Shown here piece by piece: positions 1 to 64,000 of a DNA stretch of 64,000 nucleotides. The notes beneath the pieces were generated by a model. The model saw only the letters and a program-made list of their open reading frames with translations, had not been told where the DNA came from and did not search any database. Where the stretch lies: the NCBI GenBank assembly GCA_002356215.1, contig AP017959.1:558001-622000 (forward strand). The letters are read 5' to 3'. Numbering within the stretch: position 1 is the stretch's first letter; every line of letters starts with the position of its first letter. Origin of the DNA: [Synechococcus] sp. NIES-970. Lineage in GTDB: Bacteria; Cyanobacteriota; Cyanobacteriia; Cyanobacteriales; MRBY01. Made by a program: the position numbers and the translations under genes.

Positions 1-817
1 CATAACTATCTGTGCGGTCGAGAATGCCGCCATGACCGGGAATCAACTGTCCGGAGTCTTTAAAGCCTGCATCTCGCTTCATGATCGACTCAGTCAAGTC
101 TCCCAATAGGGTTGTGACGCTGATTAAAAAGCCGAGTAATGTGCCGGTGAGTGGCCACCAAGCCCAGTCCAGATACCAAGCGCCAGCGATCGCCACAGCG
201 ATGGTCCCTAGGGCACCAAAAATCGCTCCTTCTACTGTTTTTTTGGGGCTAATGGCAGAGAGTTTGGTTTTGCCGAGCCATTTTCCCATAAAGTATGCGC
301 CGATGTCTGCTGCCCAAATACAGACCATCACCACAAAAGTAAGCTTGAGGGCGTGGGGCAGATCAAACCATTCTGTCCAGGAGGCAGGCAGATAACCATA
401 AAATGGGAGGTTACTAACGGCCTGGGTTTCCGCAAGGCTACCCATCCGCAAACGCACCCAGTAACTCGGCATATAACCACCATAGAAAAGGCCCAAAATC
501 GACGTGGACATATCGGCGATCGTTGCCATTTTTGGCTGGAACAACAGATAGAAACAAATGAAGGTTCCGGCGAGGGGGAAGAGGGCGTCGGCTAAGCCGG
601 GGTTGAGGGTGGCAATAACTAAGAGCAGTTGAGAGACAATCAAGGTGCTTTTGACTGCTGGTGCTAATCCTTTTGCCCGAACCATCCGGAAATATTCCTG
701 CTGGCCAAGGAACACCAAAATGCCCATTCCGCAGGTAAAGTACCAGCCCCCTAAAACAATGAGGGTTAAGGCGAGGGCGATCGCCACTACACCACTAATG
801 ATTCGCGACAAAGACAT
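1..817 (-). CDS. cdsA: Phosphatidate cytidylyltransferase, 3' end cut by window edge
   Basis: Makes CDP-diacylglycerol from phosphatidate and CTP at the inner membrane, the precursor for phosphatidylglycerol. The minus strand reads from ATG at 817 (MSLSRIISG...) and is still open at base 1, so 272 codons are visible and the C-terminal end is missing. It has many hydrophobic segments. Near the visible end is the CdsA family signature: SIMKRDAGFKDSG followed by a Pro-Gly-His-Gly-Gly stretch and DRTD. No good alternative family fits this signature. Upstream (818-1041) is about 220 bases without a gene before the tail of cutA, so cdsA probably has its own promoter there, but I see no clear -35/-10 pair. 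Confidence 0.95.
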   Translation of the reverse strand, partial: MSLSRIISGVVAIALALTLIVLGGWYFTCGMGILVFLGQQEYFRMVRAKGLAPAVKSTLIVSQLLLVIATLNPGLADALFPLAGTFICFYLLFQPKMATIADMSTSILGLFYGGYMPSYWVRLRMGSLAETQAVSNLPFYGYLPASWTEWFDLPHALKLTFVVMVCIWAADIGAYFMGKWLGKTKLSAISPKKTVEGAIFGALGTIAVAIAGAWYLDWAWWPLTGTLLGFLISVTTLLGDLTESIMKRDAGFKDSGQLIPGHGGILDRTDSY

Positions 818-1041
818 AGGCTTGCAAGCTCATGGCTGGGGGCATTCGATAAAAGAATTAAAGCAATTCCCCCATGGTTGTTAAAGAAAATTTTATCAAA
901 CGTTAACAGGATCCATTGCCTGACTGGGAGGAATTCTTACGGGTAGGACTGTTTTCCCCAAGGGTCTTGACCCAGTACAGTACTTGGAGATGCTAACACA
1001 GCTATTTTCCTCGCTGCCAAAAGCTTAACCTTACACAAGAT

Positions 1042-1365
1042 TTAGGGCGGTTCTGGGAAAAGATTTGTGCTAATCCATGCCCCGTAAGTTGCTTCTACAT
1101 GTTCCAGGGCGATCGCATAGATTGCCGGCAGCTCGTAGGGATGATTTGCTTTAATCAAAGCTTCCAAGGCCGCATATTGCTCGTTCGTGATTTTACAGGA
1201 GAGGCGAAATTCTGGTTCCTGTTGCAGGGCTCCTTCCCAATAATAAAAGCTTTCGATGCTATCAATGTGAATACAAGCCGCTAAACGCTGCGCCATAATT
1301 TCCTGCGCCAATTTTTGGGCCGCTTGGTGATCATTAACAGTGGTGATAACGATGAGATATTTCAT
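1042..1365 (-). CDS. cutA: CutA1 divalent-ion tolerance protein
   Basis: A 107-residue CutA1 family member: N-terminal MKYLIVITTVND strand, the middle SFYYWEGALQQEPEF segment typical of the family, and a C-terminal NHPYELPAI motif. CutA1 proteins are small trimers with a ferredoxin-like fold linked to copper tolerance in E. coli; their role in cyanobacteria is not settled. Its ATG overlaps the stop of the upstream diguanylate cyclase gene by four bases (1362-1365), which indicates translational coupling and one transcript. Full length for the family. Confidence 0.93.
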   Translation of the reverse strand: MKYLIVITTVNDHQAAQKLAQEIMAQRLAACIHIDSIESFYYWEGALQQEPEFRLSCKITNEQYAALEALIKANHPYELPAIYAIALEHVEATYGAWISTNLFPEPP

Positions 1366-2993
1366 GGTGGTTGCCAGCGGACTAAGCGTCGTTTTCCTGT
1401 GTTTTTCGCTTTGTAGAGGGCTTGATCGGCTAAATCTAAAACCATCTCAAGTTTTTCATCATCCGTTGGCCAAAAGGCCAGTCCGATGCTCGTCCCAATG
1501 TTCGCGGTGCAATTTCCTAAATGGAAGGGCTGGGCGATCGCCTCAAGGATTCTGTGGGCAACGATTTCAGCAATATGTTCTCCCTCATCAACCGGTAGGG
1601 GCAGCAAGAGCAAAAATTCATCGCCCCCAAGCCGAATTCCAGCTTGATTTGGTCGCAGCTCTGCCTGTAAGCGGTAAGCCACGGCTTTGAGCAGCTCATC
1701 TCCGGCGCTATGGCCATAGTGGTCATTGACCTGTTTAAAACCGTCAAGATCGAGGGCTAAAACAGCCAGTACTTGCTTCCGAGGCAATACCCTTTGATAT
1801 TCTGCCAGTAGTAGACGTAATCCTTCTCGATTTGCCAAGCCGGTGAGGGGGTCTGCTCGGGAAACTTTTTCGGCTAATTGACGGGCTGCATATTCTTGTT
1901 TGCCTTCCTCATGGAGGCGGTAAATGGCCTGCTTAACAGTCTCAATTTCGTCTTTGACGTGCGCTGAAGCAGGGGTGGTTGATTCTGAATTGAGACGCAA
2001 CTGTAATGCTTGGCTGATGGAACTCAAGCGCCGTAGGGGCCGGCTAATCCACCCGGACAGATACCAAATGCCGACCATGGAGATTCCCCCTATGGTCAGG
2101 GAATAAATCCAGATATTATGGATGAGCTGTTGGGCTGGGGCCAAGGCGATCGCCTCCGGTTGTCGAGCCACAGTGAACCAGCCCAAACCGGAATAATCCT
2201 GGTAGCCATCAGTGCGGCGAATATCTGTTAGGTAATAGATGCCATCGGGCCACTGGAGGGTCACTTCACGGGATTCACCCGACTCAATGTCAGCAAGGGG
2301 TAAAAAGGCCATTGACGAGCCATCCACAATTTCTTCTGGCCCTAACAATTTATTGCCATCGGCCGACACGACAAATAGCTCTTTTTGATTATCCCCAGCT
2401 AAAGGTGCCATGAGAGAGACTCGGGTATCCTGGGCCCATTCCCAACTGAGGTGGGCCGCTAAAACCCCCTGAAACTCGCCATTATCGGTGACGACGGGAA
2501 TCGCAATATCGACAAATTGAATCGGTTCTCCATTGGGTAGGCGGGGAAACTGACTGGCCAATAACACCGCGTCGTGGACATCGCCGATAAATTCTCCCTG
2601 GCGACCTTCTTGAAACACAGGACGCTGGGCGATAGATTCTCCTTCAAGGATTTGGCCAGTGGCGATATCCACCGTACCTTCTGGATCAAGAAAGCCCATC
2701 CAGGTAAACATCGGTAAAAAATCCTGGGTCTGCTCTAATAGTCGTCTGGCTTCATTTTCCCGCTGGCGATCGCCAAACACTGGCGTCACCGCTAACGTTC
2801 TCATCTCATTGCGCCTTGCCCACATGCGTAAATCCAGTAGGGTCGCAAACTGGAGATTAATATCCCTGAGGTAGCCCGTCGCTGCTGCTTTGCTATTTTC
2901 CGTGGCTTGGAGGCCCACTAAAAAGCTTACCAATGCCCCCACCAACAATAAAGTTAGTCCATAGGTGATTGTTAGGCGCTGTCGGTAATTCAT
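1362..2993 (-). CDS. Membrane-bound sensor diguanylate cyclase (Cache-HAMP-GGDEF)
   Basis: A 543-residue inner-membrane sensor that should make cyclic di-GMP. Order: TM1 about residues 8-28; a periplasmic region of about 255 residues resembling a double Cache ligand-binding domain; TM2 about 292-312; a HAMP-like linker beginning SRPLRRLSSISQAL; a coiled linker; and a GGDEF domain from about 375. The catalytic GGDEF sequence is intact at 456-460, with the metal-binding LDLDGFKQVNDHYGH segment upstream. The inhibitory I-site that normally reads RxxD before the motif reads RPNQ here, so product feedback may be weak. There is no EAL domain. It is followed by cutA with a four-base overlap. The ligand cannot be read from sequence. 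Confidence 0.9.
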   Translation of the reverse strand: MNYRQRLTITYGLTLLLVGALVSFLVGLQATENSKAAATGYLRDINLQFATLLDLRMWARRNEMRTLAVTPVFGDRQRENEARRLLEQTQDFLPMFTWMGFLDPEGTVDIATGQILEGESIAQRPVFQEGRQGEFIGDVHDAVLLASQFPRLPNGEPIQFVDIAIPVVTDNGEFQGVLAAHLSWEWAQDTRVSLMAPLAGDNQKELFVVSADGNKLLGPEEIVDGSSMAFLPLADIESGESREVTLQWPDGIYYLTDIRRTDGYQDYSGLGWFTVARQPEAIALAPAQQLIHNIWIYSLTIGGISMVGIWYLSGWISRPLRRLSSISQALQLRLNSESTTPASAHVKDEIETVKQAIYRLHEEGKQEYAARQLAEKVSRADPLTGLANREGLRLLLAEYQRVLPRKQVLAVLALDLDGFKQVNDHYGHSAGDELLKAVAYRLQAELRPNQAGIRLGGDEFLLLLPLPVDEGEHIAEIVAHRILEAIAQPFHLGNCTANIGTSIGLAFWPTDDEKLEMVLDLADQALYKAKNTGKRRLVRWQPP

Positions 2994-3265
2994 CCCAGAA
3001 AAAAGTCAAAGGCAATGCGATGGTAACAAAGAAAATCTTTGCCATCTAGAGTAAAAATTTCCAATGAGGAACGCAAGAAAAAATGCATTTTATTTACATT
3101 TTCAATAATTCAATCAAAGGGTCAATTAGGTAGTTTTAGAAGTGTTTAAAATTGTTGCCTTACTTCATGAATCTTGCAATTGAGAGAACTTTTATCTGGA
3201 ATTGATAAAAAATCAGCTTAGCTTAAGAAAGATAAACAAGCTTTTTAACTCACTTTTGCTAAGAC
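2994..3265. other. Intergenic region between chlP terminator and the diguanylate cyclase
   Basis: AT-rich stretch with no credible ORF on either strand. It lies upstream of the minus-strand cyclase gene that starts at 2993, so it should hold that gene's promoter. I cannot pick a convincing -35/-10 pair. The part beyond 3265 is the chlP terminator and trailer. Confidence 0.5.
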
Positions 3266-3293
3266 AATAAAAAAAGGATCACGAACGTGATCC
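3264..3293 (-). terminator. Intrinsic terminator of chlP
   Basis: A perfect 8-bp inverted repeat, GGATCACG / CGTGATCC with a 2-base centre (3276-3293). On the minus strand it is followed directly by TTTTTTTATTG. It lies 45 bases past the chlP stop, so it terminates chlP. Confidence 0.85.
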
Positions 3294-3338
3294 CCGATAC
3301 TCTTATTATTGAGTCTAAATGAATATTTACGCTGAGAG

Positions 3339-4562
3339 CTAGGGTGCAAGGGCATTGCCTCGGAGCAGACTACCGATGGTTTTCGCGGTAATTTTCATCT
3401 GCTTGAGGGGATTAGCGGGAACAACGGTTTTGTACAGGTAGCTGTCAAAAGTGAGCTTCTGGACGTCGATGTCAGCGCACATTTCCACAAAGGCTTCCCG
3501 GGTAGCGTCGGAGCGGTAGAATACCCGCTGCAGAATGTCGAGGACGAGGTAAGTCGCACCGTACTTCTTATCCCAACGCTTGAGGTATTGCTTGAGGTCT
3601 GCTTCGGTGGGCACCCGTTGGCCGTTGTTAGAGGCTTCGACGATGACTTCAGCACACATCCGCGCGGATTTCGCCGCGAAGTAAATCCCTTCCCCGGAGG
3701 ACTTGGTGACAGTACCAGCCGCATCACCGACGAGGGCGACCCGACCGACAACCCGGCGGGGTCTGGGATGTTCGGGAATGGGGTGGGCTTCTACCTTAAT
3801 GATTTCGCCCCCTTCAAGGCGCTTGGCGGCCCGGGTGCGGATGCCGGCTTGGAGTTCTTTGATACGGGCTTGGTTTACCTTCATGGTGCCAGTACCGACG
3901 GCCACGTGGTCATATTTGGGGAAGACCCAGGCATAGAAGTCGGGGGAAACGTCGTCACCCACATACATTTCTGCCAGCTCTTCGTAGTAGGCCATTTTGT
4001 CTTCGGGGAGACGAATGCGCTCTTGGAAGGCGATCGCATAGTTATAATCACCAGCGTCAATGGCCTTGGCGATACGAGAATTAGCCCCGTCAGCACCGAT
4101 CACGAGGTCTACTTTGAGGGTTTTCATTTCCCCTTTTACTTCGCCATTGGAGTGGTCGGAGTAATGGAGAACATAGGGATCCGTATTGTTGCTAGGAATG
4201 TCGAGCTTGAAAACGGTGCCATTGATCAAGTTTGCCCCAAGGTCAGCGGCGCGGTTACGCATGAAGCTGTCCATCACTTCCCGGCGACACATGCCGATGT
4301 ATTCGCCATCTTTGAGGGTTTGACCGATATCCACTTCAATGTTGGAAGGGGAAATCATTTTCATCTTCCGTACCCGGCGATCGATGATCTCTGGGGGTAA
4401 GTCAAATTCGTCAACCATACAGAGGGGAATCGCCCCACCGCAGGGTTTGGCATTATCTAGTTTGCGCTCGAAAATGTAGGTTTCGATGCCGGCTTTGGCT
4501 AAGATTTCGGCGGCGGAAGAACCAGCTGGCCCTCCTCCCACAACAGCGACCCGTAGTACCAA
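3339..4562 (-). CDS. chlP: Geranylgeranyl reductase (chlorophyll / tocopherol phytyl formation)
   Basis: Reduces the geranylgeranyl chain to phytyl for chlorophyll a and tocopherol. The 407-residue protein opens with a Rossmann FAD motif (VAVVGGGPAGSSAAE, about residues 5-19), has CGGAIP near residue 41, and a second FAD motif GRVALVGDAAGTV about residue 275. Length matches cyanobacterial ChlP. The likely start is TTG at 4562: no ATG lies at the right place and a strong ribosome site, GAGGAG (4570-4575), sits seven bases upstream. It stands alone, with its own terminator downstream. Confidence 0.95.
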   Translation of the reverse strand: MVLRVAVVGGGPAGSSAAEILAKAGIETYIFERKLDNAKPCGGAIPLCMVDEFDLPPEIIDRRVRKMKMISPSNIEVDIGQTLKDGEYIGMCRREVMDSFMRNRAADLGANLINGTVFKLDIPSNNTDPYVLHYSDHSNGEVKGEMKTLKVDLVIGADGANSRIAKAIDAGDYNYAIAFQERIRLPEDKMAYYEELAEMYVGDDVSPDFYAWVFPKYDHVAVGTGTMKVNQARIKELQAGIRTRAAKRLEGGEIIKVEAHPIPEHPRPRRVVGRVALVGDAAGTVTKSSGEGIYFAAKSARMCAEVIVEASNNGQRVPTEADLKQYLKRWDKKYGATYLVLDILQRVFYRSDATREAFVEMCADIDVQKLTFDSYLYKTVVPANPLKQMKITAKTIGSLLRGNALAP

Positions 4563-4569
4563 GGCTTTG

Positions 4570-4575
4570 CTCCTC
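4570..4575 (-). promoter_or_regulatory. Shine-Dalgarno site fixing the TTG start of chlP
   Basis: The minus strand reads GAGGAG, then seven bases (CAAAGCC), then TTG. Spacing is ideal, and the residues after TTG (VLRVAVVGGGPAG) are the normal family start, so TTG is very likely the real initiation codon. Confidence 0.7.
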
Positions 4576-4763
4576 GTCTCGTGAACTATACGTTGGGCAT
4601 GGTATCACGGAGTCTTTGGGGCTTGCAGGCGATCGCCAAGGTTTCAGAAAATCTCGCAATAGACCTTAACAAGTTTGTTAAAAAAGTTAATGTTTAGTCC
4701 ACAAGAGGCAAGTTTGATCCAAGAGGATCTTCTATCAAAACTCTTCAGCATACTCTGGTTATC

Positions 4764-4800
4764 CCCCTAGAGTTGGGGAGATAAGCGTCAACCCTAGGGG
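4764..4800 (-). repeat. Inverted repeat CCCCTAG...CTAGGGG after the membrane protein gene
   Basis: Seven-base arms (4764-4770 and 4794-4800) separated by 23 bases, starting 8 bases past the stop at 4808. It could fold in the trailer of the transcript, but no U-tract follows, so I do not call it a terminator. Confidence 0.35.
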
Positions 4801-4807
4801 AAGGAAT

Positions 4808-5539
4808 TTACAAGTTGGAGGTTGCCTTGGAGTCTTGAGGCATTTCACGGCCCGTCACTCGGAAAGCCATGACTAGCGTTGAAAGGGCGATCGCCCCCAG
4901 AGCAAAGGCATTAAGACCGACCAGCAGTCTCGGCCCCCAAAGTCGCCGCTCTAGATCCTGTAAAAAAGCCGGGTGGGAACCAGCAAAAATAATTTCGCTC
5001 TGAACACCATGGTTTCCGGCTGGCGGCTGTGGCCCCACGGGAGCGTCGATAACTTCTTTTTGGCCGATGATGACTACCTGTTGCCGGGGATTGAGAAAGC
5101 GTAAATTTCTGTCTAGGGGCCAGTTGCGGGGCTCGTAGCTCTCATCATCGATGGCGATCTGGGTATCATCTAGATCAAAGAAAATCGTTTGGGGCGTCCA
5201 GAGGCCATTGTCATCTACATAGGCGAGATACTCGTTGTTGCGGCCCCGTACTGGATTATCTGGACTAGCTACCGCCACCACCGCCACAGGTTGTCCGGCA
5301 TCAATGGCCTGGAGCGCCTGGAAAGTGGTGACCGGTTCTAGGCTAGCCTGGCGTTGGAGCTGTTGTTGGGCATGGTAGGCGATCGCCAAATTGATCCCCA
5401 ACATCAGCATCAGCGCCCCCACAACCGGAACAAAACGTTGGGTAAACTGCTTAAAACCCTTAAGGCGAGGGATACCAGCGCGAAACAGCAATAAGGCGAT
5501 CGCCATCCCCAGAAGAAGAATCAATAAATTTATGACCAT
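4808..5539 (-). CDS. Two-TM membrane protein, possibly GIDE/BAM-like
   Basis: A 243-residue protein of unknown function. The N-terminus has a TM at about 3-20 and a second hydrophobic stretch at about 39-55. A soluble domain of about 150 residues follows (ALQAIDAGQPVAVV..., ending near RQQVVIIGQKEVID), and a last TM lies near residues 212-232. A TM-flanked beta-rich domain with a G-x-x-V/A-V-V opening and a late V-V-I-I-G strand recalls the GIDE/BAM domain of MULAN-like membrane proteins. That is a fold-level guess, and no RING finger is present. The start is ATG 5539 (or the adjacent codon). It lies downstream of sqdX on the same strand, about 105 bases away. Confidence 0.75.
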   Translation of the reverse strand: MVINLLILLLGMAIALLLFRAGIPRLKGFKQFTQRFVPVVGALMLMLGINLAIAYHAQQQLQRQASLEPVTTFQALQAIDAGQPVAVVAVASPDNPVRGRNNEYLAYVDDNGLWTPQTIFFDLDDTQIAIDDESYEPRNWPLDRNLRFLNPRQQVVIIGQKEVIDAPVGPQPPAGNHGVQSEIIFAGSHPAFLQDLERRLWGPRLLVGLNAFALGAIALSTLVMAFRVTGREMPQDSKATSNL

Positions 5540-5644
5540 CACGATCCAGGCAATACATGTTTATGGCTAACTGCCTTTAGGGTAGCGGTAAATCTCGCCT
5601 AAGACAGCCGCCATCTGCCGAAAATTCCGTTTAAATCAAGTTAA

Positions 5645-6784
5645 TCAAGCCGCAGTGGAGAGGGTGCTGGTTTTAGCCAAAACCTGGCGATAATATCCCC
5701 GTAGTTGTTCCGTCGCCGCTGCCCAGCCCCATTTTTCTGCTTCCTGACGGGCCTGAATCCGTAACCTTTCCCGTTGGGTTGCATCCATGGCGAGGAGCTT
5801 TTGGGTCGCTTTTACGGCCCCGTCGGGATCTTGGGGGTCGAACATAAAACCATTTTCCCCATCGGTGACAATATCCGGAATGCCACCAGAATTAGCGGCC
5901 ACCACCGGACAACCGGCAGCCATCGCTTCTAGGAGAACCAAGCCAAGGGTTTCGGTGCGGGAGGGGAAGACAAAGGCATCGGCGGAGGCAAAGGCGGAAG
6001 CCAGCTCTAAGCCTTGGAGATAGCCGACGAAATGGGTATTCGTGCCAGCAAAATGTTCTTCTAGTTCGGCGCGATAGGGGCCATCGCCGACGATCGCCAA
6101 GCGGGATCCGGGGATCGCTTCGAGGACGGGTTTAATCTGGTCGATTTGTTTCTCGGCTGAAACCCGGCCTACATAGAGCAACAAAGGCGCTTCCAGGTGA
6201 CCCTGGGATAGGCGATCGCGCATTTTGTCAGATTTTAGACTGGGCTGGAACATCTCCGTATCGACGCCCCGTTGCCAGAGATCGAGGTGCTTAATACCGT
6301 GGGCCCGCAGCTCTTCCACCATCGCTGTAGAGGTGCAGAGGTTTAATTCCGCTTGGTTATGAGCCGCTTTTAGCAGTTCCCAGAGGAGCCCTTCTAGAGC
6401 GCCTAGGCCATAGTGTTGGAGATATTGGGGCAGATGGGTATGGTAGGAAGCCATCAAGGGAATATGCAGTTTTTTCGCGAAGAAAATGCCCCCCAAGCCA
6501 AGGATCGCTGGGTTCACTACGTGGACCAGATCCGGTTGAAATCTTTCGAGTGCTTTGCCCACCGATGGCCCCGGAAAGGCCATTTTTAGCTCAGGGTACC
6601 AGGGGAGGGGATTGCCTTTAACGCCATAGACCGCAGCGCCTTTGTGTTCCCGTAGGCCACCGTCGGGGCAGAATACCATCACTTGATCGCCGCTGCGTTG
6701 GAGGTGATCGACGGTGTGACGCAGCCTGGTGACAATCCCATCGACTTTCGGCAAGAAGGTTTCGGTAAACAGAGCTATACGCAT
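5645..6784 (-). CDS. sqdX: Sulfoquinovosyl transferase (sulfolipid synthase, GT4)
   Basis: Transfers sulfoquinovose from UDP-sulfoquinovose to diacylglycerol to make the thylakoid lipid SQDG. The 379-residue GT-B glycosyltransferase starts MRIALFTETFLPKVDG. Its C-terminal half has the GT4 hallmarks: LLYVGRVSAEKQID, SRLAIVGDGPYR, and the retaining motif FVFPSRTETLGLVLLEAMA, where the two glutamates contact the nucleotide sugar. Length and the N-terminal TETFLPKVDGI segment match cyanobacterial SqdX. The partner sqdB is not in the window. It lies in a minus-strand run with scpB, rnhB and a TPR gene upstream. Confidence 0.9.
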   Translation of the reverse strand: MRIALFTETFLPKVDGIVTRLRHTVDHLQRSGDQVMVFCPDGGLREHKGAAVYGVKGNPLPWYPELKMAFPGPSVGKALERFQPDLVHVVNPAILGLGGIFFAKKLHIPLMASYHTHLPQYLQHYGLGALEGLLWELLKAAHNQAELNLCTSTAMVEELRAHGIKHLDLWQRGVDTEMFQPSLKSDKMRDRLSQGHLEAPLLLYVGRVSAEKQIDQIKPVLEAIPGSRLAIVGDGPYRAELEEHFAGTNTHFVGYLQGLELASAFASADAFVFPSRTETLGLVLLEAMAAGCPVVAANSGGIPDIVTDGENGFMFDPQDPDGAVKATQKLLAMDATQRERLRIQARQEAEKWGWAAATEQLRGYYRQVLAKTSTLSTAA

Positions 6785-6872
6785 GGCGATCGCAAACGAA
6801 GAAACGGGTTTGTCTGTAGGGTATCAGACAAGGTGACATTTCTTCACAGTGAATCGGGCTTTTCGAGAGAGA

Positions 6873-7364
6873 CTAAGGGGCTTCAGGCACAGAAGAGGAA
6901 TCTAGGTCAGCGGCGTCAAACTCAAAATATTGGTGGAATTTGTCGCTCACCTCTAACCAATAGGAGCGGCCTTCCTGTTGCCGTCGCCGTTTAATAAAGC
7001 CCTGGGCTAGTAGATCCTGGATGTGTTGGTAAGCACCGCTGCCCCGCAGTTCAATCAGTTCTGTTTGCAGGATGGGCGATTTGAGGGCGATCGCTGCAAG
7101 GGTTCTCTGGGCGCCGACGCTGAGTTCTGTGGGGATGAGGTTGGTAACCAGAGCTTGGCAACTTTCCCGTAGTTGGAGGCTATAACCCGCTGGCGTTTCC
7201 ACTACTTCGAGGGCACTGTCCCGGTGGGCATAATCATCCATCAGCTCCAGTAGGGCATCGGCTACCAGATGCAGTGGTTGTCCGGCAGTTTCGGCCAAAT
7301 CTTCAAGGCTGAGGGGCTGGGCTTTGATGTAAAGAATCGCCTCTAGGGTGGTGGCAAGCTTCAT
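6873..7364 (-). CDS. scpB: Segregation and condensation protein B
   Basis: ScpB is the winged-helix subunit that binds ScpA in the SMC condensin complex. The 163-residue protein starts at ATG 7364 (MKLATTLEAILYIKAQPLS), the normal ScpB start. A TTG four codons upstream is open but adds nothing family-like. Visible features are the first winged helix (about 1-70) and the second one with ILQTELIELRGSGAYQHIQDLL. Neither scpA nor smc is nearby. It lies 43 bases downstream of rnhB on the same strand. Confidence 0.9.
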   Translation of the reverse strand: MKLATTLEAILYIKAQPLSLEDLAETAGQPLHLVADALLELMDDYAHRDSALEVVETPAGYSLQLRESCQALVTNLIPTELSVGAQRTLAAIALKSPILQTELIELRGSGAYQHIQDLLAQGFIKRRRQQEGRSYWLEVSDKFHQYFEFDAADLDSSSVPEAP

Positions 7365-7407
7365 GGGGCAGACCAAAGGAATGGTTTAGCCTTCCACTGT
7401 ATCGGCT

Positions 7408-8010
7408 TTATTCCTGGGGGAGCAAGAGTGATAATTGCTGGGGCGGCGGCTGGATCTTAAAACTTTGGCGATGGTGGGGGGTCAGTCCATGTTGCCAAAT
7501 GGCCTGGCGGTGTTTTTGGGTGCCGTAACCTTTATTTTGAGCGAGGTCATAGGCCGGGTAAATTTCAGCCAGGGCAATCATTTCTCGATCTCGGTGTACC
7601 TTAGCAAGGATGCTCGCCGCCGCGATCGCCTTGATTTTGCTGTCCCCTTGGATAATGGCCTGCTGGGGATAATCGAGCTTGGGAATGGTTTGGCGACCAT
7701 CGACGAAAATTTCCGCAGGTTTCAGCTGCAACTGCCCAACGGCCCTGGTCATGGCCAGGAAGGTTGCTTGCAAAATATTGAACTGATCGATTTCGGCCAC
7801 CGACGCCGAGGCGATCGCCCAATCACTCACAAGCTGCTTAATCTGAGGCACTAAACTTTCCCGCCGTTTGGCAGAGAGCTTTTTGCTGTCGGTGACCCCC
7901 AGGTCAGCCAAGGCTTTTTCCTGGGACTTATCCACGACCACCACCGCCGCCACCACTGGCCCAAACAGACAGCCCCGGCCCACTTCATCAACCCCTGCAA
8001 TCAGTGCCAT
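7408..8010 (-). CDS. rnhB: Ribonuclease HII
   Basis: Cleaves the RNA strand of RNA-DNA hybrids and nicks at single ribonucleotides in DNA. The 200-residue protein opens with the catalytic block GVDEVGRGCLFGPVVAA (Asp and Glu of the DEDD set at about residues 7-8). It continues with VTDSKKLSAKRRE, FVDGRQTIP and GDSKIKAIAAASILAKVHRD, all RNase HII signatures. Its ATG is only three bases after the TPR gene's stop, so the two are cotranscribed. Confidence 0.96.
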   Translation of the reverse strand: MALIAGVDEVGRGCLFGPVVAAVVVVDKSQEKALADLGVTDSKKLSAKRRESLVPQIKQLVSDWAIASASVAEIDQFNILQATFLAMTRAVGQLQLKPAEIFVDGRQTIPKLDYPQQAIIQGDSKIKAIAAASILAKVHRDREMIALAEIYPAYDLAQNKGYGTQKHRQAIWQHGLTPHHRQSFKIQPPPQQLSLLLPQE

Positions 8011-8013
8011 GAC

Positions 8014-8892
8014 CTAGGCCTGATATTTGTCGTACAGCCGCGCCAATCTATCCCACACCTTCAAGGAGCGCAGGGGTTCAAAACAGACGGCGGTTTCGGC
8101 CTCGGGGTAATAAATTTCTGGATCGAGGAGAATTGCTTCTTCCAGACTGTTAAACGCTTCTTGGTAATCGCCCACCTGGGCAAAACAATAGGCCTGTGCG
8201 TACCAAGTTTCGGCATCCTCTGGCAGATCCACGAGGGCTTGCTCAAAGGATTCGATCGCCTCTGGATAATTTCTCAGACTTTCGAGAACGCGGCCCCGTT
8301 GGTACCAAGCCCAAAAATCACTGGGTTTCGCTTCGAGGGCACGGTCATAGCTGGTGAGGGCAGCCTCTGGCTTTCCCCAAGTGCGGAGGGCATCTCCCCG
8401 GCGGGACCAGCTCCAATAATCACCGGGACGTAAATCTAAGGCACGGTCATAGCAGGCGATCGCCCGGGCGTAATTTTCTAGGAGCCGCCAACATTCCCCC
8501 TGGCGATAGGTGGCCCAATAATCGTCGGGTTGGACAGCGAGGGCTTTTTCAAAACAGGAAATTGCCTGGGCATAGAGCTTTAACGCTTCCATGTATAAGC
8601 AACCCTGGTCATACCAAGACCAATAGTTTTGGGGTGACACCAAACAGGCCCGTTGGTAGGCGGCGATCGCCTCGTCAATATCTCCTAACTTTTCGGAAGC
8701 GAGGGCTAGGTGATACCAAGACCAATAATCACGGGGATGATATTCCAAAGCCTTTTCATAGCAGAGGCGGGCTTCGTTAATGTTTCCCTCTCGCCAGCGG
8801 AGTTGTCCCTGTTGGTACCAGCCTTGGTAGTTGTCGGGACGGCATTCGAGGGGACGATAGGTTGTGCAGGCCACGGTCGATAAATTTTCCAT
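8014..8892 (-). CDS. TPR-repeat protein with Trp-rich repeats
   Basis: A 292-residue all-helical protein built from about eight 34-residue tetratricopeptide repeats. Each starts with a variant of DYWSWYQ-G or DFWAWYQRG and continues with A-x-x-CY-x-KAL or AIACYDRAL. No catalytic domain, signal peptide or TM is seen, so it is probably a protein-binding scaffold in the cytosol. The unusual feature is the near identity of the repeat openings (aromatic D-[YF]-W-[SA]-W-[YS]), suggesting recent internal duplication or strong selection on the concave surface. It is the first gene of a run with rnhB and scpB. Partner unknown. Confidence 0.88.
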   Translation of the reverse strand: MENLSTVACTTYRPLECRPDNYQGWYQQGQLRWREGNINEARLCYEKALEYHPRDYWSWYHLALASEKLGDIDEAIAAYQRACLVSPQNYWSWYDQGCLYMEALKLYAQAISCFEKALAVQPDDYWATYRQGECWRLLENYARAIACYDRALDLRPGDYWSWSRRGDALRTWGKPEAALTSYDRALEAKPSDFWAWYQRGRVLESLRNYPEAIESFEQALVDLPEDAETWYAQAYCFAQVGDYQEAFNSLEEAILLDPEIYYPEAETAVCFEPLRSLKVWDRLARLYDKYQA

Positions 8893-9073
8893 CCCAAGAA
8901 AGATTGCGCGTTTTGCGTTATTGAGGTGCTACTTCTACGATAACGGATTGCTTAAGGTAATCTAAAGGGCTGTTTTGGTAGACTTTTGGCTATTTTTTCT
9001 AGCCAAGCTGGTCAAGCTAGGTTTGGGGACGAATTGCACACCCTCATGTTCTGTAACAAATTTTACGATTCTT

Positions 9074-10291
9074 ATGCTGCCTTCAGATTTGTTAATACAT
9101 CGTCGCCAGGGGGAAAGTCTAATTCCCAAATATTTGAAGCCCGATAAACAGGCGATCGCCTTGGCAGAATTGTTGATTGATTGTTTTCAACGTTGCCAGG
9201 GAGAGCCCCAAAAGGTTTTGCAGAGCGAACTCCAGGAAATCGAAGGTGAAAGCACAGATTTTAAGGTGCAACGGGGTTTGGCCCACCTCCTCAAAAATCA
9301 CTTCAGCACCTTTGAAATCATCAGTCCCCTAAAGCCCCAAATGTTGCGGGAAAAGGTCTTCGCCCAGGCTGCTGTCAATGTGCCAATTCCCGAGCAACGG
9401 TTAGAAGTTCTGGAGGCGATCGCCACGGAGCTGAGCACCGCCTTAGACCAGAACGTTACACCAGAAGCGATCGCCGCCGGTCTCTATGCCGATTTGCCCG
9501 AAAATCACATCCTCACCGAATTCACAGCCCCCACCCCAACCGCCCTCATCGATCGCTACAATCTCTCCCAAGTGCAGGGGATTTTTTACAAAGCCAGTCA
9601 CCTGATCATCCATGCCCATCGCAATGACCCAGGGGAATATAAGCTGCTATTTCGTTATCTAAAGCTCTTTCAACTGATGACCTACATCGAAGGAGATGCA
9701 GACACGGGCTTTACGATCACCATCGACGGCCCAAGCAGTTTGTTTAAAGCTAGTACTCGCTATGGCTTGGCGATCGCCAAAATGCTGCCGGCCCTGCTCC
9801 ACGTGAGCAGGTGGCAACTAGAGGCTCACCTGCAATACAAAGACACCTACAGCAACACCATCCGCCAGGGACAATTTTGCCTCGATGACAGTTGTAATCT
9901 CGTTAGCCACTATCCCCCCGGCAAGCCCTATGACAGTATGCTCGAAGAATCTTTTGTGAAAGGCTGGCAAAAGCTGAAAACTGACTGGCAGTTAGAGCGG
10001 GAGGTAGAGCTAATTCCTTTACCAGGGAGTGTGATGATTCCCGACTTTCGTCTCGTGCATCCCGATGGCCGAGAATATCTGTTGGAAATTGTCGGTTACT
10101 GGCGGCCGGAATATCTTCAGAAAAAATTTGCCCAGATTCGCCGCGCCGCACAGCCCAATTTCATTATTGCCATTTCAGAACGCCTCAATCTCCAAAAAGC
10201 TGGCGTGAAATTTGATGATTTACCGAATCCGATTATTTGGTTTAAAAACAAACTACTTGCAAAAGATATCTTGAAAGTGATTGAGAATTGA
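9074..10291 (+). CDS. DUF790 / Bax1-like nuclease-related protein
   Basis: A 405-residue protein starting at ATG 9074 (MLPSDLLIHRRQGESLIPKYL), the usual opening of the DUF790 family. A TTG 33 codons upstream is in frame but adds non-family residues. In archaea the family member Bax1 partners the XPB helicase and acts as a structure-specific nuclease. The C-terminal domain has a PD-(D/E)xK-like arrangement: MIPDFRLVHPDG, then YLLEIVGYW, then a Lys-containing helix. No XPB-type helicase is in this window. The frame stays open for 46 more codons after its TGA (see findings). Nuclease activity is inference. Confidence 0.85.
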   Translation: MLPSDLLIHRRQGESLIPKYLKPDKQAIALAELLIDCFQRCQGEPQKVLQSELQEIEGESTDFKVQRGLAHLLKNHFSTFEIISPLKPQMLREKVFAQAAVNVPIPEQRLEVLEAIATELSTALDQNVTPEAIAAGLYADLPENHILTEFTAPTPTALIDRYNLSQVQGIFYKASHLIIHAHRNDPGEYKLLFRYLKLFQLMTYIEGDADTGFTITIDGPSSLFKASTRYGLAIAKMLPALLHVSRWQLEAHLQYKDTYSNTIRQGQFCLDDSCNLVSHYPPGKPYDSMLEESFVKGWQKLKTDWQLEREVELIPLPGSVMIPDFRLVHPDGREYLLEIVGYWRPEYLQKKFAQIRRAAQPNFIIAISERLNLQKAGVKFDDLPNPIIWFKNKLLAKDILKVIEN

Positions 10292-10432
10292 ACACTGCCA
10301 TTTGAGGAAAAACATAACTTTCGTGATGCTTATCGTTCCAAAAGAGCAAGTAACCTGATGTTGATCATATTTCTTTTTAATCCAGAAGAAGAAAATGATT
10401 TACGATTAGCTCAAAATCTTCATTTGTTTTAG
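10292..10432 (+). other. In-frame open stretch after the DUF790 stop
   Basis: After TGA 10289-10291 the same frame runs 46 codons to TAG 10430-10432 (about TLPFEEKHNFRDAYRSKRA, then ASNLMLIIFLFNPEEEN and DLRLAQNLHLF). It may be a lost C-terminal extension, a remnant gene or chance. The next gene's ATG is four bases later. Confidence 0.3.
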
Positions 10433-10435
10433 ATC

Positions 10436-10780
10436 ATGGACAAAATCGTCGATACAATCGCTGCCTTGGGCGTCCCCGGTCTAATTTTGTTGGTGGCAAT
10501 GGCGATTTCTGGCTGGGCTGGGGCGGCGGCGATTACCAGTGCTTTGGCAATGTTGGGCGGCCCATTTGGGATGCTGGGAGGAATCGCCATGCTGGGTGTA
10601 CTCAGTCTAATCGCCAAAGGGATCGCCCAATACGGATTTGAAAGACTTTTTGAAAATGTCGTAATTGAATTAAGAAAACAAGGAAAAACCAAGTCAGATA
10701 TTGAAAGAGAAGTTTTGCGATATCCTATTTCGCGAGAATTAAAGCTCAAAATCAAAGAATACTTAAACAATTTAGCCTAG
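10436..10780 (+). CDS. Small Gly-rich hydrophobic protein with basic helical tail, unknown
   Basis: A 114-residue protein I do not recognise. Residues 10-62 are almost uninterrupted Gly/Ala/Leu/Ile with repeated GG or GxxG (SGWAGAAAI, MLGGPFGMLGGIAMLG), enough for two membrane passes. Residues 63-114 are amphipathic and charged (ELRKQGKTKSDIEREVL, then a SRELKLKIKEYL tail). Composition could suit a small membrane adaptor, a holin-like or a bacteriocin-like peptide; nothing decides. Its own frame is clean, with ATG at 10436 just after the end of the open stretch that trails the DUF790 gene. A shared terminator hairpin follows at 10874. Confidence 0.65.
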   Translation: MDKIVDTIAALGVPGLILLVAMAISGWAGAAAITSALAMLGGPFGMLGGIAMLGVLSLIAKGIAQYGFERLFENVVIELRKQGKTKSDIEREVLRYPISRELKLKIKEYLNNLA

Positions 10781-10866
10781 AACCAGACAATCAATCAAAG
10801 CAAGCCAATGTCATCGATGTCCAGCTTTAACTGAATTATATTTCTGGCTGAGACTGCATATTTGAG

Positions 10867-10907
10867 TAAAAGATGAGCCCCTAGGGATGTCTATTTCTAG
10901 GGGCTCA
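10867..10907 (-). terminator. Hairpin terminator between the small membrane gene and asnS
   Basis: Perfect 11-bp inverted repeat TGAGCCCCTAG / CTAGGGGCTCA (10874-10884 and 10897-10907) with a 12-base loop. On the minus strand it is followed by TCTTTTACTC, a modest U-tract, nine bases past the asnS stop at 10916. It may also slow plus-strand transcription, but there is no U-run on that side. Confidence 0.7.
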
Positions 10908-10915
10908 TCAGCACG

Positions 10916-12298
10916 TTAGAATTCAGCGTTTAGAGGGGTGCGGGGGAAAGGAATCACATCGCGGATATTGCCCATCCCCGTCATAAACTGCACCAACCGT
11001 TCAAAGCCGAGGCCAAAGCCAGCATGGGGCACAGTGCCGAAACGCCGGAGATCGAGATACCACCATAGATCATCGGCGATAATGCCCATCTCTTGGATGC
11101 GCCGTTCCAACACATCGAGCCGTTCTTCCCGCTGGGAACCGCCAATAATCTCACCAATTTTTGGGGCCAACACATCCATCGCCGCCACGGTTTGGTTGTC
11201 ATCGTTGAGGCGCATGTAGAAGGCTTTAATATCCTTCGGGTAGTTGGTGACAATCAGAGGCTTTTTAAACAACTCTTCTGCCAAATAGCGCTCGTGTTCT
11301 GACTGGAGATCGATGCCCCATGCCACCGGAAATTCAAAGGTTTTACTGCTTTTTTCTAACAGGGCGATCGCCTCGGTGTAGGTAATGCGGGCAAACTCAT
11401 TATCGATGATGTTTTGGGCGGTAGTGAGGACGGAGTTGTCGATGCGCTGGTTAAAAAACTCCATATCCTCTGGGCAAGTTTCCAAGACATATTTAAAGAT
11501 GTAACGCAAAAATTCTTCGGCTAAATCTTGGTCGCCGATAATGTCGCAGAAAGCCATCTCCGGCTCCACCATCCAAAATTCTGCCAGGTGGCGCGAGGTA
11601 TTAGAATTTTCTGCCCGGAAGGTGGGACCAAAGGTATAGACATTCTTAAAGGCCATGGCCATCACTTCCGCTTCGAGCTGACCACTGACCGTGAGATAAG
11701 CCGGCCGGCCAAAGAAGTCTTCGGCGTAATCAATCGCCCCCTCTTTTGTGCGTTTTGGGTTGGCCAGGTCGAAATTAGTGACCGCAAACATTTCCCCCGC
11801 CCCTTCGCAATCGCTGGCGGTAATAACCGGCGTGTGGGCCCAGATAAAGCCCCGTTCTTGGAAAAATTGATGGATGGCTGTGGCACAGGCATTACGGACC
11901 CGCATCACCGCGCCCATGGTGTTTGTCTTGCCTCGCAGGTGGCCGATGGTGCGTAAAAATTCAAAGCTGTGGCGTTTTTTCTGGAGGGGATAGGTTTCGG
12001 GATCGGCTTCTCCGTGCACAGTGACTGCCTGGGCCTGGAGTTCGATCCGTTGCCCTTTGCCAGGAGATTCCACCACTAACCCCGTCGCGGTGACGGATGC
12101 GCCCGTATTGAGCTTTTTGATTATGGTTTCGTAGTCGGCCAAGTTGCCATCGATAATCACCTGGAGGCCATTCATGGTGGAGCCATCGCTCAGTTCAATA
12201 AAAGAAAATCCCTTCAGCTCCCGTTTCGTTTTGACCCACCCCTCGGCGGTGATGGTGCTGTTGATGACGGCGGTGGTGAGGATTTCCTTAATGCGCAT
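10916..12298 (-). CDS. asnS: Asparaginyl-tRNA synthetase
   Basis: Charges tRNA-Asn. The 460-residue class IIb enzyme has an N-terminal OB-fold anticodon-binding domain (about 1-110). The catalytic domain carries motif 2 ([21 protein letters not shown]) and motif 3 ([16 protein letters not shown]). The N in FRAENS and the [12 protein letters not shown] stretch favour Asn over Asp specificity. Full length. It is a single gene with its own terminator at 10874. Confidence 0.97.
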
Positions 12299-12369
12299 GG
12301 TTGTTGGCTTGATCTGGGGTTTGGAAAATGGAAAATGAATCGCCCTCTATCTTATCGATTTTGGGAACC

Positions 12370-12774
12370 TCAGGGCAGAAATGGGGAAGGCTTGGTTAAA
12401 TCCGGAGTGCGGCAGGTGCGTTGGCCAAACCAGCGGTAACGGTTTGTCGCCACCAGTCGGTAGAGCCAATCCCGAAAATTTTGCGGTAAAGGCCGGGCCA
12501 AGGTGAACAGTTGCCAGGGGCCACCAAGCCTTTGGCAAATGGCTAAACAAGCATCGGAGCCGTAGGAAATATTCGCGCCATCAAAATAGGCGATCGCCCA
12601 ATCTTCGCGCCTTTTGGGGAGAGGTGGTAGATATTGTCGGGCGGTTTCTCCCTGGAGGGGGGCAAGATGAAAGATTTGCGCTGTGTCAATCTTGAGCATC
12701 AAGTCCACAAAGCCATTGCAGAGATTACACTCGCCATCAAAAAAAATAATCGGTTTGTCAATTTCAATAGACAT
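12370..12774 (-). CDS. DCC-family thiol-disulfide oxidoreductase-like protein (DUF393)
   Basis: A 134-residue protein with the DCC signature near the N-terminus: IIFFDGECNLCNGFVD, a D-G-x-C-x-L-C motif, followed by a helical region with LAICQRLGG and a DWLYRLVATNRYRWFG tail. Family members are small thioredoxin-like proteins proposed to handle disulfides; no substrate is known. I chose ATG 12774, which puts the motif at the usual distance from the start; ATG 12807 adds eleven residues and is also possible. It is divergent from the FMN-binding protein gene at 12830. Confidence 0.85.
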   Translation of the reverse strand: MSIEIDKPIIFFDGECNLCNGFVDLMLKIDTAQIFHLAPLQGETARQYLPPLPKRREDWAIAYFDGANISYGSDACLAICQRLGGPWQLFTLARPLPQNFRDWLYRLVATNRYRWFGQRTCRTPDLTKPSPFLP

Positions 12775-12829
12775 AATGGGTTGTGTTTGGGGCGATCGCT
12801 GCGCCATCAATTTTCCTTAAAATGGCTCC

Positions 12830-13408
12830 ATGGCAAATTCTAGCGAAGGTACAATTTCAATGCGTTCTTCCCAGATGCCCACTGCCGAAAACGGTTGGGT
12901 CAATACCATTAAAGCCACTGATCCTGAGGCGATCGCCCTTGTCCAAGATTTATTAGAAAGTCAAATTTATTGCCACCTCAGCACCTGTTCCCCAGATGGC
13001 TTTCCCTGGAGTAGTCCTTTGCTATTTGTTTGGGATCAAGATTTAAACCTCTACTGGTCATCGGCGATCGCTGCCCACCATTCCCAAAATTTATCTCAGA
13101 ATCAGGGGCGAGCCATGGTGACGGTATATGATGCCGAACGCATTAAGGCCACTTTTTTCGCCGGAAATGCCACAGAACTGACCGAATTAGAACCCCTAAG
13201 GCAAGTTTTAAGACAATTTGACGAACGCGCTCAACGACCCACACCCCGTCAAGCAGAAGATTATTGCGGCACTTCGCCCCGTAGAATGTACCAATTCACC
13301 GTGCAACAAGCCTGGGTCAGTGGCGATCGCCTTTTGTCAGGGGGGCAACTCATCGATACAAAAATCCATCTGGATTTAGCCACCCTCAAGGCTTATTTTT
13401 CGCCGTAA
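12830..13408 (+). CDS. Pyridoxamine 5'-phosphate oxidase-like FMN-binding protein
   Basis: A 192-residue split-barrel flavoprotein of the PNPOx-like superfamily. The core is CHLSTCSPDGFPWSSPLLFVWDQD, followed by LYWSSAIAAHHSQNL and a strand with VTVYDAERIK. The FMN-phosphate-binding pattern is loosely visible, but the family has many functions (heme oxygenase-like, F420- or FMN-dependent reductases), so the substrate is unknown. The first 11-20 residues (MANSSEGTISMRSSQ) look like a loose leader, and MRSSQ may be the real start. Its last 16 bases overlap the 3' end of the opposing yjbQ-type gene. Confidence 0.8.
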   Translation: MANSSEGTISMRSSQMPTAENGWVNTIKATDPEAIALVQDLLESQIYCHLSTCSPDGFPWSSPLLFVWDQDLNLYWSSAIAAHHSQNLSQNQGRAMVTVYDAERIKATFFAGNATELTELEPLRQVLRQFDERAQRPTPRQAEDYCGTSPRRMYQFTVQQAWVSGDRLLSGGQLIDTKIHLDLATLKAYFSP

Positions 13409-13857
13409 ATATGCACCACAATTTCCCGAGTATGGCGACAACTGCGGTGTTCCCAGAGATAAATGCCTTGCCAGGTGCCCAACACCAGATGACCGTTGGC
13501 GATCGGAATTTGTTCAGTGGTTTTCGTGAGTACCGAACGGATATGGGCCGGCATATCGTCGGCCCCCTCAGCGCTATGGATATAGGCATGGCCATCTTCC
13601 GGCACTAATTTTGCCATAAAGTTTTCTAGGTCCAGCAACACATCGGGGTCAGCATTTTCTTGAATAATCAACGAGGCAGAGGTATGGCGTACAAAAACGA
13701 CGCAAAGGCCCGTTTTAATGCCCGATTCCGCGACGTAGGACTCGATTTTGGCCGTAATTTTGTGGAAGGATTTTCCTTGGGTTTGAATTTGGAGAGCTTG
13801 TTGGTATTGGTGCAGCATCGGTAAAGTATGGGTCAAAATGGCAAGGACTCGCTCCAT
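13393..13857 (-). CDS. YjbQ family protein (UPF0047)
   Basis: A 154-residue member of the UPF0047/YjbQ family. Conserved parts: YQQALQIQTQGKSFHKIT, GLCVVFVRHTSASLIIQENADPDV, a GHAYIHSAEGADDMPAH stretch, and HLVLGTWQGIYLWEHR. The His residues in RHTSAS, HAYIHS and the EHR end are the conserved metal/active-site set. Some members can make thiamine phosphate as a side activity; the true role is unknown. ATG 13857 is my choice; ATG 13818 (MLHQYQQ) gives 141 residues, nearer the usual length, and is equally plausible. It is divergent from the gamma-carbonic-anhydrase gene, 34 bases away. Confidence 0.88.
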   Translation of the reverse strand: MERVLAILTHTLPMLHQYQQALQIQTQGKSFHKITAKIESYVAESGIKTGLCVVFVRHTSASLIIQENADPDVLLDLENFMAKLVPEDGHAYIHSAEGADDMPAHIRSVLTKTTEQIPIANGHLVLGTWQGIYLWEHRSCRHTREIVVHIYGEK

Positions 13858-13891
13858 CCTAAAATGAAAGAAAACCGAGCCCAAATTGATT

Positions 13892-14404
13892 ATGTCTGAT
13901 TGGTCAAATATTTCCCTCGCGATCCCCGATTTTAGTGCTGCTGCTTTTGTTGCGCCCAATGCAACGGTGCTGGGTGCTGTGAGTCTTGCGGAGGGATCTA
14001 GTGTTTGGTATGGGGCTGTGGTGCGCGGTGATCTCGAAGGGATTCATGTCGGCCCCTTTAGTAATGTGCAAGATGGGGCGGTGCTCCACGGCGATCCGGG
14101 CAAACTCACAGTGGTTGAAGACTATGTCACCATTGGTCACAAGGCAGTGGTTCACAGCGCCCACATTGAAACAGGCTGCTTGATCGGTATTGGTGCGATT
14201 ATTTTGGATGGTGTGCGGGTCGGTGCCGGTAGCATTATCGGCGCGGGCTGTGTCGTCACAAAAGATGTGCCAAGGCGATCGCTCATGGTGGGAATTCCGG
14301 CGAAACGATTAAAAGAAGTAACCGATGACCAAGCCGCCGGGCTAATCAACCATGCCAAGGCTTATCATCAGTTGGCATTAAAACATTCGACACTTTCCCC
14401 TTGA
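13892..14404 (+). CDS. Gamma-carbonic-anhydrase-like hexapeptide-repeat protein
   Basis: A 170-residue left-handed beta-helix protein of the gamma-CA/YrdA/PaaY group. Zinc-ligand histidines are visible in AVLHGDPG and in TIGHKAVVHSA (H-x4-H), and hexapeptide repeats run through GCLIGIGAIILDGVRVGAGSIIGAG. It lacks the Rubisco-like repeats of CcmM, so it is not the carboxysome scaffold. It may be a carbonic anhydrase or an acyltransferase-like relative; activity cannot be read. Start is ATG 13892. Its final 37 bases overlap the 3' end of zur, so this zinc-binding protein converges on the zinc-uptake operon. Confidence 0.88.
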   Translation: MSDWSNISLAIPDFSAAAFVAPNATVLGAVSLAEGSSVWYGAVVRGDLEGIHVGPFSNVQDGAVLHGDPGKLTVVEDYVTIGHKAVVHSAHIETGCLIGIGAIILDGVRVGAGSIIGAGCVVTKDVPRRSLMVGIPAKRLKEVTDDQAAGLINHAKAYHQLALKHSTLSP

Positions 14405-14790
14405 GCTTGACAGTCAGCACAGAGGCCAAAAAATTCGAGGGTATGGTAGTAGACCTTGAATTTTTGGGTCTGGCACCAATCGGTAATTTTTTGTCCGATG
14501 GGACAGCTATCGAGGGGATAAGATTGGCCACAATTGACGCAATTTAAATGGTGGTGGTGGTGTTCAGGGGCGTCAATTTTGCTATAAAAAGATTCTCCCT
14601 CTGGGGTGACGCGCTCTTGAATTTTTCCTTCCACTTTGAAGAGTTTGAGGGCACGGTAAACCGTGGCCAAGCCAATGGTAATACCGGCCTGTTTCATTTC
14701 TAAATGCAGACTCTGGGCACTGATTTCTCCCTCTTTGGTTTGTATCAGTTGGAGGATCTGCTGCTGGTTTTTGGTCAGTTTTTTAGACAT
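14368..14790 (-). CDS. zur: Zinc uptake regulator (Fur family)
   Basis: A 140-residue Fur-family repressor. Winged-helix DNA-binding domain about 1-80 (TKNQQQILQLIQT, then GLATVYRALKLF). Then the metal and dimer domain with HHHHHLNCVNCGQSY and FGLCADCQAQG, the two CxxC pairs of the structural zinc site. Assigned Zur rather than Fur or PerR because it is the last gene of the znuACB operon. ATG 14790 overlaps the znuB stop as TAATG; an earlier in-frame start would lie inside znuB. It would repress the operon when zinc is plentiful, giving autoregulation. Confidence 0.93.
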   Translation of the reverse strand: MSKKLTKNQQQILQLIQTKEGEISAQSLHLEMKQAGITIGLATVYRALKLFKVEGKIQERVTPEGESFYSKIDAPEHHHHHLNCVNCGQSYPLDSCPIGQKITDWCQTQKFKVYYHTLEFFGLCADCQAQGESVECFNAN

Positions 14791-15617
14791 TAGGCTCCGG
14801 TTTGAATGGTGCGGCGATCGCAATAGAATTTGCAACTGAGGCTCATGAGGTAGGCAACTCCCGAAACGAGAATAATCGTTGCCCCTGAGGTGAGGTCAAA
14901 TTTGTAAGACAACCATAGTCCTAGGGTGGTGAAGATCATCCCTAAAATGCTGGCAAACAGCATCATCCCTGTAATTTTTTTTTGCCACTGGCCGGCGATC
15001 GCCGCCGGGACAGTCAACAGAGCGATTACCATAATGAGCCCAACAATCTGCATCACCATCACTACCGTCAGGGCCACTAGGCCCACTAAAACAAGATATA
15101 AACTCCGCACTGGCAGATTACGGGTAGTGGCAAAAATAGGGTCAAAGGAAATTGCTAGCCATTCTTTATAAAGTAGGGTGACCAGGGCAATGATCAAACA
15201 GTCAATGCCAAGCATCACCCAAAGGTCGGGCCTGGGAACTGCCAAAATGCTGCCGAACAAATAGCTCTCTAAGCCAGCTTTGTACCCCTGGGTCAAGTCA
15301 ATGAGAATAATCCCGATCGCCATGCCGATCGCCCACATCACACCGATGAGAGTATCGCCCCGTTGTTTGGTTTGTTGTTCGACCCAGCCCATCCCCAGGG
15401 CGGAGATGAGGCCAAAGGCGATCGCCCCCCAGATCGGATTAAACCGAAAGAAATACCCAAGGCCAATCCCCCCATAGGCGGCGTGGGCGATGCCACCACT
15501 AATAAAAACAATGCGATTAACCACGACAAAGGTACCAATGATGCCGCAGGCAATACTGACGAGTACCCCCGCAATGAGGGCGTTTTGCATAAAGTCAAAC
15601 TGGAGAGCATCAAGCAT
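14790..15617 (-). CDS. znuB: Zinc ABC transporter permease
   Basis: A 275-residue ABC-3 family permease with about eight TM segments, e.g. ALIAGVLVSIACGIIGTFVVVNR at the start. The family's ISGGIAHAAYGGIG loop is near residue 40. It is the membrane channel that takes zinc from ZnuA, powered by ZnuC. ATG 15617 is chosen; GTG 15623 is two codons earlier. It overlaps the znuC 3' end by about eight bases and ends in TAATG with zur. Confidence 0.94.
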   Translation of the reverse strand: MLDALQFDFMQNALIAGVLVSIACGIIGTFVVVNRIVFISGGIAHAAYGGIGLGYFFRFNPIWGAIAFGLISALGMGWVEQQTKQRGDTLIGVMWAIGMAIGIILIDLTQGYKAGLESYLFGSILAVPRPDLWVMLGIDCLIIALVTLLYKEWLAISFDPIFATTRNLPVRSLYLVLVGLVALTVVMVMQIVGLIMVIALLTVPAAIAGQWQKKITGMMLFASILGMIFTTLGLWLSYKFDLTSGATIILVSGVAYLMSLSCKFYCDRRTIQTGA

Positions 15618-16413
15618 GGTCACAGGGGGAAGAATGATTGTGGACTGGTGCTAAAGTGGTTTCACCATGGTCAGGAAACACCCGGTGGGGAATGCCATGG
15701 GCGATCAAATCAACGGGACATTGGTAGGTTTCTTCGATCATCCTCGGGGTGATCAGGCGATCGTAATGATAATGCAAGCGGCGATTGAGGCAGCCCACGG
15801 TTTTCACATAGGTAGAAATAGCACCCAAATCATGGGAAATCATCACAATGGTAATTTCTTGATTGAGCTCCTGGAGGAGTTCGTAGATGCTGTTTTGGAT
15901 ATGGGAATCGACGTTGGCAGTGGGTTCATCTAGAAGCAATATTTTGGGTTCCGACGCCAGAGCCCGGGCCACATAAATCCGTTGTCTTTCTCCCCCAGAC
16001 AGTTCTCCAATGGGGCGATCGCCTTTATGGGCCATCCCCACCTGTTCGAGGCAGCGTTGGACAATTTCTCGGTCTTTGTGGTTATAGCGTTGAAATAATT
16101 TCCGTTTCCCGAGACGTCCCATACTAACCACATCCCTCGCTTGGATCGGAAAATCCCGGTCAAGCTCTAGCAATTGGGGCACATAGCCGATATAACGGCG
16201 TCCCTGGGTCACAGGCCGGTCTAAAATTTTGACCGTGCCCCGTTGGGGTTGCACGAGGCCCAGCAGTACCTTCAAGAGGGTCGTTTTCCCGCCACCATTG
16301 GGGCCAATCAAACCCACAAAGTCTAGGGCTTGGACGGTGAGATTAATGTCTTCAAGCACCGGAGTCTGGGGGTAACCGGCCCAGACTTGTTCAAGGGAAA
16401 TAATGGTTTCCAT
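15610..16413 (-). CDS. znuC: Zinc ABC transporter ATP-binding protein
   Basis: A 267-residue ABC ATPase: Walker A GPNGGGKTT (about residue 37), Q-loop YVPQLLELDRDF, signature LSGGERQRI, Walker B ILLLDEPTANVD, and switch His in MISHDLG. It drives zinc import with ZnuB. The last 20 residues are His-rich (HGETTLAPVHNHSSPCDH), a feature of metal-ABC ATPases and possibly a regulatory metal site. It lies six bases after the znuA stop and overlaps znuB. Confidence 0.95.
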   Translation of the reverse strand: METIISLEQVWAGYPQTPVLEDINLTVQALDFVGLIGPNGGGKTTLLKVLLGLVQPQRGTVKILDRPVTQGRRYIGYVPQLLELDRDFPIQARDVVSMGRLGKRKLFQRYNHKDREIVQRCLEQVGMAHKGDRPIGELSGGERQRIYVARALASEPKILLLDEPTANVDSHIQNSIYELLQELNQEITIVMISHDLGAISTYVKTVGCLNRRLHYHYDRLITPRMIEETYQCPVDLIAHGIPHRVFPDHGETTLAPVHNHSSPCDHA

Positions 16414-16419
16414 AGGGTG

Positions 16420-17388
16420 TTATTCCGTAGGGCTCTGACGACTAGCATTCACTAATTCGTCAGCGATGGTCAACATATTTTCTGACCAATTGGGAGCCAA
16501 ATCATCGAGAAGAACAGTGGTGGCATTGATTTGTTGGGCGATCGTTTGGGCGGCCTGGGCATTGATTTGGGGTTGCACAAAAATAGTGCGAATTTGCTTT
16601 TCTTCAGCGGTGCGGATCAGTTCGGCTAACTCGGCGGCACTGGGCTCCTGGCCCCCTGCTTCAATGGAAATTTGCTCTAGGTTATAGTCTTCGGCAAAAT
16701 AACCCCAGGCCGGATGAAAAACAAGAAAAGCACGATTTTCTAGGGGGTCAAGTCGTTGACGAATGGCGGCATCGATTTGATCGATTTCTATTAGAAACTG
16801 GCTTAGATTTTCGGCATAGAACACTTCGTTGGCGGGGTCGAGTTGGGCCAGAAGCTGATAAATACTTTCAGCCTGTTGCTTGACCCGTGCAGGAGACAGC
16901 CAAATATGGGGATCTAAGAGTTCGCCTTCGTCGCTGCTGTGGTAGTCATCGCCATCGTGGTGATGGTGGTCGAGGAGAGGAATTTTCTCGATGTTTTCTG
17001 AGGTGTCTAACCAAATCATTTCGCGGTTAGCGGCCCGGAGGCGATCGCCCCACACATCTTCAAAAAAGATCCCAATCCCCACATAGGCATCTGCCTCGCT
17101 GAGCTCCCGTAGCTGTTGGGGTCTGGGTTCATAGTTTTCTGCCTCAATGCCCGGGCCAACGAGGGATGAAACCTGGACGCGATCGCCACCAATTTTTTCG
17201 ACAAAATATTTCTGGGGTAGCACACTAACGGTAATCTTCAGGGGCTCTGCCTGGGGGGCAGTGGCTGCTGGCAGCTCTTGAGCCCCAGTCCCATTCGTTG
17301 GGGCTTGGGGAGAAGTGCCGTCTCTACAGCCCAATAACAGCCCCAAACAGCCCAGTGCCACGAGGGATAAGGTCATTGGCGATCGCAC
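16420..17388 (-). CDS. znuA: Zinc-binding lipoprotein of the Znu transporter
   Basis: A 322-residue cluster A-I metal-binding protein. The N-terminus is a lipoprotein signal ending LLLGC, so the mature protein should be anchored at Cys21. A family His-rich loop follows DNSEN-like text: DHHHHDGDD...YHSSDEGE, then LDPHIWLSP. Conserved ligands are also seen in FLVFHPAWGYFA and the late ILFVQPQ-type strand. GTG 17388 supplies an Arg before the hydrophobic core; ATG 17376 four codons in is the alternative. First gene of znuA-C-B-zur. Confidence 0.94.
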   Translation of the reverse strand: MRSPMTLSLVALGCLGLLLGCRDGTSPQAPTNGTGAQELPAATAPQAEPLKITVSVLPQKYFVEKIGGDRVQVSSLVGPGIEAENYEPRPQQLRELSEADAYVGIGIFFEDVWGDRLRAANREMIWLDTSENIEKIPLLDHHHHDGDDYHSSDEGELLDPHIWLSPARVKQQAESIYQLLAQLDPANEVFYAENLSQFLIEIDQIDAAIRQRLDPLENRAFLVFHPAWGYFAEDYNLEQISIEAGGQEPSAAELAELIRTAEEKQIRTIFVQPQINAQAAQTIAQQINATTVLLDDLAPNWSENMLTIADELVNASRQSPTE

Positions 17389-17413
17389 GTTACAGCCCTC
17401 TCTTTTTTAAAAA

Positions 17414-17428
17414 TGATAATCGTTCTTG
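17414..17428 (-). promoter_or_regulatory. Candidate Zur operator upstream of znuA
   Basis: TGATAAT followed by a one-base centre and GTTCTTG, 26 bases upstream of the znuA start. The left half matches the cyanobacterial Zur box TGATAATnATTATCA perfectly, the right half only 3 of 7. Position fits a repressor site; the poor right half keeps confidence low. Confidence 0.45.
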
Positions 17429-17468
17429 ATTTTAAAGGAGTCAGCCCGAAACGTAAACCCACGGAGCC

Positions 17469-18083
17469 TTAAGGTTGCAGGGTTGCGATCGTCAGATAGC
17501 CGCCAATGCGGGGCAGGGTAGGGAGATAAAATTCATTAATGGCTTGGGTCCGAAAACCTGCTGCCTTGAGGAGTAAGCTCATCGGACGGTTGAGGTTGCA
17601 GCCCCCGGCACAACAGTTCATCACACCGTTCAGACGATGCTGCCATTGGGCGATCGCCGGGTCAGGGCTCAAGCCATGTTCGAGGGTCAGAAAATAACCA
17701 TCCTTCCTTAAGACACGGCGAATTTCGTGCAAAACCTGGGCCGGATTCTGTACCGAACAAAGGGTAAACGTGCTTACCACCGTATCAAAGACCTCTGATT
17801 CAAAGGGAAGAGCTTCCCCGCGCAGGTGATGCCAATTGACCTGGAGACCACTCTGGCGAATTCGGCGATCGACCCGCTGCCGCAACATCCGTTCTGGTTC
17901 TACCACTTGTAATGTCCGTACTTTCGGGGTGTAGTGGGGAAGATTTGCCCCCGTACCAAAACCAATTTCAAGCACGTTGCCCTGGGCCACTTCAAGGAGT
18001 ATTTGTCGCTGTTGGGCGATCGCCTGGCGGTGCATTACGTAGTCTAAAAGGTGAGGCAAGATGAAATGGTTATAAAGTTTCAT
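17469..18083 (-). CDS. Class I SAM-dependent methyltransferase
   Basis: A 204-residue Rossmann methyltransferase. Motif I is VLEIGFGTGANLPHY (about 35-50), the SAM-ribose acidic residue is in LQVVEPE, and motifs II/III lie in FDTVVSTFTLCSV and DGYFLTLEHG. The C-terminal region has CCAGGCNLNRP with two adjacent Cys plus one more, conserved in a group of UbiE/MenG-like methyltransferases acting on small molecules. Substrate unknown. It stands alone, 80 bases upstream of znuA on the same strand, followed on the right by a 450-base gene-free stretch. Confidence 0.88.
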   Translation of the reverse strand: MKLYNHFILPHLLDYVMHRQAIAQQRQILLEVAQGNVLEIGFGTGANLPHYTPKVRTLQVVEPERMLRQRVDRRIRQSGLQVNWHHLRGEALPFESEVFDTVVSTFTLCSVQNPAQVLHEIRRVLRKDGYFLTLEHGLSPDPAIAQWQHRLNGVMNCCAGGCNLNRPMSLLLKAAGFRTQAINEFYLPTLPRIGGYLTIATLQP

Positions 18084-18533
18084 CGTTATATATATAAATA
18101 GTTTTATATCTTAGTAATTTAAACTTCCTATGATCTTACGCGGCCCTTAAAGCAAGAAACGCAACGGGGATTTCATATTACCAAGCCTCCAAACCCCAGT
18201 ATTTTCACGGATAAATACCTGTTTTTTCCATCAGAAATCACGAGGAAAATCATGAATAATATGACTTTTTAAATGGAGTATTATCTAAATGCCCAAAAAT
18301 GCCTAACCGTCCCTAAAGCACCGGGGATTTCCCCTAGAATTTCTCCGCTTCACCTTTGCTTTATCCGTAGAATGGGGCATCACAAATCTTAATTTGTACC
18401 TTATAATCCTAGGACTCATTGCTTAAAATGAAGGCATAATTTCCTAACGAAAAAGTCTCTCCCCTAGGCTAACCCCATCTTTTGATATCAATCATTTTAG
18501 TCAATTCTGTTGTTACTCCGAGGCCCAAAACCA
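18084..18533. other. 450-base intergenic region between divergent genes
   Basis: No credible ORF. It must carry divergent promoters. A perfect TATAAT (18402-18407) faces the plus-strand gene at 18534 but has no good -35 partner. A short GC hairpin, GGGGA/TCCCC (18323-18334), has no U-run. Nothing else recognisable. Confidence 0.4.
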
Positions 18534-19208
18534 ATGGATGCTCTCATTAAAACTCTCATTCAAGCTGGGCTACTCAGTGAAACCCAGGCCCAAGTGGTGC
18601 GATATGATGCGGAGTTACATCCAGATATGTCCCTCGGCGAGATTTTAGCGCTCCGGGGTTGGGCCACCGAAGAAACCATCGACTTTTTTGAGCTCCTCTG
18701 GGAAATGCGCTATCAGCAGCCAGACCGCAAAAATATTGGGCAATATTTACTAGAAGCCCACCTCATCACCCAAGAACAACTAGATGATATTTTGGTTTCC
18801 CAACAGCAAGATACTTGGGGGAAAAGCCTCCGATTTGGAGAAATTGCCGTTTTAAAGGGCTATGTAAAGCAGCCGACAATTCGCTTTTTTGTGGAACATC
18901 TTTTTCCTGATCAGCTCCATAAAACCAATAAAAATCCTTTTGCCCGTATTTCCTTGAGCGATCGCCCAAGCCAATCCCGGAAGACAACCCTATCCCAGGG
19001 GCCCACCGAAACAGAAACCCCAACACCAGTGCCCCATGGCCAAGCTCCGCAGCGATCGCCCCATCCACTGGTCGCCAAATTCACCGCCCCACGGCAGGCC
19101 AAATCTGTCTCCACGCCTAAAAAACCAGACTATGAGCCCGAAGAAGCCTTTGCCACAAGCTTTGATCTGCTCAATGCTGAAGATTTTGACCCAGGCCAGC
19201 TCCGTTAA
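18534..19208 (+). CDS. Cyanobacterial protein with MshEN-like repeats, unknown
   Basis: A 224-residue protein, start ATG 18534 (MDALIKTLIQAGLLSETQAQ). Two copies of a helical segment resemble the small N-terminal (MshEN-like) domains of type II secretion/pilus ATPases: ALIKTLIQAGLLSETQAQVV...LGEILALRGW and IGQYLLEAHLITQEQLDDIL...FGEIAVLKGYV. In such domains the L-x-x-G-x-L-L/I-T/S-x-x-Q pattern can bind c-di-GMP, but full ligand motifs are not evident. Residues about 140-200 are a low-complexity Pro/Thr/Ser linker (TETETPTPVPHGQAPQRSP). No ATPase domain is attached. Function unknown. Confidence 0.75.
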   Translation: MDALIKTLIQAGLLSETQAQVVRYDAELHPDMSLGEILALRGWATEETIDFFELLWEMRYQQPDRKNIGQYLLEAHLITQEQLDDILVSQQQDTWGKSLRFGEIAVLKGYVKQPTIRFFVEHLFPDQLHKTNKNPFARISLSDRPSQSRKTTLSQGPTETETPTPVPHGQAPQRSPHPLVAKFTAPRQAKSVSTPKKPDYEPEEAFATSFDLLNAEDFDPGQLR

Positions 19209-19217
19209 ACATCAGAC

Positions 19218-19979
19218 CTAAAAGAAAAAGCGCAAAAGCAACGAACTGATTGCACTAAAGATATTGCCAACGGTGTTGCCGGAATTTTGGCGGGGATTGA
19301 GGGCCAAGTCAATTTCATCAAGGAGCTTCTGACTGGCGTCGATGCCGACGGCGGAGCCTTGGCGAGTAAAGAGGTTTTGGGCAAAAGTTGCATCCTGTTG
19401 CGCTGCCCCAAAATCCCGTAGCTGGTAATGGGAAATCGCCCGGGATAGATAAATCGCACCGTTTTCGGGTTCGCGGTTCGCGGCGGCATCATAGTAGGCG
19501 ATCGCCATACGGTGATTTTTGCTTTCCCCTTCCACATAGCCCCATTGGTAAAATTGCTCGGCGGAAACGGGCGCTTCCAGTAAACCGATCGCCCGGGCAA
19601 TATAAAAGGTGCGGAGGGACGTATTGGTAAAGTTTGCCCCAGCCAGGTAAGCTTCCCGGAGGTCGGCCCCATCCAAGGTTGCCCCTTCAAGGTTCGCCCC
19701 GGCTAGATTGGCTCCCACCAAAGAAGCCCCAGATAAATTTGCCCCCCGCAGGTCCGCGAGACTGAGGTCAGCCCGACTGAGGTTAGCTTGGCGCAGGTCC
19801 GCCCCCCGCAGATCCGCCCCATCCAGGCGAGCATTGGCTAGGCCACTGCGGTTCAATTGACAATTTTGGCACTGACGACTTGAAAGCAGTTGGCTCAGGT
19901 GGGTTAAATTTTCGGCACGGACGGGGGCGGCGATCGCCAAGGTAGATAAACAACCGGCGGCAAGGAGCAGCTTTTTCAT
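19218..19979 (-). CDS. Secreted pentapeptide-repeat protein with TPR-like C-terminus
   Basis: A 253-residue protein. Signal peptide about 1-21 (MKKLLLAAGCLSTLAIAAPVRA) with a normal AxA-type cleavage site. A CQNCQLNRSGL segment is followed by about ten pentapeptide repeats A(D/N)LxG (LDGADLRGADLRQANLSRADL...), forming a right-handed beta-helix. The C-terminal 100 residues are helical with a TPR-like unit (AIAYYDAAANREPENGAIYLSRAISHYQL). Likely periplasmic or lumenal; many cyanobacterial lumen proteins look like this. Start is ATG 19979; the open frame reaches 76 codons further but that part overlaps the start of sbcC and is not family-like. Confidence 0.88.
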   Translation of the reverse strand: MKKLLLAAGCLSTLAIAAPVRAENLTHLSQLLSSRQCQNCQLNRSGLANARLDGADLRGADLRQANLSRADLSLADLRGANLSGASLVGANLAGANLEGATLDGADLREAYLAGANFTNTSLRTFYIARAIGLLEAPVSAEQFYQWGYVEGESKNHRMAIAYYDAAANREPENGAIYLSRAISHYQLRDFGAAQQDATFAQNLFTRQGSAVGIDASQKLLDEIDLALNPRQNSGNTVGNIFSAISSLLLRFFF

Positions 19980-20180
19980 CGGAAACCTGGGGGGAAATGA
20001 CTGGAGCTGTAGACCGTGGATCTGGGCAAAACGTTTCCGGCTAGCAGCGATTTTCTGCGTCCATCGTAGCAGTCCCTTTCTCATGGGAAGCAAAATGCAA
20101 CAAATTCTTTGCGGTGCGGGGATTTTAAGAGCAGCGATATGATGAAGCATCAGTGTTTTTGTTCGTCTGTTCGTTGCCCC

Positions 20181-23100
20181 ATGACCCCCCTCAAACTCAA
20201 GCTCCAAAATTTTCTCAGCTACCGTGATGCGGTCTTAGACTTTACTGGGTTCCACACAGCCTGTATCTGCGGCCCAAATGGGGCGGGCAAATCTTCTCTC
20301 CTGGAGGCGATCACCTGGGCGCTCTGGGGTAAAAGCCGCACGAGCAGCGCCGATGATGTCATCCATGGTGGCGAGACTGAGGTCCGGGTTGATTTTGAAT
20401 TGATGAGTCGCGGTCAAGTCTACAAAATTATCCGCCTGCGATCGCGGGGACGGGCCGCCTCTTTGCAATTCCAAGTGCGATCGCCCAAGGGGGATTTCAC
20501 CACGATCACCGGGAAAGGAATGCGAGATACCCAAGATCTCATTGACCAGGAACTGAAGCTTGATTACGACACATTTATTAATTCGGCCTATCTACGCCAG
20601 GGCCACGCCGACGAATTCATGGTGGCCAAACCCGCCGACCGGAAAAAAATTCTGGGGGACCTGCTCAAACTCGACCAGTATGAAACCCTTGCCCAACTCG
20701 CCAAAGAAAAAGCGAAGGAATTAAAACTGAAGGCCGACCTCCGCGAAGAAAGTCTTGCGCCCCAGGCGGAAAAGCTCCAGGAAAAACCAGTCCTCGCCGC
20801 AGAATTAGCCGATTTAGAACAGGCCATTGGGGAGCGAAAACAACGGCAAAGTCAGCTCCAGGAGCAGTTGCAACGGTGCCAGGCGATCGCCCAACAACGC
20901 CAACTCCTCACAACCCAATTAGAAACTCTCCAGCAGCAGGTAGACCGCCGCCGCCAGGAACAACAACGCCAACACAACCAAATCCAGCAACTCCAGGGGA
21001 ATTTGGACCAGGCGATCGCCTGCCTCGCTCAAGGGGAAACCATCGAGGCGGAATATACCCGCTGGCAAGCCCTCCAACAGCAGGAGGAGCAACTGAACCA
21101 AACCTCCCAACAGTACCAAGACCTGCAACAGGAAATTCAAGCCCTGCAACAGGAGATTCAAGCCGAAGAAAAGGCCCAAAGCCTCGAAATTCAACAGCTT
21201 GAACTCCAGCTCCAGGATTTAACCCGCCAGGAACAGACTCTCCAGCAGGCGATCGCCGCTACCCCAGATGTGAGCCAAGCTCTACAAGATTTACAGAGGG
21301 CCCGAGACTCCATCAGCCACCTGGAAGCCTTACAACAGCAGGCCCAACCCCTCCTCCAACAACGACAGCAGCTTGAAAATCAGATTGCCCAGGCGACCAC
21401 CGCCATTCACCTTAAACTCGAAGCCCAGCAACGGGAACGGGATAACCTGGCGGCTAAAATTAGCCAAATTCCCCAGCAACGGGCACAACTACGGCAGGTT
21501 AACCAAACCATGGTGGAACTCCATCGCCAGAAAAGCCATTTAGAGCAGCTCCAGCAACAGCAGATCGCCCAGTCCACCCAGCAACTGCGCCTCCAGGACG
21601 CCCAGCGCAATTGCCACAAACAACTCCAGGAGTTGCAGCAAAAACTGGCGCTGTTGCAGCAACCGGGGGCCAGTTGTCCCCTCTGTGAACAGGCCCTCGA
21701 CCACGACCACCACCACAATGTCGTCACCAAAACTGAAGCCCAGTACAACGAGACGGAGCGAGACATCCAGCAGCTACAGCAGCAACTGCAAACCTGCGCC
21801 CAGCGCCTTGCTGACTATGATCAAGAATTAGCTACCCTAGATGGCATTCGCACTGCCTATGAAGAGCAAGATCAGCAATTAATTCGCATCGAACAGGCCA
21901 TCGAAACCAATCAAGCTTTAGAAAAACAGTTTAAACAGCTCGAACAGGATTTAGAAAATCTGCGGCGATCGCTCCACCTCGAAGCCTATGCCGAGGATCT
22001 ACGCCAAGAATTAACGGAGGTACAGCAAGCCCTAAGCGCCCTGAACTACGACGAAACCCAATTGGCGATCGCCCGAGAAACCGAAAAACAATGCCGCGCC
22101 GCTGAACTAACCCAGGCGAAACTCGCCCAAACCGAGCAGCAGCTCGCCGCCGTGCAGGGGGAAATACCCCGCATCAAGCGTCAACTGGCACAACAGCGCC
22201 AAAACTTCGCTGACTACCAGCAGCGATCGCCCCAACAGAAACAGCTCGAACAATGTCACAATCAGCTCCAGGCCCTCAATTATGACCGCAATGCCCACCA
22301 GCGACTCCGGCAAGATTTAAACGAGGCCCACGTCTGGCAGCGACGTAAACTCGAACTGGATCAGGCCCAGCACCAACGCATCACCCTCGAAACCCAGCTC
22401 CAGGAATTGACCCAAAGTCAGGCGATCGCCCAAATGGAGATCCAGCAGCTCACCCAGCAAATGGCCGCTATCCAAGAAAGCCTGACCCAAACCAGCCCTG
22501 ACCGAGGGGAGATACAGCAGCTCGAAAGCCAACTCCAAACCTGGCGCCAAGCCCTCGAAATTGACATTGCCCGGCGCGGCCAACTGCAACAGTCTTTAGC
22601 AAATCTAGAGGCCCTGGCGATCGCCCAAGAGCACAGTAAAGCTGAGCTAAAGGAACTCCGCCACCAGCACCGGATCCACCATGAACTGAGCCAAGCCTTT
22701 GGGAAAAATGGTATCCAGGCCTTGATGATTGAAAATGCCCTGCCCCAACTGGAAGCAGAAACCAATCAAATCCTCGGCCGCCTTACAGATCACCAATTTC
22801 ACGTGCAGTTTTTCACCCAAAAGGCAAAGAAAGGTTCGAAAAAAGGAACTGCCCAGATGATTGATACCCTAGATATCCTCATTGCCGACGCCCGGGGAAC
22901 GCGGGCCTACGAAACTTATTCTGGTGGGGAAGCCTTTCGGATTAATTTTTCGATCCGCCTAGCCCTCGCCAAACTCTTGGCTTACCGATCCGGAGCCACC
23001 CTCCAGATGTTGGTGATCGACGAGGGCTTTGGTACCCAGGATGCCGAGGGCTGCAGCCGTCTGATCGGAGCAATCAATGCGATCGCCGATGATTTTGCCT

Positions 23101-23204
23101 GCATTTTGGCCGTGACCCACATTCCCCAGTTCAAAGAAGCCTTCCAGAGCCGCATCGAAGTTTATAAAGATCAACAAGGTTCCCAGCTCCAAGTGAACAA
23201 CTAG
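20181..23204 (+). CDS. sbcC: SbcC, ATPase subunit of the SbcCD nuclease
   Basis: A 1007-residue Rad50-like protein that with SbcD opens hairpins and processes double-strand ends. Walker A GPNGAGKSS near residue 33; two long Gln-rich coiled coils (about 200-480 and 560-830) separated by the zinc hook CPLCEQAL; signature TYSGGEAFRINFS; Walker B LVIDEGFGTQD near the C-terminus. After the hook comes DHDHHHN, an unusual His run. ATG 20181 (MTPLKLKLQNFLSYRD) is the family start. sbcD is not adjacent. It is divergent from the pentapeptide gene, with about 200 bases between. Confidence 0.94.
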   Translation: MTPLKLKLQNFLSYRDAVLDFTGFHTACICGPNGAGKSSLLEAITWALWGKSRTSSADDVIHGGETEVRVDFELMSRGQVYKIIRLRSRGRAASLQFQVRSPKGDFTTITGKGMRDTQDLIDQELKLDYDTFINSAYLRQGHADEFMVAKPADRKKILGDLLKLDQYETLAQLAKEKAKELKLKADLREESLAPQAEKLQEKPVLAAELADLEQAIGERKQRQSQLQEQLQRCQAIAQQRQLLTTQLETLQQQVDRRRQEQQRQHNQIQQLQGNLDQAIACLAQGETIEAEYTRWQALQQQEEQLNQTSQQYQDLQQEIQALQQEIQAEEKAQSLEIQQLELQLQDLTRQEQTLQQAIAATPDVSQALQDLQRARDSISHLEALQQQAQPLLQQRQQLENQIAQATTAIHLKLEAQQRERDNLAAKISQIPQQRAQLRQVNQTMVELHRQKSHLEQLQQQQIAQSTQQLRLQDAQRNCHKQLQELQQKLALLQQPGASCPLCEQALDHDHHHNVVTKTEAQYNETERDIQQLQQQLQTCAQRLADYDQELATLDGIRTAYEEQDQQLIRIEQAIETNQALEKQFKQLEQDLENLRRSLHLEAYAEDLRQELTEVQQALSALNYDETQLAIARETEKQCRAAELTQAKLAQTEQQLAAVQGEIPRIKRQLAQQRQNFADYQQRSPQQKQLEQCHNQLQALNYDRNAHQRLRQDLNEAHVWQRRKLELDQAQHQRITLETQLQELTQSQAIAQMEIQQLTQQMAAIQESLTQTSPDRGEIQQLESQLQTWRQALEIDIARRGQLQQSLANLEALAIAQEHSKAELKELRHQHRIHHELSQAFGKNGIQALMIENALPQLEAETNQILGRLTDHQFHVQFFTQKAKKGSKKGTAQMIDTLDILIADARGTRAYETYSGGEAFRINFSIRLALAKLLAYRSGATLQMLVIDEGFGTQDAEGCSRLIGAINAIADDFACILAVTHIPQFKEAFQSRIEVYKDQQGSQLQVNN

Positions 23205-23256
23205 ATCCCCCGATTCGGCGAAACTGTGCCTAGAATGGAAGTCGTAACAAATCGCA

Positions 23257-26200
23257 ATGTTTGCCCCTGGTATGTCTTTCCATCTTTCCGCCTGGTCCAT
23301 CAAGAATCCAGTGCCAACCCTCATGGCCTTTTTGATCATGACCGTTGTGGGGGTCTATTCTTTCCTGACCCTTGGCATTGATGATACGCCGAACATCGAC
23401 ATTGGGGCCGTTTCGATCAATATCACTCAGCCGGGGGCAGCCCCTGAGGAAATTGAGACGGAAATCACCAAAAAAGTGGAAGATGCCGTTGCCAGTCTCG
23501 CTGATCTCGACCAAATTACGTCCACGGTCACCGATGGAAACTCGCAAACAGTCGTGACCTTTGAAATTGGGGCAGACACGGACCAGGCGGCCAATGACGT
23601 GCGCAATGCGATTTCCCAGATTCGCTCTTCTCTCCCCCAAGACATTACCGAACCCATTGTTCAGAAGCTCGATTTTGCGGGCGGAGCGGTGATGATCTAT
23701 GCCGTCTCTTCAGACCAGCGCACCGTTGAGGAACTCAGCGATCTCATTGACCGAAATATTGGCCGCGAACTAACTAATGTTGACGGCGTGGCAGAAATTC
23801 AACGGCTGGGGGGGGTTGACCGAGAAATTCGCGTGGATCTAGATCCGAATTTATTACAGAGTTTGGGCATTACCGCCACTGAGGTCAATGATCAAATTGC
23901 CCAGTTCAATATTAATCGCCCTGGGGGTCGCCTTGAATTTGGGGGCAGTGAGCAGAATGTACGTACCCTCGGTAGTGCAGCTTCGATCCAAGAACTCCAG
24001 CAATATCCGATCTTGCTCCCCAATGGCGATCGCGTAGCCCTCGAAAACCTGGGCCGTGTAGAAGATAGTTTTCGGGAACCGAGGGTTTCCGCGGCACTGG
24101 ATAATCAACCGGTGGTTGCTTTTTCGGTGCTCCGCAGTCCGGGGAGTACCGTGGTGGGGGTAGACCGAGGGATCCGGCAGGCGATCGCCGACCTACAGAG
24201 GACCCTACCGGAAGATTTACGTTTTGATTTGATTTTGACGCGTGCCACCGAAATTCAGGCCTCCTATGACGGAACCATTTCGGCTCTCTGGGCTGGTTGT
24301 ATCCTGACGGTGATCACCGTTGGTTTTTTCCTTAAGGATTGGCGGGCCACGGTGATTACTGCCGCAGCACTCCCTTTGTCTATTGTGCCCACGTTCTTTG
24401 TGATGCGAGCCCTAGACTATACCCTTAACGGCATGACTCTCTTAGCACTGGCTTTGGCGATCGGAAATTTGGTTGATGATGCCATTTGTGTGATTGAAAA
24501 CATTGATCAGCACTTGCAAATGGGAAAGAAGCCGTTCCAGGCAGCGGTAGATGGGGCCATGGAAATTGGCCTAGCGGTGGTAGCAACGACGGCAACCATT
24601 GTGGCAGTTTTTCTGCCTGTTGCGTTTATGGGGGGCGTACCGGGGCAATTCTTTCAGCCCTTTGGGGTGACGGTAGCGGTTTCAACAATGTTTTCGACCC
24701 TGGTCGCCACCACAATGACCCCGATGCTCAGTGCATATCTGTTGAAGTCAAAATTAGGGGCTTTTGAGGGCCAGTCACAACCGGGCCTTTACCGCAAGGC
24801 TTTGGGTTGGGCCCTTAAGCATCGTCTGACGACCCTCTTGGTAGCTCTGGCTTTCTTCATCGGCAGTTTACAGTTGCTCCCCTTCATCCCAACAGGATTA
24901 TTTGCAGCGGCTGATTCAGGCATTAGTACCTTGGTCTTTGATCTCCCCCCTGGGGCGACCCTTGCTGATAGTGAACAAATCATGGCCCAAGTTAGCGATC
25001 GCCTCCGTGCTAACCCTGCGGTCTCTAGCGTTCTGGCCACTGCCGATACGGTAAATAGCGGCACGATCTACGTTAACCTTGTGCCCATGGAAGAGCGGAT
25101 TTCCCAGGCGGAGTTCGAACAAACGATGCGTAGCGAATTGCAGCAAATTCCGGGGGCGCGCATTTCTTTCCAGAGTGCGGGGGGCACTGGCAGCTCAAAG
25201 GACCTCTCCATTGTTCTGAAGGGTGAAGATGCGCCACTCTTGTTAGAAACGGCAAACATTCTCGAACAACAGATGGCCAGCATCGGTGGTCTCGTGGATA
25301 TTGCTTCTAGTGCGAGCCTAGTTAAACCAGAGCTTATCATTCAACCAGACCCCCAACGGGCAGCTGATTTGGGGGTTTCCGTTGCCGCAATTTCCCGTAC
25401 CGCTTCCCTGGCGCTCATTGGAGACAACGACCTGAATTTGCCGAAGTTTAATTTAAGCGATCGCCAAATTCCGATCCGCGTCCAGCTAGATCCAAATCAG
25501 CGCGGTAATATCGAAACCCTCAAAAATCTCCAGGTGCCGAGTAATACTGGGGCCCTCGTTCCCCTCGCCGCCGTTGCCGAACTAAAGTTGGGGAGCGGTT
25601 CCGCCCAAATTGACCGCTTTAATCGGTTCCGCCAAGTAGAGGTGGGGGCGAACCTAGAGGGAGTGTCCCTAGGGGATGCCTTTGCCCAGGTGAATGCACT
25701 GCCAGTAATGAATCCTTTACCAGCGGGCATCACCATCGAGCCCTCGGGGGATGCAGAAATTATGCGCGATATTTTTAGCCGCTTCCTGACCGCTTTAGGG
25801 GCAGCAGTGCTCTGCATCTACGCAATTCTCGTCCTGCTCTACAACAATTTCCTCTATCCCTTCGGTATTCTCACCGCCTTGCCCCTGTCTATCGGTGGCG
25901 CCCTGCTGGGTCTAATGATCACCCAAAAGGAATTGGGACTGTTTGCCCTGATCGGCATTGTCCTACTGATGGGTCTGGTGACGAAAAATGCAATTCTGCT
26001 GGTGGACTTTACCCTGTCAGGGATGCAAGAAGGAAAAGCCCTCAAGCAATCGCTGATCGATGCTGGGATTTCCCGCCTACGACCCATCTTTATGACGTCC
26101 CTTTCCACCATCGCTGGGATGCTCCCCATTGCCCTGGAACTCGGCGCCGATGGAGCAACGCGAAGCCCGATGGCGATCGCCGTCATTGGTGGCTTTAGTA

Positions 26201-26310
26201 CCTCAACAATTTTGACGTTGATCGTGGTCCCTGTGATTTTCACCTATATCTATCGTTTGGGACGTTGGCTCGTAAAACCCTTTCAAAATGCCCAATCCGT
26301 GACCCCCTAA
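23257..26310 (+). CDS. RND-family efflux pump (AcrB/HAE1-like)
   Basis: A 1017-residue inner-membrane pump with 12 predicted TMs in two similar halves, each with a large periplasmic loop. TM1 is about residues 14-32 (TLMAFLIMTVVGVYSFLTLG). TM4 carries the proton-relay pair in GNLVDDAICVIEN, and the second half has LIGIVLLMGLVTKNAILLVDF. It exports lipophilic drugs or cell compounds; the substrate cannot be predicted. No membrane-fusion or TolC partner is adjacent, so it would rely on distant genes. ATG 23257 chosen; ATG 23272 (MSFHLSAWS) is also close to the usual family start. Confidence 0.94.
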   Translation: MFAPGMSFHLSAWSIKNPVPTLMAFLIMTVVGVYSFLTLGIDDTPNIDIGAVSINITQPGAAPEEIETEITKKVEDAVASLADLDQITSTVTDGNSQTVVTFEIGADTDQAANDVRNAISQIRSSLPQDITEPIVQKLDFAGGAVMIYAVSSDQRTVEELSDLIDRNIGRELTNVDGVAEIQRLGGVDREIRVDLDPNLLQSLGITATEVNDQIAQFNINRPGGRLEFGGSEQNVRTLGSAASIQELQQYPILLPNGDRVALENLGRVEDSFREPRVSAALDNQPVVAFSVLRSPGSTVVGVDRGIRQAIADLQRTLPEDLRFDLILTRATEIQASYDGTISALWAGCILTVITVGFFLKDWRATVITAAALPLSIVPTFFVMRALDYTLNGMTLLALALAIGNLVDDAICVIENIDQHLQMGKKPFQAAVDGAMEIGLAVVATTATIVAVFLPVAFMGGVPGQFFQPFGVTVAVSTMFSTLVATTMTPMLSAYLLKSKLGAFEGQSQPGLYRKALGWALKHRLTTLLVALAFFIGSLQLLPFIPTGLFAAADSGISTLVFDLPPGATLADSEQIMAQVSDRLRANPAVSSVLATADTVNSGTIYVNLVPMEERISQAEFEQTMRSELQQIPGARISFQSAGGTGSSKDLSIVLKGEDAPLLLETANILEQQMASIGGLVDIASSASLVKPELIIQPDPQRAADLGVSVAAISRTASLALIGDNDLNLPKFNLSDRQIPIRVQLDPNQRGNIETLKNLQVPSNTGALVPLAAVAELKLGSGSAQIDRFNRFRQVEVGANLEGVSLGDAFAQVNALPVMNPLPAGITIEPSGDAEIMRDIFSRFLTALGAAVLCIYAILVLLYNNFLYPFGILTALPLSIGGALLGLMITQKELGLFALIGIVLLMGLVTKNAILLVDFTLSGMQEGKALKQSLIDAGISRLRPIFMTSLSTIAGMLPIALELGADGATRSPMAIAVIGGFSTSTILTLIVVPVIFTYIYRLGRWLVKPFQNAQSVTP

Positions 26311-26497
26311 AACCCAGACCCAATTCCCAGGTCAGAAATTGCGAGGAAAATTACAGATTTTGTCGTAGTTGCTCGGATGACCGAATTTTTGTGTCAACAT
26401 AGTACATCTGAGTAGCTTTTATAGATATTGTGAGCCTGACGCTTACTCTGTTCCAGGCCCAGACGATTAGCTCCTATTAAAGAAGAACATCCCAACT

Positions 26498-28822
26498 ATG
26501 ACCACGACACCCCCCAAAACTTGGAAAGAAGTCCTTGGCGATCGCATTGCGCCCCAGATGGCCGAAGAAATTGATACCTTTGAAAATCAAATGGCCCTGC
26601 GTTGCCAAGACAAACTCGAAGAAAAAGTCTTTGCCGAACTGCGTCTCCGCCGGGGAGCCTATGGTCAGCGTTATGATAATGGCTTCCGCAATGATGGAGT
26701 TAAATCCAAGGCGATTTCTTTCCCGAAAGCAGAGCTGACCAAAGGGCCAGATACTAAATGGCAGGCTCCGGGCATGCAACGGATCAAAATTCCCTATGGG
26801 GGGATGACCGCCGAACAAATGGATCTCCTCGCCGATATCTGCGAAGAATATTCCGATAACATCCTCCACATCACTACCCGTCAGGATATCCAGCTCCACT
26901 TCATTTCCCTGGATAACGTCCCTGATATGCACCGCCGTCTCGCTGCTGTGGGGATCACTGTCCGGGAAGCCTGTGGTAATTCAGTACGGAATGTCACCGC
27001 CTGCCCCCTCGCTGGGGTTTGCCATGATGAAGTCTTTGACGTCACCGGCCACGCCCAGGAGCTGACAGACTTTTTCCTCGGTCACCGGGATATCCAAGAT
27101 TTTGGCCGCAAATTAAAAATTGCCTTTTCTGGCTGTGAAGACCATCCCTGCGGTCTCACTTCCATGCATGACCTGGGCTTCATTGCCGCTACCAAAGAAA
27201 TCAATGGTGAAATCGTCAAGGGCTTTAAGGTCTATGTCGGCGGTGGCCTAGGTTCCGTCCCTTTCCTGGCCAAACTTTTTGATGATTTTGTGCCCCTAGA
27301 GGAAATTTTTCCCCTTTCCCAGGCGATCTTCCGGGTATTCGCCCGCCTTGGGGAAAAGAAAAACCGCAACAAAGCCCGGATTAAATTTCTGGTACAAAAG
27401 CTGGGCCTCGAAGAATTTAAGCGTCTCGTTACCGAAGAACGGGCCATCCTAGAGCCGGATGCTGGCTGGACCGCTTGGGTCGATCGCCTCACCACCTACG
27501 AAGAAAAAGGGAAGGCAGCTCCCGTTGCGGCGGACCAAACCTTTAATCACGGCGTAGAATTTTCCCAGTGGAAAACCACAAACCTCTATCCCCAACGGCA
27601 AAAGGGCTTCTACACTGTCGCTGTTTCCTTGCCGCTGGGAGATGCCACTTCGCCCCAGTTCCGGGGTTTGGCCGACATCGTCCGCAAATATACCAATGAC
27701 ACGGTGCGGACAACCGTTGAACAAAATATTCTGATTCGTTGGGTCCACGAAGCAGACTTGCCTGCCCTCTATGCAGATCTCAAGGCGATCAACCTCCACA
27801 GTGGCGGCGCCCACTCGATCATTGATATCACCGCTTGCCCAGGCACCGACACCTGCAAATTGGGGATCGGTAGCTCTCGTGGTCTGGCGGGTGAGTTACA
27901 GCGACGGATGGCCGTTAAAGGTTGGCAGTATGACCAAACTGTCAAAGATATACGGATTAAAATTAGTGGCTGTTTCAACTCCTGCTCGCAGCACATGGTG
28001 GCAGAAATTGGCTTCTATGGCTCCAGCCGTCAGGTACAGCGGCGCCGGGTGCCCCACTTTAACCTTGTGCTCGGTGGGGAATGGGCCAACAATGCTTCTA
28101 CCTACGGAAAATCTATGGGGGTACTGCCCTCGAAGCGAATTCCTGATGTGGTGGAATTTTTGATTGATACCTTCATGCAAGAACGGCTAGAGCATGAAAA
28201 GTTCACAGACTTTTTCAACCGCATTGGCCGCAAGGAAATGAAAGACCGCCTCCAGCCCTTTACAGAAGTGCCCAGCTACGAAGAGGACCCATCTTTTTAT
28301 TCTGATTGGGCCGATACCCGAGAGTTTACCCTCGGCGATATTGGCATCGGGGAATGTGCTGGGGAAGTAGTCAGCCTGACCGATTTCAGTATGGCCGATG
28401 CAGAAAGTCTCCACTTTGATGCCACGGTGCTACTGGACAACCCCCAAAATGGAGATGTTCAAGTGGCTGCAGATAAGGCGATCGCCGCCATGGTCAGCGC
28501 AGCCCAAGCCCTGCTGAAGTTCCAAAACATCGACATCAGTGACGACCCTGATGTGGTGAGTGCTGAATTCCGGAAATATTTTTACGACACGGAGCTGTTC
28601 TTTGATCCCTTTGCAAAGGGGAAATTTGCCCAGTTCTTTTTCTCTGCCCTCAAACATAAGGAAAAAGCAGCAAGTTTGGAGCAGGCCCAACGGCTTGTGG
28701 AGGAATCCCGCCTCTTTATTGAAGCAGCCCACGAGTGCAACAGTCGGATGATCGAAGCGGGGATCACCAGCCCGATCAGCTTTAAGCAATGGCTGCTGAC
28801 CAAAGGATTTGCCAATAACTAA
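26498..28822 (+). CDS. Ferredoxin-type nitrite/sulfite reductase-like siroheme protein with extension
   Basis: A 774-residue protein of the NirA/Sir siroheme-[4Fe-4S] family, longer than NirA (about 510) or Sir (about 640). Substrate-binding positions look canonical: TTRQDIQLHF (R128), NSVRNV (R164), RKLKIAFSG (K205, K207). The usual cluster ligands in the second half are present: C447-x5-C453 and C492-x3-C496. Unusually, the first half also has four Cys: C169-x5-C175 and C213-x4-C218, positions normally lost. Residues about 620-774 are an extra helical domain without a recognised fold. Six-electron reduction of nitrite or sulfite is the family reaction; the true substrate is open. The downstream gene at 28935 is its likely partner. 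Confidence 0.85.
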   Translation: MTTTPPKTWKEVLGDRIAPQMAEEIDTFENQMALRCQDKLEEKVFAELRLRRGAYGQRYDNGFRNDGVKSKAISFPKAELTKGPDTKWQAPGMQRIKIPYGGMTAEQMDLLADICEEYSDNILHITTRQDIQLHFISLDNVPDMHRRLAAVGITVREACGNSVRNVTACPLAGVCHDEVFDVTGHAQELTDFFLGHRDIQDFGRKLKIAFSGCEDHPCGLTSMHDLGFIAATKEINGEIVKGFKVYVGGGLGSVPFLAKLFDDFVPLEEIFPLSQAIFRVFARLGEKKNRNKARIKFLVQKLGLEEFKRLVTEERAILEPDAGWTAWVDRLTTYEEKGKAAPVAADQTFNHGVEFSQWKTTNLYPQRQKGFYTVAVSLPLGDATSPQFRGLADIVRKYTNDTVRTTVEQNILIRWVHEADLPALYADLKAINLHSGGAHSIIDITACPGTDTCKLGIGSSRGLAGELQRRMAVKGWQYDQTVKDIRIKISGCFNSCSQHMVAEIGFYGSSRQVQRRRVPHFNLVLGGEWANNASTYGKSMGVLPSKRIPDVVEFLIDTFMQERLEHEKFTDFFNRIGRKEMKDRLQPFTEVPSYEEDPSFYSDWADTREFTLGDIGIGECAGEVVSLTDFSMADAESLHFDATVLLDNPQNGDVQVAADKAIAAMVSAAQALLKFQNIDISDDPDVVSAEFRKYFYDTELFFDPFAKGKFAQFFFSALKHKEKAASLEQAQRLVEESRLFIEAAHECNSRMIEAGITSPISFKQWLLTKGFANN

Positions 28823-28856
28823 GGGGAATCCTCAATTTGTCATCGACAAACAATAG

Positions 28857-28873
28857 GGTGGGCCTCGCTCACC
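28857..28873 (+). terminator. Weak hairpin after the siroheme reductase gene
   Basis: GGTGGGC / GCTCACC (7 bp with one G-U pair) around a 3-base loop, 35 bases past the stop. It is followed only by TTATTGATG, so it is at best a partial terminator or attenuator before the next gene. Confidence 0.35.
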
Positions 28874-28934
28874 TTATTGATGTATTGCTCTCCAGAATTT
28901 AATCTTTCAAGTCGTTTAGATCTCAATCAAGCCT

Positions 28935-29501
28935 GTGTATATTGAACGTTTTTGTGTAAAATTCCCGGCCCAAACTCCTACTGATTTTGATGAAGCATCT
29001 CTCATTGGGGTATTTCAGGGCTGGATCCGGGATGAAAAAATTGGCGGTACTCTCATCGACGTGGTGGACTATCGTCATGTGCCCGATGGCCCGGGGATTA
29101 TGCTTGTCACCTACGAAATTAACTACATGATGGAACACCAGGGGGGTTATGGACTGTATGCCCAACGCCGCTGGAGTAGCGTGGAAAATCAACCCCACAC
29201 CGAGGCGATCGCCGACCTGATCCAGGCCGCCGCAAAATTTGGCACTCTTCTCGAAAAGGAAACGGGCATCACCCTCAAGGGCAATGAATTTTTCTATATC
29301 AGCAATGATCGTCTCAATGGCCCAAACACCGATGAAGGTTTTGAAGCGGTAAAAGCAGATCTCACCATGGCCCTAGGACAAATCTATGGGGGAAAATCTT
29401 TCGCCATTGAGCGGGTGCAAAATGATCCGAGGGAACGTTTGACCCTTTCTGTCAAGGTGGATAGCCCGGTGGCGATCGCCGAACTTTGTGCGGTTGCATA
29501 A
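28935..29501 (+). CDS. Small protein linked to the siroheme reductase, unknown
   Basis: A 188-residue soluble alpha/beta protein, starting at GTG 28935 (MYIERFCVKFPAQ), the only start codon before the family-like sequence and after an upstream stop. No TM, signal or cofactor motif; only two Cys. Acidic patches (QGWIRDEKIGGTLIDVVDYRHVPDG and ETGITLKGNEFFYISNDRLNGPNTDE). I do not know a name for it. It lies 112 bases downstream of the 774-residue reductase on the same strand, so a role in that enzyme's assembly or activity is inference from position. Confidence 0.75.
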   Translation: MYIERFCVKFPAQTPTDFDEASLIGVFQGWIRDEKIGGTLIDVVDYRHVPDGPGIMLVTYEINYMMEHQGGYGLYAQRRWSSVENQPHTEAIADLIQAAAKFGTLLEKETGITLKGNEFFYISNDRLNGPNTDEGFEAVKADLTMALGQIYGGKSFAIERVQNDPRERLTLSVKVDSPVAIAELCAVA

Positions 29502-29520
29502 AAACAAAATCATCCCTTAA

Positions 29521-29526
29521 GATAAT
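29521..29526 (+). promoter_or_regulatory. -10 element of the candidate structured RNA
   Basis: GATAAT, then five bases (TTCTA), then A29532, which is the first base of the closing helix of the RNA. A -35-like TTGCAT at 29494 is 21 bases away, too far, so only the -10 is called. Confidence 0.5.
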
Positions 29527-29531
29527 TTCTA

Positions 29532-29738
29532 ACAGGATCAAAGCCTACTGCGTTGGTGACTACCAATATTGTTTGTTGATCTATGCTTGAGCTAATTGGG
29601 AAGACTATTTAAGTTCTCGCGGCAGTAAACCGAGCTTGTACTCGGAAACCGAAGCTGAGTTCTGTCCTTCCCCCCTGGATTTTCCAGGTCATAAGCTGAG
29701 GTAAGACGGCGCGGCGGGTGTAAATCCTGTATTTTTTT
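29532..29738 (+). ncRNA. Candidate structured non-coding RNA, 6S-like shape
   Basis: I see a long self-complementary transcript in a gene-free stretch. Closing helix: ACAGGAU 29532-29538 with AUCCUGU 29724-29730, perfect. Then a 4x4 loop and helix GCCUACUGCG 29543-29552 with CGCGGCGGGU 29710-29719 (three G-U, one mismatch). Then a 5' side hairpin UUGGU/ACCAA, and a helix 29576-29588 with 29693-29705. Then GGGAAG 29598-29603 with CUUCCC 29667-29672. Small hairpins CCGAG/CUCGG (29630-29645) and CCUGG/CCAGG (29674-29688). The 3' end is T7. The G-U pairs work only for the plus strand. Length and end-to-end pairing resemble 6S RNA; that family assignment is a guess, and I could not match it to tmRNA, SRP or RNase P RNA. 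Confidence 0.6.
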
Positions 29739-29762
29739 GCCTTTGTTCCAGGGGCTGGATTT

Positions 29763-30320
29763 TTATGGTTTGGCGTGGCGGAGCTTCCAAATCAGGCTCG
29801 AAGTGAAGTTTGTGACAATATGGGCAATCACAGGCACAAGTAAATTTCCCGTGGCGATCGCACTATAGCCAAGAATAAAACCAATAATCGTTGCCCAAAC
29901 AGCATAAGACCATTGCTGCACACCGCTGATGTGGAGCACACCGAAAATAAAGCTAGAAATAAATAATGCTCCCCAGCCCAAACCTAAACCCGGCAGCATA
30001 ATTCCGCGAAACAAAAATTCTTCACTCAGACCTGGTAATAAACCCAACCAAATCGCATCGGGCACTGCTAAGGGTTTGAGCACAAATTCTAAATAGGTAT
30101 CGACACTTTTGCGATATTCCGCCCAAACTGCATAAAGCACGCTGCTTGCACCAATGATCCCCAGGGCGATCGCCACCCCCTGGATTAAGGCGAGCCCCGA
30201 AAATTCCCAGGCCAAGAGCTCCACATTTCCGATCAGTCGCCAGAGGTTTCCCACGATAAACAGGAGGAGTGCCGTGATCCCCATCAAGAGCAGCACCTGC
30301 TGACGTGATAGTGGTTCCAT
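29763..30320 (-). CDS. CPBP-family intramembrane metalloprotease
   Basis: A 185-residue membrane protein with about six TMs and the CPBP (type II CAAX protease) motifs: SEEFLFRG (EExxxR, about residue 107) and FGVLHISGVQQW with the second His. The Glu and His residues would hold zinc in the membrane. Family roles include prenyl-protein cleavage and bacteriocin self-immunity; nothing here decides. ATG 30320 (MEPLSRQQVLLLMG) is preferred; ATG 30368 lies inside the end of the DUF3326 gene. Both genes read the same way and are probably one transcript. Confidence 0.88.
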   Translation of the reverse strand: MEPLSRQQVLLLMGITALLLFIVGNLWRLIGNVELLAWEFSGLALIQGVAIALGIIGASSVLYAVWAEYRKSVDTYLEFVLKPLAVPDAIWLGLLPGLSEEFLFRGIMLPGLGLGWGALFISSFIFGVLHISGVQQWSYAVWATIIGFILGYSAIATGNLLVPVIAHIVTNFTSSLIWKLRHAKP

Positions 30321-30357
30321 GGGTGGTTGATTGGATTGATTCACAGTAGTTAAAAAC

Positions 30358-31431
30358 CTAAATTGCATTGAGCGATGGCACAGAGGGGGTCAAGCTGGCA
30401 AAGTCTAAACCAGCGCGGTGGGCGACCAGGGTCCCAATGGCTTCTAAGTATGAGTCTACCCGACGGGCTTTTATCCCAACGGATTCTGGAAAAATGCTTA
30501 ATGCAGTGTCATTTTCGTTTACAGCAATAATTAATGTTTCAGTTTGGGCCAAACTTAACACCGCACTCCCCCCACAGGCGCTAGCGGGGATCACGAGGCT
30601 ATCTATTTGATCGGCCCAGATCGTTCCGGTTTGGCGATCGCCTGCCATGACAAATTGGGGCGCATAGCTCAATCCCGCCAAAACACAGGGCAAAAAAGTG
30701 TAACCCAATTCCTCGGCCGCAGCCTTGGGGGAAAGCGCCGGCTCGATGGGTAACGGCGACAATGCCGGGGCATGGGCGCAGGGGATTTGAAATTGTTTGA
30801 CCAGTAGATGGGAAATGACCGCTTCGGCTCCGGCCAGGGCATCGACCCCAGACCCCTGACGGTACTGAGCCAGCAGCTCGCTATCTTCGTCGTCTGGGAA
30901 GCGAGCAATAACGGCGATCGCCTGGACTTTGGCCTGGGTAATCAGTTTTTCTGCTGCCCGTAGCAAACTACCTACATTTTCAATGGTGCCCCAACTGACC
31001 CCTGTTTCAGAAACATTGAGGGTGACATTGAGGGGAGCATCGGTCACAACATAATCTGTGACCGGTAGGCCCAGGGTTGCCCGGCAAGCCTCTGCCCCTT
31101 GGATATGACGCGTTTGCAGCTCTGCTTCAATGCCCTGGTCGAGGATTAGACCGACTTTATTTCGGCGCACGGGTCGTAAACCCCAGTTTCCCGCTGCGAA
31201 TTGATCGAGGCCGTACCCCTCCACATAAAAGGTATTCGCCATAGGCCAAAATAACTGCGCCCCATTCAATACGTTGGGGTGAGTAATGAGGCGATCGCAA
31301 ACCTGGGCCATGAGCCGCGCGATGGGGATGCCATCCCCTGCATAGCCGCCTATTTTTGCACCGATCCCCGTCGGAATGATCAACACCGAAGTGTAAGGAT
31401 TAGGGCCAGAATGCAGGGAAGCAGTAACCAT
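30358..31431 (-). CDS. DUF3326 family protein
   Basis: A 357-residue protein of a family conserved in cyanobacteria and plants and without assigned function. Conserved parts: SVLIIPTGIGAKIGGYAGDG near the start, NTFYVEGYGLDQFAAGNWGL, and GVSWGTIENVGSLLRAAEKLI in the middle. No TM or signal peptide. The N-terminal Gly-rich strand-turn recalls a nucleotide-binding loop, but I would not name a ligand. It is upstream of the CPBP protease on the same strand and divergent from glmU across 177 bases. Confidence 0.85.
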   Translation of the reverse strand: MVTASLHSGPNPYTSVLIIPTGIGAKIGGYAGDGIPIARLMAQVCDRLITHPNVLNGAQLFWPMANTFYVEGYGLDQFAAGNWGLRPVRRNKVGLILDQGIEAELQTRHIQGAEACRATLGLPVTDYVVTDAPLNVTLNVSETGVSWGTIENVGSLLRAAEKLITQAKVQAIAVIARFPDDEDSELLAQYRQGSGVDALAGAEAVISHLLVKQFQIPCAHAPALSPLPIEPALSPKAAAEELGYTFLPCVLAGLSYAPQFVMAGDRQTGTIWADQIDSLVIPASACGGSAVLSLAQTETLIIAVNENDTALSIFPESVGIKARRVDSYLEAIGTLVAHRAGLDFASLTPSVPSLNAI

Positions 31432-31560
31432 AAAAATTTTTATGAACGGGATTCCTTGAGAAATTTAACACTAATTTTGTCCATCCTCCGGGAAGGGCAT
31501 TTCTCTTTCTCCCCAAAATATCTCCTGGTGATCTTGTCCCTGAAGGCCCAGACAATACGA

Positions 31561-31587
31561 TATACTCCACACTGAAAAGATTTCAGT
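31561..31587 (+). promoter_or_regulatory. Candidate glmU promoter with inverted repeat
   Basis: TATACT (31561-31566) could be a -10 for glmU. A perfect repeat ACTGAAA / TTTCAGT around AGA (31571-31587) overlaps the expected start site and ends 21 bases before the glmU ATG. It could be an operator or a 5'-UTR hairpin. Confidence 0.35.
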
Positions 31588-31608
31588 CAAGCAAACACAG
31601 CAAAGGCA

Positions 31609-32958
31609 ATGGTAGCGGTAGCAATTTTGGCAGCGGGTAAAGGCACAAGAATGAAGTCGGATCTCCCGAAGGTGCTTCATTCCCTGGGGGGGCGATCGCT
31701 CGTCGAACGGGTCATTGAAAGTTGTGCCCTAATTGAACCAGAGCGAATTTGTACCATCGTCGGTTATCGCGCCGCTGAAGTAAAAACAGCCCTCGCCCAT
31801 TTGCCCCAGCTAGAATTTGTCGAACAAACAGAACAACTCGGCACGGGTCACGCCGTCCAGCAGCTCCTTACCCCCCTCAAAGGTTTTGCTGGGGATATCG
31901 TGCTGCTCAACGGTGATGTACCTCTCCTGCGCCCTGAAACCATTGCCAATCTCGTAAAAACGCACCAAGAAAACAACAACGACGCGACATTATTAACCGC
32001 TCAACTGCCTAATCCCACAGGCTACGGCCGCGTTTTCTGTGACGGCGATAATCTGGTGACTCAAATTGTGGAACACCGTGACTGCAACGATGCCCAGCGC
32101 AAAAATAACCGTATCAATGCTGGCGTATATTGCTTTAAGTGGGAAGTATTAGCCGAGGCACTGCCGAAATTAACCACCAACAATGACCAACAGGAATATT
32201 ACCTTACCGATGTGATTCTCCATTGCAACCAGGTGATGGCGATGGATGTGGCAGATTTCCAGGAAATTAGCGGCATCAATGATCGTTTCCAGCTTTCAGC
32301 CGCCTACGAAATTTTGCAAGATCGCATCAAAGAAAAGTGGATGAAGGCCGGCGTCATGATCCACCAACCCGATACGGTAACCATTGATGATACGGTGCAG
32401 CTCGAACCCGACGTGATTATCGAACCCCAGACCCATCTGCGAGGGAATAGCGTCGTTAAAGCGGGCTGCCGTTTAGGGCCAGGCAGTTTAATTGAAAATA
32501 GCGTTATTGAAGCCAATACAAAAATTCTCTATAGCGTTGTGAATGATAGTCATGTGGGGAGCAATACCCAGGTCGGCCCCTATGCCCATATCCGGGGTCA
32601 AGCCCAAGTTGGGGAGCAATGCCGCATTGGTAATTTCGTTGAGATTAAAAAATCCACCATCGGCAACCAGACTAATATGGCCCACCTTGCCTATATTGGC
32701 GATGCAACCCTCGGCGAGAAGGTAAATATTGGCGCTGGAACGATTACCGCCAACTATGACGGCGTGAATAAGCATCAAACGGTGATTGGCGATCGCAGCA
32801 AAACAGGCGCAAATAGCGTTCTGGTCGCACCGATCACCCTGGGTGAGGATGTGACCGTCGCCGCTGGTTCAACGATCACCAAAGACGTGGAAAATGATTG
32901 CCTTGTGGTCGCCCGGGCCCGCCAGAAAGAAATCAAAGGATGGCGCTTGAAATCCTAG
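31609..32958 (+). CDS. glmU: Bifunctional UDP-GlcNAc synthesis enzyme GlmU
   Basis: Acetylates glucosamine-1-phosphate and then transfers UMP to make UDP-GlcNAc for peptidoglycan and LPS. The 449-residue protein has the uridyltransferase domain first: [20 protein letters not shown], then LLNGDVPLL with the metal Asp. A left-handed beta-helix acetyltransferase domain follows, with [26 protein letters not shown] and [19 protein letters not shown]. Full length. Its last four bases overlap the 3' end of the opposing helicase gene. Confidence 0.96.
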
Positions 32959-35828
32959 ACAGGGAAGCGTTTCATTTTGGCGATCGCCTCCTTTGCAGTG
33001 CGCATTAAGCCCGGTTTAATCTCCGGGATTTGAGGAATCTGCCAGAGCACATCCACCGTGCGCCGTAGCATCCGCACAATATCCCCCTCGTCGAGGCTGG
33101 TGTTATCGCAGAGCTCTGTCCATTCTGCTCCCAAGGCCCACTGTTCGATCAGGCCGATAAACTTACTTTCTAGCCAAACGGGCATGGTCACACCACAGTG
33201 TTTTTGCACCTGGTAGAGTTGGCGGCGCAGTTCCCAGAGACTCACCGGGTTGTGGCCTTGGTCTTTTTTACGAATGCCCAATACCTCTAATACGGCCTGA
33301 GGTTGCGGATAGTCAGTCCAGCTATCGCCCCGGGGCGGTTCACTGATAATCGCACAGATGGCCGCTGCTAAATGTTCAGGGGAGAGGTGATCTAATTGGC
33401 CAGACATCAGGCAGAGGGCCAGCCACAGTTCATTTTCTCCGCGAATGGTGGCCGCAGCACGACCCAATACCGTCGGCGTATATTTATCGAGGGCATGGAA
33501 TTCTTGTAATACCTCAATGAGATTGAGAAAGTCTTGCCAATAGTAGGAGCGCTTGTTTGCATGTTGCCGATAGAGGGTCTGGCGGCGGTTTAATTCTTTG
33601 TGTAATTCCTTGCGCCGTTGGTATCGCTTGAGGAGTTTACCGGGCTTGTCATGTTGGTTCAGGGGCGAGGCGGCAAACTGGGCCTGGACAGCGACCACCC
33701 GTTGCTTTTGGGCCTCTACTTCAGGAGCTTCGACCAAAGGCAGCAGATAATCGGCGATCGCCTTCACGAGGGGAAAGGCTTCTGCATCGACTTTGCCATT
33801 TTTGCCTAAGGTGAGCTTTTGGTCGATGGGCAGGGGAATCTGGGCCAGTTTATCGGCCGGATAGAGACCTTCATTAAGGGCGACCACATCCATATTCGTC
33901 ACCAGATACCATTGTTTATCTGTCCCCAAACAGAGAAACTGCTGCCCAGCGGTCTGCTCGACGAGGACAGCGGCGATCGCCTCCTTGACCCGCAAATTTT
34001 TTCCCTTGAGGTGCAGAATCGAGCCCAGGGGCAACTGATCTACCAGGGGGGCAAGCAATTTACGGTTTTCTAATTCTGCCTGCTCCCGCAAAATCCCCAA
34101 TAGCCGCTCTTCTTCCTTGAGCCGCTCTTTCAGCTTGCCATAGCGTTCAAAGTGCCGCTCATCGATTGCCGCTAGGTCAATATCTAAGTGGGCAATTTCG
34201 GTGGTCAGTTCGGCGATCGCCTCCTGTTCAGGGCTGAGCTGCTGTTGCACCTGATATTCCGCAAAACTCCGAGACAGTAGCTCCTTTGACTCCTCTAAAC
34301 TATGTTTTTGCAAGAGGTTAAGCACCATACCATAGGAGGGTGTAAACCAACTACGCAGCGGCTCCGCCTCCGAGAGAGCTAAACGGGCTGCTTCCTTCGC
34401 CCCTTCAAAAGGTGTTTCTACAGTGACCACATAACCCACTGTATCCATTCCCCGCCGTCCGGCTCGGCCCGCCATCTGCAAAAATTCTGAGGGGGTGAGC
34501 ATTCGGTGTCCCTCATCGGTACGCTTCGAGAGGGCGGTGATCACGGTGGTGCGAGCAGGCATATTAATCCCGGCTGCCAGGGTAGCCGTCGCAAAAACCA
34601 ATTTCACCAGGCCCATTTCAAAGAGTTTTTCCACCAGTTCTTTCCAGGCGGGCAAAATCCCGGCGTGGTGAGCGGCGATCCCCCGCAGGAGAGGTTCTAC
34701 CTGTTCGGGCCGGGCAAATTTCGACTCCTGGGCGAGGTATTGCCAAAGCTGTTCCCGGAGGGTGGGATTTGCTTCGAGATAAGCGACTAATTTCTCTGTG
34801 GAGAAGGGATTTTTTGCGATGAAATCTAACACCAGAGCACTAAAGTCTGGGGTGTCATCGCATTGCTTGAGGAGTTTTTCTTGGAGTTTTGGCTGATTAT
34901 CAAGGAAAAAGTGGAGTAAGGTCGCCTCGAGGAGTTTGGCTTCTTCGGGGGAAACCAGGGTCATCTCCTTGAGCTGGGTGACGGATTGGTCACAACCCCG
35001 CCGACTAAAAATGATGTAGATCGCTGGAAGCAGGTCTTTTTGACGCAGTTGCCGGACGATGGTGAACAGGCTGGGGCAATCTTCCCGTTGACGTTTTTTG
35101 CGTTTTCCTTGGGGGGCATGGTCACGCGATCGCAACCGAGGATTCATCTTTGCGCCGCTGTCATCAAGGAGCGGGTAAAGGCCTTTTTTGTTGCTGTAGA
35201 GAAATTGGAGTGGGACAGGGCGATGGTCGGAATCGACAAGCTCACAACGGTGTTCTTTACGATTAGGGTGATCGGCATGGGCGGCTTGACGGGTTTTGTT
35301 GATCCAGGCGGTGAAAATTTCGGGTTCACCAATGGTTGCCGATAGCCCGACAATTTGGACTTCTGAAGGGCAATAGATAATCGATTCTTCCCAGACGGTG
35401 CCCCGGCCGCGATCGCTAATATAGTGACATTCATCGAGGACGACGGTGGAGACATTTTCCAGGGAAGTGCCCACCTGACCAATGGGGGTTTCGTAGAGCA
35501 TATTCCGAAAAATTTCGGTGGTCATGACGACGATGGTGGCCTGACCATTGATAATCACATCACCGGTGATTAAGCCGACTTGTTTTTCGCCAAAAGTATC
35601 GCCAAAATCACGAAATTTTTGGTTGGAAAGGGCCTTGAGGGGGGTGGTATAAAAAACCCGTTGACCCATGGCTAGGGCGCGGTGGATGGCATATTCACCA
35701 ATGACGGTTTTCCCAGAACCTGTGGGTGCGCAAACTACCACGGATCTGTCGGCATTGAGGGCGGCGATCGCCTTTTGTTGAAACTCATCTAACGGGAATG
35801 GAAAAACTTGATTTAAATCTACTTGCAA
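32955..35828 (-). CDS. Ski2/Mtr4-like DEVH-box RNA helicase
   Basis: A 957-residue superfamily 2 helicase. Motif I APTGSGKT, motif Ia [16 protein letters not shown], motif [14 protein letters not shown] (DECH box), motif III SATIG, motif [15 protein letters not shown] long insert and a C-terminal helical DSHCT-like region ([35 protein letters not shown]) follow. In eukaryotes such enzymes feed RNA to the exosome; cyanobacterial relatives are poorly studied. It appears to start at TTG 35828, since no ATG lies between an upstream stop and the family start [17 protein letters not shown]. Converges on glmU. Confidence 0.9.
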
Positions 35829-36132
35829 CCTAACCCACCTTTTCTCCTGATATCGGTATGTCTAGCTTAAAGAATTGATTTACCGAAATCAAAAAATATC
35901 TATGCGACTAATCCGGTCTTCAAAGTCCATTATAGGGGGGAGTCCCTAAGCCCATGTGGATTTTCTGGGAAAATCAGAGGCGTTGATCATGGGAGGCGAT
36001 CGCCCCAACGCCGATTCACTGTAACGGATGTTTACCCGGGCTCTAACGGAGACAAATTCTTCATCACAATAGAGATAGACCACTGGTATCTCGAAAATTT
36101 ATCTCCTCTGCCCCAGCACCTTACCTAGTTCT
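35829..36132. other. 304-base divergent intergenic region
   Basis: No ORF of note. It lies between the start of the helicase (minus) and the start of the GGDEF protein (plus), so it should contain both promoters. A short inverted repeat GAGATA/TATCTC (36070-36089) is the only structure I noticed. No strong promoter consensus. Confidence 0.4.
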
Positions 36133-37620
36133 ATGGAATTGCAAGCACATACGCTTATTAAACCGATCCTCAACTCCTTTGATTGGGGAGTCATGGTGGT
36201 TTTAGACGATCAAACCCAAGTGTTCATGAACGACACCTGTGCCCAACTGTTTCAATTGAGTGATGAAACCAGGGAATTTGCCCCCTACGACGAGCAAATC
36301 GCCCACATTGGCCGTCAGTTCCGCGACCAAGCTGCTTTTCTTGGAGAAATTCACGACACTGAAAATCAGCCCCTCCTAGAAACCCAAGAGCTGTTTCATA
36401 CCATCGATGGCCGCAGCCTAGAGATTGCTAGCCAACCGATCACTGCTGACTACGTTTTAGTGGGTCGCATTTGGCATTTCCGTGAATTTACCAACCACCC
36501 AAATCAGGGCAGCACAGCATTTGTCCGGGGAAAACGACAGGCCTTGATTGCCACTGTTGTTGCTCAAACCTATCACCAGCGCCACCCCAAAGAGATTTTG
36601 TCCAATGTGGTCAACGCCCTAGGAGAAGTTTTTGCGATCGAGCGAGCATTAATTTATCAGCTAGACAGCGAAATCCACGATGGATTGCGACTGGAGTGGC
36701 TCCACAAAAGTTTTCCGCAAAAATGCGGCGATTACTATCGTTATCTGCAAAATAATCCTTGGATTTGGAATTTTTATAGCCAAGTGCAATGCGTGCACCT
36801 CGGGCGCGATGATACGGATGCCAGCCGCAAAATTCACCAAATCTTAGATCAGCTCCAAGTGCAAACTTGCTTGAGTTTTCCAATCATTATTCACGATCGC
36901 CTCTGGGGGGTGTTGCTGCTCCACTGCTGCCATGGCCACCGGGAATGGCTCCCCGATGAAATTGAATTCCTCGAAACCCTCAGTAACCAAATGGCGATCG
37001 CCATCCACCAAGATGAGCTCAACGCGCGACTGACCACGACCCAAAATCAAATCAGAGCCACCAATACCACCGATGAACTGACTTTGATCCCCAACGCCCG
37101 TCGCTTTGAGCAGGTGCTTGAAAAAGAATGGCAGCGCCTCGCCCGGGAAGAATTGCCCCTGGCCATTTTGTACTGCCGCATTGACTACTTTGATCTCTAC
37201 CAGGAAACCTATGGGGAGGAACTGGCTGACGGCTGCTTACAACAAGTTTCTTGGGCGATCGCCTTGGTTTGTCAACGACCTGCTGATCTAGTAGCCCGCT
37301 GCGGTCGGGAGGAATTTGGCGTGATTTTACCGAATACAGACCTCGACGGGGCTCTCTACATCGCGGATCAAATTCTCACCAGTGTCCAAAAGCTGCGCAT
37401 TAGCCACCTCCAATCTCCCCGAGAACAATATGTTTCTTTGAGTGTTGGAATGAATGCTTTTATTCCAAACTTGACGATTTTGCCATCGGAGTTGATTCAG
37501 TCAGCACAACAGGCCCTCGACGCAGCAGCCCAGGCGGGCGGCAACCAAATTAAAGTGGGGGAAATGCTCACCCTGGAGGATATCGCTCTGTCCGCGGTTA
37601 ATCCGGCCCTTGATTGGTAA
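36133..37620 (+). CDS. PAS/GAF/GGDEF-type signalling protein
   Basis: A 495-residue cytosolic protein. Residues about 5-120 look like a PAS fold (DWGVMVVLDDQTQVFMNDTCAQLF). Residues 145-290 are a GAF domain (TCLSFPIIIHDRLWGVLLLHCC, with adjacent Cys and a His that could matter for ligand or chromophore). Residues 310-470 are a GGDEF domain whose active motif reads GREEF (391-395) instead of GG[DE]EF. The metal Asp before it is in RIDYFDLYQETYG. The changed second Gly may lower cyclase activity. GAF lacks the DxCF or other typical bilin context, so light sensing is not supported. Its 3' end overlaps the next small gene by 23 bases. Confidence 0.85.
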   Translation: MELQAHTLIKPILNSFDWGVMVVLDDQTQVFMNDTCAQLFQLSDETREFAPYDEQIAHIGRQFRDQAAFLGEIHDTENQPLLETQELFHTIDGRSLEIASQPITADYVLVGRIWHFREFTNHPNQGSTAFVRGKRQALIATVVAQTYHQRHPKEILSNVVNALGEVFAIERALIYQLDSEIHDGLRLEWLHKSFPQKCGDYYRYLQNNPWIWNFYSQVQCVHLGRDDTDASRKIHQILDQLQVQTCLSFPIIIHDRLWGVLLLHCCHGHREWLPDEIEFLETLSNQMAIAIHQDELNARLTTTQNQIRATNTTDELTLIPNARRFEQVLEKEWQRLAREELPLAILYCRIDYFDLYQETYGEELADGCLQQVSWAIALVCQRPADLVARCGREEFGVILPNTDLDGALYIADQILTSVQKLRISHLQSPREQYVSLSVGMNAFIPNLTILPSELIQSAQQALDAAAQAGGNQIKVGEMLTLEDIALSAVNPALDW

Positions 37621-37831
37621 GAGACCAATGGTGCTCATAGGGGAGCCGCAGCTGTTCACAACTACGCTCGAGTTGTTTTTGCTGGGACAGGGCTTTACGA
37701 ACGGTTAAAATCAGTTGCTGAATCTGGGTGCGCGCCAGGGGATCTTGATCCGCAATTTGTTGGCTTTTACGCTCCAAAATTTGCAAAATCGTCTCGTAGT
37801 GAATGTGGGAAGGCAGGGGCAATGGTTCCAT
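37598..37831 (-). CDS. Small cyanobacterial protein (possibly DUF5340)
   Basis: A 77-residue helical protein (MEPLPLPSHIHYETILQILERKSQQ, with RTQIQQLILTVRKALSQQKQLERSCEQ). Pattern and length match a small cyanobacterial family I recall as DUF5340, but I am not certain of the number. No TM or signal. Function unknown. It converges on the GGDEF gene, overlapping by 23 bases, and lies just left of the flippase-like gene's end on the same strand. Confidence 0.6.
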   Translation of the reverse strand: MEPLPLPSHIHYETILQILERKSQQIADQDPLARTQIQQLILTVRKALSQQKQLERSCEQLRLPYEHHWSLTNQGPD

Positions 37832-37869
37832 AAAAATCTGCTAATCAGTTTCTGTCTGTTTGTAGTCTT

Positions 37870-38886
37870 CTAGACTACATCACGGTCTGGGGGGAGTTCT
37901 GCCAAGGGCGATCGCCTCAAGCCCCAAATTCCCAGGGGTAAAATTTCGGCCAAAATACTCACCCCCCGCATCAGGGCAACGATGGTCAGCAAGCTGCCCA
38001 CTGACACATTCGTATGGCCCACCGTTTCTAATAAGCCAAGGGCCACCACCTCAAAGACACCCATGCCCCCCGGTGCGCCAGGGATGATAAATCCGGCTAG
38101 CCAAGCACCACTAAAGACCCCAATTAGTTGAGGAACTTGCGGCCAGGCCAGCGGGGCGATCGCCCCCCAAGTCAACAAAAAGCCAATGCCCCGCAGCCCC
38201 ATAAAAAATACCGAGCCTAGGAGTGGTTGCCAAGGATAAATCTCTAAACGCACCGGATCGTGATTTTGGGTTTTGCCCCGGGAAACTTTTTGAATCACCG
38301 GATTAAAAAAATAGGGATGAAGCCCCCCTAAAACCCCCATTAACCCCAGGGGGACTAGCAATCTCAACAGGGGGAATTGATTCATGTCAACAAGACTCCA
38401 GCCCAAACCCAAAACCACCATGATCGCCGCCGCCGCTGCCAACAGGAGGGGTTCTAGCAGCACCGATAAACTGGCTACGCCCCAAGGGCTACCCAGCTCA
38501 ACAATTCGGGTCATACGTCCATAAAAATGCCAAATATTTCCTGGCAAATATTTCGCCATATTGGTACGCAAATATAAGGTGATCGCCCCGTTGTAACCAA
38601 TCGGAACCCGAAAAATCTTTAGAATACGACCCCAGACCAAGGCCGACCACACATGGGAAATTGTTGTGGTCAATAGACTCGCAGCGACCAACAGCCAACC
38701 CCGTTGATCGAGGCGGATCGTCGATACCTCTTCCCAGTGGTTGCGGAGGGTGGCCAGCAAAAAAAAGAGCGTCAGCCCGACGATAAACCAACGCCCATAG
38801 GATTTGAAAAACTGGAATGTTGCTTTCAAGATTTCTTTTAACCGCCTGAAATTAGGGGGCCTGCACTGATTCAACACTACGGGCAT
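37870..38886 (-). CDS. Lysylphosphatidylglycerol synthase TM-region / YbhN-like membrane protein
   Basis: A 338-residue integral membrane protein (UPF0104/LPG_synthase_TM family) with about eight TMs, e.g. WFIVGLTLFFLLATL at the start and LLAAAAAIMVVLGLGWSL in the middle. Conserved loop AWLAGFIIPGAPGGMGVFEVVAL is the family signature. The lysyl-transferase domain of MprF is absent, so a transport or flippase-like role is inferred, with substrate unknown. The ATG at 38886 lies 35 bases inside the end of pth; I find no later Met before the first TM, so the overlap may be real. Confidence 0.85.
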   Translation of the reverse strand: MPVVLNQCRPPNFRRLKEILKATFQFFKSYGRWFIVGLTLFFLLATLRNHWEEVSTIRLDQRGWLLVAASLLTTTISHVWSALVWGRILKIFRVPIGYNGAITLYLRTNMAKYLPGNIWHFYGRMTRIVELGSPWGVASLSVLLEPLLLAAAAAIMVVLGLGWSLVDMNQFPLLRLLVPLGLMGVLGGLHPYFFNPVIQKVSRGKTQNHDPVRLEIYPWQPLLGSVFFMGLRGIGFLLTWGAIAPLAWPQVPQLIGVFSGAWLAGFIIPGAPGGMGVFEVVALGLLETVGHTNVSVGSLLTIVALMRGVSILAEILPLGIWGLRRSPLAELPPDRDVV

Positions 38887-39475
38887 TGTAGATGCTCATC
38901 GCCTTTTCGACCCCTTCTCGGAGACTGAGGGCCAAGGCATCCTCCGCAAGGCCGAGGACTTCTTTTAAGACGGGTTTCTCTGCTGGCGAAAACTTCCCCA
39001 GAACATGGGAAATCGTCGGTTTATCGCCCTTGATTTGGGTTTTACCAATGCCAATGCGCAGGCGGGGAAACTGCTGGGTGCCTAGGTGGGTAATGATGGA
39101 CTTGATCCCATTGTGCCCTCCTGCTGAACCCTGGAGACGTAGGCGCAATCGTCCTAGGGGGAGATCCATATCGTCATAGACCACAAGCACTGATTCTGGC
39201 GGGATTTTGTACCAGTCGATCACCGCTCGCAGGGATTGGCCAGAACGGTTCATGTAGGTGGTGGGTTTCAATAAACCGAGCTTTTGGCCATTACGGCGTA
39301 CTTCCGCCCAGGAGCCATGAAATTTGCGGTTTTCCTGGAGGGTTGCCCCCCAATCTGCCGCCAGGCGATCGACAAATTCAAAGCCGATATTGTGGCGGGT
39401 ATGGTCATATTTGGGTTCTGGATTGCCCAAACCGACGATCAATTGGGGGATAACGAGCGATTTATCTTGACCCAT
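38852..39475 (-). CDS. pth: Peptidyl-tRNA hydrolase
   Basis: Releases peptides from prematurely dropped peptidyl-tRNA. The 207-residue protein has the family N-terminus LIVGLGNPEPKYDHTRHNIGFE with catalytic His in HTRHNIG. It continues with KPTTYMNRSGQSL and VYDDMDLPLGRLRLRLQGSAGGHNGIKSI. ATG 39475 (MGQDKSLVIPQ) fits; the longer reading from TTG 39487 adds four residues. It is upstream of and overlaps the YbhN-like gene and lies 15 bases after the DUF2811 gene, so the three are likely cotranscribed. Confidence 0.95.
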   Translation of the reverse strand: MGQDKSLVIPQLIVGLGNPEPKYDHTRHNIGFEFVDRLAADWGATLQENRKFHGSWAEVRRNGQKLGLLKPTTYMNRSGQSLRAVIDWYKIPPESVLVVYDDMDLPLGRLRLRLQGSAGGHNGIKSIITHLGTQQFPRLRIGIGKTQIKGDKPTISHVLGKFSPAEKPVLKEVLGLAEDALALSLREGVEKAMSIYNARSVESVQAP

Positions 39476-39490
39476 AACCTCGATCAATAG

Positions 39491-39727
39491 CTAGTAAGAC
39501 TTTGACTGCTCAAAGAGCGTTTCTAAGTATACTCTGGCGCAGGCCCGGTAGTTTTCGGCTTCGCGGGGGGTCTGCCCTTCTCCGGTTTGGAGGAGAAATT
39601 GGGACAAGGCAGCAGCAAAAACTCGGTCTTGGTCCCAGTTGGGATGGGTTTCGAGGTAGTCGGTCAGGGACTGATGCAAGGCCTCGGGAATTTCTGCCAA
39701 AATGCTCACGGTAGTAGGATTCATCAT
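39491..39727 (-). CDS. DUF2811 family small protein
   Basis: A 78-residue protein with the DUF2811 pattern: TVSILAEIPEALHQSLTDYLETHPNWDQDRVFAAALSQFLL and a C-terminal RVYLETLF segment. The fold resembles a ribbon-helix-helix-like or helical small regulator, but DNA binding is not shown. Cyanobacterial family. First gene of the run leading to pth. Its upstream region is the DnaA-box-like array. Confidence 0.8.
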   Translation of the reverse strand: MMNPTTVSILAEIPEALHQSLTDYLETHPNWDQDRVFAAALSQFLLQTGEGQTPREAENYRACARVYLETLFEQSKSY

Positions 39728-40255
39728 TAACCTTAATTTTGTCGAAAAGCTGCGGAATTAGGAGAAAAATTTGGACGAACAGGAAACGAAGGAACAGGTT
39801 TCAAAAACGACTAGGATAACTAGGATAATGACGTCGGCATTTTGTTCGATTTCGCCTGTCGTGGCCCTATTGTTGTCTATGGGGGGGTAGGTTTGTCAAT
39901 ATTGCGAAATGTTTCGTCGAGGCGATCGCCAACCACTCTCTCACGCAAGAATAAGGGTTGTAGGCATATTTTGTTTACATTCCTTTACAGAAAAACTCTT
40001 CCCCAAGGCAAATTCACCATCCAGTAAAAGAATTCCCCAAACCCCTGCCAAGCTCTCAAAAAAAGTAGCTTTTAGCTGTGGAAAACCTGGGGAAAGCTGT
40101 GGAAAAAATTGCAATGACTGGGGAAACCATGGGGAATCACTGGGGGAATTTTGATCAAGAAAATAAGAATTGCAAATTTATTGAGAAAGATGAATTTTGT
40201 CAGGACTTTTGTTTAAATCATTAGAATCAAACTACTCCTACTCAGCCAGCAGTCC
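39728..40255. other. 528-base gene-free region, candidate replication origin
   Basis: No credible coding sequence. The left part holds a tandem CTAGGATAA (39811-39828) and a T/G-rich stretch. The right part holds the DnaA-box-like array listed separately, then an AT-rich stretch (about 40147-40250) that could be an unwinding element before the ATG at 40256. It sits between two divergent genes, so promoter function is also likely. Origin identity is inference: dnaA and dnaN are not in this window. Confidence 0.5.
39999..40149 (+). repeat. Array of DnaA-box-like 9-mers
   Basis: Two perfect cyanobacterial-type DnaA boxes, TGTGGAAAA (reverse TTTTCCACA), at 40077-40085 and 40098-40106. Four near matches follow the same strand: TGGGGAAAG 40088, TGGGGAAAC 40119, TGGGGAATC 40130, TGGGGGAAT 40141. 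Starts are 11, 10, 21, 11 and 11 bases apart, one or two helical turns. Two further inverted near matches, TTCCCCAAG 39999 and TTCCCCAAA 40033, lie to the left. Helical phasing of this many related 9-mers is unlikely by chance. Confidence 0.65.
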
Positions 40256-41356
40256 ATGGAAAATCGCCAACCCCAAGTTATCTCCAGTTCTGGATCCCAG
40301 AATCCTCAAAAACTGGATGTGCGCACCTGTGGTATCAATAAAAACCATTGGTATGTGGCAGCGCGCAGTGCAGAACTGACGGATCAACCCTTTGGCTTTA
40401 CGCTCTGGGAAGAAGACTTTGTCTTATATCGGGATACGGATGGAAAGGCCCATGCCATGGAAGACCGCTGCCCTCACCGCCAAGTCAAGCTGAGTTCTGG
40501 CCAAGTTGTGGGAGATAATCTCGAGTGTGCCTACCATGGCTGGCAGTTTGACGCGTCTGGTACCTGCGCCCACGTGCCTTATCTGGCAGAAAATCAGAAG
40601 CGTCCAGGCTGTAAAATTCGTTCCCTACCAGTACGAGAGCAAGATGGTTTCGTCTGGGTTTTTCCAGGGGATCCGCAGATTTTAGAAAAAGAAGCAATTC
40701 ACCCCCTGCCGATTCCAGAATGGGACCACCTCAATTACATCGTCAGTGTGACAACGATTGACTGTGAGGGGCATTTTTCTTATCTCATCGAAAATTTGAT
40801 GGATATGTACCATGGCCACCTCCATGATGATTATCAGGCTTGGGCCTCGGCGAAGTTAGAAAATATTGAGGTCGATGGGCAGCGGGTCGATGCCCACTAC
40901 GAAGCCCAGAGCTATTACAAGATTGATAAGATTTGGTCAGTGTCCCAGCTCTTCATTCCTTCCCTGCGCAAGCTGCACCCGGAGCCGCTGGATGTGAGCT
41001 ATGTTTACCCCAACTGGAGCGCCACCCTGGGCAATGATTTTAAAATTATGTGTCTGTTTTGCCCGACCCATGGCACTCGCACCCGGGCTTATTTGTTACA
41101 CTTCACGTCTCTGAATGCCTTTTGGCGACTTCATAAACTACCCGTTCCTTTCCGTCGCTGGGTCAAAGACCTCTGCTTTAACGCTGCCAAAGGTTTACTG
41201 GATGGCCTGGTGGAACAGGATGTGCTAATGATCGAGCAGGAACAAAAGGCTTATCTGGAAAATCCCCAGCGCCAGAATGTGGAACTCAACCGGGCGCTGA
41301 TGGCGGTGCAGCGACTGATCAAACAGCAGGCGATCGCCCAAGCAGAATCTGCCTAA
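40256..41356 (+). CDS. Rieske non-heme iron oxygenase (Pao/CAO-like)
   Basis: A 366-residue oxygenase. The Rieske [2Fe-2S] site is CPHRQVKLSSGQ...LECAYHGWQF (C-x-H ... C-x2-H, about 72-94). The mononuclear iron motif is ENLMDMYHGHLH (about residues 179-190). Cyanobacterial and plant relatives act on chlorophyll or carotenoid breakdown products or other aromatics; the substrate here is not known. It needs an external reductase or ferredoxin. The C-terminal Arg/Gln-rich helix lacks an obvious TM, unlike plant PAO. It starts just right of the DnaA-box-like array. Confidence 0.88.
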   Translation: MENRQPQVISSSGSQNPQKLDVRTCGINKNHWYVAARSAELTDQPFGFTLWEEDFVLYRDTDGKAHAMEDRCPHRQVKLSSGQVVGDNLECAYHGWQFDASGTCAHVPYLAENQKRPGCKIRSLPVREQDGFVWVFPGDPQILEKEAIHPLPIPEWDHLNYIVSVTTIDCEGHFSYLIENLMDMYHGHLHDDYQAWASAKLENIEVDGQRVDAHYEAQSYYKIDKIWSVSQLFIPSLRKLHPEPLDVSYVYPNWSATLGNDFKIMCLFCPTHGTRTRAYLLHFTSLNAFWRLHKLPVPFRRWVKDLCFNAAKGLLDGLVEQDVLMIEQEQKAYLENPQRQNVELNRALMAVQRLIKQQAIAQAESA

Positions 41357-41745
41357 CTCACCAGTTGACGGCGTTTTTGCTCAAATTCATATTCGGTGAT
41401 CAGACCCTCCGTGCGGAGCTTCTCTAGTTCCCGCAGGGCCTCGGCAATGGCAGCGGTTTGCTGGGCAGCGGCGATCGCCTGATCAGACGTTGCACTTTGA
41501 CCCAACCCAAAACGCCCTTGGAAAGATTCGAGATCTTGGAACAGATACCACACTGCCTCAAAAGCGCAGGCGATCTGGGGTACTGGCGTTGACCACAGGA
41601 GAATGTACATTACCCCCCACACCGGTTGCCCCACATAGAATTTGTGGATTCCAGCCAGGGGGGTGACGGCACCGAGGAGGGCCAAACCAACGGCAATTTT
41701 TCGATCTTTGGGTTGGGTCAAAAATTGGGCGATCGCCTGTTTCAT
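41353..41745 (-). CDS. TM2-domain protein with SHOCT tail
   Basis: A 130-residue membrane protein. A TM2 domain comes first (KIAVGLALLGAVTPLAGIHKFYVGQPVWGVMYIL, where the HKFY element is typical), with two TMs. A Gln/Ala linker and a C-terminal SHOCT helix follow (ALRELEKLRTEGLITEYEFEQKR), a module often attached to membrane proteins for oligomerisation. Function unknown. Overlaps the stop of the Rieske gene by four bases (convergent). Confidence 0.85.
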   Translation of the reverse strand: MKQAIAQFLTQPKDRKIAVGLALLGAVTPLAGIHKFYVGQPVWGVMYILLWSTPVPQIACAFEAVWYLFQDLESFQGRFGLGQSATSDQAIAAAQQTAAIAEALRELEKLRTEGLITEYEFEQKRRQLVS

Positions 41746-41869
41746 GGCAGCTTAGATGTGGAAAACCATACTTTGCGACAAAAAACGTCTCCACTAAAAT
41801 TTAGAAGAAGACACTCACCCCCTATGGTAGAGCAACTTACCCAAGCCGCAGCAGCGCATAGGAGTCACG

Positions 41870-42190
41870 ATGGGATTTTTTGATTCAGAAATTGTCCAGC
41901 AGGAAGCAAAAAGCTTATTTGAAGATTACCAAAACCTCGTCCAACTCGGCGGTGATTTCGGCAAGTTCGACCGCGAAGGCAAAAAAATGTACATCGACCA
42001 GATGGAAAGCGTCATGGACCGCTACAAAATTTTCATGAAACGCTTTGAACTCTCCGATGACTTTATGGCGCAGATGGCCGTTGAGCAGCTCAAAACCCAA
42101 CTGGGTCAGTTTGGCATGACCCCCCAACAAATGTTTGACCAGATGAATCTAACCCTAGAGCGGATGAAAGCCCAAATCCCCGAATTTTAA
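41870..42190 (+). CDS. DUF1825 family protein
   Basis: A 106-residue helical protein of a cyanobacterial family with unknown role: MGFFDSEIVQQEAKSLFEDYQ, then FMKRFELSDDFMAQMAVEQL and a MTPQQMFDQMN tail. A good ribosome site GGAG (41861-41864) sits five bases before the ATG. Its stop overlaps the next start as TAATG, so it is translationally coupled to the HAD hydrolase. Confidence 0.88.
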   Translation: MGFFDSEIVQQEAKSLFEDYQNLVQLGGDFGKFDREGKKMYIDQMESVMDRYKIFMKRFELSDDFMAQMAVEQLKTQLGQFGMTPQQMFDQMNLTLERMKAQIPEF

Positions 42191-42960
42191 TGGCAAAAAA
42201 GATCATTGCCTTTGATTTTGATGGGGTGATTTGCGATGGGTTGCCCGAATATTTTCACTCCAGTTGCCTCGCCTACCAGACCCTCTGGCCGGATCACAAT
42301 CCAGATGCTCTAGCCAATTTGCAAGCGGACTTTAACCACCTGCGACCTTTGATCGAAACGGGTTGGGAGATGATTATTCTCCTGCGGGCTTTACAGCAAC
42401 AGATTCCCACAACGCAACTTTGGCACAACTGGTCTGCCACGGTGCAACAGTTGCTCCAGACAAATAATCTAAATGCCAGCGAGCTCATGCAGGCTCTGGA
42501 TCAAGTGCGCGATCGTCAAATTCAAACCCAGTTAAACCAATGGCTGGGGCGACACCACTTTTATCCGGGAATAGTGCCCTTGTTGCAACATTTATTAGCC
42601 CAGGATGGCGTAACCCCCTACATCATCACGACGAAAGAAGCCCGTTTTACCCAACAGCTGCTCCAGCATCAAAATATTGATTTTCCAGCGGCACAGATTT
42701 TTGGCAAAGAACAAAAACAACCCAAAGCAATCACCCTCGAAAAATTGCTTTTGCCTGATACCGAAACGTTTCTCTTTATTGAAGATCGCCTGAAGACATT
42801 AGAAAAAGTGCGACAGCAACCCGCGTTAAATAGCCTTGAACTTTTTCTGGCGGACTGGGGTTACAATACCGCTGCGGAACGAGCCACCGCGAAAAGTCTA
42901 GGGGTTCCTGTGGTGAATATTTTCCAGTGGGAGCAAATCATCACAGCAAAGCTGACTTGA
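42190..42960 (+). CDS. HAD-superfamily hydrolase
   Basis: A 256-residue phosphatase-like protein. Motif I IIAFDFDGVICDG (nucleophile Asp and second Asp), motif II TPYIITTKEARFT, motif III Lys in KEQKQPKA, motif IV FLFIEDRLKTLE. A helical cap domain of about 110 residues lies between motifs I and II, so this is a subfamily I enzyme of the phosphoglycolate-phosphatase-like group. Substrate unknown. Coupled to the DUF1825 gene by TAATG. Confidence 0.88.
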   Translation: MAKKIIAFDFDGVICDGLPEYFHSSCLAYQTLWPDHNPDALANLQADFNHLRPLIETGWEMIILLRALQQQIPTTQLWHNWSATVQQLLQTNNLNASELMQALDQVRDRQIQTQLNQWLGRHHFYPGIVPLLQHLLAQDGVTPYIITTKEARFTQQLLQHQNIDFPAAQIFGKEQKQPKAITLEKLLLPDTETFLFIEDRLKTLEKVRQQPALNSLELFLADWGYNTAAERATAKSLGVPVVNIFQWEQIITAKLT

Positions 42961-42963
42961 AAA

Positions 42964-43737
42964 CTATAGCTGCCGTTCCATCTGGATCATCCGCCGATAG
43001 GAGAGCCAACCCCCCGCAATCATCGCGAGGGCAAAGATGCCGAGAAAGAGTAAATGATTGGCGATCGCCTCGACCGTTTCCCCCTCCGCCCACAGTTTCA
43101 CTAGGGCTTCGTTCATGTGAAAAATGGGATTGTATTGGGCAGCATTGAGGAGCGCTTCCGGGAAGAGAGAAGTCGGTAAAAAAGCGCCCCCAAGGATGAG
43201 CAGCGGTACGCCGAAGGTGGCCACCAACGCATTTACATCCTCTGTGCGTTTCGCCAGTTGGGTACCGAGGATAAAACCCACCCCCACATAGGCGATGATG
43301 CTCAGGAAAATAATCCCAATGCCCACCAGCAAAGATCCTGTAAACGTCGCGCCCATAAAAATGGCGATCGCAAACACCAGTAACGCCTGACCCACGCCGA
43401 TAAAACAATGGGCGAGGAAAATCCCCAGAAAATAGGCTGTCCCGCTCAGGGGGGAAATAAACAGCCGCTTGAGAGTGTGCTGCTCCCGCTCGGAAACCAC
43501 CGTGGCGATGCTTCCCCCCAGGCAACTGAAAAATAAAGCCGCACCCACCAACGTTGATGGGGCCGCAAATTCCATCGCCTCCGCCAAGCTCAGATTGGCC
43601 CGTTCTGCCAAGATAAACCCGTTCAAAAATAGTAAAGAGACGGGGAAAACCAGCCAAAAAATCAAACTACGCCGCCGTCGCCACAATTCCAACAAAATTC
43701 TCTGGGTGACGGCGATCGTCTCATACCAATATTTCAT
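42964..43737 (-). CDS. ABC-2 type transporter permease
   Basis: A 257-residue membrane protein with six TMs. The family loop SEREQHTLKRLFISPLSGTAYFLG is near residue 83, and the C-terminal PIFHMNEALVKL segment follows the AQYNP motif. Such permeases export polysaccharides, drugs or lipids, but need an ATPase subunit that is not adjacent here. It is the last gene of a minus-strand run with the 55-residue gene (11 bases upstream) and possibly parA. Confidence 0.88.
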   Translation of the reverse strand: MKYWYETIAVTQRILLELWRRRRSLIFWLVFPVSLLFLNGFILAERANLSLAEAMEFAAPSTLVGAALFFSCLGGSIATVVSEREQHTLKRLFISPLSGTAYFLGIFLAHCFIGVGQALLVFAIAIFMGATFTGSLLVGIGIIFLSIIAYVGVGFILGTQLAKRTEDVNALVATFGVPLLILGGAFLPTSLFPEALLNAAQYNPIFHMNEALVKLWAEGETVEAIANHLLFLGIFALAMIAGGWLSYRRMIQMERQL

Positions 43738-43748
43738 GGGGAAAATGC

Positions 43749-43916
43749 TTAAAAGGATTGGTCTAATTCCGCAACCAACTCATCCAATTCCTCAAGGGCT
43801 TGATTTACATCTAATCGTAAAGTGCCAAGATTAGGATTTTCGAGGAGCTTTAAAAGAATCGCGCGTTTGCCTTTAATCGTCTCAATCTTTGCTTTTAGTG
43901 TCACCAAATCCACCAT
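43749..43916 (-). CDS. Small 55-residue helical protein
   Basis: A short ORF, ATG 43916 to TAA 43749. It reads MVDLVTLKAKIETIKGKRA, then a LLKLLENPNLG turn and an acidic C-terminal helix ALEELDELVAELDQSF. Two amphipathic helices with heptad-like Leu suggest a coiled-coil adaptor. No TM. Codon use is normal for the window, and it ends 11 bases before the permease start, so it is a likely real gene of that transcript. I do not recognise the family. Confidence 0.6.
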   Translation of the reverse strand: MVDLVTLKAKIETIKGKRAILLKLLENPNLGTLRLDVNQALEELDELVAELDQSF

Positions 43917-43992
43917 GGTTATTCAAAGTCCTTATGAATTGAAAGATCATCCGCTAAAGACCATACCGCAAAAAATGTGAGCCTGCCTAACC

Positions 43993-44949
43993 CTACTCAA
44001 TATTTGCGAGGTTGATGCGAGAGGGGCGTTGCTCCACAAAGCCGCCAGCTTCTTTTAATTTCACCAAAAATTCTTCAGTTAATTTGACAAATGCCTTGGC
44101 CCCAGCACTATTGGGCATAGAAATTACCGCTGGCTGGAATGTGTCGAGCGCCTTAGCGACATTGACGTCCATTGGGATTTTGTGTTGGAAAATTTGCTTA
44201 CTTGTAAAATCATCGCTAACCCGTTTCATCACCTGATTGTAGTAGCGATTGAGGAGGCTACCGCCGGAGAGAATAAACACAATGCCCAGTAAGTTGAGTT
44301 TAATCGGGTCAACATTTTGCGGATCTGTATTCTGATGACTTTCCCGGAGGGCGCGAATCCGCCGTTGGAGTAATTGAATGCCCACCACCGACAAGGGTTC
44401 TGGGCGAGCGGGCAGAATATAAAAATCACTGGCGGCGAGACCGCTCCGGGTGACGAGGTTATAACCGGGGGCACAGTCCATGATGATGAAATCATATTTA
44501 TCCATCACAGGCATGAGGATTCGTCGAATAAGGCTGAGTTCAAAATCATTCCAAACGGCCTGAAAATTCAGGTCGGTATGCCGATTAGATTTTTGATGGA
44601 GCATTTCGGAAACGAGATATTCGTCATAGAGCTCAATATCACCGGGCAGAAGATCTAAGCCCTGGACATTGGCAATGAATGGGCAGATAACATCGTTGAT
44701 ATCGAGGGTATGCGTGAGGGTCGGTTTGATGGCTGTTTCGATCAGGTAGCTGATGGTTCGGCGCCCTTTGCGGATGCGGGCAAAGTCTTGGGGGGGCATC
44801 AAACTGAGGGTGGCACTGATTTGAGAGTCTAGGTCAACGACCAGCACACGTTTTTTGTAGTGACGGGCAAGACAGGCGGCAAGGTTAACGGTGAGGGTTG
44901 TTTTGCCGACGCCCCCTTTCATGTTAACGGTACTGATGATGAGTGCCAT
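43993..44949 (-). CDS. ParA-family chromosome/plasmid partition ATPase
   Basis: A 318-residue deviant Walker ATPase: VNMKGGVGKTTLTVNLA at the start, switch VDLDSQISATLS, and the FIIMDCAPGYNLVTRSG segment. It lacks an obvious N-terminal helix-turn-helix, so it is closer to chromosomal Soj/ParA or to MinD-like positioning ATPases. No parB or parS is visible. It sits about 4 kb right of the DnaA-box-like array. In the same direction follow the 55-residue gene and the ABC permease. Confidence 0.9.
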   Translation of the reverse strand: MALIISTVNMKGGVGKTTLTVNLAACLARHYKKRVLVVDLDSQISATLSLMPPQDFARIRKGRRTISYLIETAIKPTLTHTLDINDVICPFIANVQGLDLLPGDIELYDEYLVSEMLHQKSNRHTDLNFQAVWNDFELSLIRRILMPVMDKYDFIIMDCAPGYNLVTRSGLAASDFYILPARPEPLSVVGIQLLQRRIRALRESHQNTDPQNVDPIKLNLLGIVFILSGGSLLNRYYNQVMKRVSDDFTSKQIFQHKIPMDVNVAKALDTFQPAVISMPNSAGAKAFVKLTEEFLVKLKEAGGFVEQRPSRINLANIE

Positions 44950-45120
44950 AAAAACCTGGGGAATAGGTGTTTGGGTTAAGATTTTTAGCTATTGTACCGC
45001 CAACGTTTGTTTCCTTTTGGTATTGCTGTAACGGAAAATTTTTGTACTGCTGGGGCATCACTCTAGAGCCGTCTAGATGTCGCGGCGTTTCGGTTGCAAG
45101 GATTATTTTTAATTACTGTT

Positions 45121-45597
45121 ATGTTCACGATTCGACCTTTTCAACCTCAGGATATTCCGGCGATCGCCCAACTATTCCATGACACAGTGCGGACGGTCAA
45201 TACCCAGGATTATTCCTCTGCCCAATTGCAGGCCTGGGCCCCTGATGATCTATATTTTCGTGACTGGCACGCCCGCTGCAGCGCTGGCTTCACCTATGTC
45301 GCTGAGGCCGCCGGACAAATCCTTGGCTTTGCTGAACTTTCTCTAGGGGGTCACATCGGTTGTTTTTATTGCCACAAAGATTACCAGCGCCAGGGTATTG
45401 GGAGGCAACTTTATCAGGCCCTCCTCGTTCAGGCTGAAAGTTTACACCTGAATGCTTTAACTGTTGAAGCGAGTATTACGGCGAAGCCTTTTTTTGAAGC
45501 CCTTGGGTTTCAAGTTAGCAAAAAACAATCAGTGCGGTGTCGCCAGGAAATCTTCACCAATTACGTCATGAGAAAATCCCTAGGCGATCGCCGCTAA
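45121..45597 (+). CDS. GNAT-family N-acetyltransferase
   Basis: A 158-residue GCN5-related acetyltransferase. Start ATG 45121 (MFTIRPFQPQDIPAIAQLFHD). The acetyl-CoA-binding motif is KDYQRQGIGRQLYQALL (about 90-106), followed by NALTVEASITAKPFFEALGF, typical for the YafP/PA4866-type group. Acceptor unknown. Convergent with the NRP-repeat gene. Confidence 0.87.
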   Translation: MFTIRPFQPQDIPAIAQLFHDTVRTVNTQDYSSAQLQAWAPDDLYFRDWHARCSAGFTYVAEAAGQILGFAELSLGGHIGCFYCHKDYQRQGIGRQLYQALLVQAESLHLNALTVEASITAKPFFEALGFQVSKKQSVRCRQEIFTNYVMRKSLGDRR

Positions 45598-45603
45598 TCA
45601 ATC

Positions 45604-45630
45604 ACAAAAAAACCCCTAATCTCTAGGGGT
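45604..45630 (-). terminator. Intrinsic terminator of the NRP-repeat gene
   Basis: ACCCCTA / TAGGGGT (7 bp, 45612-45630) with a 5-base loop. On the minus strand it is followed by TTTTTTTG, 34 bases past the stop at 45665. It also lies just after the GNAT gene on the plus strand. Confidence 0.8.
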
Positions 45631-45664
45631 CGCTACCGATAAAGCGCAAAATCAACTGATCGGC

Positions 45665-46042
45665 CTAGTCGAGATAACCGATTAATGTATCCATGTCATC
45701 GGTTTCATTCGGGGCAACGGGGCGATTTCCCATAATGACAATGCTTTCACTGATGTGGAGATGACTAGCCATGATCGGCCGGTTGCCGGAAACAGTCATT
45801 GTGCTCGAAATTTCCATGAGGCCTGCGGTCACGGGGCGATCGGCCCCAACAGCACGGTAGGTATGCATTACCTTGAGGTGGCTGGGTTCGATGGGGCGAT
45901 TATTAGGGAGACCTAATTTTGCCGGCCCTTTGACAGAGAGGGCAACTACTTCTTCTTTTTTCGCGGTGCTGCGGGAACGGGTAGTCGTGGTTTTGGGCGT
46001 ACTATCTTCTGCGGGGGTGGGCGTCGGGTTGTCGGTGGTCAT
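45665..46042 (-). CDS. NRP-repeat protein, unknown
   Basis: A 125-residue protein. Residues 1-30 are a low-complexity Thr/Pro/Lys leader (TPTPAEDSTPKTTTTRSRS). From residue 48 come four 19-20-residue repeats that start with N/D-R-P-I/V: NNRPIEPSHLKV, ADRPVTAGLMEI, GNRPIMASHLHI and GNRPVAPNETDD. The last ends with DTLIGYLD. Beta-strand-like periodicity suggests a small solenoid. Similar NRP-repeat proteins occur in cyanobacteria from memory, without known function. It has its own terminator. Confidence 0.7.
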   Translation of the reverse strand: MTTDNPTPTPAEDSTPKTTTTRSRSTAKKEEVVALSVKGPAKLGLPNNRPIEPSHLKVMHTYRAVGADRPVTAGLMEISSTMTVSGNRPIMASHLHISESIVIMGNRPVAPNETDDMDTLIGYLD

Positions 46043-46230
46043 GGGATTTCTCCTTGGGGTATCTGAACTGACACCTACTGAATCAAAATTTTGAGTAGGA
46101 TATATGTTTTAAGAATTTTGTCGTGATCTTAATTATCCCAAATGATGGGACAAAGATTCTTTGCTGATCTTAGACAGACTTTGTCATAAATTCCCAACAT
46201 TGTTTCTAAAGTGTCTCATTAATTCAAATT

Positions 46231-48252
46231 ATGTTTGACGGGAGTAGCGCTTTGTTTCATCTCCATGCCCCCTTTGTGCCCACAGGGGATCAACCCCAGG
46301 CGATCGCCAAATTAGTTCAATCTTTAGAATCCCAAGCAAAATATCAAACCCTCCTGGGGGCAACGGGCACTGGTAAAACCTTTACAATGGCGGCGGTGAT
46401 CGCCCAGATACAGCGGCCCACCCTGGTACTGGCCCATAACAAAACCCTAGCGGCGCAACTCTGCAACGAACTGCGGCAGTTTTTCCCCCACAATGCCGTG
46501 GAGTATTTCATCAGCTATTACGACTACTACCAACCGGAAGCTTATATTCCCGTCACCGACACTTATATTGAAAAAACCGCCTCCATTAACGATGAGATTG
46601 ATATGCTGCGTCACTCGGCGACGCGATCGCTCTTTGAACGCAAGGATGTGATCGTGGTGGCCTCCATCAGCTGCATCTATGGCCTGGGGATTCCGAGTGA
46701 ATATCTCAAGGCGGCGATCGCTCTAAAAGTAGGCGAAGAGCTAGACCAGCGGGCGGTGCTCAGGCAACTGGTGATGGTGCAATATCAGCGCAACGACACA
46801 GACCTCAGTCGAGGTAACTTCCGGGTGAAAGGGGATATCCTCGAAATTGTCCCCGCCTACGAAGACCGGGTGATCCGTGTCGAATTTTTTGGGGACGAAA
46901 TTGAGGCTATTCGCCTCCTTGACCCCACCACCGGGGAAATTCTCCAGAGCCTTGATCAGATCAATATTTATCCCGCCCGCCACTTTGTCACCCCCCAAGA
47001 ACAGTTGGCGATCGCCTGCGAACAGATCAAGTCAGAATTAGAGCAACAGCTGAACGTTTTAGAAGCCGAAAATAAACTCCTCGAAGCCCAGCGACTACGG
47101 CAACGCACCAACTACGACCTGGAACTGTTGCAGGAGGTGGGCTATTGCAATGGCGTGGAAAATTATTCCCGTTTTCTCGCAGGACGGGAGGCCGGCTCAC
47201 CTCCAGAATGTCTGATTGACTATTTTCCCGACGATTGGCTGCTGGTAATTGATGAATCCCACGTGACCGTCCCCCAGATCCGCGCCATGTACAACGGCGA
47301 CCAGGCCCGCAAAAAAGTCCTTATTGACCATGGTTTCCGTCTGCCCAGCGCCGCCGATAATCGGCCCCTAAAGTCCGAGGAATTTTGGCAAAAGGTGAAT
47401 CAATGCGTCTTTGTTTCCGCCACTCCCGGTAATTGGGAGCTGGAGCAATCCGACGCAAGGGTAATCGAGCAAGTGATCCGACCTACTGGGGTGGTGGATC
47501 CAGAAATCGATGTGCGTCCCACCGAGGGCCAAGTGGATGATCTGCTGGGAGAAATTCGCCAGCGGGAAAAACTCAAGGAGCGGGTTCTGATCACCACCCT
47601 CACGAAACGGATGGCCGAAGATTTGACCGACTATTTCAGCGAGCAGGGGGTGGCGGTGCAATATCTCCATTCTGAAATTAAATCCATTGAGCGGATCGAA
47701 ATTTTGCAAGCTCTCCGGAAAGGGGAATTTGATGTTCTGATCGGCGTCAATTTGCTGCGGGAAGGCTTGGATCTGCCAGAAGTTTCCTTGGTGGCGATCA
47801 TGGATGCAGACAAAGAAGGATTTCTCCGGGCCGAGCGATCGCTAATTCAGACCATTGGCCGGGCGGCGCGCCATGTGCGGGGGAGAGCGATTCTCTATGC
47901 CGATAATCTCACCGACAGTATGGCCAAGGCGATCGCCGAAACAGAACGCCGCCGCGCCATTCAAATCGCCCATAACAAAAAACACAACATCACTCCCCAG
48001 CCGATTAAAAAACGGGAAGAAAACGCGATTTTGTCTTTCCTCGATATTTCCCGTCGTTTAAACTCCCAGCAACTCCAACAGGTGGTGGAACATATTAAAG
48101 ACGTTCCCCTCGAAAAAATTCCTGATGTCATCGAACAACTGGAAGAACAGATGAAAGAATCTGCCAAAAACCTTGAATTCGAGCAGGCCGCTCTCCTGCG
48201 GGATCAAATTAAAAAATTGCGCCAGCAACTGCTTGGCCACTATGACGACTAA
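46231..48252 (+). CDS. uvrB: UvrB, excinuclease ABC subunit B
   Basis: The damage-verifying helicase subunit of nucleotide excision repair. The 673-residue protein has Walker [11 protein letters not shown], the beta-hairpin region [11 protein letters not shown], motif II VIDESH, motif [17 protein letters not shown], and the C-terminal UVR/UvrC-binding helix [22 protein letters not shown]. Full length. Upstream is 188 bases without a gene; no LexA box of the cyanobacterial type was recognised. Confidence 0.97.
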
Positions 48253-48372
48253 AAACTGTCAAAAGTAATGGGTAGGCGTAGAAACCAGAATAGAGCTGTT
48301 GCAAGAATTAATATCTCCCCGAAATTTCCCTTGGTCAGGGTTTATAACTCAATGCTCTGGTTCCCCTTCCGC

Positions 48373-48402
48373 AAAAAAAGAGCTGAAGATTATTGCTTCA
48401 GC
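48373..48402 (-). terminator. Intrinsic terminator of chlI
   Basis: GCTGAAG / CTTCAGC (48382-48388 and 48396-48402) with a 7-base loop. On the minus strand TCTTTTTTTGC follows. It is 33 bases past the chlI stop. Confidence 0.82.
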
Positions 48403-48435
48403 CCTTTCAGACATGACCATTTGAGTCGGAAAAAT

Positions 48436-49518
48436 TTATTCTGCGTCTTCGATGCCAAAAACTCGAGCGACAATTTTTTGGACTTTGTAACCAGAATCGA
48501 TAGATTCGAGAGGATCTTTCCGTAGGCGGTGCCGTAGGCAGAGGGTGACCACCCGACGGATGTCATCGACAGTCACTTCAGTGCGACCTTCATAGGCAGC
48601 GAGGGCTTTTGCGGCCCGGTTAGTGACGATATCACCCCGTAGACCATCCACATCCGCTTCAGAACAGACTTCAGAAATTTTTACCTTCAGGTCCCGGTCA
48701 ATGGTGACCTGGGGGAGCAGCTGCTGGGCACGGACAAGGCGTTCTTGTTCGGCTTTCTGTTCGGCGTCGTATTGCTGGAGGAAATCTGTGGGGTTCTGGT
48801 CAAAGGCAGAGCGGCGTTCGACAATTTCAACCCGTTGCTCAGGGTTGCGCTCGGTACGGATCTCAGCGTGCATCCCAAAACGGTCGAGGAGCTGGGGTCG
48901 TAGTTCCCCTTCTTCAGGGTTCCCAGACCCAACGAGGACAAAGTTTGCCGGGTGACGGATGGAAATCCCTTCCCGTTCAACGGTATTCCAGCCCCCAGCG
49001 GCGGAGTCGAGAAGCACGTCTACTAGGTGGTCATCGAGGAGGTTAACTTCATCTACATAGAGAACGCCCCGATTTGCTTTAGCCAGCAGACCGGGTTCAA
49101 AAGCTTTGACCCCTTCGGAAAGGGCTTTTTCGATGTCGATGGTGCCGCAAACTCGGTCTTCGGTAGCGCCGAGGGGCAGATCGATCATCGGCACTTTTTT
49201 GCGGGTAATCTCGATATGTTCGTTGTTTTCGAGTTTCTGCCGGACTTCATCGCCCATCAGTTCGGGATTACTGGGATCGCTGTTAAAGGGATCGTTGGCG
49301 ACGACTTCGATTTCGGGCAGGAGATCGGCTAAAGCGCGGATGGTGGTGGATTTTCCGGTGCCGCGATCGCCCATGATCATCACGCCGCCGATTTTGGGGT
49401 CGATAATATTGAGTTTGAGGGCCAGTTTCATTTCATCTTGGCCGATTACTGCCGTAAAGGGGAACACCACACGACGTTTTACTTTTGCTTGGGAAGGAGC
49501 TTCAGCCGTTACTGTCAT
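48436..49518 (-). CDS. chlI: Magnesium chelatase ATPase subunit I
   Basis: AAA+ motor of Mg-chelatase, which inserts magnesium into protoporphyrin IX, the first step to chlorophyll. The 360-residue protein has Walker A GDRGTGKSTTIRAL, Walker B GVLYVDEVNLLDDHLVD, sensor 1 VLVGSGNPEEGELRPQLLDRFG and the C-terminal helical domain with LCLRHRLRKDPLE. chlD and chlH are not in the window. It is the last gene of a minus-strand run and has its own terminator. Confidence 0.97.
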   Translation of the reverse strand: MTVTAEAPSQAKVKRRVVFPFTAVIGQDEMKLALKLNIIDPKIGGVMIMGDRGTGKSTTIRALADLLPEIEVVANDPFNSDPSNPELMGDEVRQKLENNEHIEITRKKVPMIDLPLGATEDRVCGTIDIEKALSEGVKAFEPGLLAKANRGVLYVDEVNLLDDHLVDVLLDSAAGGWNTVEREGISIRHPANFVLVGSGNPEEGELRPQLLDRFGMHAEIRTERNPEQRVEIVERRSAFDQNPTDFLQQYDAEQKAEQERLVRAQQLLPQVTIDRDLKVKISEVCSEADVDGLRGDIVTNRAAKALAAYEGRTEVTVDDIRRVVTLCLRHRLRKDPLESIDSGYKVQKIVARVFGIEDAE

Positions 49519-49572
49519 ATCAATAGAAACTTTTGTAAGGGAACGTAATTTTTTATTTTAAAAATTCACAAT

Positions 49573-50331
49573 TTATGATTGCTGATCACCCATCGTAACA
49601 GGTGCTGGGACGATAATGTAACCGGAGAGGCGATCGCCTAGGGTTTGGTTTTTTGCCTGGCCCCAGTACCACCAGTAAGCCCCCACATAGGCACAAACCA
49701 GGGCATCAATGCGGTCTTCGATTTCTTTGAGCTCGCTGCCTTTAGCCGCCATGATCGGTTTAATCAAATCATCCCAAAGATGATTTAAGGTCAACTGCGG
49801 TTCGAGGGTCGTCAGAACCGTTTCAATGAGGCCCACCAAACGCAGCAATTCTTGGCGGCGATCGCCCAACTTACCTTTTTTGTATTTGATAATGCGATCG
49901 AGGTTAAACAGACGCACCATTGCTGGATGGGGAAACACCTCAATTTGATAGCGGCCCGGTTTTTGAGCGTCAATCTCTGGAGCATGGGCAAACCCTAATG
50001 TTTCAAGATCAAAGCCCAGTTGGGTAGTACGGGGGGCAAAGGGACGATTCAAATTAGCCGGATAGCAGCCCGCGTGGTACTTGCCAAAATATTTGTGGGT
50101 GAGGCGATCGGGCAGACGCGTCCCTGTTTTATTGGGGATAATTGTCGGCGCATCTACCGCCACCAGGCCGATGGATTCTTCCGGCAGCAGTTGGCCCACC
50201 CAGGTGACAATTTCTCCGGGGTCAAGGAGTAGATTGAAACTGTCAATCGTTAAATGTTGTTGCACCGAACTGAGACAACACAAACCACTCGCACCGGATG
50301 TCCAGCCGAAATCAACGCCCAGAAATTTCAC
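49573..50331 (-). CDS. DUF429 family protein
   Basis: A 252-residue protein of the DUF429 family (RNase H-like/actin-like fold, unknown role). Features: KFLGVDFGWTSGASG start, LVAVDAPTIIPN strand with an acidic residue, and EIEDRIDALVCAYVGAYWW near the end. Start is GTG 50331, directly after the stop of the pentapeptide gene (TAAGTG, no gap). The two are translationally linked. Confidence 0.85.
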   Translation of the reverse strand: MKFLGVDFGWTSGASGLCCLSSVQQHLTIDSFNLLLDPGEIVTWVGQLLPEESIGLVAVDAPTIIPNKTGTRLPDRLTHKYFGKYHAGCYPANLNRPFAPRTTQLGFDLETLGFAHAPEIDAQKPGRYQIEVFPHPAMVRLFNLDRIIKYKKGKLGDRRQELLRLVGLIETVLTTLEPQLTLNHLWDDLIKPIMAAKGSELKEIEDRIDALVCAYVGAYWWYWGQAKNQTLGDRLSGYIIVPAPVTMGDQQS

Positions 50332-51237
50332 TTAGGTTGCCCCATTAAAGCCTTCGGGGAGAATTGTCCCATCAAAAATCGCATTATGAAAATTAACCTG
50401 ATCGACGGTTGCATCCAACAAAACAGCCTGGGTGAGATTGACATTGGTAAAATTTGACCAATACAACTTACTGCGAAAGAGCTGGGCTTCGCTGAGATCA
50501 GCGCCGCGCATTGTTGTCCAAGCCATTTGTACTTTCCGGAGGATGGCACGGCGTAGTTTGACATTGGTGAAATTGGCACTATTTAACTTGGCCTGACTAA
50601 AATCGGCATGGTCGGCGATCGCCCCAGTCGCATTCACCCCATGCATAATCGCATGGGAAAAATTCGCCCCCTTCAAATTTGCCCCAATTAAAATTGTGCT
50701 GGTGAGGTTGGCATTGCTTAAGTTGGCCCCCTCTAGGTTCGCTTGGGTGAGATTTGCCCGCCCGATAAAAGCATCGGTCAATATTGCATGGGCTAAGTCC
50801 GCTTCTCGTAGTACCGCTTCGTTGAGGGTCGCAGAACTGAGGTCTGCAGAGACCAGTTGTGCCTTGGAGAGGTTGGCCGCCCGTAACCCACCATAGGTCA
50901 GTTGGGCATTGGTTAAATTTGCCTCTGTGAGATCACAGGAAATGAGATTGGCCTCACTCAGATCGGCCTGGAGATTGGCATAGCTAAGATCGGCTTCCCG
51001 GAAATTAGCTTGTTTGAGGGAAGCACCAGTCAGGGTAACTCGAGATAATTGGCTCTCCCGGAGGTTGATGCCGTCAAAACTACTCCCCCCCAAAAAAGCA
51101 CCTTCAAGGTCGACTTCCCGAAAGTCCCGTTCGCCAGCATTGTAGCGCTCTAATAGTTCTCCAGCATCCATTCGTTTCAAAATGCTAATCCTCCTGGGAC
51201 GATGTTCGGTTGGGTCGGGATGGCCTGTGTGGGTCAT
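50332..51237 (-). CDS. Pentapeptide-repeat protein
   Basis: A 301-residue protein with more than 30 pentapeptide repeats (A(D/N)LxxA: READLSYANLQADLSEANL..., LTGASLKQANF). The first 45 residues are a basic, non-repeat leader (RRISILKRMDAGELLERYNAGERDF), the RMDAGELLxRYxAGERDF piece being common in cyanobacterial members. No signal peptide, so it is cytosolic. Gyrase-protection is known for some pentapeptide proteins, but nothing here supports it. Immediately followed by the DUF429 gene. Confidence 0.88.
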   Translation of the reverse strand: MTHTGHPDPTEHRPRRISILKRMDAGELLERYNAGERDFREVDLEGAFLGGSSFDGINLRESQLSRVTLTGASLKQANFREADLSYANLQADLSEANLISCDLTEANLTNAQLTYGGLRAANLSKAQLVSADLSSATLNEAVLREADLAHAILTDAFIGRANLTQANLEGANLSNANLTSTILIGANLKGANFSHAIMHGVNATGAIADHADFSQAKLNSANFTNVKLRRAILRKVQMAWTTMRGADLSEAQLFRSKLYWSNFTNVNLTQAVLLDATVDQVNFHNAIFDGTILPEGFNGAT

Positions 51238-51333
51238 GAATTCTTCTCTCTAGCATTTTAGAGGGATACATCTAGCCCCAAGCGATCGCCGCAACTATAG
51301 TTAAACAAGACCACAAAAAATCTATTTTGCAGC

Positions 51334-51717
51334 TCAAAGCATCCTTGTTTGGTTGGCCAAGCACCACCAAAGCCCCCCAATGAATCCAAGGAAGGTCAAC
51401 AATAGCAGCCATGGAATCGAGATGGCGATCGCCTCTGGACGATCTGGGTGAAATTTACGATGGAGCTTATGTTTGACAGGCCGGTTGTGAATCAAATGCT
51501 GGTCAACGATCGCCGCAATATCCACTGGTTGCACGTGGCTATACCAAATATTATCTGGTAGAACTTTCACCATGGGGCCATTGCCACATTCTCCCAAACA
51601 GCTAGAGCGAATAACTTTTATATCCGTTGACACTTGTTTTTGAAAGGTTTCTAAAATCAAAAATGCCCCTTGTTTTGAGCAGGTTTTTTGACAACACACC
51701 AAGACGACTTTATCCAT
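51334..51717 (-). CDS. Membrane-anchored thioredoxin-like [2Fe-2S] ferredoxin
   Basis: A 127-residue protein. The N-terminal thioredoxin-like ferredoxin domain has VLVCCQKTCSKQGA (C8/C9 and C13) and SSCLGECGNGPMVKVLPDNIWY (C40 and C44), matching the C-x4-C ... C-x3-C cluster pattern. A basic linker (RPVKHKLHRKFHPDRP) precedes one TM (about 97-118, SIPWLLLLTFLGFIGGLWW). Family members serve as electron carriers or domains of hydrogenase/NDH-type enzymes; membrane anchoring is the odd point. It lies 23 bases after lemA on the same strand. Confidence 0.8.
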   Translation of the reverse strand: MDKVVLVCCQKTCSKQGAFLILETFQKQVSTDIKVIRSSCLGECGNGPMVKVLPDNIWYSHVQPVDIAAIVDQHLIHNRPVKHKLHRKFHPDRPEAIAISIPWLLLLTFLGFIGGLWWCLANQTRML

Positions 51718-51740
51718 TCAATATTTTTGTGATATCGATT

Positions 51741-52478
51741 TTAGTCTGTAAATTCTGCGGCATTAAACCCTGCAATCTTCGCAATAATCACATTGGGAAA
51801 ACTTTCGATTGACTGTTCATATTGGCTCGCTGCTTCATTGTATCTTTTTCGCTCAACAGCCAAACGGTTAGCGGTTCCAGCCAATTCATATTGTAAATTA
51901 ATAAAAAGTTGATTACTGCTTAACTGTGGATTGCTCACAGAGTATTCTGTGAAGTCATTAATCGCTTCATTGACTGTGGCGATCGCTGCGTTTTTTTCTA
52001 CAGATGTTTGAGCCATGAGATAACTTTCTTGGGCATTAACCAACTGGGTGACAATGCGCTCCTCTTGGTTGGCATAGGTTTTTGTGATATTCACTAAATC
52101 AGGAATTAAGTCTGCTCGCCGCTGTTGTTGATTTTCGACCTGGGCCCAAGCCGCTTTAACTGCTGACTTTTGCGCGTTTAATTGATTAAAGGTAAAAACG
52201 CCCCAAATATCCATTAAAACCAATGAACCAAAGCCAATTTTTTTGAATAAAGCCTGTTTTTCCTGTTGTTGTTGTTGCGCTAGATTTTTTTGCTTTTGTT
52301 TAAGTTGAATATCGGCGATCGCCTTTTCGATCAGCTCTGCGGGGATTTCTACTTCGCTCCCAATTTGAATTAGATCTGCGTCTGTATAGCTATCCTGATA
52401 TTCCGAATAATACTGCGAAGCTAAATCAAGAACTTCTTGGGCAATTTCATCGGGAATTCGTATATTGTCTTGACTCAT
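51741..52478 (-). CDS. LemA-family protein with extra N-terminal helical domain
   Basis: A 245-residue protein. The LemA core is at about 85-240: a TM (FGSLVLMDIWGVF), then NAQKSAVKAAWAQVENQQQRRADLIPDLVNITKTYANQEE, the family signature, and a helical C-terminus. Unusual is the first 70 residues, a soluble helical domain (IPDEIAQEVLDLASQYYSEYQDSYTDADLIQIGSEVEIP) and a Gln-rich linker before the TM. LemA is membrane-bound with an unclear role. It follows the TPM gene by 41 bases, the usual LemA-TPM pairing. Confidence 0.85.
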   Translation of the reverse strand: MSQDNIRIPDEIAQEVLDLASQYYSEYQDSYTDADLIQIGSEVEIPAELIEKAIADIQLKQKQKNLAQQQQQEKQALFKKIGFGSLVLMDIWGVFTFNQLNAQKSAVKAAWAQVENQQQRRADLIPDLVNITKTYANQEERIVTQLVNAQESYLMAQTSVEKNAAIATVNEAINDFTEYSVSNPQLSSNQLFINLQYELAGTANRLAVERKRYNEAASQYEQSIESFPNVIIAKIAGFNAAEFTD

Positions 52479-52519
52479 AATTGGGCCTGTATTATTTAAA
52501 TTTTGTGACGGATCAATGC

Positions 52520-53629
52520 TTATACTGGAGTCATTTGCCAGCTCCCTCCAGCACCACCCCCACCGGAACTGCCGCCCCCAAAGCTCCCTCCTGAACTGCT
52601 TCCCCTAGAGGAGGACGATGATCTGACCCGCTTGGGAATAATCTCGATTTTTTCTTCATGATAATCACAGTAAGCACAGGTTTTAGAGACTAATCTACTT
52701 CCCGTACTAACATAGGTTGGAGCAAGGATTACTTTGCTGTTTCTTTGCACCGTCCAACCATCACATTGGGGGCATTGGAGAATGCCAAAATTGGTTGAAA
52801 ATAAAATATGAAAATTCAAAGTTCCTGGCGGTTTACAATGGGGACATTGCCAAGCAGTTAAATTGAGATATTTTTTGTTTTTTGAAAATTTTTCAACCTC
52901 TGTTAACTGAGCCTCCAGTAAGCTTTCTTTGACCTGGGTCATGGGTTGTCGACATTGTTTGCAATATACAGGGCGAGAAAAAAGTGAGCAACGCGATCGC
53001 CCTTTGGGTTCCACATAGCGGCAACGGTTTAAAAATTTATATAGTCCGCCACTAAAAAGCCCAGCTCCCCCCAAACCCAGCAGCCAATCCCAATGGCGGG
53101 TGGCAAATTTTTGGAGTGGAAAATCAGCAGGGGATAATTCAAATACAAGGGTTTTTGTTCCGTCTAAAACACCTTGTTCAAAATTCCCTACTCTGAATTG
53201 GGGAATAATTTTTTGGTCAATAATATTACCGACTTTAGCATCCGGTAAAATACCTTCGATACCGTAGCCTGTTTCTATTTCTACGCGGCGATCTCCCGTT
53301 GAGATCATAAATAAAATGCCGTTGTCAACCCCTTGTTTGCCAATGCCCCAGTGGTTAAATAATGCGGTCGTAAATTCTTTGGGAGAACCATAGTCAGCGG
53401 TATTTGGCACAGTCACAACGGCGATTTCTGTGCCATTTTTTGCCTCTAACTCGGTGATGAGTCGATTGATTTGGGCTTCTGTTTCGACATTCAGGATATT
53501 TTCCATATCGGTCACCCAACGCCCGGATGTTCTGGGATTTGGCACACTGTTGATGTCGATCGCCTGGGCCGGAGCAGAGAAGTAGGCGATCGCTACCATA
53601 AGACCTAGGCTGGCTGAAAAAGTTTTCAT
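52520..53629 (-). CDS. TPM-domain (YgcG-like) protein with zinc-ribbon CxxC pairs
   Basis: A 369-residue exported protein. Signal peptide about 1-23 (MKTFSASLGLMVAIAYFSAPAQA). TPM domain about 35-165 (NRLITELEAKNGTEIAVVTV, then NGILFMISTGDRRVEIETGYGIEGILPD). A short TM near residue 185 (WLLGLGGAGLFSGGLY). Then four CxxC knuckles (YCKQC, QCPHC, QCPQC, TCAYC) and a Ser/Gly tail (SSSSRGSSSGGSFGGGSSGG). TPM proteins in plants and cyanobacteria include the PSII-repair factor TLP18.3; this one has cytosolic zinc ribbons after its TM. First gene of the LemA run. Confidence 0.86.
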   Translation of the reverse strand: MKTFSASLGLMVAIAYFSAPAQAIDINSVPNPRTSGRWVTDMENILNVETEAQINRLITELEAKNGTEIAVVTVPNTADYGSPKEFTTALFNHWGIGKQGVDNGILFMISTGDRRVEIETGYGIEGILPDAKVGNIIDQKIIPQFRVGNFEQGVLDGTKTLVFELSPADFPLQKFATRHWDWLLGLGGAGLFSGGLYKFLNRCRYVEPKGRSRCSLFSRPVYCKQCRQPMTQVKESLLEAQLTEVEKFSKNKKYLNLTAWQCPHCKPPGTLNFHILFSTNFGILQCPQCDGWTVQRNSKVILAPTYVSTGSRLVSKTCAYCDYHEEKIEIIPKRVRSSSSSRGSSSGGSFGGGSSGGGGAGGSWQMTPV

Positions 53630-53737
53630 AGTTTAAGTATCAGGGCAACAATAGCTCGGTGATCTGGTGGGGGCGTTGTTTCACCATCGAACAGGTCAGC
53701 AGTTCAGGGCAGGCAAGCTATTTTTTAAAATCATGAC

Positions 53738-53773
53738 AAAAGAAAACCTCAACTTCCTGAGGACGTTGAGGTT
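53738..53773 (-). terminator. Intrinsic terminator of ndhB
   Basis: AACCTCAAC / GTTGAGGTT (9 bp, 53745-53773) with an 11-base loop, followed on the minus strand by TTCTTTTGTC. It is 22 bases past the ndhB stop. Confidence 0.75.
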
Positions 53774-53795
53774 ATTTACAGAATTTAATTTTTTA

Positions 53796-55373
53796 TTACT
53801 CAGCGATCGCCACTTCCAGCAATTCTTCCGTCTCCTGGGTAACCACCTGCTCGATCGGGTGATTCGCCGCCTGGAGCATCGGCGTACTGGTGACAGAGCT
53901 GTCGGCAATCACAAATAAAGGATTTGACAAAATTCCGGCTAAAGATGTGATGATCACTGACAAGACCAGGCCAATTTGCAACGGTTTCATGCCCACCGCC
54001 GTGAAGCTGACAACTGGATAGTTACGGACAGAATCAGACATTTCCTGGGGCTCTTTGACTACCATCATCTTAATCACGCGGATGTAGTAGTAGATGGAAA
54101 TAACGCTCGTGATCAGACCCAGCAGGACCAAGCCATAGAGTCCGGCTTGCCAACCGGCCCAGAATAAATAAATTTTTCCGAAGAAACCAGCCAAGGGTGG
54201 AATTCCCCCCAGAGACAGCAGGCACACACTAAGACCAAGGGTGAGCAGGGGATCTTTTTGGTAAAGCCCTGCATATTCAGCAATTTGATCTGTACCTGTG
54301 CGTAGGGAGAACAAGATCACACAGGTGAAGGCGCCGAGGTTCATGAACAGATACACCAGCAGGTAAAAAATAACGCTGGAATAACCTGCGTCAGTGCCCG
54401 CCACAAGACCAATCATCACGAAACCCGCCTGGGCAATGGAAGAATAGGCGAGCATCCGTTTCATGCTGGTTTGGGCTAAGGCCACCACGTTCCCGAGCAC
54501 CATACTGAGGATTGCCAGGGCTGTGAAGATAAAGTGCCATTCTTCACTAACGGGATTAAATACTGTGACCAACAGACGAATCGCCAGGGCAAAACCCGCC
54601 GCCTTAGACCCAACCGAAAGAAAAGCGACAACTGGGGTCGGTGAACCTTCGTAAACATCAGGCGTCCATTGGTGAAAGGGCACTGCCGAAATTTTGAAGG
54701 CAATCCCGGCGATCGCAAAAACCAAGGCGATCGCTAAAGCCAGGGATTGACCACCCTGGGGATCCGTAAAGCCAGCGGCAATTTCACTGAGAATTGTTTT
54801 TCCGCCCGATAGCCCGTAGAGCAAAGACACACCGTAGAGGAAAATCGCGGAACTTGCTGCCCCAATCAAGAGGTATTTCAACGCAGCTTCGTTAGAACGG
54901 GGATCCCGCTTCATGTAGCCCGTGAGCAGATAGGACGAAATACTGAGCATCTCCAGCGAGATGAAAATCATCACCAATTCATTTGCCCCAGAGAGGAACA
55001 TCGCCCCTAAGGTTGCAGTAAGGAGGATACAAATAAATTCTGATAGTGCCGTGCCAGATCGTTCTACATAACGCACCGACATCATGACCGTAAAGGCCGT
55101 CGAGAGCGCAATGATTCCCCGGAAGAGAATGCTGAGATTGTCGCTATTAAAGGCGCCGAGGAAGGCGATCGGGTGTGGGTTGTCCCAGCCAAAATAGAGG
55201 GCAATGACAGACCCCAGCAATCCGGCGATCGCCGCATAGGGAATCCAGCCAGAACGCGATCGCCCGACAATTAAATCCCCCACTAGAACGACAATGAGGG
55301 TCAAAATCACAATACTTTCCGGCAGAATGGCTCCAGTGTAGAGCTGACTTGCTACGGTACTTGAAAAATCCAT
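53796..55373 (-). CDS. ndhB: NDH-1 complex subunit 2 (NdhB)
   Basis: A proton-pumping, antiporter-like membrane subunit of the thylakoid NDH-1 complex, which takes electrons from ferredoxin for cyclic flow and respiration. The 525-residue protein has about 14 TMs. Conserved charged residues lie in the antiporter core ([14 protein letters not shown], and [14 protein letters not shown]). ATG 55373 ([14 protein letters not shown]) is the usual NdhB start; the open frame goes 11 codons further. It is a single gene, divergent from topA, with its own terminator. Confidence 0.96.
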
Positions 55374-55570
55374 CTTTGCTCTTTGGCCTAGTGAACAAAC
55401 ATACATTACACAATACCGTAAAGCCGGAGTAAACGACTGAATTCCCAGTCCCGCCTCGAAAACTTACAAAAAATAAAATCTTGACGAAACATGGCCTCAT
55501 GAGCCATTGATTAGATATGTAAGGTATCCAAGCACCTCATTAATTCTTACCCCTCACTTTTTGACAGCCC

Positions 55571-58195
55571 ATGTCTACCCTTGTCATCGTTGAATCCCCG
55601 ACCAAAGCCCGCACCATTCGCAACTATTTGCCGAAGGGATATCATGTGACGGCCTCCATGGGACATATCCGCGATCTCCCCTCTTCCGCCGAAGAAATCC
55701 CCAAAGAACAGAAAGGACTACCTTGGTCACAGTTGGGAGTCAACGTTGAGGAAAACTTCGCGCCCCTCTACATCGTGCCTAAGAAAAAAAAGAAGGTGGT
55801 CACGGAGCTCAAACAAGCCCTCAAGGAGGCGGATGAATTAATCCTGGCCACAGACGAAGACCGCGAGGGGGAAAGCATTAGCTGGCATTTGCTCGAAGTG
55901 TTGAAACCGAAAGTGCCGATCAAACGGATGGTTTTCCACGAAATCACCCAAGAAGCCATTCAAAAAGCATTGACCAATTGCCGCGAAATTGACTTTAATC
56001 TGGTTCATGCGCAGGAAACTCGCCGGATTTTAGACCGTTTAGTCGGTTATACCCTATCGCCCTTGCTCTGGCGCAAAATTGCAAAGGGACTTTCGGCGGG
56101 ACGGGTGCAATCGGTTTCCGTGCGGTTGATTGTGCAACGGGAACGGGAAAGACAGGCGTTTCAGTCGGCCAATTTCTGGGATTTGAAAGCGGAACTGCTG
56201 CAAAAAAAAGCGAAATTTGAAGCGAAATTAATCACCCTTGGTGGCAAAAGATTAGCGACAGGGAGTGATTTTGATGCCACAACAGGTCAACTGACTAAGG
56301 GCAAAAGAGTTGTTGTTTTGTCCCAAGCGGAGGCGATCGCCCTCAAAGAACGCCTAACAGGGAAGGACTGGACCGTTGCCCAAACGGAGGAAAAACCAAC
56401 CACCCGTAAGCCTTCCCCGCCCTTCACCACTTCCACCCTGCAGCAGGAGGCCAACCGCAAACTGGGCATTTCCGCGCGGGATACGATGCGGACGGCCCAA
56501 AAGCTTTATGAAGAAGGCTATATCACCTACATGCGGACAGATTCGGTGCATCTGTCGGATCAGGCGATTACAGCGGCGCGGGATTGTGTCGAAACCAAAT
56601 ATGGCAAGGATTATCTCAGCCCCCAAGTGCGTCAGTACAAAACTAAAAGTAAAGGCGCCCAGGAAGCCCATGAAGCGATTCGTCCCGCAGGCAGCACCTT
56701 TCGCACCCCCCAGGAAACGGGTTTGAAGGATCGCGAACTCGCCCTCTACGACATGATTTGGAAGCGGACCGTCGCTTGTCAGATGGCAGACGCGCGCTTA
56801 ACACAACTGTCGGTCATTCTGAAGGTGGAAGATGCGGAGTTTCGCTCGGCGGGGAAACGCATTGATTTTCCTGGGTTCTTCCGCGCCTATGTGGAGGGTT
56901 CCGATGACCCTGATGCAGCGCTGGAAAACCAAGAAGTGGTGTTGCCGGACCTCAAGGAAGGCGATCGCCCTACTTGCAAAAAACTAGAGGAAGTGGAGCA
57001 CAACACCCAACCCCCCGCCCGCTATACCGAAGCAAGTTTAGTGAAAGCCCTTGAAAGCAAAGGCATTGGTCGCCCCAGTACCTACGCCACCATCATCGGC
57101 ACAATCGTCGATCGCGGTTATGTACAAATTCGCGATAAAGCTCTCACCCCAACCTTTACCGCTTTTGCGGTCACAGCACTCCTAGAGGAGCACTTTCCCA
57201 GTTTAGTAGATACTGATTTCACCTCCCGCATGGAGCAAACCCTCGATGAAATTGCCACGGGAGAAGTGCAGTGGTTACCATATTTAAAGGATTTTTACCT
57301 CGGTGAAAAGGGCCTAGAAACCCAAGTGAAGGTGCGTGAAAGTGATATTGATCCTGCTGTCGCTAAGGCGATCGCCATCGAGAGTTTACCCGTCAAAGTG
57401 AAGATTGGTCGTTTTGGCCCCTACATCGAAGCAGAAAACGGCGAAGAAAAAATTACTGCCTCTCTCCCTGCCGATCTCACTCCAGCTGATCTAAATCCAG
57501 CCCAGGTGGAAACAATCCTCAAACAGAAAACCGAAGGCCCTGAACAGGTGGGCAGTCATCCTGAAACAGGAGAACCGATCTTTTTGTTGGTGGGTAGCTA
57601 TGGTCCCTATGTGCAGTTGGGTGCAGTGACTGAGGAAAACAAAAAACCGAAGCGCGCCTCTTTACCGAAAACCATCCAGCCAGAGGCGCTTACTTTACAG
57701 ATGGCGGTGGATCTTTTGGCCCTGCCCCGACTGTTGGGGGAACACCCCGAAACTGGTAAACCGATTAAAGTTGGCCTGGGACGCTTTGGCCCCTACGTTG
57801 TCCATGACCAAGGAAAAGACGGCAAAGACTACCGTTCCCTGAAAAAAGAGGACAACCTTTTTACCATTGATTTCGAGCGGGCGATGGAGCTATTGGCCCA
57901 ACCAAAACGCACCCGTGGCAAGAGCAGTAGTAAAACTCCACTCAAAGCCCTGGGTAATCATCCCACTGACAATGAACCGATCAATGTCTACGAGGGCCCC
58001 TACGGAATCTATGTCAATCACCTCAAGGTCAACGCAGGATTACCAGAGGGGGAAACCGTCGAAACCATCACCCTAGAAAAAGCCCTGGAACTGCTTGCGG
58101 AAAAAGCAGGCAGTAAAACAACGAAAAAGAAAACGACCACAAAAAAAACCACAACTAAGAAAACAACTACCCGCAAAACCAAGTCGTCTTCATAA
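55571..58195 (+). CDS. topA: DNA topoisomerase I (type IA)
   Basis: Relaxes negative supercoils. The 874-residue protein has a TOPRIM domain ([19 protein letters not shown], then [16 protein letters not shown]), the active-site Tyr in [14 protein letters not shown], and several C-terminal Topo_C repeats ([53 protein letters not shown]). There are no C-terminal zinc fingers of the E. coli type. It ends in a basic Lys/Thr tail ([19 protein letters not shown]), as is common in cyanobacterial TopA. Full length; single gene. Confidence 0.97.
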
Positions 58196-58293
58196 GCAGT
58201 TGTCAATAGTAGTGCCCAAGATCAGGCCCATGATTGAGCAATTAGGCGATCGCCCAGCCCATCCCTCAAACATCTTGGGGCATAAAAAGCCCT

Positions 58294-58332
58294 CATAAAA
58301 AAATTGCCTCTCTTCATAATTGGTAGAGAGGC
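58294..58332 (-). terminator. Intrinsic terminator of the 128-residue membrane gene
   Basis: GCCTCTC / GAGAGGC (58306-58312 and 58326-58332) with a 13-base loop. On the minus strand AATTTTTTTATG follows. It is 52 bases past the stop at 58385. Confidence 0.78.
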
Positions 58333-58384
58333 ATCAAACCAGCTATTGGGGTTTAAGGGAGAAGTTTGGAATTTAAAAAAGAAT

Positions 58385-58771
58385 TTAAAAAATATTAAAA
58401 GAATCAACTTCTAAAGCCTTAGAGCCACCTTCGCGAAGAATGGCAAAAACCCGTTCTAATTGTTTCCATAACAGACCAATGGTGGCAATGGTTAGGGGCA
58501 AAGAGAGGCTATAGGCAAACCAAGTGGGAATAAAAAAAACTTCAAGACCGCTGGCAAGAAAAATACTCATGCCCATACCTGTGCCAAACAGGGGCAACTG
58601 CAGATCGATAATTGCCAGTTGCTTACGAATATCATCTTGATTGGCAACAATACCCCGCGCTTTTAACTTGAGGGTGCTTTGGAAAGCCAAACCACTTGTT
58701 AGGGCAATAAATAATCCTAAACCCACCAAAATAAATGGAGGCTGAGGAATGTAGTAATAGTAATATTCCAT
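58385..58771 (-). CDS. Small multi-TM membrane protein, unknown
   Basis: A 128-residue protein with three predicted TMs (FILVGLGLFIALTSGLAF; LFGTGMGMSIFLASGLEVFFI; SLSLPLTIATIGLLWKQL). The N-terminus is a striking run of Tyr (MEYYYYYIPQPP). A basic loop (STLKLKARGIVANQDDIRKQLA) separates TM1 and TM2. I do not recognise it. Its own terminator follows, and the AarF kinase gene lies 34 bases upstream on the same strand, so the two may be cotranscribed. Confidence 0.72.
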   Translation of the reverse strand: MEYYYYYIPQPPFILVGLGLFIALTSGLAFQSTLKLKARGIVANQDDIRKQLAIIDLQLPLFGTGMGMSIFLASGLEVFFIPTWFAYSLSLPLTIATIGLLWKQLERVFAILREGGSKALEVDSFNIF

Positions 58772-58805
58772 TGATTTTTTACAAAACTTAATTAACTAGC
58801 CTTTA

Positions 58806-60527
58806 TTATGACTGAGATTGGGCGAAACTCGGCAGGACTGCTGTTAAACGCTCCCCCGAAAAAGTTCTGAGGCTTGACCAAGCGGCTCCCAGGAGTTTTT
58901 GGGGTTGAAATTCATCCTTGAGGAGCGCCCAAATCCGCTGTACTTCTTCGGTGTGCAGGCGATCGTCTTCGGTGAGAGCCAGTAAAATCAGGCGACGGAT
59001 TTCTGCCCCTTCTTCAGACATTAGATACTGAAAGCCCAGTTGGGCGGTGGGAAAGATGTCAAATTGGTTATCCGCTTGGGCGATCGCCAACATATTTTCC
59101 AGACGATGCCACTGGAATTTTCCATCCTTAAACAAAACCTCTAACAGCTTTCGGCGTAATTCTGGTGTTTCGGCAGTGAGTAGGCGACGGGAAACATAAG
59201 GATAGGATATTTCGACAATTTTAAAATCCGGGTTTAGGCTCAGGGCCAATCCTTCTTGGGTCACAAGGGAGCGGATAATCAGGGCAAACTTAGCAGGCAC
59301 TCGAAAGGGGTATTCATACATCAGTGCCGAAAATTCATCGGTGATCGTCTTAAAGTTAAAATCGCCGACACTTTCTCCCACTGCCTTACCTAACACTTTT
59401 TCGAGGGCGGGAATAATTGGCCGAATATCGGTTTTTGGGGCCAGAAAGCCCAGTTCCACAAAATCCTTCGCTAGGGTTTGATAGTCTTGGTTAATTAACT
59501 GGACAACGGAGCTGGCGATCGTTTCCTTGGTGAGGTTATCGAGCTGATCCATCATGCCAAAGTCGATGTAAGCCATCCGCCCATCATAGGTGGCGAAAAG
59601 GTTACCGGGATGGGGGTCAGCATGGAAAAATCCATGCTCTAAAAGCTGTCTGAGTCCTGTGGTAACACCGATTTCAATGATTCTATTCGGGTCTAAACCC
59701 GCAGCACGGATGCGATCGAGCTCATTGAGTTTGTAACCATGAATCCATTCAAGGGTCAGTAAGCGGTGACTAGTATATTCCCAGTAGATAGCAGGCACTT
59801 TAACGGTGGGATCATCCCGAAAATTAGCAGCGAACTTCTCGGCATTTTTTCCTTCATTAATATAATCAATTTCTTCAAAAAGCTTGATGCCAAATTCATC
59901 GACAATCAAGGTCAGATCATGGCCCAGATTGAGGGGCAAATAGGGGGCAAATAGTTTGGCCCCGAGGCGCATTAAGTAGAGGTCGAGGGTCAATACTGGC
60001 AGGAGGTTTGGCCGCTGTACCTTGACGGCTACTTCTTCGCCACTGTAAAGGCGGGCTTGGTAAACCTGGGCCAAGCTAGCGGCGGCAATGGGATGGGGAG
60101 AAATTTCTTGGTAAATGCTGTCAACGGAGCGGGCAATGTCTTTTTCGATGATTGCAAAGGCAATTTCGTTATCAAAGGAGGGGAGTTGATCCTGAAGCTT
60201 AATTAATTCTTCGAGGAAATCAGGGCGAATAAGATCTGGGCGGGTAGAGAGGGCTTGGCCGACTTTGATAAAGGTGGGGCCTAGGTAGGTAAGAATTTCC
60301 CGGAGTTTATTGGCACGGCGGGCCCGGATTGCTGCTTTTTCTTCGCTTTTGCTGTCTAACCAGAGTTGCAGTGCAAACCACCCAAATAGCCAGATAATCG
60401 TACAGGCTCGCCAGATAGATTGCCAGGGACGCCAGCGATAATGGCGGGCGATCGCCTCAGCATCGTAACGGGTTAAGGTGGTGGAACCGAGCTTATGGTC
60501 AGGGGCAACGGAAGGATACTGGGTCAC
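58806..60527 (-). CDS. ABC1/AarF/UbiB-family atypical kinase
   Basis: A 573-residue ADCK-type protein. Features: KLREILTYLGPTFIKVGQALSTRPDLIRPDFLEEL (the KxGQ motif that defines the family), an Ala-rich loop PIAAASLAQVYQARL in place of the P-loop, VAVKVQRPN with the Lys, the catalytic HADPHPGNLF and the metal DFGMMD. The N-terminus has a hydrophobic segment (IIWLFGWFALQLWL). Family roles include quinone and tocopherol/plastoquinone pathways in chloroplast relatives. Start is GTG 60527 (MTQYPSVAPD); no ATG suits better. Confidence 0.92.
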   Translation of the reverse strand: MTQYPSVAPDHKLGSTTLTRYDAEAIARHYRWRPWQSIWRACTIIWLFGWFALQLWLDSKSEEKAAIRARRANKLREILTYLGPTFIKVGQALSTRPDLIRPDFLEELIKLQDQLPSFDNEIAFAIIEKDIARSVDSIYQEISPHPIAAASLAQVYQARLYSGEEVAVKVQRPNLLPVLTLDLYLMRLGAKLFAPYLPLNLGHDLTLIVDEFGIKLFEEIDYINEGKNAEKFAANFRDDPTVKVPAIYWEYTSHRLLTLEWIHGYKLNELDRIRAAGLDPNRIIEIGVTTGLRQLLEHGFFHADPHPGNLFATYDGRMAYIDFGMMDQLDNLTKETIASSVVQLINQDYQTLAKDFVELGFLAPKTDIRPIIPALEKVLGKAVGESVGDFNFKTITDEFSALMYEYPFRVPAKFALIIRSLVTQEGLALSLNPDFKIVEISYPYVSRRLLTAETPELRRKLLEVLFKDGKFQWHRLENMLAIAQADNQFDIFPTAQLGFQYLMSEEGAEIRRLILLALTEDDRLHTEEVQRIWALLKDEFQPQKLLGAAWSSLRTFSGERLTAVLPSFAQSQS

Positions 60528-60655
60528 AGTGGTTTCGCCGTCAGTAAATTATGTGGTTTTGTAAAGTAAATCACATTGTATTGTATCGAAATTTTTTGCA
60601 GGGATACTTTTTCCAATGGGAAGAATGAAGCTAACACCCGCTTTTTTGTAATTGC

Positions 60656-61420
60656 TCACAGGGATTTGGGCAGATTAATTTGGGTAGCAAGGGCTTGCAA
60701 CAGGGCAAAGCGATCGCCCAACGTGGGGTTGTTGTTGGGAGTGGGGGATGGCATTAATTTTTGTAACGCAGCCTGGGCCGCAATTTTTTGGGCTTGTTTT
60801 TTGGATGCGGCAGAACCGCGACCCCACTCCTTACCCGCGATATAGACAGCGACGGTAAAAGTTTTAGCATGGTCGGCCCCCGATTCTGCCAGGGTTTTGT
60901 ATTTAGGCACTTCGCCCTGGTGCGCCAAGGCCCATTCCTGTAACTGCCCCTTAAAATTTTGGGCGAGGGGATCTGAGGGTTCATTCACTAGGCGATCGGC
61001 CACAGGAATCACTAGATCTTCTACGAAGGCGATCGTCGCTTCAATGCCGGCATCGAGAAAATACGCCCCAACTATTGCCTCAAAGGTATTACTCAGAATT
61101 TCAGGATTTTGCCTAGCCCCTTCTTTTTCAGCTCCTTTCCCTAAGCGCAGCACCTGATCTAAGCCAAGCCCCTGGGCAAACTCCGCCAATTGATGGCGAT
61201 TGTTTTCTAAGCTGGCCCGTAAACGACTCAACTCCCCTTCTTGGAAATCAGGATAACGCTCATAAAGTAACTTGCCCATGATAAATTTCAGAACCGCATC
61301 CCCCAAAAATTCTAGGCGTTCATTGTCTGCCGTCTCCTCCGATTGCTCATTGGCGAAGGAGCGGTGAGTGAGAGCCTGTAACAATAGAGGCGATCGCCGA
61401 AAAGGGGGCAAACTTGTCAT
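60656..61420 (-). CDS. rnc: Ribonuclease III
   Basis: Cleaves double-stranded RNA in rRNA and mRNA processing. The 254-residue protein has the endonuclease domain with NERLEFLGDAVLKFIMG (catalytic Glu and Asp) and PEILSNTFEAIVGAYFLDAG (second Glu/Asp set). A dsRNA-binding domain follows (DPLAQNFKGQLQEWALAHQG, ending GRGSAASKKQAQKIAAQAAL). The last 35 residues are an extra tail. PCC 7002-like strains carry more than one RNase III-type gene, so this may not be the only copy (known for that strain from memory). Confidence 0.95.
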   Translation of the reverse strand: MTSLPPFRRSPLLLQALTHRSFANEQSEETADNERLEFLGDAVLKFIMGKLLYERYPDFQEGELSRLRASLENNRHQLAEFAQGLGLDQVLRLGKGAEKEGARQNPEILSNTFEAIVGAYFLDAGIEATIAFVEDLVIPVADRLVNEPSDPLAQNFKGQLQEWALAHQGEVPKYKTLAESGADHAKTFTVAVYIAGKEWGRGSAASKKQAQKIAAQAALQKLMPSPTPNNNPTLGDRFALLQALATQINLPKSL

Positions 61421-61599
61421 GGTTAACCGAAACTTTATAATGTTCAGATAGGAAAATAAACCTAGCGTAAATTAATCCCGGAGCCAATGGCTGGCAAAGC
61501 CTCCAACAGCTTCGTTCACCAAAAACTTACGCACTGGCCAGCACTAGCCAAGCCTCACCCAACCAGATTCAACAAGCATAAGGGAAAACCTGCGGATCC

Positions 61600-62784
61600 A
61601 TGTCAAGAATTGAAACTCGAACCGAACCCATGGTGATCAACATGGGGCCCCACCACCCCTCCATGCACGGCGTTTTGCGCCTGATCGTCACCCTCGATGG
61701 GGAAGATGTCGTCGATTGTGAGCCCGTGATTGGTTATCTCCATCGGGGCATGGAAAAGATTGCCGAAAATCGCACCAATGTCATGTATGTGCCCTATGTG
61801 AGTCGTTGGGACTATGCCGCAGGGATGTTCAACGAGGCGATCACCGTCAACGCTCCCGAAAAACTTGCTGATATCGAAGTACCAAAGCGGGCCCAATACA
61901 TCCGGGTCGTGATGCTAGAGCTGAATCGCATTGCCAACCATCTCCTCTGGCTGGGGCCATTTCTCGCCGATGTTGGCGCCCAGACTCCCTTTTTCTACAT
62001 TTTCCGGGAGCGAGAAATGATCTATGACCTCTGGGAAGCTGCTACGGGGATGCGCTTGATCAACAACAACTATTTCCGCATCGGTGGAGTTGCGGTGGAT
62101 CTGCCCTATGGCTGGAACGACAAATGTCTTGATTTTTGTGACTATTTTGATCCGAAAATCGATGAATACGAGAAGTTGATCACCAACAACCCCATTTTCC
62201 GCCGCCGTGTCCAAGGGGTCGGTACAATCACCCGTGAAGAAGCAATCAATTGGAGTTTGTCGGGGCCGATGCTGCGTGCCTCTGGGGTAAAGTGGGATCT
62301 GCGTAAAGTCGACCACTACGAATGCTACGACGATTTTGATTGGGATGTGCAGTGGGAAACCGCCGGGGATTGTTTTGCCCGTTACCTGGTGCGAATTCGC
62401 GAAATGCGCGAATCGGTAAAAATTATCCGCCAAGCCCTCAAGGGGATGCCTGGCGGTGCTTACGAAAACCTCGAAGCCAAGCGGATGTTGGAAGGGAAGA
62501 AATCGGAATGGAATGGTTTTGATTATCAGTACATTGCCAAGAAAGTAGCGCCCACCTTCAAAATTCCCGCCGGGGAGCATTATGTACGCCTAGAGAGCGG
62601 TAAAGGGGAAGTGGGCATCTTTATCCAGGGCAATGACAACGTATTCCCCTGGCGTTGGAAAATCCGTTCGGCAGATTTTAACAATTTGCAGATTCTCCCC
62701 CACCTCCTCAAAGGGGTTAAGGTGGCGGATATTATGGCGATCCTCGGGAGTATCGATGTGATTATGGGTTCTGTGGATCGTTAA
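61600..62784 (+). CDS. ndhH: NDH-1 complex subunit H
   Basis: The 49-kDa-like subunit of the peripheral arm of cyanobacterial NDH-1, near the quinone site. The 394-residue protein has [18 protein letters not shown] at the start (quinone-site His), [17 protein letters not shown], and the [13 protein letters not shown] helix. Full length. It is far from ndhB here, consistent with scattered ndh genes in cyanobacteria. Followed by a strong terminator. Confidence 0.97.
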
Positions 62785-62807
62785 CTATTACCTTTGAAAA
62801 AGTTGAA

Positions 62808-62833
62808 GGAGGGCGATCGCCCTCCCTTTTTTT
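62808..62833 (+). terminator. Intrinsic terminator of ndhH built on a HIP1 palindrome
   Basis: GGAGGGCGATCGCCCTCC (62808-62825), a perfect palindrome with GCGATCGC at its centre, followed by CTTTTTTTG. It lies 24 bases past the ndhH stop. As RNA the middle four bases form the loop. Confidence 0.85.
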
Positions 62834-62865
62834 GTTTGTATTGTCTGTAAAAATTGGGAAAAAAA

Positions 62866-63504
62866 ATGACGATCGCCCCGTTAGAAAGTTTAGAGTTTGC
62901 CAACTGCCCGCCGGAGACGGCGCAATATTTGGTGGTGATGCTCCATGGTTGGGGAGCCAACTACCATGACCTCAAACCCTTGGCGCGGATGCTAGAGCTG
63001 CCTCACTGCCGCTTTTTATTTCCCAACGCCCCTTTTCCCCATTTCCAGAGTCCCCTGGGCCGGGCCTGGTACGCCCTGGAACGGGAAGATTTTCGAGGGT
63101 TACCGGAATCTCGCGATCGCCTCTTTAGTTGGTTAAATAATCTTGTGGCAATGACGGGGATTCCCCCAGAACGGACGGCGATGATTGGCTTTTCCCAGGG
63201 GGGCGCGATGACCCTAGATGTGGGTTTGCAGTTTAATTTTGCGGCTCTCTGTAGCTGTAGCGGCTATCTCCATTACGATCCAAGCGCTCAACCAGAAAAA
63301 GAATATCCGCCAACTTTGCTGATCCATGGCAGCCAAGATCCGGTGGTCCCCATCCAGGCGGCGCACCAAGCAAAAACTCAATTACATCAAGTGGGGGTGC
63401 CGCTGGAGTATTTTGAATTTTCCGGGGGCCATGAAATTCCGGCGATCGCCCTGACGCAGATGACCCAGTTTTTGCAACAACATCTCCTCGAAAAGAAAAT
63501 CTAG
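62866..63504 (+). CDS. Alpha/beta hydrolase (phospholipase/carboxylesterase type)
   Basis: A 212-residue serine hydrolase of the abhydrolase_2 group. Oxyanion/N-terminal strand LVVMLHGWGANYHDLKPLARML, nucleophile elbow GFSQGGAMTLDV, Asp in HGSQDPVVPI, His in GGHEIP. Substrate unknown; likely an acyl ester or thioester. ATG 62866 (MTIAPLESLEF) is chosen over TTG 62854. Its final four bases overlap the 3' end of the opposing EamA gene. Confidence 0.88.
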   Translation: MTIAPLESLEFANCPPETAQYLVVMLHGWGANYHDLKPLARMLELPHCRFLFPNAPFPHFQSPLGRAWYALEREDFRGLPESRDRLFSWLNNLVAMTGIPPERTAMIGFSQGGAMTLDVGLQFNFAALCSCSGYLHYDPSAQPEKEYPPTLLIHGSQDPVVPIQAAHQAKTQLHQVGVPLEYFEFSGGHEIPAIALTQMTQFLQQHLLEKKI

Positions 63505-64000
63505 GGTTGCTTGCCAGTCTCGACGGGAATTTTCGAAGCTTTGGACGGAGCAACCGTTTTTTCTACCATTGGATCGGTAAACCAAGTCGCGATTTTTTCC
63601 CGCTGGTTAATCAAATAAATGCTCACCAGAGTGAGGCCAACCCCAAACCACTGGAGAGTACTCAATTCTTCTCCCAGGAGTAAATTGCCAAAAATCAGGG
63701 CAAAAACAGGTGTGAGAAAAGTGAGGGCGCTGAGGCTCGTTAAATTACCCTCGGAAGCCAGGTAGAAAAATAAACCATAGGCGATCGCACTCCCAAAAAC
63801 TGCCGCATAGGCCAGCTCCCACCAACCCGTCGTATTGATAAATTGCCATTGCAATGTTTCCAGTTGGTCCGAAGCGATAAACAGTGGAATGCCGCCGAGA
63901 ACCATATGCCAGCCCGTCGCCATGACCGGATCAGCATGGCGGCTCACATAGCGAATGAGAATTGTCCCCACCGCCATCGATAGAGACGCACCCAACATCA
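63501..64000 (-). CDS. EamA/DMT-family transporter, 5' end cut by window edge
   Basis: The frame is open through the right edge of the window, so this is the C-terminal part (about 165 residues) of a 10-TM drug/metabolite transporter. Four to five TMs are visible, including the family turn FFYLASEGNLTSLSALTFLTPVFALIFGNLLLGEELSTLQWFGVGL, the second EamA repeat's end. The tail (PMVEKTVAPSKASKIPVETGKQ) is hydrophilic. Substrate unknown. Its 3' end overlaps the esterase gene by four bases. Confidence 0.88.
   Translation of the reverse strand, partial: MLGASLSMAVGTILIRYVSRHADPVMATGWHMVLGGIPLFIASDQLETLQWQFINTTGWWELAYAAVFGSAIAYGLFFYLASEGNLTSLSALTFLTPVFALIFGNLLLGEELSTLQWFGVGLTLVSIYLINQREKIATWFTDPMVEKTVAPSKASKIPVETGKQP

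What the first reader, a model, noticed from the sequence alone, without database searches (positions are those of the whole stretch)
39999..40255. Helically phased DnaA-box-like array in a gene-free region: candidate oriC or DnaA-controlled locus
Two perfect TGTGGAAAA boxes (40077, 40098) and four one- or two-base variants on the same strand (40088, 40119, 40130, 40141) start 11, 10, 21, 11 and 11 bases apart, one or two helical turns. Two inverted variants lie to the left (39999, 40033). An AT-rich stretch with no ORF follows. Known: cyanobacterial DnaA boxes resemble TTTTCCACA. Inferred: DnaA filament loading site. Gene direction does not switch clearly here, and neither dnaA nor dnaN is in the window, so a regulatory DnaA site is the alternative.
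Basis: partly seen in the sequence, partly recalled or inferred. Interest (0 to 1): 0.75.

Follow-up and report, generated by a model that had tools for sequence, protein, structure and literature searches.

The report
Conserved DnaA-box array beside DUF2811
The repeated DNA sites are real binding-site look-alikes for the replication starter protein DnaA, but instead of marking the replication origin they form an ancient switch in front of an unstudied cyanobacterial gene (DUF2811) that disappears, together with the switch, when a lineage loses dnaA, which gives a first concrete lead on what DnaA does in cyanobacteria that no longer need it to replicate.

Summary
The array is real: six same-strand boxes (40077-40149) with 11/10/21/11/11-bp steps, far beyond chance. 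A sequence model of it finds the same roughly 104-bp layout (two invariant TGTGGAAAA, four weaker phased boxes, then AATAAGAATTGCAAAT) in 238 of 293 genomes of the order and in the wider class. In every top-scoring locus checked outside the genus the constant neighbour is the divergent gene DUF2811 (window 39491-39727), not dnaN, dnaA or the Rieske gene. An HLR1/RpaB-like site sits about 100 bp from box 1 in most loci. Array and DUF2811 are mostly lost or decaying in lineages that lost dnaA, including within single genera; a control gene is kept. One lineage has switched the boxes together to the canonical TTATCCACA. Separate dnaA/dnaN box clusters exist in other genomes that carry the array; here dnaA is 0.7 Mb away, sampled GC skew shows no turn at the array, and no unwinding motif is conserved. 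So: a DnaA-bound control region of DUF2811 (best), a datA/DARS-like site (rival), oriC (unlikely). All functional steps are inferred; there are no binding or expression data.

The parts
40077..40149 (+). six-box DnaA array: TGTGGAAAA 40077, TGGGGAAAG 40088, TGTGGAAAA 40098, TGGGGAAAC 40119, TGGGGAATC 40130, TGGGGGAAT 40141
   Evidence: layout conserved over the order and beyond it
40162..40179 (+). AT-rich element AATAAGAATTGCAAATTT at the right end of the array, nearly invariant; kept in dnaA-less G017 after its boxes are gone
40033..40039 (-). inverted weak box TTCCCCA, present as a TCCCCA-type site near this position in many but not all relatives
39999..40005 (-). inverted weak box TTCCCCA; not seen at this place in relatives
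39974..39991 (+). HLR1/RpaB-like direct repeat TTTACATTCCTTTACAGA (1 mismatch), 103 bp left of box 1; in relatives mostly 99-101 bp
   Evidence: motif definition PMC9241938
39491..39727 (-). DUF2811 gene (78 aa), the constant divergent neighbour of the array
   Evidence: Pfam PF10929 2e-28; linkage; co-occurrence with dnaA
38852..39487 (-). pth, peptidyl-tRNA hydrolase, next to DUF2811 here and in many of the non-genus loci checked
40256..41356 (+). Rieske [2Fe-2S] oxygenase-type gene; flanks the array only in this genus among the loci checked

Best explanation
The segment is a DnaA-binding control region of the divergent gene DUF2811. DnaA would bind the two strong boxes and extend over the four weaker, helically phased boxes as a filament about 100 bp upstream of an HLR1 (RpaB-type) site that marks the DUF2811 promoter, and so tie DUF2811 expression to the amount or state of DnaA. 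DUF2811 probably acts in the DnaA pathway itself, because it is mostly lost when dnaA is lost. Shown here: the array, its deep conservation, its linkage to DUF2811, the phase-locked HLR1-like site, and the co-loss with dnaA. Inferred: binding by DnaA, the promoter position, the direction of regulation, the role of DUF2811.
For: Same layout in 238/293 genomes of the order (20-sequence alignment) and in class members. DUF2811 is the neighbour in all 24 best non-genus loci of the order and in 12 of 13 loci fetched outside the order, the 13th being a dnaN cluster; its start lies 215-509 bp from box 1 (median 333), while the gene on the other side changes. HLR1-like site at -99 to -101 from box 1 in most loci; 14 of 22 loci have 2 or fewer mismatches against 1% of shuffles. 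In near-complete genomes the array (E<1e-3) is in 205/215 with dnaA and 5/43 without; DUF2811 in 208/215 and 7/43; control DUF1825 is kept in 41/42 dnaA-less genomes. Within-genus contrasts: g53, g73, g17, g13, g89. In dnaA-less genomes that still have DUF2811 the boxes are eroded or gone (G182, G192, G230, G017, G116, G158, G272). In G345 the strong boxes read TGTGGATAA, i.e. canonical TTATCCACA, and the weak ones changed with them. Array-dnaA distance varies widely between genomes.
Against: No expression or binding data. The array is 215-509 bp from the DUF2811 start, with no mapped transcription start; promoter placement is inferred. The co-occurrence statistics count related genomes separately, though at least nine families show dnaA loss. 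Exceptions: f15 g63 has dnaA but neither array nor DUF2811; f10 g75 has dnaA and DUF2811 but only a degenerate array; G027 has array and DUF2811 without a detected dnaA (95% complete draft). DUF2811 has no known function: the fold prediction was poor (pLDDT 62) and matched nothing.
Confidence: 0.58

Rival explanations
1. A DnaA titration or reactivation site, working like E. coli datA or DARS: the array assembles DnaA to control the pool of active DnaA, and DUF2811 is only a neighbour or a co-factor of that complex.
For: Ordered mix of strong and weak phased boxes, fixed spacing and invariant flanking element; lost with dnaA; box-to-gene distance is long and variable for a promoter element.
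Against: Linkage to DUF2811 is kept across the class although the other side changes; fixed spacing to an HLR1-like site; position relative to dnaA varies widely between genomes.
Confidence: 0.22
2. A replication origin (main or auxiliary) loaded by DnaA.
For: Tandem boxes next to a conserved AT-rich element; the window itself has three consensus trios left of box 1.
Against: Trios in 1 of 22 loci only; no GC-skew extremum; dnaA 0.69 Mb away; PCC 7002 origin maps near dnaA and is DnaA-independent (PMC7198777); separate dnaA/dnaN clusters with up to 12 perfect boxes in genomes that also have this array.
Confidence: 0.07
3. The repeats are read by another protein, for example an OmpR-type response regulator, which also uses 11-bp direct repeats, and the resemblance to DnaA boxes is incidental.
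For: 11-bp spaced direct repeats suit such regulators; four of six boxes depart from the DnaA consensus.
Against: Strong boxes equal the cyanobacterial DnaA box (PMC4674748); decay follows dnaA loss; switch to TTATCCACA in G345.
Confidence: 0.08

Closest known systems
dnaA/dnaN-linked oriC of cyanobacteria (Synechococcus elongatus, Cyanothece 51142)
   Same: TTTTCCACA boxes, tandem pairs 11 bp apart
   Different: Here one orientation, two strong plus four weak boxes in fixed layout, beside DUF2811, far from dnaA/dnaN, no conserved trios; coexists with a dnaA/dnaN cluster in other genomes
E. coli datA / DARS1 / DARS2
   Same: DnaA-box assemblies outside oriC, ordered strong and weak sites
   Different: No homology claimed; DUF2811-linked with an HLR1-like site; IHF or Fis sites not tested; effect on the DnaA nucleotide state unknown
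DnaA-regulated intergenic DnaA-box clusters of Bacillus subtilis
   Same: Box cluster upstream of a gene, outside the origin, expected to control transcription
   Different: Different gene; class-wide conservation of the exact box layout and co-loss with dnaA
RpaB-regulated HLR1 promoters
   Same: HLR1-like repeat in the DUF2811 upstream region
   Different: Coupled at fixed distance to a DnaA-box array; RpaB binding not tested

Membership tests
bacterial oriC | cluster of DnaA boxes beyond chance | tested here: met
bacterial oriC | adjacent to dnaA or dnaN (usual in cyanobacteria) | tested here: not met
   dnaA C1:2740903, dnaN C1:1419696, array C1:598077
bacterial oriC | GC-skew minimum | tested here: not met
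   about 860 kb sampled over 2.84 Mb: no turn at the array, weak minimum near dnaA; skew is weak in this group
bacterial oriC | box followed by at least three DnaA-trios, conserved | tested here: not met
   consensus trios in 1 of 22 loci
bacterial oriC | replication starts there | not testable with these tools
   PCC 7002 marker frequency peaks around dnaA (PMC7198777)
DnaA-regulated promoter | boxes recognised by DnaA | tested here: inconclusive
   indirect: co-loss with dnaA and concerted change to TTATCCACA; no binding data
DnaA-regulated promoter | conserved linkage to the regulated gene | tested here: met
   DUF2811
DnaA-regulated promoter | expression changes with DnaA | not testable with these tools
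   no expression data at hand
datA/DARS | changes DnaA-ATP/ADP balance | not testable with these tools
   biochemical property
datA/DARS | ordered DnaA boxes outside oriC | tested here: met
datA/DARS | IHF/Fis sites | not tested
   no search made
HLR1 (RpaB site) | two (G/T)TTACA(A/T)(A/T) repeats 2 nt apart | tested here: met
   1 mismatch in the window; at most 2 mismatches in 14 of 22 loci against 1% of shuffles
ribbon-helix-helix (DUF2811 protein) | strand-helix-helix fold or profile match | tested here: inconclusive
   no RHH family in the Pfam scan; AF2 model pLDDT 62 without a match

The most novel reading that the evidence does not exclude
DUF2811 is an unrecognised cyanobacteria-wide DnaA partner or brake, expressed under joint DnaA (array) and redox/light (RpaB) control; this loop is the reason dnaA is retained in cyanobacteria whose chromosome replication no longer needs DnaA or oriC.
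Probability: 0.3. Interest if true: 0.9.

Novelty: new variant of a known kind. Interest (0 to 1): 0.72.

Why it matters
Published work shows DnaA is dispensable for replication in PCC 7002, Synechocystis 6803 and Nostoc 7120, and states that its function there remains unclear (PMC7198777). This array is the best conserved DnaA-box site found here in the genus of the window, which has no box cluster at dnaA or dnaN; it points to one concrete target gene, DUF2811, whose name appears in no paper of the searched library. That makes the open question directly testable with a few deletions and one ChIP experiment.

Tried and rejected
oriC: rejected as main reading (skew, distance, trios, separate dnaA/dnaN clusters). 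Link to the Rieske gene: rejected, since none of the 78 Rieske loci outside the genus has such an array upstream. The AT element as a DnaA-trio region: no conserved trio run on either side. DUF2811 as ribbon-helix-helix: only a look of the sequence; Pfam, PDB-sequence and fold searches gave nothing. The second cluster at C1:2261129 as a relocated oriC: conserved beside upp in G002 and G003, not pursued further. One wrong turn: 51 loci were read on the wrong strand or with a wrong spacing and were redone.

Full report
What is there. The window lies at C1:558001-622000 of a 3.12-Mb cyanobacterial genome in a genus whose other members include PCC 7117 (contig length of G003 equals that of NZ_CP016477.1). 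Between DUF2811 (39491-39727, minus) and a Rieske gene (40256-41356, plus) six boxes stand on one strand with steps of 11, 10, 21, 11 and 11 bp, and two weak boxes stand inverted on the left. Shuffled windows never gave more than two such sites in 75 bp, against five.

It is conserved as a unit. A DNA search in the genus gave an island of conservation over the array where the flanks had diverged; aligned, the boxes and AATAAGAATTGCAAATTT are invariant or nearly so. A sequence-only model of this region found matches in 238 of 293 genomes of the order. The alignment of the best of them shows CTGTGGAAAA, a weak box, CTGTGGAAAA, then three weaker boxes and the AT element, in 102-104 bp throughout. 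A second model found it in other orders of the class; there some weak boxes become perfect ones (L188) and in G345 they read TGTGGATAA.

The neighbour is DUF2811. In all 24 best loci outside the genus the gene on the left is DUF2811, often followed by pth; dnaN, dnaA and Rieske are absent. The same holds for 12 of 13 loci outside the order, among them G348, whose chromosome length of 2,593,857 bp is that of Thermosynechococcus elongatus BP-1 (own knowledge). The start of DUF2811 is 215-509 bp from box 1, but an HLR1-like repeat is held at 99-101 bp in most loci. HLR1 is the RpaB site (PMC9241938).

It follows dnaA. In the same 293 genomes I searched dnaA and DUF2811. Counting dnaA as absent when only weak matches were found, the array is in 205 of 215 near-complete genomes with dnaA and in 5 of 43 without; DUF2811 in 208 of 215 and 7 of 43 (the completeness filter was set by hand from the tables). 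Related genomes are not independent, so the p-values are not to be taken at face value; but the losses lie in at least nine families and inside genera g13, g17, g53, g73 and g89. As a control, DUF1825 is present in 41 of 42 dnaA-less genomes. Where DUF2811 outlived dnaA, the boxes are eroded (G182, G192, G230) or gone (G017, G116, G158, G272); in G017 the AT element remains.

It is not the usual origin. dnaA is 0.69 Mb and dnaN 0.82 Mb away and neither has a box cluster. Skew sampled over about 860 kb has no turn at the array and a weak minimum near dnaA. In PCC 7002 replication starts around dnaA, with or without DnaA (PMC7198777). DnaA-trios, the unwinding motif (PMC8287927), are not conserved beside the array. 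In other genomes clusters of up to 12 perfect boxes lie at dnaA or dnaN in addition to the DUF2811 array: G312, G317, G324, G374; G037 has both as well. The distance between array and dnaA in single-contig genomes ranges from about 2% to nearly half of the chromosome.

Reading. DnaA most likely binds the array and controls DUF2811, with RpaB at the promoter; DUF2811 then acts in the DnaA pathway. Binding, direction and the role of DUF2811 are inferred. A datA/DARS-like role is the main rival. [quoted passage not shown] this locus is a testable candidate. Known before: DnaA boxes outside oriC as regulatory or titration sites. Apparently not described, within the searched library: this array, its link to DUF2811, and the co-loss.

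Noticed in passing
G000:C1:2261129-2261178 (L006:6129-6178): Second cluster in the genome: three perfect TGTGGAAAA 21 and 20 bp apart, downstream of a pentapeptide-repeat gene and near upp; conserved near upp in G002 and G003 (L195, L196).
   Followed up: partly
G000:C1:855548-895694: Tandem duplication of about 20 kb at 99.96% identity; either recent or an assembly artefact.
   Followed up: partly
window 41757-41765: Single perfect TGTGGAAAA between the TM2/SHOCT gene and DUF1825; conservation not examined.
   Followed up: no
L210:1988-2019 (G017): The AATAAGAATTGCAAAT element survives upstream of DUF2811 in a dnaA-less genome whose boxes are gone, so it may have a function of its own.
   Followed up: no
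genomes G125, G140, G190, G240, G261 (g53) and G252, G262 (g73): dnaA not found in members of genera whose other members keep it: further candidate dnaA-less cyanobacteria.
   Followed up: partly
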